From Flavobacteriaceae bacterium (GTDB lineage Bacteria > Bacteroidota > Bacteroidia > Flavobacteriales > Flavobacteriaceae), in assembly GCA_016744615.1 (NCBI GenBank), contig JADGEA010000018.1, forward strand, positions 1 to 34,665: 34,665 nt of DNA, in the 5' to 3' direction. This document shows positions 1 to 34,665 of this stretch, one piece after another (the stretch's first letter is position 1; every line of letters begins with the position of its first letter). A model generated the notes under the pieces. That model was not told where the DNA came from. It did no database searches and saw only the letters and a list, made by a program, of their open reading frames with translations. The position numbers were made by a program, and so were the translations under genes.

Positions 1-139
1 AATCATCAATTTTTTTACCCATCTTATTCACGGTAAAATAATAGCCACATTCCTTACATTTATATCGCTGCCTGTTATTGATAATTCCACTTTTTACATA
101 AGTGGTTGAACTACAGTTTGGACATATTTTCTTATTCAT
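1..139 (-). CDS. IS1-like transposase, zinc-ribbon N-terminus (partial)
   Basis: The reading frame starts at the ATG whose complement is at 137-139 and runs off the left edge, giving about 46 residues. Two CxxC pairs are visible, CPNC near residues 6-9 and CKEC near 27-30, followed by GYYFTV. This is the layout of the InsA-type zinc ribbon at the N-terminus of IS1-like (and some IS1595-like) transposases, which binds the element's ends. The catalytic part lies outside the window, so completeness and activity cannot be judged. It is divergent from uvrB, and 175 bp of AT-rich DNA without a recognisable gene separates them. Confidence 0.7.
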   Translation of the reverse strand, partial: MNKKICPNCSSTTYVKSGIINNRQRYKCKECGYYFTVNKMGKKIDD

Positions 140-314
140 ATATATTATTTTAGCATAAATATACTTATTTAGCAATAAAAATAAATAAAAAAACACAAAA
201 TATCTATATTTTTTCTTGAATTTTAGTTGACAAAGCCAATTTTTACAATTTAAGGAGACCGGTTTTTATCACATTAATCCATAAAGTAAAGCCAGATTAT
301 TCTATTTTTACAAA

Positions 315-2303
315 ATGAATTTCAAAATCTCATCAGAATTCGATCCAACAGGTGATCAGCCACAGGCAATTGATCAACTGACACAAGGAATTAGGGATAA
401 TGAAAAATATCAAGTGTTGCTGGGAGTTACCGGATCTGGTAAAACATTCACAGTGGCTAATGTGATTGAAAAGGTGCAAAAACCAACTTTGGTTCTGGCT
501 CATAATAAAACTCTGGCTGCTCAGTTGTATTCTGAATTCAAACAATTTTTCCCTGATAATGCCGTAGAATACTTTGTTTCTTATTACGATTATTACCAAC
601 CGGAAGCCTATATCCCATCAACGGGGTTATATATAGAAAAGGATCTCTCCATCAATGATGAAATTGAACGAATGCGTTTAAGCACAACTTCTTCTCTCCT
701 TTCGGGAAGAAGAGATGTTTTGGTAGTTGCTTCTGTTTCCTGCATATATGGTATTGGGAACCCTGTGGAGTTCAAAAAAAATGTAATTACCATAAAAGTA
801 GATCAGGTTATTGCACGGACTAAGTTTTTACACCAACTTGTTACCAGTTTGTATTCAAGAACTGAGGCTGAAGCAAAAAGTGGTTCCTTTCGGGTTAAGG
901 GAGATACCATAACTATTTATCCCTCTTATGGAGAATACGGGTTTAGAGTGCATTTCTTTGGTGATGAGATCGAAGAAATTGAGAGTTTTGATCTGACCAA
1001 CAATCAAATTATTGATACTTTTGAGATCTTAAATATTTATCCCGCAAATTTATTTGTTACTTCTCCAGATGTTTTACAAAATGCTATCCATCAAATCCAG
1101 GATGATATGGTAAAACAGGTTGATTATTTTAAGAAAATAGGCAAAGGCTTAGAAGCCAAAAGATTGAAAGAAAGAATAGAATTTGATCTAGAAATGATCC
1201 GAGAGTTGGGATATTGCAGCGGAATTGAGAATTATTCCCGTTACCTTGACGGAAGAGCTCCCGGAACCAGACCCTTTTGCTTATTAGATTATTTTCCAAA
1301 TGATTACTTGATGTTGGTTGATGAAAGCCATGTGACCATTCCTCAGGTGCATGCCATGTACGGTGGTGACAGATCTCGTAAAGAAAATCTGGTAGAATAT
1401 GGATTCCGACTGCCTGCAGCAATGGACAACAGACCTTTAAAATTTGAAGAGTTTGAAGAAATACAAAATCAGGTGATTTATATCAGTGCAACTCCTGCAG
1501 ATTATGAATTGCTGCAAACAGAAGGTGTTTTTGTAGAACAGATTATTCGCCCAACCGGCTTGCTAGATCCAGAAATTGAAGTTCGCCCGAGTCTAAATCA
1601 AATTGATGATCTGATCGAAGAAATTCAAATTAGAATAGAAAAAGATGAACGCATTTTGGTTACTACTTTGACCAAAAGAATGGCAGAAGAACTGACTAAA
1701 TATTTGAGTCGAATTCAGATTCGTTGTCGTTATATTCATTCAGATGTGGATACTTTAGAAAGGGTAGAAATTATGCGAGATCTACGTTTGGGTTTGTTTG
1801 ATGTTTTGATAGGAGTAAATCTTTTACGTGAAGGTTTAGACCTGCCAGAAGTATCTTTGGTTGCCATTTTAGATGCGGATAAAGAAGGTTTTTTGCGTAG
1901 CCATCGCTCACTTACGCAAACCATTGGTAGAGCTGCAAGAAACATCAACGGAATTGCTATCATGTATGCTGATAAGATCACAAGAAGCATGCAACTCACT
2001 ATAGATGAAACCGATAGACGAAGAGAAAAACAAATTAAACATAATACAAAAAATAATATCACTCCAACTCAGATCAAAAAAAATATTGATAATGCTTTGA
2101 CCAAAACAGAAACTGCAACCTATCAATATGACGAGGCCAACGCACAAGCGGCTGAAGCAGATCTACAATATCTGGTAAAACCAGAAATTGAAAAACTTAT
2201 TCGTGAAAAAAGAAAGAATATGGAAAAAGCAGCCAAAGCCCTTGACTTTTTAATTGCGGCAAAATTACGTGATGAAATTAAAGAGCTGCAGGGGTATTTG
2301 TAA
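315..2303 (+). CDS. uvrB: UvrABC system protein B (excinuclease subunit, helicase-like)
   Basis: UvrB receives damaged DNA from UvrA, verifies the lesion by inserting a beta-hairpin between the strands, and recruits UvrC for incision in nucleotide excision repair. At 662 residues it has the usual full length. Visible features are Walker A GVTGSGKT at residues 37-44, the tyrosine-rich hairpin YYDYYQPEAYIP near 90-101, the Walker B/DEAD-like DESH at 336-339, the helicase C-terminal motif QTIGRAARN near 540, and the C-terminal UVR coiled-coil (about 625-660) that binds UvrC. The ATG at 315 gives the canonical N-terminus with FDPTGDQPQAI at residues 9-19. It ends 11 bp before a convergent gene, and I see no strong terminator in between. 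Confidence 0.98.
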   Translation: MNFKISSEFDPTGDQPQAIDQLTQGIRDNEKYQVLLGVTGSGKTFTVANVIEKVQKPTLVLAHNKTLAAQLYSEFKQFFPDNAVEYFVSYYDYYQPEAYIPSTGLYIEKDLSINDEIERMRLSTTSSLLSGRRDVLVVASVSCIYGIGNPVEFKKNVITIKVDQVIARTKFLHQLVTSLYSRTEAEAKSGSFRVKGDTITIYPSYGEYGFRVHFFGDEIEEIESFDLTNNQIIDTFEILNIYPANLFVTSPDVLQNAIHQIQDDMVKQVDYFKKIGKGLEAKRLKERIEFDLEMIRELGYCSGIENYSRYLDGRAPGTRPFCLLDYFPNDYLMLVDESHVTIPQVHAMYGGDRSRKENLVEYGFRLPAAMDNRPLKFEEFEEIQNQVIYISATPADYELLQTEGVFVEQIIRPTGLLDPEIEVRPSLNQIDDLIEEIQIRIEKDERILVTTLTKRMAEELTKYLSRIQIRCRYIHSDVDTLERVEIMRDLRLGLFDVLIGVNLLREGLDLPEVSLVAILDADKEGFLRSHRSLTQTIGRAARNINGIAIMYADKITRSMQLTIDETDRRREKQIKHNTKNNITPTQIKKNIDNALTKTETATYQYDEANAQAAEADLQYLVKPEIEKLIREKRKNMEKAAKALDFLIAAKLRDEIKELQGYL

Positions 2304-2314
2304 TAAGAAGTATA

Positions 2315-2734
2315 TTACTCTTTTTTAATATACAGCCAGTTATTCCCGCCAAAAGTCAAAACCCAAATTGCAACAAGAAGCCAAACAACAAACAAACCCA
2401 ATCCAAAATGTTTTATAAAATCGTTATTACTCAAAACCCACATCATTCCAGAAACTATTAATATTGGCCCTACAAAAGGTACTATTCTATTTAAAAATTT
2501 ACTTCCACTAATAATTAAACTTTCGTTTTGGGGTAGTTGTTTTAATACAACTTTTTTACTTCCAAACCACCCATACATTTTAGCCTTAAGAAACATATTT
2601 TCATTTTCATCGGGTATTTCAATAACCTTTTCTTCTCCATTTTTTAGTTCTGTGACCTTTTTATCTCCAATAAAAATTTTATAGGTTAAATTTTGATTGA
2701 AATTTTCTTTTGGCCTTTTAAAAGTTATTTTCAT
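2315..2734 (-). CDS. Hypothetical membrane protein, 139 aa
   Basis: I do not recognise a family with a name. The first about 75 residues are a soluble, beta-rich segment with charged residues (a KNGEEKVIEIP stretch near 35-45). It resembles the short carrier domain of PEGA-like proteins, but this is only an impression. Two hydrophobic segments follow, about residues 85-103 and 110-128, separated by a short polar loop (NNDFIKHFG), so the C-terminal half is probably a membrane hairpin. It is the last gene of a minus-strand run of four small genes, 89 bp downstream of the lipoprotein gene, and its stop lies 11 bp from the uvrB stop. Confidence 0.7.
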   Translation of the reverse strand: MKITFKRPKENFNQNLTYKIFIGDKKVTELKNGEEKVIEIPDENENMFLKAKMYGWFGSKKVVLKQLPQNESLIISGSKFLNRIVPFVGPILIVSGMMWVLSNNDFIKHFGLGLFVVWLLVAIWVLTFGGNNWLYIKKE

Positions 2735-2823
2735 GTTCTTTAATTTTTAAACCTTTTAAAGTATGCATATAAATTTCTTATACTACCAATTTCTTAATCA
2801 AATTATTCCATCAAAAGGATTTA

Positions 2824-3180
2824 CTACTTTTGAGCTTTAGTGACAAATATCCATGGGTAACCTGGCTCCATATGCCTACATACACCTAATTCATTGCTCT
2901 TCGGCTTTCTTAAATCAAGTTTTATTTGAAGTCCGTTAACTTTAAATTCATCTGGTAGATTTTTAGCAATAAAAACATCTCCTATAACTATTTCGCCTAA
3001 AATCAATTTCACACTTTCTAATCCTTTTGTAATTCTTATTTCATAAAAACCACAATCAATATTTATTCTAATTACCTCTGCCTCATATGGATACACAACG
3101 GGGATATTGTCTTCGTGACAAGAATTAAATACCAACCCAACAAGCACTAAACTGAGAATTAAATATTGCTTTATTTTCAT
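2824..3180 (-). CDS. Hypothetical lipoprotein, 118 aa
   Basis: The N-terminus is a lipoprotein signal peptide: a KIK n-region, a hydrophobic core, and a lipobox ending in NSC at about residue 21. The residues after the cysteine (HEDN) are acidic, which in Bacteroidota can act as a surface-export signal for lipoproteins; that is inference. The remaining about 95 residues are beta-rich with several cysteines. I recognise no family. It lies 22 bp downstream of the PH-domain gene on the same strand, so the two are probably co-transcribed. Confidence 0.65.
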   Translation of the reverse strand: MKIKQYLILSLVLVGLVFNSCHEDNIPVVYPYEAEVIRINIDCGFYEIRITKGLESVKLILGEIVIGDVFIAKNLPDEFKVNGLQIKLDLRKPKSNELGVCRHMEPGYPWIFVTKAQK

Positions 3181-3202
3181 AATAATCTATTTAAAATATA
3201 AT

Positions 3203-3580
3203 TTACATCACTTTCTCTGCTAAAAACTTTTGAACTTCATAAACATCAATACTTTTATTGAACTTTTTACTTACGGTTGGCAAATTTTCACCAGAAATCC
3301 ATATTTTCAACTCGGCATCCAGATCAAAAGTTCCGGCAGTTTCCAATGAGAATCTTGATATATTTTTATAAGGCATCGATCTGTATTCTACTTTACTCCC
3401 AGTTAAACCCTGAACATCAATTATAATCAGACGTTTATTTGTAAACATAAATACATCTCTAAACAATTTAAAACCTAATTCTACCAGTTCACTTTTAATA
3501 AGTAGTTTTTCATATTTCTTGGTTAATTCTTCCGGTGAAACAACACTTGCATTACCTAATAGTTTGTTTAATATACTCAT
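3203..3580 (-). CDS. Bacterial PH-domain protein
   Basis: This 125-residue protein looks like a single bacterial pleckstrin-homology domain (PF08000 type). After a short helical N-terminus come the hallmark strands FMFTNKRLIIID (about 45-56), GLTGSKVEYRSMPYKNISRFSLET and a final helix (YEVQKFLAEKV). There is no signal peptide or membrane segment, so it should be cytosolic. The role of these domains in bacteria is not well established. It sits 22 bp from the gene on each side, in the middle of a likely four-gene operon. The family assignment is fairly sure; the function is not. Confidence 0.82.
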   Translation of the reverse strand: MSILNKLLGNASVVSPEELTKKYEKLLIKSELVELGFKLFRDVFMFTNKRLIIIDVQGLTGSKVEYRSMPYKNISRFSLETAGTFDLDAELKIWISGENLPTVSKKFNKSIDVYEVQKFLAEKVM

Positions 3581-3602
3581 TTTTTAAATTTTAATTTATT
3601 AC

Positions 3603-4076
3603 TTAACTCAACTCCTCCAACTCTAATCCGTAATCATATTGCAGATCTTCATGTAAAGTTGCAATTGCCTTTTTTATACTTAAAATTTGTCGTTCAAAAA
3701 TATTCACCAGACTCACATTATTTTTATAGTTTGGTCTTAACTCTTTTAACTCTTTACAAAAATACAGAAGTAATTCAACTTCCGTTTCTTTCTTTTTAGA
3801 ATAACGGATATACTTTTTGGTATTCCGTAAAATCTTTCTAACACTCTTTTTAATATAAAAATAACTATTTCTGTTGATCAATTTAAAGTCTTCTTCTACC
3901 TCTCTTTTTACACCAAGAATAAAAGATTCTTCATCTGATTGTTCAAATAATAAATAAGTAAGAAGTTCTTTATTTTCCTTTTTAAATTTTGATAAACGCA
4001 AGCAAAGTTCAACAAGTTCCACCTGTGACCTGTACTTTAATTCATTCTTTAGTTCTCTAACCGTTGCGGTTTTCAT
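3603..4076 (-). CDS. Conserved hypothetical protein, 157 aa, helical and charged
   Basis: This is a soluble, strongly charged and almost wholly helical protein, with no signal peptide or membrane span. Lys-rich helices in the middle (residues about 75-100, IKKSVRKILRNTKKYIRYSK) suggest nucleic-acid or membrane-surface contact, which is speculation. I recall similar unnamed proteins of the same length in other Flavobacteriaceae, including the ending LHEDLQYDYGLELEEL, so it is a conserved family rather than a chance frame. It is the first gene of the small minus-strand run and starts just below the decayed tail of the DUF1028 gene. Confidence 0.75.
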   Translation of the reverse strand: MKTATVRELKNELKYRSQVELVELCLRLSKFKKENKELLTYLLFEQSDEESFILGVKREVEEDFKLINRNSYFYIKKSVRKILRNTKKYIRYSKKKETEVELLLYFCKELKELRPNYKNNVSLVNIFERQILSIKKAIATLHEDLQYDYGLELEELS

Positions 4077-4088
4077 AAATTCATAAAC

Positions 4089-4170
4089 TTACTGTGATAA
4101 AATATTTTTCAACTCCTCATTCAAAACCATTAATAGTCCTGATTTTATTAACCTTTCTGTCTATAATCTC
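4089..4170 (-). pseudogene. Decayed C-terminal tail of the DUF1028 gene
   Basis: Adding one base to the A6 tract (T6 on the plus strand, 4182-4187) moves the DUF1028 frame so that it reads on through NRRL, a TAG stop (4161-4163), then TERLIKSGLL and a final LKNILSQ, with a stop at 4089-4091. In recalled family members the protein ends with a segment like NWR-LT-RL-KSGLL. The segment is therefore the old C-terminus, lost through a one-base deletion and a nonsense change, and AGG where TGG (Trp) would be expected. Confidence 0.6.
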
Positions 4171-4912
4171 CTGTTCTTATCTTTTTTAAAACCTCTTTAA
4201 AAATAGGAAGCGCTTTATCAAAATTTTTATTATTCGCCAAAGCAATGGCAGTCCAATATTTCATTTCCAGATTCTTAGGAAATATTTTTTGTGCAGCACC
4301 ATATTCTTTTAATGCAGTTTTCATATCATTATCCTCCACTGCAAGATCTCCTTTATTCATAAACTGATAAGCATGATGCACATTTATCATTCTTTCTACC
4401 AAAGGTGAATTTCCGCTTTCGCGGAAGGCTTTTGACATCGCAGGAACAACTTTGTCATCAAGCATTATATTGGCTTGAACAGAAAAATTATTACCAATTA
4501 TTTCATTTGCAAAATCAATACAATTATTTCCTATAAAGGTAGAAACATCACCATGAACATCAAGCATAGCAACTTGCCTTACATCTCTGGCTTCATCTTT
4601 TGCTATCAAAATTTCTAAGGTTTCTGTTATACTTCCCCCTTCCTCCATCAATTGAAAACCTTTTGAACCATAAGCCGGATTGATAAAAGATTGTGTCGCT
4701 ACTACTCCAACTCCTAATTTTTCCAAGGAAACCGATGTTCCTACAGCAAACCAGTGACTTTGCACCGCAACTACCATTTCTCCGGTTACTTTATCTCTTG
4801 CAACAATAGAGAAAGTATGGGCAAAATTATCTTTATAAACCTGTGCCATTCCAAAATTAGACAAAAGAATAATGATGGTTAAAATAAGATTTTTGAATAT
4901 TAAATTTCTCAT
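4148..4912 (-). CDS. Secreted DUF1028 (Ntn-hydrolase-fold) protein with short TPR-like end, C-terminally frameshifted
   Basis: Residues 1-23 form a signal peptide ending in MAQ. The DUF1028 domain follows: HTFSIVARD at 32-40, then VVAVQSHWFAVG, GVVATQSFINPAYG and IGNNC. This family is predicted to have the Ntn-hydrolase fold, with the nucleophile exposed near the start of the domain; the substrate is unknown. Residues about 180-245 form a TPR-like helical pair (KGDLAVEDNDMKTALKEYGAA...). The open frame is 254 residues, shorter than recalled homologues, because a frameshift near residue 243 replaces the conserved tail with IRTGDYRQKG. The core domain is intact, so the protein may still be made. 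A TACCTTTG -7 box lies 57 bp upstream. Confidence 0.85.
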   Translation of the reverse strand: MRNLIFKNLILTIIILLSNFGMAQVYKDNFAHTFSIVARDKVTGEMVVAVQSHWFAVGTSVSLEKLGVGVVATQSFINPAYGSKGFQLMEEGGSITETLEILIAKDEARDVRQVAMLDVHGDVSTFIGNNCIDFANEIIGNNFSVQANIMLDDKVVPAMSKAFRESGNSPLVERMINVHHAYQFMNKGDLAVEDNDMKTALKEYGAAQKIFPKNLEMKYWTAIALANNKNFDKALPIFKEVLKKIRTGDYRQKG

Positions 4913-4969
4913 AAAAGGCTAATTAATTTTCACTTTAGCTTGTCATAAAAATACAACAAACTACCCTAA

Positions 4970-4977
4970 CAAAGGTA
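4970..4977 (-). promoter_or_regulatory. Predicted promoter (-7 box) of the DUF1028 gene
   Basis: TACCTTTG on the minus strand matches the Bacteroidota TAnnTTTG -7 consensus. A TTG lies 17 bases upstream, a little closer than the usual 19-21. The start site would fall about 50 bases before the ATG at 4912. Confidence 0.5.
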
Positions 4978-5109
4978 AAAAATTAACTTTGAGACAATTC
5001 TTCAATTCTATCAGATTCTATCATCTAAAAAGAGGGTTTAGAATTGGCAAGAAAAAGCATTGTCTTAGCTATTTTATCTGATAAAGTAAATATCCCCAAT
5101 AAAAGGTAT

Positions 5110-5236
5110 TGAACCTCATGCTAATCCCTGAACTCAATTAATGGGAATCAACCCTAAGGATCGAGGTACAAACCTAGATCTCGCTGAAAAGCGGGATTAG
5201 TTCGACTAACTAAAAAATTGAAACTATTTTTTTTTA
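5110..5236 (+). ncRNA. Candidate structured RNA, four-way junction with GNRA tetraloop (unknown family)
   Basis: In this 403-bp gap no open frame is convincing, but the DNA folds unusually well. CTAATCC (5121-5127) pairs with GGATTAG (5194-5200) and encloses three hairpins. They are GGG/CCC at 5143-5154 with flanking TTA/TAA, GATC-G-AGGT-ACAA-ACCT-A-GATC at 5159-5180, and CGCT-GAAA-AGCG at 5182-5193. The GAAA loop is a GNRA tetraloop only on the plus strand, and a T9 run (5227-5235) follows on that strand, so I prefer this orientation. No clear promoter is visible. It lies outside the predicted transcripts of both flanking minus-strand genes. Candidates to test include the Flavo-1 RNA motif; I could not confirm a match. 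Confidence 0.45.
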
Positions 5237-5250
5237 GAGTCTCACGAATA

Positions 5251-5280
5251 AAAAAACCCACAAGCAAAACACTTATGAGT
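5251..5280 (-). terminator. Rho-independent terminator of the aldolase gene
   Basis: On the minus strand ACTCATAAGT (5271-5280) pairs over ten positions, three of them G-T, with GCTTGTGGGT (5257-5266). A run of T residues (5251-5256 and beyond) follows. It lies 36 bp after the aldolase stop. Confidence 0.75.
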
Positions 5281-5315
5281 TTTTAATTTTAAATCTTAAA
5301 TTTCTAATTTTCAGA

Positions 5316-5969
5316 TCAATTTCCTTTTTTATAATCAGCTAAAAACTGTGCTAATCCAATATCTGTTAAAGGGTGTTTTAGCAAACCTTTAATTGCACTT
5401 AGTGGACCAGTCATTACATCTGCACCAATCTTTGCGCAATCCATAATATGCATGGTATGACGCACAGATGCTGCTAAAATTTGAGTTTCATATCCATAAT
5501 TATCATAGATCAATCTGATCTCAGATATCAATCCTAAACCATCTGTAGAAATATCATCCAATCTACCAATAAATGGCGACATATAAGTTGCACCTGCCTT
5601 AGCAGCAAGCAATGCCTGACCGGCAGAAAAAACCAATGTCATATTAGTTTTTATTCCTTTATCAGAAAAATATTTACAAGCCTTCACACCATCAGCTATC
5701 ATAGGGAGTTTTACCACAATTTGCGGATTCAAAGCAGCTAGTGATTCTCCTTCTCTTACCATCCCGTCAAAATCAGTTGCAATTACTTCTGCACTAACAT
5801 CTCCATCAACAATATCACAAATTGTTTTGTAATGGTTGATTATGTTTTCTGCTCCCGTAATCCCTTCTTTTGCCATCAATGATGGATTTGTAGTAACTCC
5901 ATCTAATATTCCAAATTCCTGAGCCTCTTTGATTTGATCTAAATTTGCAGTATCTATAAAAAATTTCAT
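5316..5969 (-). CDS. fsa: TalC/FSA-type transaldolase (fructose-6-phosphate aldolase family)
   Basis: This is a class I aldolase of the small transaldolase family. It transfers or releases a dihydroxyacetone unit in sugar-phosphate metabolism, via a Schiff base on lysine. At 217 residues it has the family's usual length. It begins [10 protein letters not shown] and has [10 protein letters not shown] at 23-32, the active lysine in VVKLP (Lys87), [17 protein letters not shown] and [10 protein letters not shown] longer frame reaches 6023, but those codons lie upstream of the predicted start of transcription (TATATTTG box at 5991-5998) and do not resemble the family, so I choose the ATG at 5967-5969. 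Sequence alone does not separate aldolase from transaldolase activity. It ends at a strong terminator. Confidence 0.93.
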
Positions 5970-5990
5970 TCTTTCTTTTTTTAATTTCAA

Positions 5991-5998
5991 CAAATATA
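5991..5998 (-). promoter_or_regulatory. Predicted promoter (-7 box) of the aldolase gene
   Basis: TATATTTG on the minus strand is a perfect TAnnTTTG box 21 bp before the chosen ATG. A TTG lies 22 bases further up. It supports the shorter start of the aldolase. Confidence 0.6.
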
Positions 5999-6113
5999 AG
6001 TTAATTATGGTAGTGGTATCCAATAAAAATTTGACTTTCTTAACAATAATATTAACCTTTGTTTCGATTAATTATTGCACCATTTTAATTTAAAGAATAA
6101 ATTTTACGGAAAT

Positions 6114-6806
6114 ATGAACACAAAAGATCACATTCTAATCAACGGATTTAAACATATAAAATTTGAGCAGTTTGAATTTTCCCCACAAGATATACTTTTA
6201 AAAAGTGAATCTTTTTATCAAAAAATGAATATGCGAAGATCTGTCAGAGAGTTCAGTAGCAAACCTGTTTCAAAAACAATTATTAGAAACCTGATCAAAA
6301 CTGCCTCCACTGCCCCATCGGGTGCTCATAAACAACCTTGGACATTTTGTGCCATTTCAAATCCTGAAATTAAAAGTAAAATTAGAAAAGCAGCAGAAAT
6401 AGAAGAAAAAGAAAGTTATGAAAGTAGAATGAGTGACAGCTGGTTAAAAGATCTGGCACATTTGGGAACAGATATAAACAAGCCTTTTTTAGAAATTGCC
6501 CCCTGGTTGATCGGAATTTTCAAAAAGGCATTTGAATATAATGAAAAAGGTAAAAAAATCAATAATTATTATGTGAATGAATCTGTTGGATTGGCAAGTG
6601 GCATGTTGATCACAGCTATTCACAATGCAGGTTTGGTTACTTTAACCCACACTCCCAGTCCGATGCAATTTTTAAGTAAAATACTCAATCGCCCAGACAA
6701 TGAGCGACCATTTTTATTGCTACCGATTGGTTATGCTAAAGACCCTACTTACGTACCTGATCTAAAACGAAAAAATATAAATAAAATTGCAGAATTTTAT
6801 GAATAA
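6114..6806 (+). CDS. Nitroreductase-family flavoprotein, iodotyrosine-deiodinase-like
   Basis: This 230-residue FMN-dependent protein shows RRSVREFS (41-48), APSGAHKQPWTF (67-78) and a late LTHTPSPMQFL. It resembles the iodotyrosine deiodinase (IYD) branch, which reductively removes halogen from halotyrosines. In IYD a Glu, a Tyr four residues later and a Lys 21 residues after the Tyr bind the substrate zwitterion. Here E98, Y102 and K123 keep exactly that spacing. The frame can be extended to a TTG at 6075, but that adds 13 unlike residues and overlaps promoter-like sequence, so the ATG at 6114 is preferred. It is divergent from the aldolase gene and convergent with the SDR. Substrate in vivo is unknown. 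Confidence 0.88.
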   Translation: MNTKDHILINGFKHIKFEQFEFSPQDILLKSESFYQKMNMRRSVREFSSKPVSKTIIRNLIKTASTAPSGAHKQPWTFCAISNPEIKSKIRKAAEIEEKESYESRMSDSWLKDLAHLGTDINKPFLEIAPWLIGIFKKAFEYNEKGKKINNYYVNESVGLASGMLITAIHNAGLVTLTHTPSPMQFLSKILNRPDNERPFLLLPIGYAKDPTYVPDLKRKNINKIAEFYE

Positions 6807-6852
6807 TCATCACTATGTCAATTATTTAATCTCAATAAAGCAAGAAGAGTAA

Positions 6853-7653
6853 TTACATTTTATAATACTTCATAATCATATACTCATACAATTTGTTAGG
6901 CAATACCTGCTTTAAGACAATAGAAAGTTCTTCTACAAAACTACCCACTTTGTAATGTATCTTCGGGTTTTTCTTATTGATTATTTTGTGTATTTTTTTT
7001 GCTATTTTAATAGGATCTCCACCGGTATTTACATGTGCATTCATCAAGTCAAGATTTTTTTGATACACCTTCTTATATGAAGAATCTTTAAAAACAGGAG
7101 TATGATATCTGTTTGCCGCAATATTGGTGTTAAAATCACCTGGAGCAATATTTGTTATCATAATACCAAATTTTTTCACTTCCATCCGAATGGATTCTGT
7201 AACTCTTTCCAATGCACTTTTACTCGAAGAATAAACGCCTCTAAATGGCAAGCCCATATATCCGGCAATAGAAGTCAAATTTATGATCAAACCCGATTTT
7301 TGTTTTCGCATTTGTGGTAAAACGGACTTTATTACATCAATGGTTCCAAAAAAATTAGTGTCAAATGATTTGCGCATTTCATCTGTTGGAGTCTCTTCAA
7401 TTGGTCCGGTAATACCTGAGCCTGCATTATTGATCAAAACATCAATTCTACCTTCCTTATCAATTACCGTTTTAACAGCACTTTCAATGGTATTTGAATC
7501 ATTTAAATCTAATTGCAACAATGTAAATGGTTGATTATTTGGTTTAGGAATACGACAAGTTCCATAAACCCGAAATCCTTTATCGGATAAATACTTAGCG
7601 GTTGCATTGCCTATTCCTGTGGAAGCACCTGTGATTAAAACTACCTTATCCAT
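6853..7653 (-). CDS. Short-chain dehydrogenase/reductase (SDR), classical type
   Basis: This is a 266-residue classical SDR that should use NAD(P)(H) to oxidise an alcohol or reduce a carbonyl. The Rossmann motif TGASTGIG is at 8-15, NNAG at 75-78, and the catalytic Ser-Tyr-Lys at S128, Y141 and K145 (YSSSK). Arg33, just after the second beta strand (GTCRIP), suggests a preference for NADP. There is no signal peptide. The basic C-terminus with LPNKLYEYMIMKYY is typical of membrane-associated SDRs of this subgroup. The substrate cannot be told from the sequence. It stands alone, convergent with the IYD-like gene. Confidence 0.92.
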   Translation of the reverse strand: MDKVVLITGASTGIGNATAKYLSDKGFRVYGTCRIPKPNNQPFTLLQLDLNDSNTIESAVKTVIDKEGRIDVLINNAGSGITGPIEETPTDEMRKSFDTNFFGTIDVIKSVLPQMRKQKSGLIINLTSIAGYMGLPFRGVYSSSKSALERVTESIRMEVKKFGIMITNIAPGDFNTNIAANRYHTPVFKDSSYKKVYQKNLDLMNAHVNTGGDPIKIAKKIHKIINKKNPKIHYKVGSFVEELSIVLKQVLPNKLYEYMIMKYYKM

Positions 7654-7844
7654 AGGGCAAATATCCTAAAAAGCAATGAAATTCTATTATCATTTAATGT
7701 GATATTTTTAAAAAGAAGTAAGATAGTTTACTAAAATAAGATGTTTTTTGAATCCCTTCCCCAAGAAAAGATGGGATTGCTAGCTCTTGAAATGAAATGA
7801 AGCGATGATACGGTATTTTCCTGTTAGGGACTGGAACAACTAAA

Positions 7845-7877
7845 ATCTTTGATTTCGTTTAGCAACTCATCAAAGAT
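7845..7877 (-). terminator. Hairpin terminator downstream of the SRP RNA
   Basis: ATCTTTGAT (7869-7877 read on the minus strand) and ATCAAAGAT (7845-7853) are perfect inverted repeats of 9 bp. They are followed on the minus strand by TTTAGTTGTT. The hairpin begins 15 bp past the SRP RNA body. Confidence 0.6.
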
Positions 7878-7892
7878 AAGTTTCATTAAAAT

Positions 7893-7986
7893 GGCAAGCT
7901 ACCTGCATCACACCGCTACGACCTAATACCTTTGCTGCGTTCCCGCCCTGGAGGATTCAAAGGGAGCTGGTTGTGCAGGACTTGCC
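7893..7986 (-). ncRNA. ffs: Signal recognition particle RNA (4.5S type, small)
   Basis: On the minus strand the ends pair, GGCAAG-CCTGCA against TGCAGG-CTTGCC. The apical part holds CCAGGGCGGGAACGCAGCA, the form of the conserved Ffh-binding GGAA loop and asymmetric loop of SRP RNA. The length of about 94 nt fits the bacterial small type. The RNA binds Ffh and directs ribosomes making membrane proteins to FtsY. A promoter with perfect spacing places the start near 7986, exactly at the closing stem. Confidence 0.88.
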
Positions 7987-7990
7987 GCTG

Positions 7991-8020
7991 CGAAATTACA
8001 ATCATTTTACAATTTAACAA
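7991..8020 (-). promoter_or_regulatory. Predicted promoter of the SRP RNA gene
   Basis: On the minus strand TTG (8018-8020) is followed after 19 bases by TAATTTCG (7991-7998), one mismatch from TAnnTTTG. Transcription would start about 5 bases further on, at the first base of the SRP stem. Confidence 0.65.
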
Positions 8021-8060
8021 CCTTTTTTTGAAAATTTTTAAAACTATTTTTTACTTAGGT

Positions 8061-8090
8061 TTTGACATTCTAAGAAATGAAGTATATTTG
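8061..8090 (+). promoter_or_regulatory. Predicted promoter of the DUF4199-GT2 operon
   Basis: TTTG at 8061-8064 and TATATTTG at 8083-8090 are both perfect Bacteroidota promoter elements, 18 bases apart. The ATG follows 26 bp after the -7 box. This promoter is divergent from that of the SRP RNA. Confidence 0.7.
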
Positions 8091-8116
8091 TTTAAACTAA
8101 TTTATAAACTAATATT

Positions 8117-8644
8117 ATGAATCAAATTGTAAAATCAAAAGGAATTTATTTCGGAATTATTTTAGGAGCTATTTTATCGTTTACTACTGCAGGCATATAT
8201 GCAATCGATATTTCTTCTCTATTAAATCCATGGCTCATGGGAGTCTATTTTTTATTAGTAATAGCCATAGGAATAATAGCAATTTTAAGTGTGAAAAAAT
8301 TACTCAACGGCTTTATAAGCTTTAAAGATGCCTTTTCAGCATTTTTTATGGTTATTGTTGTTGGTTTTTTAATTTCAACTATTGTTTCTTTTCTTATTTT
8401 CAATGTAATTGATCCAGAGGCAAAAGAAGTATTAAAACAGTTATCTATTGAGAAGACAACAGAATTATTAGAAAGATTTAATGTTCCAGAAGAAGCTTTT
8501 GATGAAGCAATAGCCAAAATAGAAGAAACAGATTCTTTTTCATTGGTTAGTCAGATAAAAAATTATTTTATCTCATTAGCAATGTATTCAGTTATAGGTT
8601 TAATAGTAGCTGCAATAATGAAAAAGAAGAACCCTGAGTCATAG
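8117..8644 (+). CDS. DUF4199 membrane protein
   Basis: This 175-residue inner-membrane protein has four hydrophobic segments: about 10-30, 40-58, 72-95 and 150-168. A soluble, acidic helical loop (EAKEVLKQLSIEKTTELLERF) lies between the third and fourth. This is the layout of the Bacteroidota DUF4199 family, whose function is unknown. In relatives it is commonly found just before a GT2 glycosyltransferase, as here with a gap of 12 bp, so the two probably act together in envelope glycan or lipid work; that is inference. Confidence 0.85.
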   Translation: MNQIVKSKGIYFGIILGAILSFTTAGIYAIDISSLLNPWLMGVYFLLVIAIGIIAILSVKKLLNGFISFKDAFSAFFMVIVVGFLISTIVSFLIFNVIDPEAKEVLKQLSIEKTTELLERFNVPEEAFDEAIAKIEETDSFSLVSQIKNYFISLAMYSVIGLIVAAIMKKKNPES

Positions 8645-8656
8645 CATTGTAAATTT

Positions 8657-9613
8657 ATGGATATATCTGTAGTAATACCACTACTAAACGAAGAAGAATC
8701 TTTAAAAGAATTATATGATTGGATTGTTAAAGTTATGCAGTCCAATCATTTTTCTTATGAAATACTTTTTATAGATGATGGAAGTAATGATTCTTCATGG
8801 CGAATAATTGAAGAACTTTCTCATCAAAATCCCAATGTTAAAGGAATAAAATTTCAGATCAATTTCGGTAAGTCACAAGCTTTAAACGCTGCTTTTAAAG
8901 AAGCCAATGGAGATGTTGTAATCACTATGGATGCTGATTTGCAGGATAATCCGGATGAAATTCCTGAATTATATGATCTGATCATCAAAAAAGATTACGA
9001 TCTTATATCAGGATGGAAAAAGAAAAGATACGATTCCAAAATACGAAAGAACATTCCATCTAAATTGTTTAACGCTGTTGCAAGAAAAACATCAGGTTTA
9101 CATTTACATGATTTTAATTGCGGATTAAAGGCCTACAAAAATGAAGTAATTAAAAACATTGATGTTAATGGCGAAATGCACAGGTACATTCCGGTTTTGG
9201 CTAAAAATGCAGGTTTTTCTAAAATAGATGAAAAGGTTGTGCAACATCAGGCAAGAAAATACGGCACTACAAAATTTGGTATGGATCGTTTTATCAATGG
9301 TTTTTTAGACCTGATCACTATTAGTTTTTTAACCAAATACGGTAAAAGGCCCATGCACCTTTTCGGATTACTTGGCACTCTTATGTTTGCTCTTGGTTTT
9401 TTTGCCTCACTCTTTATAGGTATTTCTAAATTGATCATGCTTTACAATCATCAACCCACCATCCTGGTTACAGATAATCCATGGTTTTATATTGCTTTAA
9501 TTGCAATGATACTAGGTTCTCAATTGTTTTTAGCAGGTTTTATTGGCGAATTAATCTTACGAACCAAACGGGATGAAAGCAGATATACCATCGGTAAAAA
9601 AATCAATCTTTAA
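8657..9613 (+). CDS. Glycosyltransferase family 2, polyprenyl-phosphate type (DPM1/GtrB-like)
   Basis: The N-terminal GT-A domain (1-210) has VVIPLLNEEESL at 5-16, DDGS at 40-43 and the metal-binding DAD at 92-94 followed by LQDNP. The C-terminal part has two membrane segments, about 233-258 and 270-296. This layout is that of enzymes moving a sugar from a nucleotide donor to polyprenyl phosphate at the cytoplasmic face, for later use in envelope glycosylation. The sugar is not predictable. It is the second gene of an operon with DUF4199. Confidence 0.92.
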   Translation: MDISVVIPLLNEEESLKELYDWIVKVMQSNHFSYEILFIDDGSNDSSWRIIEELSHQNPNVKGIKFQINFGKSQALNAAFKEANGDVVITMDADLQDNPDEIPELYDLIIKKDYDLISGWKKKRYDSKIRKNIPSKLFNAVARKTSGLHLHDFNCGLKAYKNEVIKNIDVNGEMHRYIPVLAKNAGFSKIDEKVVQHQARKYGTTKFGMDRFINGFLDLITISFLTKYGKRPMHLFGLLGTLMFALGFFASLFIGISKLIMLYNHQPTILVTDNPWFYIALIAMILGSQLFLAGFIGELILRTKRDESRYTIGKKINL

Positions 9614-9660
9614 ATTGCATAATAATAATAATAATAGATTTACAAAAAAAATAGTACACA

Positions 9661-10245
9661 ATGAAATTGAAAACTATTATTCTGGCAATTGCTTTGCTCT
9701 TTATTTTTAAAACAGACGCTCAAAATACAAGTGTAGAAAAATCAATCTGGGGAATTCAAACTGGTTTTTTAGGAATATGGGTCAATAATGAACTAAAATT
9801 ATCTGAATCCTTCGCTTTGAGAAGTGAAATTGGCTTAGATCTTGACGTTTTTGGTTCTGATTTTGGTGATATTAAAACTTATCTTACTTATCCGGTTATT
9901 ACAATAGAGCCAAGATGGTATTACAATTTTAAAAAACGAGTAAAAAAAACCAAACGAACTGATGGGAACAGTGGTAATTTTATTGCACTAAAAACAAGTT
10001 ACCATCCTGATTGGTTTGTTATTTCACATTATGAAAATATATCTATAATAAGTGATCTCTCTATTGTTCCTACATGGGGTATTCGAAGAAATATTGCCAA
10101 GCACTTTAACTATGAAACCGGAATTGGTATTGGATATAGATATCTGTTTTATTCAAACCACACCAATTATAGAGAAAATGAAGGTGAATTATGGTTTAAT
10201 TTACATTTAAGAATTGGATACAAATATATTTCAAGAAAAAAATAA
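9661..10245 (+). CDS. Predicted outer-membrane beta-barrel protein, 194 aa
   Basis: A signal peptide (about 1-20, ending TDAQ) is followed by alternating amphipathic strands: IWGIQTGFLGIWVNNELKL, FALRSEIGLDLDVF, PVITIEPRWYYNF and GIGIGYRYLF. This is typical of a small, 8-stranded barrel, and the last strand reads LHLRIGYKYISRKK. I do not recognise a named family. It lies 47 bp after the GT2 gene, with a short (ATA)6 run between, and may be part of that operon. Confidence 0.7.
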   Translation: MKLKTIILAIALLFIFKTDAQNTSVEKSIWGIQTGFLGIWVNNELKLSESFALRSEIGLDLDVFGSDFGDIKTYLTYPVITIEPRWYYNFKKRVKKTKRTDGNSGNFIALKTSYHPDWFVISHYENISIISDLSIVPTWGIRRNIAKHFNYETGIGIGYRYLFYSNHTNYRENEGELWFNLHLRIGYKYISRKK

Positions 10246-10316
10246 TTTTGCTTTTGACAATCATTTTATATTAAAATCAGAGCATAACTTAATATTTTTT
10301 TACCCTAAAAAAACAT

Positions 10317-10324
10317 TATATTTG
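10317..10324 (+). promoter_or_regulatory. Predicted promoter (-7 box) of the phospho-sugar mutase gene
   Basis: TATATTTG is a perfect TAnnTTTG box 22 bp before the ATG at 10347. No clear TTG is seen at the expected -33 distance. Confidence 0.5.
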
Positions 10325-10346
10325 CTCTTATAAAATCCAATAAAAA

Positions 10347-12068
10347 ATGAACACACCCGAAATTCTTAACAAAGCAAAATTGTGGCTGACTGACACTTTT
10401 GACAACAATACTCAGAATGAGATCAAACAATTAATAGATGATAATTCTGATGAACTGACCGACAGGTTTTATAAAAGTTTGGAGTTTGGTACTGGTGGTA
10501 TGCGAGGTGTTATGGGTGCCGGAACCAATCGCATTAACAGATATACTTTAGGAAAAAACACACAAGGTATTTCAAACTATTTAATAAAAGCATTCCCAAA
10601 AAAACAGCTTAAAGTTGCCATTGCTTATGATTGCCGTCATAACAGTAAATTATTTGCCAAGGCTTGTGCCGAAGTGTTTTCAGCAAACAACATTAAAGTA
10701 TATTTATTTGAAGATCTACGTCCAACTCCTGAATTATCATATGCGGTTAGAGAATTAAATTGTGATGCAGGAATTATTCTTACAGCATCACATAATCCAC
10801 CTGAATATAATGGATACAAAGTTTATTTTAATGATGGAGGTCAGATTATTCCACCACAGGATGGTGAAATAATTGATGAGATCAATGCTTTAGATTTTAG
10901 CGATATTAAATTTAAAGCAAATGACGAATTAATAGAAGTTATTGGTGAAGAAATTGACGCAAAATTCACAAAAGAAGCTGTTTTAAATTCAACCTCAGAA
11001 AGAACAAAGAGCAGAAAAGATCTTAAAATTGTTTTTACTTCCTTACATGGTACTTCTATTACGATTATGCCGGAGGCTTTTGCAGCAGCTGGTTATACCG
11101 ATGTTCATATAGTTGAGGAACAAAGAGAACCAAATGGTGATTTTCCTACAGTAGAATCTCCTAATCCGGAAGAACCTGCAGCTTTAAAAATGGCAACAGA
11201 TCTTGCTGAAAAAATTGGTGCGGATATCGTTATTGGAACAGACCCTGATTGTGACAGACTTGGAATTGCAGTTCGTGATCTAAGCAACAATATGGTTTTA
11301 TTAAATGGGAACCAAACCTTTGTTTTACTGGTGAATTCACTTATTAAAGACTGGGAAGAGAAAGGTAAATTGAACGGAAACCAATTTGTAGGATCAACCA
11401 TCGTATCAACACCTATGATCAATGAAATAGCTGCAAGTTGTGGCGTTGAAACAAAAGTGGTTCTTACAGGGTTTAAATGGATTGCAAAAACAATACGAGA
11501 AGCAGAAGGTAAGCAAGATTTTATTGGTGGTGGAGAAGAGAGTTTCGGATTTATGGTTGGTGATTTTGTACGAGACAAAGATGCAGTATCTGCAACTTTG
11601 CTCGCATGTGAAATTGCTGCACAGGCAAAAGCAAACGGATCCTCCATGTACATGGAATTGTTAGAACTATATGTAAAACATGGTTTTTATAAAGAACATT
11701 TGATCTCAGTTGTTAAAAAAGGTATTTCAGGTGCAAAAGAAATTGCTCAAATCATGACCAATATGCGTCAAAATCCAATTTCTGAAATGGCTGGTGAGAA
11801 AGTAGAGTTCTTATATGATTATGAAAATTCAATCTGTAAAAACCTGCTAACCAATGAAAAAACCGTTATTGATCTTCCAAAATCAAATGTTTTGATTTAT
11901 ACAACCGTTAACGGCACAAGAGTTGCTGCTAGACCAAGCGGAACAGAACCTAAGATCAAATTTTATTTTAGTGTTCATGCTCCTCTAAATCATATAGATA
12001 ATGCTAAGAAAGTTGAAGGTGAGCTCGATAACAAAATCAAGAATATTATCAAAGAGCTTGATCTGTAA
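10347..12068 (+). CDS. Phospho-sugar mutase (phosphoglucomutase/phosphomannomutase)
   Basis: This alpha-D-phosphohexomutase of 573 residues should interconvert hexose 1- and 6-phosphates, linking glycolysis to nucleotide-sugar and glycogen synthesis. The four domains are marked by the phosphoserine loop TASHNP (S148), the metal loop DPDCDRLG (D299, D301, D303), the sugar-binding loop GEESFG (396-401) and the phosphate-binding RPSGTEPK near 530. The N-terminal FGTGGMRGVMG is also conserved. The length and motifs fit the PgcA-like branch found in Bacteroidota and Firmicutes. Substrate preference is not certain. It appears monocistronic, with its own -7 box and a perfect palindrome after the stop. 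Confidence 0.95.
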   Translation: MNTPEILNKAKLWLTDTFDNNTQNEIKQLIDDNSDELTDRFYKSLEFGTGGMRGVMGAGTNRINRYTLGKNTQGISNYLIKAFPKKQLKVAIAYDCRHNSKLFAKACAEVFSANNIKVYLFEDLRPTPELSYAVRELNCDAGIILTASHNPPEYNGYKVYFNDGGQIIPPQDGEIIDEINALDFSDIKFKANDELIEVIGEEIDAKFTKEAVLNSTSERTKSRKDLKIVFTSLHGTSITIMPEAFAAAGYTDVHIVEEQREPNGDFPTVESPNPEEPAALKMATDLAEKIGADIVIGTDPDCDRLGIAVRDLSNNMVLLNGNQTFVLLVNSLIKDWEEKGKLNGNQFVGSTIVSTPMINEIAASCGVETKVVLTGFKWIAKTIREAEGKQDFIGGGEESFGFMVGDFVRDKDAVSATLLACEIAAQAKANGSSMYMELLELYVKHGFYKEHLISVVKKGISGAKEIAQIMTNMRQNPISEMAGEKVEFLYDYENSICKNLLTNEKTVIDLPKSNVLIYTTVNGTRVAARPSGTEPKIKFYFSVHAPLNHIDNAKKVEGELDNKIKNIIKELDL

Positions 12069-12095
12069 ATCAAACTTCTTCTATTAAAATTAAAA

Positions 12096-12123
12096 AGAGG
12101 TGATATTTATAAATATCACCTCT
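12096..12123 (+). terminator. Perfect 28-bp palindrome, likely bidirectional terminator
   Basis: AGAGGTGATATTTA is followed directly by its reverse complement. A run of A residues lies before it and a T-rich stretch after it, so it can end transcripts of the mutase. It is stronger in the minus direction, where TTTTTAATTTTA follows. It ends only 13 bp before the ABC exporter's ATG. Confidence 0.6.
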
Positions 12124-12136
12124 CTATTGTTCTTTT

Positions 12137-13966
12137 ATGAAATATTTTAAAAAAATTCTGCGTTTTGCCAAACCTTATACAAGGTATGTTTGGCTTAATA
12201 TTTTATTCAATATTCTTTACGCTATTTTTAATGTACTATCTGTTCTTGCATTTATTCCTGTTTTGGGAATTTTATTTGGGAGAAATGAAAGGGTTATGCA
12301 AAATCCAAATTTCACTGGTGTTGCGGGAATTTACGACTATGTACAAAATAGTTTAAATTATCACATCTCAAATATTATGGAAACAAGCGGAGCTGAGAAA
12401 GCTCTATTGTTTATCAGTTTGGTGAGTTTTTCCATGTTTTTTTTAAAAAACCTATTTCGGTATCTCGCCATGTATGTTCTGGCATTTTTACGAAATGGAA
12501 TTGTAAAAGATCTTAGAGATGGATTGTTTCATAAAGTTTTAGAATTACCTATTTCATATTTTTCTGAAAAGAAAAAAGGCGACACCATAGCGCGCTTAAC
12601 AAGTGACGTTCAGGAAGTTGAGTTTTCTTTTTTAAATTCACTGGAAGCTATCGTTCGAGAACCTTTAACAATAGCTTTTACCTTAATTTCGATGTTTGCT
12701 ATAAGTATGAAACTCACACTTTTTGTTTTTATACTTTTACCTGTTTCTGGAATAATAATATCATCTGTGAGTAAAAAGTTAAAAGCACAATCTTTATTGG
12801 CACAACAGGAAACAGGGAATTTCTTATCTTTTATTGAAGAAACACTCACCGGATTAAAAGTGATCAAAAGTTTTACCGCAGAAGATAAAATAGAACATAA
12901 ATTCCAAAAATCAACCACACGTTTTGAAAAGTTAATGAATAGTGTACTAAACCGGAAAAATTTAGCATCACCTATGAGTGAATTTCTTGGCTCGGCAACT
13001 ATTATTGCAATTTTATGGTTTGGAGGAAGATTAGTTTTAAGCGGTTCAGACGATATGAAACCTCAGGAATTTCTTGGGTATATTGGCTTATTTTACCTAA
13101 TTTTAAATCCGGCAAAAGCTATTTCTCAAGCCGTTTTTAGTGTGCAAAAAGGAAATGCTTCTGCGGAAAGAATTATGGAAATTCTGGAAACAGAAAACGA
13201 CATTAAAAATGTTGCTGATGCGTTGGATAAAACATCTTTTGACAAAGAAATCACCTTAAAAAATGTTTATTTTAAATATAAAGATGAATATGTTTTAAAA
13301 GATTTTTCTTTGACTATTCCCAAAGGGAAATCAGTTGCACTTGTTGGACAGTCAGGAAGTGGAAAGTCAACTCTGGCAAATTTAATTCCAAGGTTTTATG
13401 ATGTAAACAAAGGTGAAATTTTAATTGACGGAGTTAATATCAAAAATATCAAAAAGGAGTCTTTACGTGAATTAATGGGATTGGTAACACAGGAATCTAT
13501 TTTATTTCATGATACCGTTAAAAACAACCTTAAACTAGGAGTGGATCAAGCAAGTGATGAGAAAGTTATAGAAGCTGCAAAAATTGCAAATGCCCATGAA
13601 TTTATTGTTGATCTACCTAATCAATACAACAATAATATTGGAGATAGCGGTAATACATTATCAGGTGGACAAAGACAACGTTTATCTATAGCACGTGCTG
13701 TATTGAAAAACCCACCAATCATGATCCTTGATGAGGCAACCTCAGCATTAGATACCGAATCAGAACAACTGGTGCAAAAAGCCCTAGAAAAAATGATGGA
13801 AAACAGAACCTCTGTTGTAATCGCACATAGGTTATCTACCATTCAAAAAGCAGATATGATTGTGGTAATTCAAAAAGGTAAAATTGTAGAACAAGGTAAA
13901 CACCAAGAGCTTCTGGCAAAAGAAGGAGCTTATTATAAATTGGTTAATATGCAATCATTAAGCTAA
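12137..13966 (+). CDS. ABC exporter, fused membrane and ATPase domains (MsbA/lipid-exporter type)
   Basis: A half-transporter of 609 residues that should form a homodimer. The membrane domain (about 1-340) has six hydrophobic segments. The nucleotide-binding domain shows Walker A GQSGSGKST (404-412), Q-loop Q452, signature LSGGQ (508-512), Walker B IMILDE (528-533) and the H-loop His564. The arrangement and length are those of MsbA-like type IV exporters, which flip lipids or export drugs. The substrate cannot be told. No gene symbol is given because several paralogues exist in such genomes. The palindrome just upstream could influence its expression. Confidence 0.93.
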   Translation: MKYFKKILRFAKPYTRYVWLNILFNILYAIFNVLSVLAFIPVLGILFGRNERVMQNPNFTGVAGIYDYVQNSLNYHISNIMETSGAEKALLFISLVSFSMFFLKNLFRYLAMYVLAFLRNGIVKDLRDGLFHKVLELPISYFSEKKKGDTIARLTSDVQEVEFSFLNSLEAIVREPLTIAFTLISMFAISMKLTLFVFILLPVSGIIISSVSKKLKAQSLLAQQETGNFLSFIEETLTGLKVIKSFTAEDKIEHKFQKSTTRFEKLMNSVLNRKNLASPMSEFLGSATIIAILWFGGRLVLSGSDDMKPQEFLGYIGLFYLILNPAKAISQAVFSVQKGNASAERIMEILETENDIKNVADALDKTSFDKEITLKNVYFKYKDEYVLKDFSLTIPKGKSVALVGQSGSGKSTLANLIPRFYDVNKGEILIDGVNIKNIKKESLRELMGLVTQESILFHDTVKNNLKLGVDQASDEKVIEAAKIANAHEFIVDLPNQYNNNIGDSGNTLSGGQRQRLSIARAVLKNPPIMILDEATSALDTESEQLVQKALEKMMENRTSVVIAHRLSTIQKADMIVVIQKGKIVEQGKHQELLAKEGAYYKLVNMQSLS

Positions 13967-14021
13967 TCAACTTTTTCTCTTTCAAAACGAAAAAAATCCA
14001 TAATAAAAAAAATCACATAAG

Positions 14022-14651
14022 ATGAATATCATAGAAAGTTTAGAATGGCGCTATGCCAGTAAGAAATTTGATCCGAGTAAAAAATTAACCAATACTCAAA
14101 TTGAAACTTTAAAAAATGCTTTTAATCTAACACCCACTTCATTTGGTTTACAACCAATGAAAATGATTGTACTAAATGATCAAAAGTTAAAAGATGAAAT
14201 CTTCTCTCACTCCTATTTTCAAGAACAGGTGAAAACATGTTCTCATCTTTTAGTACTATGCATTGATACCGTTGTAAATAAAAAAACAATTGATAATTAT
14301 TTCGATTATGAAAAAAAAGTGAGAGGAACTACCGAAGAGGTTGTTGGAACCTTCCGCGAACAATTAAAGGGAATGTATGGTGGCATGTCAGCTGAAGATA
14401 TTGAAAGATCCTCCGTTTACCAAACCTACATTGCTCTTGGGAACCTAATGACGGTTTGTGCGGTAGAAAAAATTGACAATTGCCCTATGGAAGGGTTTGT
14501 ACCTTCAAAAATTGATGAAATTCTGGGTTTAAAAGAAAAAAATCTAAAATCAGTTTTAATGCTTCCTGTTGGAATAAGAGCTGAAGATGATATTATGAGT
14601 GGCATGAAAAAGGTAAGAAAACCTTTAGAAGATATAATTATTGAATTATAG
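14022..14651 (+). CDS. NAD(P)H-dependent nitroreductase (NfsB-like)
   Basis: This 209-residue FMN enzyme of the nitroreductase superfamily has the N-terminal WRYASKKFDP (9-18), the flavin-binding PTSFGLQPMK (38-47) and the late CPMEGFVPSKIDEIL and LMLPVGIRAEDD segments. These match the NfsB/dihydropteridine-reductase branch. Such enzymes reduce nitro groups, quinones or related compounds; the natural substrate is unknown. It follows the ABC exporter by 55 bp and may share its transcript. It is not closely similar to the other nitroreductase-fold protein in the window. Confidence 0.92.
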   Translation: MNIIESLEWRYASKKFDPSKKLTNTQIETLKNAFNLTPTSFGLQPMKMIVLNDQKLKDEIFSHSYFQEQVKTCSHLLVLCIDTVVNKKTIDNYFDYEKKVRGTTEEVVGTFREQLKGMYGGMSAEDIERSSVYQTYIALGNLMTVCAVEKIDNCPMEGFVPSKIDEILGLKEKNLKSVLMLPVGIRAEDDIMSGMKKVRKPLEDIIIEL

Positions 14652-14724
14652 AAAGGTATTATTCTTATCAAGAATCATATGATAAGTAATTATGACACAA
14701 CAATTATTCATGCACTATTTTTAG

Positions 14725-14732
14725 TAACTTTG
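14725..14732 (+). promoter_or_regulatory. Predicted promoter (-7 box) of pepD
   Basis: TAACTTTG is a perfect TAnnTTTG box 30 bp before the pepD ATG. The -33 element is not obvious. Confidence 0.5.
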
Positions 14733-14762
14733 AAATCCATTTAACAATTTAAACAAAACATT

Positions 14763-16223
14763 ATGAGTCAAGATATAAGAAACTTGGAACCAAAAGGTTT
14801 ATGGAATAAATTTTCAGATCTAAATGAAGTTCCCCGAGGATCAAAAAAAGAAGAAAAAGTCATTGCATTTATGGTTGCCTTTGGTAAAAAATTAGGTCTA
14901 GAAACTATCGTTGACCCAATTCAAAATGTGATCATCAAAAAACCAGCAACCTCTGGAATGGAAAACAGAAAAACCATTGTGATGCAATCTCATTTAGACA
15001 TGGTTCATCAAAAAAATGGTGATACCGTATTTGATTTCGATAAAGAAGGAATCAAAATGATCATTGAAAATGGATGGGTTACTGCTGAAGGTACAACATT
15101 AGGAGCTGATAACGGTCTGGGAGTTGCTGCAATAATGAGTGTATTGGAAAGTTCTGACATTCCACACCCTGCAATTGAAGCTTTATTTACCATTGATGAA
15201 GAAACCGGTATGACTGGTGCCAAAGGATTACAAGCTGGTTATTTGGATGGAGAAATTTTATTAAATCTGGATACGGAAGAAGATACAGAACTGGATATTG
15301 GTTGTGCAGGTGGAATTGATGTTACTGCAACCAAGAAATATGAAGAAGAAGTTTTTAGTGGTGATGATGTTGCATTTAAAATTACCGTAAAAGGTTTACG
15401 TGGTGGTCATTCCGGAATGGATATCCACCGAGGATTTGGAAATGCAAATAAAATAATGAATCAAATCTTTGAATCAACACAGGATTATATCCATATATCT
15501 GAAATTCAAGGTGGAAGTTTACGTAATGCTATTCCAAGAGAAAGTTTTGCAACTGTAATCTGTAATCCTGTAGATATCATTGATGTAAAAGATAAAATAA
15601 ATGAAATTACAAGGAAAATCAAACTGGAATTTTCAGAGATTGAACCTAATTTAGTAATCAATTTTGAAAAAACTGAAAATTTTAAAAAAGCTATATCTAA
15701 AGAAGAGCAAGCCAAATTAATCAAGGCTGTAAATAATGCTCTTAACGGCGTTCATAAAATGAGTGAAGAAATGGAAGGTTTGGTAGAAGCTTCCAATAAT
15801 ATCGCAATAGTAAACTTAAAAAATGGTAACATCCAAATTGATTGTTTAACACGTTCATCTGTAGAAGAAAGTAAAATAGAAGTTGCCAATCTTTTAAAAG
15901 CTGCGTTTGAAAAAGAAGGATTTAAAGTAGAATTCTCTGGTTCTTACCCTGGGTGGAGTCCCAATGCAAACTCTCCAATTCTAAGTGTAATGGAAGATCT
16001 TTACGAAAATATCTTTGATAAAAAAGCGGATGTTGTTGCCTGTCATGCAGGTTTGGAATGTGGTATTTTAGGAACCAATTACCCGAATATGGATATGATC
16101 TCTTTCGGACCAACCATCAAAGGAGCACACTCACCTGATGAAAGAGCAAATATCGCTTCTGCACAAAAATTCTGGAAATATTTATTGGAAATTCTAAAGA
16201 ATATTCCTTTAAAAGAAGCGTAA
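14763..16223 (+). CDS. pepD: Aminoacyl-histidine dipeptidase (peptidase D, M20C)
   Basis: PepD cleaves Xaa-His and other dipeptides in the cytosol with two zinc ions. The 486-residue protein has the M20 motifs in order: QSHLDMVH with H77 and D79, GADNGLG with bridging D116, DEETG with catalytic E146 and ligand E147, LNLD with D170, and GAHSPDE near the C-terminus with the last ligand H456. The dimerisation (lid) domain between about 205 and 385 contains GGHSGMDIHRG. The length matches E. coli PepD. There is no signal peptide. It has its own promoter and is followed by a clear hairpin terminator. Confidence 0.96.
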   Translation: MSQDIRNLEPKGLWNKFSDLNEVPRGSKKEEKVIAFMVAFGKKLGLETIVDPIQNVIIKKPATSGMENRKTIVMQSHLDMVHQKNGDTVFDFDKEGIKMIIENGWVTAEGTTLGADNGLGVAAIMSVLESSDIPHPAIEALFTIDEETGMTGAKGLQAGYLDGEILLNLDTEEDTELDIGCAGGIDVTATKKYEEEVFSGDDVAFKITVKGLRGGHSGMDIHRGFGNANKIMNQIFESTQDYIHISEIQGGSLRNAIPRESFATVICNPVDIIDVKDKINEITRKIKLEFSEIEPNLVINFEKTENFKKAISKEEQAKLIKAVNNALNGVHKMSEEMEGLVEASNNIAIVNLKNGNIQIDCLTRSSVEESKIEVANLLKAAFEKEGFKVEFSGSYPGWSPNANSPILSVMEDLYENIFDKKADVVACHAGLECGILGTNYPNMDMISFGPTIKGAHSPDERANIASAQKFWKYLLEILKNIPLKEA

Positions 16224-16266
16224 AATTATTTATTTAGTAGAAATATTTCTATTTAAATATCTATTT

Positions 16267-16303
16267 AAAATGAAGTCTTACGGTTTATGTATGGCTTCAT
16301 TTT
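16267..16303 (+). terminator. Rho-independent terminator of pepD
   Basis: AAAATGAAG (16267-16275) pairs with CTTCATTTT (16295-16303), with a smaller TAC/GTA stem inside. T-rich sequence follows (TTATTTATTTTT). Confidence 0.7.
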
Positions 16304-16334
16304 TATTTATTTTTACAATTACGAATTAATCCTT

Positions 16335-17171
16335 ATGAAAATTAAATTAACTCAAAGCTTACTTATTATCACATTTTTATTTAATTATTCCATCATTATC
16401 TCACAAGAAAAAAAGGAAGAAGTAGGCACAGCAAATACAGAATTTATCGATCAGAAAGAACGCAAACCCTGGACTTTTAAAATTGCTCCATATGCGTGGC
16501 TGGCAGGAACTGCAACTGATGTTGGTAGTGAAAAGATAAGGCAATCTTTTAACGACCTTACATCTTTAACCAATTTCGGGTTTCAAATAGTTGCTCAGGC
16601 AAAATATAAAAAATGGAGTTTAAGCAGCAACCTTACTTATGCTAAATTAGGCAGTATAATTGAAGAGGGTATGTTGATAATTGATTTTAAAGTAGATCAA
16701 ATCATATTAGATACTAAATTAGGCTATACGCTTATTGATAAAATTGATTTTGGTGATACTGTGATTCGTGGCTGGGCTATGGACGCTACCATAGGTGCTC
16801 TATATTGGTCTAATGATATTAATGTGGATGTGGATCTTAATTCTCCTCTTCCAATTCCTGGTTTTCCTGCTAACATTGAAGATAAACAACAATGGACAGA
16901 TATGGTTATTGGAACAAATTTTAGAATTATTTTAAGCAAATCTGTTTTGTTAGGGCTATCAGCAAATATTGGAGGATTTGGTATAGGAAATTCATCAGAT
17001 CTATATTATGATCTAACTTATGTAAATACATTTAAAGTTTCCAAATTACTCACAGTTATTGCAGGATACAAAACTTTTAATTACAAAAGAGTAGATGGTA
17101 CAGGTGCTGATGAATTAAAAACTAATGTAAAAACATTTGGACCAATGCTGGGTGTTGCTTTTAATTTGTAG
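16335..17171 (+). CDS. Predicted outer-membrane beta-barrel protein, 278 aa
   Basis: From the ATG at 16335 the protein has a signal peptide (about 1-23, ending ISQ). A linker and about ten amphipathic beta strands follow: FKIAPYAWLAGTATDVG, FGFQIVAQAKYKKWSLSSNLTYA, ATIGALYWSND and VLLGLSANIGGFGIG. It ends in a strand closing with ALN-type residues (LGVAFNL). The opening APYAWL-G- is common in a family of bacterial porin-like proteins without a known substrate. A frame extension upstream to 16287 begins inside the loop of the pepD terminator and spoils the signal peptide, so I reject it. Confidence 0.78.
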   Translation: MKIKLTQSLLIITFLFNYSIIISQEKKEEVGTANTEFIDQKERKPWTFKIAPYAWLAGTATDVGSEKIRQSFNDLTSLTNFGFQIVAQAKYKKWSLSSNLTYAKLGSIIEEGMLIIDFKVDQIILDTKLGYTLIDKIDFGDTVIRGWAMDATIGALYWSNDINVDVDLNSPLPIPGFPANIEDKQQWTDMVIGTNFRIILSKSVLLGLSANIGGFGIGNSSDLYYDLTYVNTFKVSKLLTVIAGYKTFNYKRVDGTGADELKTNVKTFGPMLGVAFNL

Positions 17172-17340
17172 CAGTTAATTATTTTTTTATTTTAAAGTTT
17201 GAAAATCAGTCTTTAAAAATAAAATACATTTTAGCCACTGATTATCAAAACATTGTTTAAGAGTACAACTCAGTGAAGTTATTTAAAGTTACTTTGAATA
17301 ATTAATAATTTTCGAAAGACGTTTTCAATTGTACTTGTAA

Positions 17341-18726
17341 TTATTTAAACTCTAGATTATATCCAAAAATGGGCAGCTCTAATCCAATGACAAACTGCCA
17401 CCGATTTATTAAAATTGAGGAAGGTTCATCATTAATTGGAAAGTCAATAGCAGATTCTGAAAAATCAAATGGCTGATCAAATTTGTCGGTTCCTGTGGTA
17501 AAAGTAGATCCAATAATCAATTTTACCTTTTTCATGTTTAAATTTACACCTAAACCAAAATGATAAAAATTAGATTCAAAATTCACATCTTCATTATCAT
17601 CATCTCCAATCAAATCAAAAATATTTGCATTAGATTTTAAAGGAGAAAAATCAGTCGATATACTGCCATACAGGTTCCATTTTTCATTTAAATAATACTC
17701 TCCTCCTATTCCAAAATTAATTACAGATCTACGTTCTTCTTTAAAGGAAAATCTCTTATAAATTGAATCAACTACAGGAATTATTAATCGATCGTATTCA
17801 GACAATTTACCATGCCAATCTATCTTCGTATGAATTATATATTTACCTATAGGTATACCTGCACCAATAGATATGCCAAGTGGTTCTTTTCGCTGTGATT
17901 TTATATCTTTAAAGTCAATAAATCTAAACTGATCATTTTCAGTACCTGATAAATACTTTTGAAATCTAAACTTTCCCTTATTGTAAACTTCCAAATATGG
18001 AAGATCTATATTCAAACCTAATTCAATTTTTTTCAATTTCCATGCCAAACCCACTTTCCAAAACATACCATAAGAAGTTTGTTGCATTCTAATTTCATTG
18101 TTAAATAAAATTACATTTTGTAATTGATCTAAACTTGTATAATCTAGGTTAAACTTGTTTTTAAAATTATAAACAGAAGCAAAGGCAGAAACTCCAACAC
18201 TCAAATTATCCTTTATTTTTGTTCCCCAAGTTACTCCAAACCACTCATCAGTCTCTTTATTATTTGAATTCAATTCAGCATTAAATCCTTCAATTTCTTT
18301 AAAACTATCTTCTAATTCTTCCGGTTTTAAATTTTTTAAAAAATTTAAACTTTTATTAGAACGAAGCTTCGTTATCAACGAATAAGCAAAATCATGATTT
18401 TCCCATTTATCAATGGTAAAAGTACCAGCTACTAAACTTGGAACTCCATTAAAGTTAGAATTATCTAATTCTTCATTTCTACCAAATACATTCTTTAATT
18501 TTAGGGTACTAAACTCATAAGCTTTGGCATTGATAGTGAAAATTGGGCTTTCAACCAAAGCTATTCGTGCAGGATTATAATAAGTAAGACCTAAATCTTC
18601 TACACTTCCGGTTACATTACCACTTAGCAAAACAGAACGATTTCCAAAATTTTCTCGATTATAATATCCTTGCCCAATGACAACAAGTGGGAACAAAGTA
18701 AATAAGACTTTTAAAAAAAAATTCAT
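17341..18726 (-). CDS. FadL/OmpP1-like outer-membrane transport protein
   Basis: The 461-residue protein has a signal peptide (about 1-18, ending VIGQ) and then RSVLLSGNVTGSVEDLGLTYYNPARIAL. The short plug-like start with an NPA motif is typical of FadL/TodX-type channels for hydrophobic compounds. The rest is a run of amphipathic strands (VGLAWKLKKIELGLNIDLP, GISIGAGIPIGKYIIHTKIDWHG) ending LPIFGYNLEFK. Its upstream region carries a 22-bp site almost identical to the one before the DUF1254 operon, at the same spacing to a perfect TAATTTTG box, so the two are probably co-regulated. The ligand is unknown. Confidence 0.75.
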   Translation of the reverse strand: MNFFLKVLFTLFPLVVIGQGYYNRENFGNRSVLLSGNVTGSVEDLGLTYYNPARIALVESPIFTINAKAYEFSTLKLKNVFGRNEELDNSNFNGVPSLVAGTFTIDKWENHDFAYSLITKLRSNKSLNFLKNLKPEELEDSFKEIEGFNAELNSNNKETDEWFGVTWGTKIKDNLSVGVSAFASVYNFKNKFNLDYTSLDQLQNVILFNNEIRMQQTSYGMFWKVGLAWKLKKIELGLNIDLPYLEVYNKGKFRFQKYLSGTENDQFRFIDFKDIKSQRKEPLGISIGAGIPIGKYIIHTKIDWHGKLSEYDRLIIPVVDSIYKRFSFKEERRSVINFGIGGEYYLNEKWNLYGSISTDFSPLKSNANIFDLIGDDDNEDVNFESNFYHFGLGVNLNMKKVKLIIGSTFTTGTDKFDQPFDFSESAIDFPINDEPSSILINRWQFVIGLELPIFGYNLEFK

Positions 18727-18915
18727 GGAATAAAGTTAAACTTTTTATTCATTATAAACTTACCTTTTTAACAGTTGACATATACAAAGAAGTAGTCCAA
18801 ATTTTCAAGAGTTAACAAGTTTACCTAGAAAATTGTGTTGGTAAACAATAAATAGTAAAAATAGTTACTAAAAAACAAACTGTATTTTACACTTAATTTA
18901 TATTGTTTAATACAA

Positions 18916-18923
18916 CAAAATTA
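18916..18923 (-). promoter_or_regulatory. Predicted promoter (-7 box) of the FadL-like gene
   Basis: TAATTTTG on the minus strand matches TAnnTTTG. It lies 15 bases below the putative operator and about 190 bp before the ATG, which implies a long 5' leader. Confidence 0.55.
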
Positions 18924-18938
18924 CAATAACAAGACTTC

Positions 18939-18960
18939 ATAAATTAGACATTAGTGTACA
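18939..18960 (-). promoter_or_regulatory. Putative TetR operator upstream of the FadL-like gene
   Basis: This 22-bp site differs at one base from 22701-22722. On the plus strand its core is TAGACA-TTAG-TGTACA, an imperfect dyad. It covers the position where a -33 element would lie relative to the TAATTTTG box. Confidence 0.6.
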
Positions 18961-18986
18961 GTACTAAAGACAAATTATATTAGTAT

Positions 18987-19805
18987 TTAAAACTTTACAT
19001 CTTTTTTTCCTTTAAACATATTAGTAGGCAATAATATCTGTGCCTGTACCCTCCACTGCCATTCAGGGCCAAAATCAGGTCTTATTATATTATAATATAA
19101 CTGAGTTTGTAAGTTTAACGGTAGTTTCCCGCCAAGCATCAAAAGTTTTCCTCCACCCGCTCCCACAGGAACAATCCATCGATCTTCTGAGTCAGCAGTC
19201 CAATCGGCTGTGATAATTGGTGCACTGTTTATGTACCAACCATCACCTAATTGACTAACAACAAATAAGTTAAGCAACATATGATTTACATCGCCTCGGT
19301 TTGAATCGCCAGCAAATGACCAAGCGTTATTAATCAATACCCCAAATGTCCAATCGCCAGGTTGCGCCATTACTACAAGTGATGGCCCGGCACTCCATTT
19401 TTGACTGCCTCGAATACTACCGCCTGTAGGCAGCTCAATTACAGGCCCAAAACCTAACATCAATCCTTTACTTTCTGGTACATAAAAACCCGTTAAAATG
19501 ATATCTCCCAATCCAGTTGATTCCATACCACTTTCTTTTGTAAAATCAGGAATAGATACAATTGGCATAATGGTTCGTGTAATAAACTTGCCTTTAAACA
19601 AAGGAATAACAGGCTGAATATTTAGTACATTAACATTACGATTATGAGGCCCATAATTCATATTTAAATTATTCTGAAAAGGCAAACTAATCAAATCAGC
19701 TAATGGATTTGCAGCAGCTTTTGATAGTTCATCTTGGCTTTCTTGAGCACGAATAATACCCGATGTGAGTACTATTACAAATACAATAATTAGTTTTATT
19801 TTCAT
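18987..19805 (-). CDS. Outer-membrane protein of the MetA_deg (phenol-degradation) type
   Basis: The 272-residue protein has a signal peptide (about 1-20, ending IRAQ) and then AAANPLADLISLPFQNNLN. A barrel follows with TGLGDIILTGFYVPES and ELPTGGSIRGSQKWSAGPSLVV, features of the PF13557 family that is often annotated as MetA-pathway-of-phenol-degradation or neuromedin U-like. These barrels are thought to let aromatic or hydrophobic compounds cross the outer membrane. It starts 9 bp after the second DUF1254 gene and is the last gene of that operon. Confidence 0.82.
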   Translation of the reverse strand: MKIKLIIVFVIVLTSGIIRAQESQDELSKAAANPLADLISLPFQNNLNMNYGPHNRNVNVLNIQPVIPLFKGKFITRTIMPIVSIPDFTKESGMESTGLGDIILTGFYVPESKGLMLGFGPVIELPTGGSIRGSQKWSAGPSLVVMAQPGDWTFGVLINNAWSFAGDSNRGDVNHMLLNLFVVSQLGDGWYINSAPIITADWTADSEDRWIVPVGAGGGKLLMLGGKLPLNLQTQLYYNIIRPDFGPEWQWRVQAQILLPTNMFKGKKDVKF

Positions 19806-19814
19806 GATTAATTA

Positions 19815-21098
19815 TTATTTTTTGATAAATTTAGGAGGAAAATAAGTTCCTATTTTCTTGGTGTCTGCTTGATAAGCTCTAATTAGAACAACCATTTTCC
19901 CTCCTGGTGTATATAACCAATTGCCTTCTTCTTGCTTAGAAGAAATTTTCAAAATTAAAGAACCATCTTCTTCAAACTTCATTTGATCCATGGTTAATAC
20001 ATACGAATCATATTCATTCTTATGAACAAGTACGTTCTCGTCATGAACGGTAACCGACCAAAATCCAATATCTGATAAAGGAGGAAGTTCTTCTTTGGTA
20101 AATCTAATTTCACCTTCACCATCGGTGTAAAGCATAAAATAATTGGCTTCTTCCTTCGAATTTCCCCATAATCCAAAATGAGCACCTACCGCTCTGAAAA
20201 GATAGTTTTCATTTAAAAATTCTCGTGTTCCAAAAGTTTCAGTTGCCCCTATGTATCCATTACCAATATTTAGGTTTTGGGTTTCGGTTTGAATAGCTAG
20301 ATAAGCAGAATCAATACCAGTCTGCACTTCCTTCAGTTCTTCTTCACTGAGTTTAACTTCATTCATAATTCCGATTGACTTAAATTTCTCAAATAAGGTT
20401 GTTTCGGATTCTGGAACTTCCGTTAATAATTCGTTGACATATTCTACGAACTTTGGTGAAAATGCCTTTTCCTTATCATATGCTGGATATGCTCGGGTTT
20501 CAGTTGGTGCAGATATAACTTTAATTGCATCCTGAATGGCAAGAACCTGGTTAACTTCAGAGCGGTCTTTAATGTCTATACGCACGACTACAAAAGCAAA
20601 ATCACCTTCTAAAAGCACAGGGGTAGAACCATTATCGGGTAACTGTTGGCCTTTACTATAAAAAGTAAAGGTTCCAGCTTCTCCTTTATTACCTCTGCTT
20701 CCCATATAATAAAAATTATGGGTAAACACATCTACACATTGGTAAACAGTGTAACGATCTTTAACTTCTGGAATCTCTAAAGTAACAGGACCTGCTGATA
20801 TATCAACAAAAACTCCTCCAGTCATAGAGGTAAGGTTTGGAGCAACAATAGGCATTCCTACATTATCCATTGGGAATTTTGAATTCATAGCAACAACATT
20901 TGGAGTCATGTTATTAAAGGCAAACATGTCATTAATTGTTTTTACCTGCTCCATCATTGGGTATGCATATATAAATGCATCATAAGCAATGTTTTTTAGA
21001 TTGGGAGATTCTGTCTTTATATTTTTTGCTGGGCCATTACAGGACACAACAAAAAGCAGCAGGGCTATTGTAGATAATAAGTTTGTTTTATTTTTCAT
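19815..21098 (-). CDS. DUF1254/DUF1214 lipoprotein
   Basis: The 427-residue protein starts with a lipoprotein signal peptide (lipobox VVSC, Cys20). The N-terminal DUF1254 domain (about 40-190) contains AYDAFIYAYPMMEQ and VDVFTHNFYYMGSRGNKG. The C-terminal DUF1214 domain (about 310-425) contains LPPLSDIGFWSVTVHDEN and WLYTPGGKMVVLIRAYQ. The pair of domains is widespread and of unknown biochemical role. It is the middle gene of a three-gene operon, 50 bp after its paralogue. The two share domain order but differ in anchoring. Confidence 0.9.
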   Translation of the reverse strand: MKNKTNLLSTIALLLFVVSCNGPAKNIKTESPNLKNIAYDAFIYAYPMMEQVKTINDMFAFNNMTPNVVAMNSKFPMDNVGMPIVAPNLTSMTGGVFVDISAGPVTLEIPEVKDRYTVYQCVDVFTHNFYYMGSRGNKGEAGTFTFYSKGQQLPDNGSTPVLLEGDFAFVVVRIDIKDRSEVNQVLAIQDAIKVISAPTETRAYPAYDKEKAFSPKFVEYVNELLTEVPESETTLFEKFKSIGIMNEVKLSEEELKEVQTGIDSAYLAIQTETQNLNIGNGYIGATETFGTREFLNENYLFRAVGAHFGLWGNSKEEANYFMLYTDGEGEIRFTKEELPPLSDIGFWSVTVHDENVLVHKNEYDSYVLTMDQMKFEEDGSLILKISSKQEEGNWLYTPGGKMVVLIRAYQADTKKIGTYFPPKFIKK

Positions 21099-21148
21099 GA
21101 GTTTTGAAATTATTTGTTGAATAATCTATTTTAATGGAAATATTTTTT

Positions 21149-22588
21149 CTAATTATTTCTGATCAAACCAGGGCTTACCCATTCACCAGATAGCGCTTCT
21201 GGTTTTGGTCCATACAATCTCATCATACAATAAAAAGGACCATCAGGTGCCGGTAGCCAATTGCTTTCAAGCTCTTTTCCTGGTGATTTTTTTTGTATAT
21301 ATAGTGTTAAAGATCCATCATCGTTATACACATACCCATCCATATTATTAGAGTTTAATAAATAACGATTTAAGTTATTATGAATAAAAAGCTGTGTCTT
21401 GGCATCGTAGATGCTAAATGACCAAAATGCATTTACAGGCGGTAATTCCCCTTTCTTAAAAATAAGGATATAATTGTTTTCAGCAGAGTTATATGGTACA
21501 CCTGGGCTTTCCATAATATAGCTTGGATAAGTGGCTTCTTTTGCCGAATTACCATACAATCCCATATGAGCAGCTACAGCACGTTGAATATAAAAGTTAT
21601 CTGAATTATAATTATTCTTAGCACTTTCAGTAAGATACTCTCTAGTTCCAAAAACTTTTGTACTCGATAAAGGGTCTGTTTCTACATCGTTAATAAACTT
21701 TTCAAGTTGAGCAAAACCTTCTTTTACTCCTTCATTAATGGCTTCTTGTGTCTCTTCATCAAAACTATTAATATCAAAACCTTTTTCAGTTCCAATGCCT
21801 AATTTGGTAAATCTCTTTCTTAATTCTATTTCAGATGCAACAGGTTTTGTCAGTTTTAACATGGCATCTAAATATTTAAATCCATCAGATGCAAATTGGT
21901 CACCTTCATTCCATGCAGGAAAATTATCTATTCTATCTGATTTGGGTTTATCAGTTCCCTGTAAATCACTTAATGACTGAATTTTATACGAATCTTGAAT
22001 TTTCTTTACATTTTTAAGGTCTTTGTCGTTCATAAGTTGCGTACGAACTATTACAAAGAACAAATCAGTTTCACAGTAGATTACTTCATCAACACTTTCA
22101 GGTTTTTCTCCTGTCCAACCTTGTTTTGCCATTAAGTATTTACCTGCTTTATTACCTGTTGATAGTGTCCCTAGATAAGCGAAGTTGTGAGTATATAAAT
22201 CAATGAGCTGGAAATGATAAAAACGATCTTCCTCAATTTCTGGTACTGAGATTACCTGTGGCTCATCCCTTAAATCAACCCATATAAATGAGTAAGGTGT
22301 ATCTGAGTTAGGTGTAACCACAGCTTTGTCATCTGGAGTATATAGACGAGCAACATTGCTTATTTCATTGAACTCACCTTTGTATTCTGGCGAGTTTTTA
22401 TCCAACACATACGCATTCATAGTTTTGTAATTCAAAATCAAAGGCAAACCATATACATAAGCTTCTTTAGCTATTTGTTTTGCTTGTTCAGGGGTCAGGG
22501 CTTCTTGCTTTTGATTGAAAGAAAAAAATAGTAATCCAATTAGTAATATCCAAATTGGTGTTTTTAACATTGCTTTTTGTTTAGTCAT
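21149..22588 (-). CDS. DUF1254/DUF1214 protein, exported
   Basis: The 479-residue protein has a hydrophobic N-terminal segment (about 9-24) without a lipobox cysteine, so it is probably periplasmic or anchored by that segment. DUF1254 (about 35-200) includes KEAYVYGLPLILNYKTMNAY, VVTPNSDTPYSFIWVDLR and IDLYTHNFAYLG. DUF1214 (about 365-475) includes LPPVNAFWSFSIYDA and NWLPAPDGPFYCMMRLYGP. It is the first gene of the operon, with a promoter and a putative operator just after the tetR gene. A second ATG six codons in (22570) is an equally possible start. Function is unknown. Confidence 0.9.
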   Translation of the reverse strand: MTKQKAMLKTPIWILLIGLLFFSFNQKQEALTPEQAKQIAKEAYVYGLPLILNYKTMNAYVLDKNSPEYKGEFNEISNVARLYTPDDKAVVTPNSDTPYSFIWVDLRDEPQVISVPEIEEDRFYHFQLIDLYTHNFAYLGTLSTGNKAGKYLMAKQGWTGEKPESVDEVIYCETDLFFVIVRTQLMNDKDLKNVKKIQDSYKIQSLSDLQGTDKPKSDRIDNFPAWNEGDQFASDGFKYLDAMLKLTKPVASEIELRKRFTKLGIGTEKGFDINSFDEETQEAINEGVKEGFAQLEKFINDVETDPLSSTKVFGTREYLTESAKNNYNSDNFYIQRAVAAHMGLYGNSAKEATYPSYIMESPGVPYNSAENNYILIFKKGELPPVNAFWSFSIYDAKTQLFIHNNLNRYLLNSNNMDGYVYNDDGSLTLYIQKKSPGKELESNWLPAPDGPFYCMMRLYGPKPEALSGEWVSPGLIRNN

Positions 22589-22677
22589 AATAATAATTGT
22601 TTTTATTATAGCACTATGTTGTTTGTATATTCTTCCAGTTTATTCTTTAATAACAACAGTAACTTATTGTCAAAAAA

Positions 22678-22685
22678 CAAATTTA
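22678..22685 (-). promoter_or_regulatory. Predicted promoter (-7 box) of the DUF1254 operon
   Basis: TAAATTTG on the minus strand is a perfect TAnnTTTG box, 89 bp before the ATG at 22588. No TTG is present at -33, and the putative operator occupies that place. Confidence 0.6.
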
Positions 22686-22700
22686 CAATGATTTAACAGG

Positions 22701-22722
22701 ATAAATTAGACACTAGTGTACA
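22701..22722 (-). promoter_or_regulatory. Putative TetR operator upstream of the DUF1254 operon
   Basis: The core is TAGACA-CTAG-TGTACA, containing the perfect 10-bp palindrome ACACTAGTGT. It matches 18939-18960 at 21 of 22 positions, and its distance to the -7 box (15 bases) is the same. It lies 31 bp below the tetR stop codon. Confidence 0.62.
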
Positions 22723-22753
22723 AGTGGGTCAAGGTATAGAAGATAAGTAATTT

Positions 22754-23329
22754 CTACTGGTTAATATAGAGGTTATTAGAAGATGTAAATTTCAATACAG
22801 ATTTTATAATACCTTCTGCCAGTAGTTGCATTGTCTTTGCAGAAAGGTCGTTCACATCTAGTCTAGAAAACCAAGATTCTCCAACAGTTGTCCATAGATT
22901 AGTGAGGTCTTCCTCTGTTTGGTTCAAATTAAATTGTTCAGAAAACAATTTCAAAGCAAAATGATTTGCATGGTAGCCGTATGCTTTCACAAATAAGTAA
23001 TTGAAGCTTAAAATATGACGATTAAGAAATAATTGTTTGCTAAATTTTAAAGGGATCGGGTACTGCTCTAATAGAATATATACGTCAGGGAAAAGTTTTT
23101 TACATTCCTTTGATGCGGTAACACTAAATTCTAGACATATTTTCCAGTGCCTGTTGAGCAACTCATCTATAAAAATCTCAAGATCTCCAAAATAGTGATA
23201 AAATGTAGTTCTTGCCAGTCCTATATCTTTACTAATTTTGTTAATGTTTAAATTATCCGGACCGTATAAGGCAAAATGTTCGTATCCTTTTTCAATCCAT
23301 TTTTGTTTTGATCCGTTTGTTTTCGACAT
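22754..23329 (-). CDS. TetR/AcrR-family transcriptional regulator
   Basis: The 191-residue protein has an N-terminal helix-turn-helix (about 29-48: INKISKDIGLARTTFYHYFG) of TetR type and an all-helical ligand-binding and dimerisation domain (about 55-190) that I cannot assign to a subgroup. TetR proteins usually repress neighbouring genes and leave DNA when they bind a small molecule. It stands directly upstream of the DUF1254 operon in the same orientation. The two near-identical imperfect dyads before that operon and before the FadL-like gene are its most likely targets. No such site is seen before its own gene. Confidence 0.92.
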   Translation of the reverse strand: MSKTNGSKQKWIEKGYEHFALYGPDNLNINKISKDIGLARTTFYHYFGDLEIFIDELLNRHWKICLEFSVTASKECKKLFPDVYILLEQYPIPLKFSKQLFLNRHILSFNYLFVKAYGYHANHFALKLFSEQFNLNQTEEDLTNLWTTVGESWFSRLDVNDLSAKTMQLLAEGIIKSVLKFTSSNNLYINQ

Positions 23330-23761
23330 TACTTTATTTTATTAGCTCATGGTTTTACAAAGACCGCCAGCGATGCTTTTTATTAAGATTTTAACAGTTA
23401 AAAGCTTGGATAGTTTTCCGAAGGAGAAATACCCACGGTAAAAATACACAAATCATCTAATTAAAATATAAAGCCGCTATAAAACTTATCGTTATTAGAT
23501 TTTAGTGTATTTTTTTAATTTTTTTTTAAATCTCACTATGATTTATTTCCGTTTCTAATTGGAAAAATCCAAAATTATTTTCAATCTCCCAAAGACTTAT
23601 AAATCTTGCTTCACTCCTTTTTTTTATAACTTATAATTTTTTACTTCTATTAACTAGGAATTAGATAATTAATCCCCGTTTTCCTTAAAATTAACTAATA
23701 AAACAGACTCCTAACAATCATTTTTTGTAGTTTTGGTTTTCATGCTTAAAACATCACCAAA
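23330..23761 (+). other. Intergenic region without a recognised gene
   Basis: This 432-bp stretch between the divergent tetR and HlyD genes is very AT-rich with several T- and A-tracts (for example 23509-23527). I see no convincing coding frame, RNA or operator apart from the HlyD -7 box at 23728-23735. Confidence 0.6.
23728..23735 (+). promoter_or_regulatory. Predicted promoter (-7 box) of the HlyD gene
   Basis: TAGTTTTG matches TAnnTTTG and lies 26 bp before the ATG. No clear -33 TTG is present. Confidence 0.45.
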
Positions 23762-24754
23762 ATGTCCAAAAAAAATTACATCACCATTGGAGTAATTGCA
23801 TTACTGGCAATTATAGCTTATTTTTATTTTTCAGAAAATGATGAAGAAAAAATAACTATAACTACAAAGGTTAAAAAAGGTACTTTTAAAAGTGAAGTAA
23901 TTATCTCTGGAGAAGCACAATCAAATAGTTTAAAAAAAATAGATGCTCCAGAAAGCCTTAGAAAATTTAAACTAAGAAATATAAAAATTCAAGATTTAAT
24001 TGCAGAAGGAACTGTTGTTAAAAAAGGAGATTATGTAGGCAGACTAGATCCAACCGATGTAAATGAACAAATAATTGATGCAAAATTAAATTTAGAAACT
24101 GCACAATCAAAATATATGCAACAAAAGTTAGATACAACTCTCACTTTAAAAAATGAACGAAATGGTATTAAAGATTTAGTTTTTGAATTGGAAGAAACCA
24201 GTTTAGAACTCGAACAATCCATTTACGAAACACCTGCTACAATAAGAAAATTAGAAATCAATTTTGAAAAATCTAAAAGAGATCTAAAAGAAAAGAAGGA
24301 AAACTATGAAATTAAAAAAAATCAGGCTAAGGCTAAAATGGTTGAAGTAGGTGCTGACTTATCTAAAATCAAAACACAGTTAAAAGCTCTAACTGATTTA
24401 TTAAAATCATTTACTATTTATTCCACTTCAAATGGAATGATAACTTATGCTAAGAATTGGGATGGAAGTAAGAAAAAAGTTGGATCTTCCATAAGTCCAT
24501 GGTCTCCGACTATTGCAAATTTACCAGATTTAACAAAAATGGAATCTAAAACTTATGCTAATGAAGTTGATATCAGAAAAATAAAAAAAGATCTACCAGT
24601 AAAAATTGGTTTTGATGCATTTCCTGAAGTAGAAATTGATGGAGTAATTACATCCGTTGCGAATGTTGGTGAAAAAAAGAAGGGTTCTGATATTCAGGGC
24701 AAATGCATTAAAAATATTAAAACAACTTCACTTAATTTTAATTTAATGAGTTGA
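23762..24754 (+). pseudogene. HlyD/MacA-type efflux adaptor, truncated by an insertion sequence
   Basis: The first 311 residues are a periplasmic adaptor of an ABC efflux pump. There is an N-terminal membrane anchor (about 5-23), a first half of the lipoyl/barrel domain (TKVKKGTFKSEVIISGEAQS...), a long coiled-coil hairpin (about 95-220) and a return to the barrel (SNGMITYAKNWDGSKKKVG...). At 24695 the frame enters the inverted repeat of an ISAs1-type element, and the last 19 residues (from QGKCIKN) are encoded by the element. The usual final stretch of about 80-100 residues is missing. It does not resume after the element, and no transporter ATPase or permease follows, so a deletion probably removed the rest. 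It is unlikely to work. Confidence 0.85.
24695..24709 (+). repeat. Left terminal inverted repeat of the ISAs1-like element
   Basis: CAGGGCAAATGCATT, compared with CAGGATAAACGCATT as the reverse complement of the right end. It lies inside the HlyD frame. Confidence 0.7.
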
Positions 24755-24801
24755 ATTCCAAGTCATTATTATTTGTTTTTTACGTTATTATTTTGTGTGT
24801 T

Positions 24802-24818
24802 ATATTGATAATCAATAT
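24802..24818. repeat. Perfect 8-1-8 palindrome inside the IS remnant
   Basis: ATATTGAT-A-ATCAATAT is a perfect dyad. Its core ATTGATAATCAATAT occurs again at 34193-34207, close to the IS630 fragment. Function is unknown. Confidence 0.5.
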
Positions 24819-24845
24819 GATATACATTATGAGTAGTACTGATAA

Positions 24846-25658
24846 ATTAAAGACCATATAATTGCTATAGATAGGGAAACCATTAAAGAAGCTAAATCGA
24901 ACGGAAAAAAATCTCCCATTCATATGGTTAGTGCTTGGGCTAATGATAATAATCTGATTTTAGGTCAAGTGAAAGTCTTTGAAAAATCTAATGAAATTAC
25001 AGCAATTCCAAAATTATTAGAAGTTCTGTCAATAAAAGATACAATTGTAACCATTAATGCTATGGGATGTCAAACAGCTATAACAGAAAAAATAATTAAA
25101 AAACAAGCCGATTATATTTTGGCTGTAAAAGGGAATCAAGAGCAGTTGTATCAAGATATTCAACATGAATTTAGATTTTCAAAACAAGTACAATCTCATC
25201 TAAGTGAAGAACTAGATCATGGTAGAATTGAAACTCGAACTTGTAGTATCATTACAGATTTTAAATTTATCGAAGATCCTTACAGATGGAAGAAATTAAC
25301 CACGGTTATAAAAATCGAAAGTATTCATGAGTTAAAAAACTCCAATAAACTCACAGAAAAAGCTACACGATATTACATATCTAGTTTGCTCGCTAAACCA
25401 GAAGATTTTCAAAATGCCGTCTGCTCGCATTGGGCAATCGAAAACAAACTCCATTGGACTCTTGATGTTGCCTTTTCAGAAGATGCTTCTCGAAAAAGAA
25501 TTAGAAATGCTTCACAAAACTTCTCTATTCTAAATAAAATAGCTTTGAATCTTTTAAAAAATGAGAAATCGAGTAAAGTTGGGATCAAAAATTGTAGACT
25601 TAAAGCGGGATGGGACAATCATTATCTCATTAAAGTACTCAATCTAATGAAAGTTTAA
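24846..25658 (+). pseudogene. ISAs1-family transposase, N-terminally truncated and catalytically altered
   Basis: Coding similarity begins near 24846 (IAID at 24861-24872, then GKKSPIHMVSAW) and runs to the stop at 25656-25658. About the first 100 residues of the family are absent, and a stop (24843-24845) closes the frame upstream. The first catalytic region reads IAIDRE where the family has IAIDGK. The second catalytic aspartate, in the recalled motif TIDAMGCQ, is asparagine here (TINAMGCQ). The C-terminal WTLDVAFSEDASRKR and LKAGWDN motifs are kept. An ATG at 24924 opens a 244-residue frame, but it lacks the first catalytic Asp. The protein should be inactive. Confidence 0.82.
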
Positions 25659-25671
25659 TGCGTTTATCCTG
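25657..25671 (-). repeat. Right terminal inverted repeat of the ISAs1-like element
   Basis: AATGCGTTTATCCTG. It overlaps the last two bases of the transposase stop codon, as usual for the family. Confidence 0.7.
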
Positions 25672-25810
25672 GATACTAAGTGTATAACTCAATAGTTTTA
25701 TTACTTATTCATTAATATACTTTTCTCTTGTAAATACTTATTCTTAATTAAAGTTTTATACATCCCCTTTTTTAAGGATATTTTAAATAGAATTTCACCT
25801 TTTTTAGTGA

Positions 25811-25841
25811 TTGTAAAAACTTTAAAAGTAATTTACCTTTG
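25811..25841 (+). promoter_or_regulatory. Predicted promoter of the porin fragment
   Basis: TTG at 25811-25813 and TACCTTTG at 25834-25841 are both perfect and 20 bases apart. It appears to be an intact promoter left in front of a dead gene. Confidence 0.6.
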
Positions 25842-25877
25842 TCTTAAATTATTTATAATCATTCTAAATAAAGAAGA

Positions 25878-26036
25878 TTGAAAAAAATATTACTATTAGC
25901 AGTTATTATATTTAGCAATGTATATTTAAGCTTTGCACAAGAAAAGAGTTTTTTTTAAAAAGAATTAGAAAAATTTCATTTCAAAGCATATGGAGTTGTA
26001 AATTATTATTCATTTGGTTGGGATACAGTCACTTGA
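25878..26036 (+). pseudogene. N-terminal fragment of an outer-membrane porin-like protein
   Basis: The frame starts at TTG 25878 (LKKILLLAVIIFSNVYLSFAQ, a clear signal peptide). It meets a TAA at 25956-25958 and then continues in the same frame as KELEKFHFKAYGVVNYYSFGWDT to a TGA at 26034-26036. I recall similar starts (a GYGVVNYY motif soon after the signal peptide) in flavobacterial porin-like barrels several hundred residues long. Only about 50 codons remain, with one internal stop. The fragment lies between the IS remnant and the TonB cassette and marks the edge of a deletion. Confidence 0.6.
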
Positions 26037-26150
26037 AGCCCATCATACTTGTTGTTTGAACTTAATTAACCTTAACAAGAAAGTTTAAGATAATTTGTGT
26101 TTATTTAGATTTAGTCTAATTAAAAATAAGAGATTTAATTATTTATTCTT

Positions 26151-29027
26151 ATGAATATGGAAAAGAGTATAATATTATATATTCTGCTACTTATTATAAG
26201 TACAAAACTTCAAATATTACAAGCCCAAAATAGAGCAAATTTTGAAGGTACAATCCTAGAGAACAGGTCAAAAAACCCAATTCAGTTTGTAACAATTTTA
26301 CTGAAAGAAAATGGAAAATGGGCAGTTACAGATATAAACGGAATCTTTAAAATCCCATCGATATCTCAAAACACATATACTATAATAATTTCTTGTCTAG
26401 GCTATAAAGAGATTGAAAGAGAAGTTGTTATAAAAGAAGGTACTACAAATTTAAATATAGCCATGGAAGAACTTTCCTTAGGTTTAGATGAAGTTATAGT
26501 AATAGCTCACGAACAAAAATTAGTAACAGCTTCTATAATAAAACAAACAGCAATACAACATGTTCAACCTAAAAGTATCTCCGATCTTTTTCAATTATTA
26601 CCTGGGCATATTACAGAAAATCCAACACTGTCTTCTCCTGAACAAGTAAAAATGAGAGAAATTGTAGAAAATGGAAATAGTGCTTTAGGAACAGCAATTA
26701 TTGTTGATGGTATTCCGATTTCAAACGATGCCAATTTGCAAATAACCTCAACAGCAAAAGGAGGAACGACTAATAGTGCACCAACAGTTGCGGGTAGAGG
26801 TGTAGATTTAAGAAGTATCACAACAGGTAATATAGAATCTATAGAAATTATAAGAGGAATTCCTTCTGTTGAATATGGAGATTTAACTTCGGGTGTTGTA
26901 ATTATAAAAACAAAATCAGGTAAAACCCCTTATGAAGTCAAAGTATCTATTGATCCTGAAACTAAAATGTTTTATGCTGGGAAAGGATTTTTACTAGGAA
27001 AAGAAAAAGGTGCTGTAAATACAAGTATTGATTATGCACAAGCTTATTCTGACAAAAGGAAAAAATATAAAGGCTATGAGCGAGTTACAGCAAATTTAGG
27101 CTATTCAAATACTTTTTTTAAAACAACAACACCATTTACATTTAATTTTAAGTTATTATATCACCAAACTTTAGATAATAATAAAACAGATCCACAATTA
27201 AAATCTAAAGAAATTATTAGGTCAAGGGTAAAAGGCATAAGATCTAGTATTAACGGAAAGTGGCAAATAAACTCAGATTTACTTACTAATATTAGGTATA
27301 ATTTTTCAGGAAGTTCATCACATCATGAAGATTATAATAAAAATTTAAAAACGGTAACAGCAGGGACAATGCCCTTAGGAACATCATATACGGAAGGCGA
27401 AAATGTTGCAAATTACCTTCCGTCAGAGTATTATTCAGAATTAACTATTGATGGGAAACCTTTTAGTTTTTTCGGACAATTAATTAGCAATACAAATACA
27501 CGTATAAGTAGTGGGTATAATAATATTAAATTAGGTATAGAATGGCGATCTGATGGCAATAATGGTCAAGGTAAAACATTTGATATCAATTATCCACCAA
27601 CAATTAATTCAGTTAGTACTTTGCGCCCTCGGTCTTATAAAGATATTCCTGCTTTAAACAAATTTTCTTTATTTATAGAAGATAAAATAAAATTAGCATT
27701 AGGCAAAACATGGTTTACAGGACAAGCAGGTGTACGTTATACTAATATTCAACCTAAAGGTCTTTTCTCTACAAAAGGTGCAACAACGATAGAACCTAGA
27801 ATAAACCTTAAATATCAAATCTTAAATTCGAAAAACAATTCAATATTTAAAAATTTAGCAATTCGTTTTGGCTATGGTATTGCGGCAAAGTCTCCAACTT
27901 TAGTACATCTTTATCCAGATAAAGCATATTTTGATGAGGTTAGTTTAAATTATTACGATAGTAATAGTGGTTCTTTAGCTGTAATGACAACTAAAATAAT
28001 AAATGATACATCAAACCCTGATTTAAAACCAGTTTATAACAAGAAGAAAGAAATAGGAATAGATTTTTCTATTAATAAAATTTCAGGAAAGCTAACAGCT
28101 TATCACGAAAAACAAACCGATGGGTATGGGTTCTCAAGAGTACCTGTTTTCTTAGAGCATAGAGACTATTCTATAGATGGCGCAGGTAAATCACCTTTTC
28201 TTATTGAAGGAGATGGTGTTTATTATTATGAGGAAGATGAAGTTTTACAAGCTGAGTATACCATTAATACAGCTTTTCATTTTTATAAAACCCCTAATAA
28301 TAATAACACATTAATTAAAAAAGGAGTTGAATATGTTATTAATTTTGGAAGAATTAAAGTTTTGCGAACAACGATAGTTGCAGATGGCGCATGGTTTTAC
28401 ACTGAAAGGTTTAACACAAAAAACACATATAAAACTATTGGCACACTTTATCAAGGAGATAAATTTCCATATATCGCTGTTATGCCGGCAGGAGATAAAA
28501 CAATTAGACAACGTTTAAATACTAATATACGAGTAATTACACACATTCCTTCAATAAAAATGATTGTGTCGCTTACAACCCAAATTTTATGGTTTACCAA
28601 GACAAAGTATGAATATGAAAGTTCTAATGGAATCCCCTATGTTTATATAACTCAAAATAAAGAAAGAATTGATGTTGATAATGTATACACTTACCAAGGT
28701 GATAATGTTATAAAAAATGTAGCTCCCATTGGTTATATCGATAAGTATGATACCTATTATGAATGGAGTCCAGATAGTTATAATATTCAACCATATTATT
28801 CAATGGTCAAAACATATTCAGATACTTATTTTTTAGAAGAATGTTTACCTATCGCTTTTATGTTCAATTTAAAGCTTACAAAAGAGTTAGCAAATAATTT
28901 AGATTTAGCTTTTACAGCAAATAACTTTTTAAATATGAGACCATATCAAAAACTAAAAAGAAGTTCTGGTTATACACAAAGAAACACTCCATTATATTTT
29001 GGAGCTGAAATTAAGTTTAAATTTTAA
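26151..29027 (+). CDS. TonB-dependent receptor with N-terminal carboxypeptidase-like domain
   Basis: The 958-residue outer-membrane receptor has a signal peptide (about 1-26, ending LQAQ). A CarboxypepD_reg-like domain follows (about 30-108: FEGTILENRSKNPIQFVTILL... SCLGYKEIEREV), then a plug (about 135-260, with GTAIIVDGIPISNDA and IEIIRGIPSVEYGDLTSGVVIIKTKSG), then a 22-strand barrel ending in EIKFKF. Such receptors import large or scarce ligands using TonB energy. It is the first gene of a tight four-gene cassette with DUF4876, DUF6850 and a peptidase-like lipoprotein; there is no SusD homologue. The ATG at 26151 and the one two codons later are equally possible starts. The ligand is unknown. 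Confidence 0.93.
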   Translation: MNMEKSIILYILLLIISTKLQILQAQNRANFEGTILENRSKNPIQFVTILLKENGKWAVTDINGIFKIPSISQNTYTIIISCLGYKEIEREVVIKEGTTNLNIAMEELSLGLDEVIVIAHEQKLVTASIIKQTAIQHVQPKSISDLFQLLPGHITENPTLSSPEQVKMREIVENGNSALGTAIIVDGIPISNDANLQITSTAKGGTTNSAPTVAGRGVDLRSITTGNIESIEIIRGIPSVEYGDLTSGVVIIKTKSGKTPYEVKVSIDPETKMFYAGKGFLLGKEKGAVNTSIDYAQAYSDKRKKYKGYERVTANLGYSNTFFKTTTPFTFNFKLLYHQTLDNNKTDPQLKSKEIIRSRVKGIRSSINGKWQINSDLLTNIRYNFSGSSSHHEDYNKNLKTVTAGTMPLGTSYTEGENVANYLPSEYYSELTIDGKPFSFFGQLISNTNTRISSGYNNIKLGIEWRSDGNNGQGKTFDINYPPTINSVSTLRPRSYKDIPALNKFSLFIEDKIKLALGKTWFTGQAGVRYTNIQPKGLFSTKGATTIEPRINLKYQILNSKNNSIFKNLAIRFGYGIAAKSPTLVHLYPDKAYFDEVSLNYYDSNSGSLAVMTTKIINDTSNPDLKPVYNKKKEIGIDFSINKISGKLTAYHEKQTDGYGFSRVPVFLEHRDYSIDGAGKSPFLIEGDGVYYYEEDEVLQAEYTINTAFHFYKTPNNNNTLIKKGVEYVINFGRIKVLRTTIVADGAWFYTERFNTKNTYKTIGTLYQGDKFPYIAVMPAGDKTIRQRLNTNIRVITHIPSIKMIVSLTTQILWFTKTKYEYESSNGIPYVYITQNKERIDVDNVYTYQGDNVIKNVAPIGYIDKYDTYYEWSPDSYNIQPYYSMVKTYSDTYFLEECLPIAFMFNLKLTKELANNLDLAFTANNFLNMRPYQKLKRSSGYTQRNTPLYFGAEIKFKF

Positions 29028-29054
29028 ATCATTATGAAACCAAATTTTTATATT

Positions 29055-30263
29055 ATGAAAAAAACACTAATTATTTTATTTCTAATTTTAATCGTTTTTA
29101 ATTACGTCAGCTGTGACAACGATGATGATTTTGCTGAAAAATATACTGTCTCAGTAATTGTAGCTTATCCTGATGGATATGCAGAAACAGTCGCAAGCGG
29201 TATGACAGTAACAGTTACTGGAGTATCTAGTACTGAATTACAAAATACGACAACTGATTCTAACGGTATAGCTACTTTTGAATTAGAAGCTGGAGAATAC
29301 AGTATTTCAGCTGTAGGTGAAACGGAAGAGTTTGCATTTAACGCCATAAATGACGGAGCTACAATTGCCAATGATGTTACAATAAATTTAACGTTAAAAG
29401 CTGTAGCACTAACAGGTGGACTAGTATTCAAGGAAATCTATTATACAGGTTCTACCACCTTAGAAGACGGTCGCTATTATTCTGATCAATTTCACGAAAT
29501 TTATAACAACTCTGATGAAACTATCTATTTAGATGGTTTATGTATTGGTGTTATGCAACCTTCAAGCAGCAAAGAAAGCCCATGGGTTGATTCTAATGGG
29601 GATTTAATGAATAAATTACCTTTGCAATTTTATGTATGGTATGTACCAGGTGATGGAGATGATTATCCTTTAGAAGCGCGTACTAGTATGATTATTGCAC
29701 AAGATGGCATTGATCATAAAACTGATGCTGCAGGAAACTCTAATTCTCCTGTAAATTTAGGTAATGCAGACTGGGAAACATACTGTGGAGATATTAATGG
29801 AGGAAAAGATGCAGATGCTCCTGGTGTTCCAAACCTTTCGATGATGTTTACAACAACAACAGGAATGTTTGATTGGCTTCATTCCGTTTTTGGTGCAGGT
29901 GTTATTATCTTTAAATTACCAGAAGGAACAGATCCCATTACTTGGGCTTCAAATCCTGATAATCTTTCAACCAAACCAGGAAGCAGTTCTACAAGGGAAT
30001 ACTTAATGATACCATCAGATTATGTTATTGATGCTGTAGAAGTAGTAAGAATTGAAGAAGAAAAAAGATATAAAAGAATACCTGATGAGCTAGATGCTGG
30101 AAAAGTTTGGTGTTCAGGAATTTACACTAGCCAAAGTATAAGAAGAAAAGTGAAACAAATTATTGATGGTAAAGTTATTTATCAAGACACTAATAATTCA
30201 TCAGAAGATTTTTTAGGTTCACAAATACCAACACCAGGGATTCACCCAACAGTAGTTGATTAA
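29055..30263 (+). CDS. DUF4876 lipoprotein
   Basis: From the ATG at 29055 the protein has a lipoprotein signal ending YVSC (Cys20), followed by DNDDD. Such acidic residues right after the cysteine resemble the signal that sends lipoproteins to the cell surface in Bacteroidota (inference). An Ig-like or CNA-B-like beta domain comes next (about 30-115: VTVTGVSSTELQNTTTDSNGIATFELEAGEY). The DUF4876 body follows (FKEIYYTGS, QFHEIYNNSDETIYLDGLCIG), related in pattern to lamin-tail-like folds. It begins 27 bp after the TonB receptor gene; an ATG at 29034 would add seven residues. A hairpin follows the stop. Function is unknown; it may be the ligand-binding partner of the receptor. Confidence 0.85.
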   Translation: MKKTLIILFLILIVFNYVSCDNDDDFAEKYTVSVIVAYPDGYAETVASGMTVTVTGVSSTELQNTTTDSNGIATFELEAGEYSISAVGETEEFAFNAINDGATIANDVTINLTLKAVALTGGLVFKEIYYTGSTTLEDGRYYSDQFHEIYNNSDETIYLDGLCIGVMQPSSSKESPWVDSNGDLMNKLPLQFYVWYVPGDGDDYPLEARTSMIIAQDGIDHKTDAAGNSNSPVNLGNADWETYCGDINGGKDADAPGVPNLSMMFTTTTGMFDWLHSVFGAGVIIFKLPEGTDPITWASNPDNLSTKPGSSSTREYLMIPSDYVIDAVEVVRIEEEKRYKRIPDELDAGKVWCSGIYTSQSIRRKVKQIIDGKVIYQDTNNSSEDFLGSQIPTPGIHPTVVD

Positions 30264-30278
30264 TAACTTGAAATTCAT

Positions 30279-30304
30279 AAGGAGCACAATAAAAAGTGCT
30301 CCTT
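30279..30304 (+). terminator. Hairpin between DUF4876 and DUF6850 genes, terminator or attenuator
   Basis: AAGGAGCAC (30279-30287) pairs perfectly with GTGCTCCTT (30296-30304) around the loop AATAAAAA. ATACTATTTTTAATG follows, and its ATG begins the next gene. It may lower read-through rather than stop it. Confidence 0.55.
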
Positions 30305-30316
30305 ATACTATTTTTA

Positions 30317-31876
30317 ATGAATAAAAATTATATAACATATTCATTTATTTTTCTTGCGGTAGTTTGCCAATTTGTAAACGGGCAAACAAAGCAGAAAGAT
30401 AGTGTTAAGTATATTAATTCTTTTGAAAAAATTCCTATAAATAATTTATGGATTATTACAAATAACCCTGCTGCAATATCAAATAATGATTTTGAAAAAC
30501 TAGGAAATGTATCGGTAGGTTATAATACGAAAAAAGGTGATTATTATAGATATAATCAACCAGAATCTATTAATTCTATTTTATTTTCAGCAGAGGGCTA
30601 CACCAAACCTAATAAAATAACCTTTTATGGAAAAATGGATTATTATAATGCCCGAGAAAAAAACTTAAATTGGAATAATGTATCATTCATATCTTCAAAT
30701 AATCCTTTTATTTTAGCAGATTCGATAGGTGGTGATTATGATAATGAAATTTTTACTTTAACAGGAAAAATGGCTTCTCAATTTGGTGAGAATAAATCAA
30801 ATTGGGGTATTTCAATAAAATATAAAGTTGGAAACAAAGTAGACCAAACAGATCCTAGACCAGAAATACAATCCCAAAGAATATCAATAAGACCAGGAAT
30901 TATTCTCGCTATAAAAAATTGGGAATTTGGTGTAAATGGGTATTATGAAAGCTTTAAAGAAGATACTGACATTACTGTAGTTGATCATTATATAAGCTAT
31001 AGGTACTTTAGGTTTATGGGATTTGGAATATACTCTGGAATTTCTGATGACTATTTTGAAAGAGTTTATAAGGGATATAATTATGGAGTGGCTTTACAAA
31101 CAAAATATAGTCGACATTCTCTAAAAAATATTTTGGAACTAAAAATTACAAACGAATATGAACGAGCCCATGAAGGCTCTCTTTCAACAAGATTTCTTGC
31201 AGGAGATTATAACGGAACAATTATAAACATAAAAGATAGATTACAAATTAGAAAGAATAATTTGATTCATACTTTTCATTTTAATGGAGAACTTAGACTA
31301 ATTAAAGGTACTTGGTATGATCAAAATCAGGTAACTGGTGATGACGGAACAATCTATTGGGATGTATACAATAAGTCCGTTAAGTATAAAAACGTACTAG
31401 TTAATGCAAATTTAGAATATTCTCTAACTAAAGAAAAAGATAACTTAATTAATCATGTTTTTTTTGGAAAACTTGATATAAAAGGCGAAATGTGTGATTT
31501 TTATCCTGATAAATTTTTAAACAACTATTATAATTTAACATCAACAATCGGTTATCACAAAAACTGGTTTTCTAAAACCTTTCAAATAGCTTTAAAATTC
31601 AATTTGGGTTACAAATTTAATTTGAATAAAGAGTTTTATGCAAAAGATATAGAGTTTTTAGAAACCATAACTTACCCAGAGTATTATTATAATATTACTA
31701 ATCAAATTAAATTTAATAATGAAATAAAAATAGGGTTTAATAAATTACTAAAAGTACCAATATTACCATATATGGCAGTAAGTAGTGATTTTGTTTATTG
31801 TAAAGACAATAATTATAATTACTATAACAATGATTATAGGGTACTTGGAAACATTAAAATAGGTATAATCTTCTAA
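30317..31876 (+). CDS. DUF6850-family outer-membrane beta-barrel protein
   Basis: From the ATG at 30317 the 519-residue protein has a signal peptide (about 1-22, ending VNGQ). A short periplasmic part with NLWIITNNPAAISNNDFEKLGNVSVGY follows, then many amphipathic strands rich in Tyr, such as WGISIKYKVGNKVDQT, WEFGVNGYYESF and FQIALKFNLGYKFNL. It ends in NIKIGIIF, a barrel-closing strand. The pattern and the position after DUF4876 fit the DUF6850 family, known to me only as an uncharacterised barrel. A frame extension to a GTG at 30296 lies in the hairpin stem and is rejected. The peptidase-like gene starts 11 bp later. Confidence 0.78.
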   Translation: MNKNYITYSFIFLAVVCQFVNGQTKQKDSVKYINSFEKIPINNLWIITNNPAAISNNDFEKLGNVSVGYNTKKGDYYRYNQPESINSILFSAEGYTKPNKITFYGKMDYYNAREKNLNWNNVSFISSNNPFILADSIGGDYDNEIFTLTGKMASQFGENKSNWGISIKYKVGNKVDQTDPRPEIQSQRISIRPGIILAIKNWEFGVNGYYESFKEDTDITVVDHYISYRYFRFMGFGIYSGISDDYFERVYKGYNYGVALQTKYSRHSLKNILELKITNEYERAHEGSLSTRFLAGDYNGTIINIKDRLQIRKNNLIHTFHFNGELRLIKGTWYDQNQVTGDDGTIYWDVYNKSVKYKNVLVNANLEYSLTKEKDNLINHVFFGKLDIKGEMCDFYPDKFLNNYYNLTSTIGYHKNWFSKTFQIALKFNLGYKFNLNKEFYAKDIEFLETITYPEYYYNITNQIKFNNEIKIGFNKLLKVPILPYMAVSSDFVYCKDNNYNYYNNDYRVLGNIKIGIIF

Positions 31877-31887
31877 TAGGATATAAA

Positions 31888-34065
31888 ATGAAAAAAATTT
31901 TTATACTAATATTTATTATTATTAGTGCTTGCAAAAAAGAACCAGTTACACCTGGCTTTGCCATTGTTGTAGACCAAGAAAGCTATAAACAGACTAAAAA
32001 TGAAATAATTGCATATGCGAAATCTGTAGAGGCAGATGGATTAAAACCCGTAATTGTAATAGATAAATGGCAAAACCCAGATTCTATAAAATCAAAATTA
32101 ATAGAGCTTTACTATGATAAAACCAACCCCATAGAGGGAGCTGTTTTTGTTGGAGATATTCCTGTTGCCATGATACGTAATGCACAACATTTTACAAGAG
32201 CATTTAAAATGAACCAAGAAAAGTATTCTTGGGATAGATCATCTATTCCTTCGGATAGATTTTATGATGATTTTAATTTACAGTTTACTTATCTAAAGAA
32301 AGATTCTATTAATTCTTTACTACACTATTATTCACTAAATGCATCTTCTAATCAGTATTTATCTCCAAATATATATACAGGTAGAATAAAACCACCTAAT
32401 ACATTAAATAAATATCAGGATTTAAAGAATTATCTAATCAAGTTGGTACGTATAAAACAAAAAGAAAATATTGTAGACGAGGTTTTATATTTTTCAGGTT
32501 ATGGGTATAATTCTGATTCTTTCTTAGCTAGAATTGATGAAAAAATAACTCTATTAGAGCAGTTTCCATGGCTAAATGGACAACAAAACAGATTAGAATA
32601 TATTAATCATGCTGATGACATTCATATTAAACATAAATTAATGTCAGAACTACAAAGAAATAATTTAGACATCGCTTTACTACATCATCATGGTCATGAC
32701 GATATGCAATATTTAAGTGGTATGCCCAAAGTAAAATCGGTTACTGGTCAAATTAATGGTGTAAAACAATATTTACGCTCTAAATTAAGAACCGCTAAAA
32801 GAAAAGGTAAAGACCTAAAAAAAGTTAAAAATTATTATTCAATTAAATTATCTATTCCTTTAAACTGGTTTGATGGCACTTTTGATAAAAGAATTATAGA
32901 AGAAGACTCTATTTTTAATGCAGAAATGGATATTAGCATTTCTGATATGAAAAACTATACTCCTAATGCTAAATTTTTAATGTTTGATTCTTGCTTTAAT
33001 GGATCTTTTCAAAAAGACGATTGTATTGCCAGTGCTTATATTTTTGATAAAGGAAACACCATAGTAAGCTTTGCCAACAGTGTTAGTTCTTTACAAGATA
33101 AATGGCCTAATGAAATGGTTGGACTTTTGGGTGTTGGTATACGTATTGGTAATTGGGCAAAACAAGTTTCCTATTTAGAGACCCACATTATTGGAGATCC
33201 AACCTATCATTTTACTTCAAAAAACACATCGTACAATATAAATGAAGATTTATTTTTTAAAGCTGATAAAATAGACTTTTGGAAACGTAAAGTAAATGAT
33301 GAATATGCAGATGTTCAAGCACTAGCACTTCGAATGCTTTATCAAAACAATTATGAAGATATTTCTGATTTATTATTTGATACATTCAAAAATAGTGAAT
33401 ATGGTGTTGTACGAATGGAATGTTTAAAACTTTTGACTAATATAAACGATTCTAATTTTATTAATTGTGTTTCCTTAGCTACTAATGATTCTTATGAACT
33501 AGTAAGAAGACAGGCATTATATTTAATTGGAAAAAGCGGAGATAATAAATTAATTAAACCATTACTAATAGCGGCTATGGCGAACAATATATCTCCGAGA
33601 GAAAAATTTAATATTAAACAATCAATTGGTCTATTCGAAAAAGATAGTTTACTTGTAAGTTTTGATTCTATTTTTAATAATTCAACGTCCTATTTAAAAT
33701 CAGAAAAAACAAAAGAAGAAATTAAAAGAATGGTAATTAATTCTTCCGAACGATGGTCAAGAAATATTGAAAAAATTTTTACTCCAGAATCAACGGAAAA
33801 AAATATTATTTTTGCTATTCGTTCTTTACGTAATTACAACTACCATCCTGCAACTGAAAAGTTTTGTAATTTTATTTTGACCCATAAAAATTCTAAACTA
33901 CAAAAGACAATGATAGAAGCATTAGGTTGGTTTAATATTTCTGTCAATAAAGACATGATTATTAGTACATGTAATACTATAGTTAATGATAATTCATTTT
34001 CAAAAGAAGTAAAAACTGAAGCACAACGAACCCTAAAACGACTTTCTTTTCCTTGGTCTAGATAA
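31888..34065 (+). CDS. Lipoprotein with gingipain-like (clan CD, C25-type) peptidase domain and HEAT-like repeats
   Basis: The 725-residue protein has a lipobox ending ISAC (Cys15). Residues about 22-445 look like a C25-type caspase-fold peptidase. There is an early GAVFVGDIPVAM block, SDRFYDDF at 122-129 and SPNIYTGRI at 159-167. The catalytic His-Gly follows a hydrophobic strand in DIALLHHHGHDD (H268-G269), and the catalytic Cys is in FLMFDSCFNGSF (C369). The GNTIVSFANS strand and a final IIGDPTYHF are also typical. Residues about 470-725 are helical pairs like HEAT repeats (VQALALRMLYQ, VVRMECLKLLTNI, LVRRQALYLIGK). No T9SS C-terminal domain is present. It is the last gene of the cassette. 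Peptidase activity is inferred; the domain could also be a non-catalytic relative. Confidence 0.8.
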   Translation: MKKIFILIFIIISACKKEPVTPGFAIVVDQESYKQTKNEIIAYAKSVEADGLKPVIVIDKWQNPDSIKSKLIELYYDKTNPIEGAVFVGDIPVAMIRNAQHFTRAFKMNQEKYSWDRSSIPSDRFYDDFNLQFTYLKKDSINSLLHYYSLNASSNQYLSPNIYTGRIKPPNTLNKYQDLKNYLIKLVRIKQKENIVDEVLYFSGYGYNSDSFLARIDEKITLLEQFPWLNGQQNRLEYINHADDIHIKHKLMSELQRNNLDIALLHHHGHDDMQYLSGMPKVKSVTGQINGVKQYLRSKLRTAKRKGKDLKKVKNYYSIKLSIPLNWFDGTFDKRIIEEDSIFNAEMDISISDMKNYTPNAKFLMFDSCFNGSFQKDDCIASAYIFDKGNTIVSFANSVSSLQDKWPNEMVGLLGVGIRIGNWAKQVSYLETHIIGDPTYHFTSKNTSYNINEDLFFKADKIDFWKRKVNDEYADVQALALRMLYQNNYEDISDLLFDTFKNSEYGVVRMECLKLLTNINDSNFINCVSLATNDSYELVRRQALYLIGKSGDNKLIKPLLIAAMANNISPREKFNIKQSIGLFEKDSLLVSFDSIFNNSTSYLKSEKTKEEIKRMVINSSERWSRNIEKIFTPESTEKNIIFAIRSLRNYNYHPATEKFCNFILTHKNSKLQKTMIEALGWFNISVNKDMIISTCNTIVNDNSFSKEVKTEAQRTLKRLSFPWSR

Positions 34066-34192
34066 AACAAATTTATTAAACAAGTTCTGGAGGAGGAGTC
34101 TCAAGGCAGAATCATACTTTTTTTTAGATAATAAAAATAATTTATCTACCTGAATATTAGCTACTTAAGTTATCTAATTATTTACATATTAC

Positions 34193-34207
34193 ATTGATAA
34201 TCAATAT
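34193..34207. repeat. Second copy of the ATTGATAATCAAT palindrome
   Basis: The 6-1-6 dyad plus AT equals the core of the palindrome at 24802-24818. It lies between the peptidase gene and the IS630 fragment, in a 191-bp gap with no gene. Confidence 0.4.
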
Positions 34208-34256
34208 TTTAATTTAATAAAGTCATCAGGAGCAAAAGTTGAATGAATACCGTATT

Positions 34257-34535
34257 TTAAGCTGCTACATATCTTATTAATTGATGCCTGAAAAACTGAG
34301 CAACTCTTTCTGGATTTTTTTGTAAAAAGATCATGCGAGACTTGACATTATTTTTCATTTGTTTTTGATTTTTAGGAGTTGGCTTCAAACCTATTCCACT
34401 TTTTAAATCATTGTTTAAATATTTATCAGGATTCAATTCTGGAGAATACGAAGGAAGGTAAAAAAGTTCAATTTTATCTTTGTTTTCTTCCGCCCATTTC
34501 TTTACCAATTTACTATGATGCACTCTATATGCTAC
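34257..34535 (-). pseudogene. IS630-family transposase, C-terminal fragment
   Basis: Similarity starts near 34535 (VHHSKLVKKWAEEN) and includes IELFYLPSYSPELNP, the block before the last catalytic residue of the IS630 DDE domain. The stop is at 34257-34259. Only about 90 of the usual about 340 residues remain. After ELNPD the family has Glu (recalled as NPDEYLN), whereas here it is Lys (NPDKYLN), so the catalytic site is also altered. The fragment lies tail to tail with the peptidase gene. Confidence 0.78.
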
Positions 34536-34570
34536 TCCCTCTTTTTAGGACAGTTAAATTTAATTATTTA

Positions 34571-34665
34571 GAGGTCAGTAGATAAATACATATCTTAGTA
34601 TCCGATAAAATAAGAGATTTATGGAATTATTTAAAGGACAAAACCTTCTAAAGTTTACTGAACGC
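34571..34665 (+). mobile_element. Left end of a probable IS1595-family element (partial)
   Basis: A transposase start lies at 34621, and the 50 bp before it (from about 34571, GGTCAGTAGATAAATAC) probably hold the left terminal repeat. The boundary is a guess because the other end is outside the window. Confidence 0.45.
34621..34665 (+). CDS. IS1595-family transposase, first 15 codons (partial)
   Basis: The window ends in MELFKGQNLLKFTER. This is close to the recalled start of flavobacterial IS1595-family transposases, which continue with a zinc ribbon and a DDE domain. Only the start is visible, so the assignment rests on 15 residues. Confidence 0.55.
   Translation, partial: MELFKGQNLLKFTER

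Follow-up and report, generated by a model that had tools for sequence, protein, structure and literature searches.

A four-gene operon (g1-g4) encoded by a Flavobacteriaceae bacterium may take up a protein that carries iron and break it down. This is proposed because relatives induce the operon at low iron and because the product of its last gene, g4, carries a predicted gingipain-like fold. Our preferred reading, held at a probability of roughly 0.55, is that g1-g4 constitute an iron-scavenging, protease-associated import system that works like the Fus system and uses a C25-fold protease. The genes lie near the end of the window, i.e., the whole 34,665-nucleotide stretch of DNA that was analyzed (contig JADGEA010000018.1), with the following features:

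26151..29027, plus strand: g1, TonB-dependent transporter of 958 aa with CarboxypepD_reg-like, plug and barrel domains (Pfam)
29034..30263, plus strand: g2, DUF4876 lipoprotein, probably surface-exposed (Pfam, 4q1z match, lipobox)
30277..30306, plus strand: 11-bp hairpin between g2 and g3, a possible attenuator or 3' stabilizer
30296..31876, plus strand: g3, DUF6850 protein, presumed outer-membrane barrel (Pfam 3.8e-83, entire profile)
31888..34065, plus strand: g4, predicted exported C25-like (gingipain-fold) cysteine protease domain plus HEAT repeats (fold model, His268/Cys369)

The four plus-strand genes with short gaps named in a preliminary description of this DNA were found as open reading frames (ORFs) at these coordinates, separated by 6, 32 and 11 nt (g1-g2, g2-g3 and g3-g4). 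The same description had proposed a TonB pore without a SusD partner, and Pfam indeed returned zero SusD matches among g1-g4; g1 and g2 are not a SusCD pair, g2 being a DUF4876 protein (1.3e-47). Pfam identified CarbopepD_reg_2, Plug and TonB barrel domains in g1 and, in g4, HEAT_2 (2.1e-07) only, plus a sub-threshold DUF445 match. NCBIfam added nothing above its cut-offs for g1-g4. Following the preliminary description, we take DUF6850 to be an outer-membrane barrel. The closest sequence match of g2 was the crystal structure 4q1z (BT_1938; E 3.8e-41), which was also its top fold match (E 2.2e-32). By eye, the window g2 has a lipobox (YVSC) followed by DNDDD, and an acidic stretch after the lipobox cysteine is a mark of surface export. 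A crude rule detected a lipobox in 54 of 68 DUF4876 relatives, 40 of these 54 having at least two acidic residues directly after the cysteine, and g2 is probably exposed at the cell surface. Several of the DUF4876 proteins failing the rule resemble lipoproteins by eye. Stems of at least 10 bp occurred in 14/61 g2-g3 gaps (shuffle mean 0.2), in 0/65 g1-g2 gaps and in 3/59 g3-g4 gaps; the g2-g3 hairpin could possibly act as an attenuator or 3' stabilizer. Because the GTG start of g3 falls within this hairpin, the true start is probably the ATG at 30317. The contig stops at 34665, which limits the view past g4 to ~600 nt.

A structural model of g4 generated from an 84-row alignment (pLDDT 95.0, pTM 0.93) had RgpB (4ief, 1cvr) and Kgp (6i9a) as its top PDB matches (E 1e-7 to 6e-7), followed by HEAT-repeat proteins. 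The modeled fold is thus of the gingipain type, at modest Foldseek TM-scores of 0.34 by query and 0.56 by target, with a C25-like domain at ~residues 22-447 and C-terminal HEAT repeats at ~450-720. C25 peptidases are marked by a catalytic His-Gly and a Cys with a downstream Gly-Asp-Pro, a motif that was partly visible in 25 C25 domains of the phylum. All of these elements were found in g4: H268, G269, C369, G436 and P438 were invariant in 119/119 sequences (the window protein and 118 relatives) and D437 was present in 118/119. The fold matches and the invariance of His and Cys bear out the gingipain-like domain of the preliminary description, a domain that Pfam misses. PF01364 had no match in the window g4 at E<=0.1, in ten g4 relatives at E<=1, or at the g4 site at E<=10 when the window's own genome was scanned, where only contig C280 scored among three first-look candidates. 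Assigning C25 identity by Pfam or by PDB-sequence profile search was likewise abandoned, there being no match and the strong matches being HEAT proteins. Profile-profile comparison with the 25 C25 domains was weak (E 0.0093); the catalytic part gave E 0.0036 at a probability of 9%, in an alignment spanning the N-terminal 126 columns, and a permissive end-to-end alignment (E 0.028) brought the SDR..DD, GR, Cys and GDP stretches into register and left the His unpaired. Despite fold and dyad, g4 is placed outside the recognized C25 family because Pfam is blind to it and the profile comparison is weak; it represents a very divergent or sister family. The model predicts a gingipain-like fold for g4, in which the putative dyad His268/Cys369 is conserved; neither Pfam nor NCBIfam labels this protease fold.

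The distribution of the genes was assessed in a phylum sample of 247 genomes, of which 22 carry DUF4876 and 225 do not. DUF6850 scored above cut-off in 22/247 genomes, 20 of them shared with the DUF4876 set (20/22 vs 2/225, p 4e-25; seven sub-cut-off matches omitted). In the two DUF4876 genomes that gave no DUF6850 match (G009 and G035), an ORF of like size occupies the DUF6850 position. At E<1e-140, and omitting four weak matches (E 3e-4 to 8e-4), g4 was found in 6/22 DUF4876 genomes including the window's own and in 0/225 others (Fisher p 2.5e-7); on this evidence, the clustering of g1-g4 is not due to chance. All six high-scoring g4 genes share a contig with DUF4876 and DUF6850, and in the five non-window genomes g4 lies within ~11 kb of the core. 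It directly follows g3 in G238 and is separated from g3 by one or two same-strand genes in G062, G216 and G243; in G093 (L055) it lies ~9 kb from the core, and an ORF on the opposite strand intervenes.

Searching GTDB genomes with an alignment of six sequences identified 507 g4 relatives (tblastn E<=1e-3), the best 80 of which were used for a locus survey. The order TonB receptor-DUF4876-DUF6850-g4, on one strand and with no more than a single extra ORF separating adjacent members, recurred in 65/80 loci, and the grouping of the peptidase gene with DUF4876 and DUF6850 put forward in the preliminary description therefore stands. Between g3 and g4 the median gap was 28 nt (n=63 gaps), and 22 of the 65 ordered loci carry two to four consecutive g4 copies. 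In nine of the 15 remaining loci the first g4 is no more than 1.7 kb from where the locus begins, which leaves the upstream genes incompletely visible. Among the others, L079 has no g2 call, in L081 the g1-g3 genes come after g4, and in L086, L095, L098 (upstream sequence 3.3 kb only) and L103 g4 is present but g1-g3 are missing from the single strand examined. Some loci share a contig (L085/L086 and L083/L095), so the 80 loci are not 80 independent genomes. Judged from gene order and spacing, g1-g4 is a conserved operon. The taxa carrying the protease-TonB cassette here were Bacteroidota and Ignavibacteria.

Published expression data, all from species other than that of the window, connect these genes to iron. 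PMC10434189 reports that iron depletion induces one DUF4876/TonB-receptor operon in each of P. gingivalis, P. intermedia and B. thetaiotaomicron, with PG1019-22 up 20.8- to 214.5-fold in P. gingivalis. For B. thetaiotaomicron, it lists increases of 3.5- to 7.4-fold in BT1933-39, whose members include a HEAT repeat protein, DUF4876 and a TonB receptor, and of 38- to 128-fold in BT3625-33, where DUF4857 and ABC genes are named. Judging by label and place, the HEAT repeat protein of BT1933-39 would be a g4. A DUF4876 gene has a log fold change of -5.42 in the hemin comparison of PMC10470040, HmuY changing in the same direction and the sense of the comparison being inferred. PG_1019/PG_1020 also appear in a transcriptome table in PMC10101095. 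Given the iron-responsive expression (PMC10434189) and the DUF4876 crystal structure, the earlier statement that no member has a known function was too strong. No functional study of DUF4876, DUF6850, DUF4857 or the BT- and PG-tagged genes turned up in a literature search that covered a minority of subscription papers and no preprints. The P. gingivalis tags PGN_1308/1309, guessed as counterparts, turned out to be unrelated genes.

Upstream regions of g1 were also inspected for palindromes, after which the N8 spacing of the motif ATACC-N8-GGTAT was picked post hoc. With at most one mismatch, this motif was present in 19/55 regions (shuffle mean 0.27, maximum 1) and missing from 36/55, and the region upstream of the window g1 is without it. 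The exact form AATACC-N8-GGTATT occurred at 15 sites in four Bacteroidales genomes (4, 8, 1 and 2) vs 2 for the reversed control (1, 0, 1 and 0). Ten of these sites precede FeoAB (1), PepSY_TM (1) or TonB receptors (8; two of these are the cassette itself and two are >200 nt away), and the remaining five are located within or beside genes of other kinds, including a site immediately upstream of an AhpC/TSA-family gene. In Bacteroidales, the motif would represent the operator of an iron regulon under an as yet unnamed regulator. A different palindrome, TTAGA-N5-TCTAA, was tried as an iron box for the window and rejected as not enriched (9 in the window's own genome vs 24 for the reversed control; 2/55 in relatives).

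In the preferred mechanism, iron shortage would lift a repressor from an operator before g1, for which the candidate motif comes from Bacteroidales. The surface DUF4876 lipoprotein would then capture a protein or peptide that carries iron or haem and would dock on the transporter, which, as expected for its family and energized by TonB, would move this cargo, whole or in part, into the periplasm. There, the C25-fold/HEAT protease, which could sit on the periplasmic side of the outer membrane or be soluble, would digest the cargo and free iron or haem, a step in keeping with the conservation of the putative catalytic pair; tandem g4 copies could widen the set of cleavable proteins. DUF6850 would be an accessory outer-membrane protein, its dose perhaps altered by the g2-g3 hairpin.

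Where g4 acts separates this import-then-digest order, to which we give slightly better than even odds, from digestion at the surface. The preliminary description called g4 a lipoprotein, which holds for the window copy by eye (ISAC, the sequence from the cysteine being CKKEPV) and fails as a family trait, because a crude rule finds a lipobox in just 14/118 g4 relatives, one of the 14 being acidic after the cysteine. Those N-termini without a lipobox that were printed resemble plain signal peptides by eye, and scans of 11 proteins (window g4 and 10 relatives) turned up no type IX sorting tail. With 104/118 relatives lacking a lipobox and no such tail among the 11, a periplasmic location, judged from absent export signals, is more likely than the surface. 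Since g4 would be exported without a sorting tail, digestion after import is favored over digestion at the surface. An unlikely alternative is that g4 acts outside the cell and cuts a haem or iron protein, after which DUF4876 and the transporter take up released haem, iron complex or peptide. Gingipains are the best fold matches of g4, the window copy has its lipobox, and P. gingivalis gingipains cut haemoglobin and let HmuY take the haem (available text of PMC3040768), HmuY-like genes following g4 in 17/80 loci. However, besides the missing sorting tails and the scarcity of lipoboxes, CKKEPV is not a strong surface signal by the usual rules. From the earlier suggestion that the system cuts a ligand at the surface and imports the product, the coupling of proteolysis to import is retained and the surface cutting becomes less likely.

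Genes next to the operon vary. A papain-like protease directly follows g4 in 22/80 loci (best 80 of 507), with Cys81, His239 and Asn268 invariant in 18 aligned sequences. Over a short stretch, its profile matched the PDB cysteine proteases 6a0n (Lpg2622, which we take to be a papain-type protease; E 2.8e-10) and 3ois (9e-5); single sequences fall below the Pfam C1 cut-off. The HmuY-like proteins were over the Pfam cut-off in four of four scanned, and haem binding by them is only putative, as they are short and match mostly the first half of the profile. None was seen on the window contig, which ends ~600 nt past g4. ABC and DUF4857 genes follow g4 in L062 and L065. At loci without g4, eight core-adjacent proteins were scanned and comprised four di-haem cytochrome c peroxidases (L033, L035, L044 and L045), one DUF4857 (L031), one AhpC/TSA protein and two without a match; L033 belongs to the window's own family. 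Across these neighborhoods, g1-g3 resembles a core for iron uptake to which interchangeable modules are added. A bolder version of the preferred reading, which we regard as tentative and on balance doubtful, is that the operon represents a second, independently evolved kind of protein import and digestion, in which a TonB transporter and a DUF4876 surface receptor bring a whole iron or haem protein to the periplasm for digestion by C25-fold/HEAT proteases, some lineages adding the papain-like protease and a haem binder of the HmuY type.

The preliminary description also raised a maturation role, in which g4 is a peptidase that processes or quality-controls the transporter, DUF4876 or DUF6850 and has no nutrient substrate. 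Such a role would fit the tight operon linkage of g4 and the existence of C25 relatives such as PorU that act as processing enzymes, but we consider it improbable, as g4 is missing at high score from 16/22 sampled DUF4876 genomes, up to four tandem copies suit substrate breadth better, and a papain-like protease so often accompanies g4. Least probable is ordinary siderophore or haem uptake by transporter and lipoprotein, the protease being an independent iron-stress gene that travels with them. In its favor, g1-g3 is elsewhere followed by a peroxidase or has DUF4857 nearby, DUF4857/ABC genes come after g4 in two loci, g4 is distant from the core in G093, and in four loci g4 is seen but g1-g3 are not, on the one strand inspected. 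The shared contig of all six high-scoring g4 genes with DUF4876 and DUF6850 among 247 genomes and the short g3-g4 gaps speak against it.

Among known systems, import followed by digestion most resembles Fus (Pectobacterium FusA-FusC; E. coli YddB-PqqL), which also pairs a TonB transporter with an exported protease (PMC6793856), as found here in 65/80 loci. Expression of Fus is iron-dependent; for the cassette, an iron response is published in relatives (PMC10434189), and the upstream motif shared with feoAB in Bacteroidales is absent from the window copy. In contrast to the M16 protease of Fus, the cassette protease is predicted to combine a C25 fold with HEAT repeats, and the cassette adds the DUF4876 lipoprotein and DUF6850 and is found in Bacteroidota and Ignavibacteria, PMC6793856 covering Proteobacteria. 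The words C25, gingipain and cysteine protease are absent from the available main text of that paper. Since Pfam found no M16 metalloprotease among g1-g4, the comparison is one of how the systems work only. The gingipain-HmuY-HmuR system of P. gingivalis (PMC3040768, available text) shares a C25-fold protease, a TonB receptor, an iron setting and, at the 17 loci noted above, a HmuY-like gene; it differs in that g4 is without a type IX tail (11 scanned) or PF01364 match and has a HEAT domain, and in that the cassette protease is encoded inside the transporter's operon. BT1933-39 and PG1019-22 share DUF4876 and TonB genes with the cassette, the BT list including a HEAT repeat protein, but the available parts of PMC10434189 present them as lists of regulated genes without mechanism or named protease domain.

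The window copy was probably gained horizontally, judging by distribution, phylogeny and composition. Among 148 genomes of the order, g4 was present in one, the window's own. In a g1 tree of 86 rows, in which the composition of the window row was flagged as unusual, the window g1 was sister to Marinilabiliaceae JC017 (support 100), the pair being nested in a clade (99) of 35 rows, all from Bacteroidales apart from a single MAG labeled Bacillota, and a same-family g1 copy (G245) was placed elsewhere. Third-position GC was 15.8-17.6% in g1-g4 vs 21.2-28.9% in five selected other window genes. Vertical inheritance is disfavored because of the 1/148 distribution, the Marinilabiliaceae sister of g1 and the lower third-position GC; differential loss of old paralogues may be an alternative origin. 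An ISAs1-type transposase lies upstream of the cassette. Assembly contamination is 8.35%, and a contaminating contig was judged unlikely because the contig's uvrB fits the host lineage, being nearer to eight same-family genomes (73-83% identity) than to ten named g4-carrying genomes (64-67%); the contig may be chimeric.

Iron is a main object of contest among gut or oral Bacteroidota, their hosts and their neighbors. The literature searched mentions this operon only in lists of genes that respond to iron, hemin or stress, and its g4, with 507 relatives in the GTDB search, is predicted to carry a protease fold that Pfam and NCBIfam leave unlabeled. If the proposal is true, iron piracy by protein import would extend beyond Proteobacteria and beyond M16 proteases.

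In the window a transposase ORF lies upstream of the cassette and a transposase-like fragment downstream of it, and a gene-start remnant precedes the transporter gene (g1, 26151-29027).

Features located in the window
7888-7994, minus strand, Bacteroidales small SRP RNA (105.3 bits)
24924-25658, ISAs1-family transposase ORF (profile match covering only positions 100-314 of 314)
25880-26030, gene-start remnant, a signal-peptide-like stretch interrupted by stops
30277-30306, 11-bp hairpin in the g2-g3 gap, overlapping the GTG start of g3
34257-34523, minus strand, fragment resembling the last part of an IS630-type DDE transposase (likeness judged by eye)

What follows the transporter, DUF4876 and DUF6850 genes (g1-g2-g3) was compared across loci from other genomes. 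A papain-like protease gene was found 3' of the C25-like/HEAT protease gene (g4) in L124 (12162-14047) and 21 other loci, and in many of these 22 loci a short HmuY-domain protein comes next. The L124 papain-like protease itself carries, at its C-terminus, a weak match below the cut-off (E 8e-4) to the HmuY profile's missing end. In four loci (L033, L035, L044 and L045), a di-haem cytochrome c peroxidase is encoded downstream of g1-g2-g3 in place of g4. Many distant relatives (L047-L058) carry a 730-770 aa protein after these three genes, which by eye appears beta-propeller-like with a T9SS-type tail. The cassette was also present in L067, a record titled Pseudoflavonifractor (Bacillota) that neighbours Muribaculaceae sequences in the g1 tree and is probably a misbinned metagenome contig.

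Two recurring elements bear on how the cassette may be expressed. Upstream of g1, loci among the 80 gathered with g4 as bait (the best 80 of 507 relatives, some sharing contigs) contain the palindrome AATACC-N8-GGTATT, apparently an iron-regulon operator of Bacteroidales. Stems of at least 10 bp were found in 14 of 61 g2-g3 gaps, with the window counted among them, and the hairpin sequences differed among the gaps listed. These stems suggest uneven expression within the operon.
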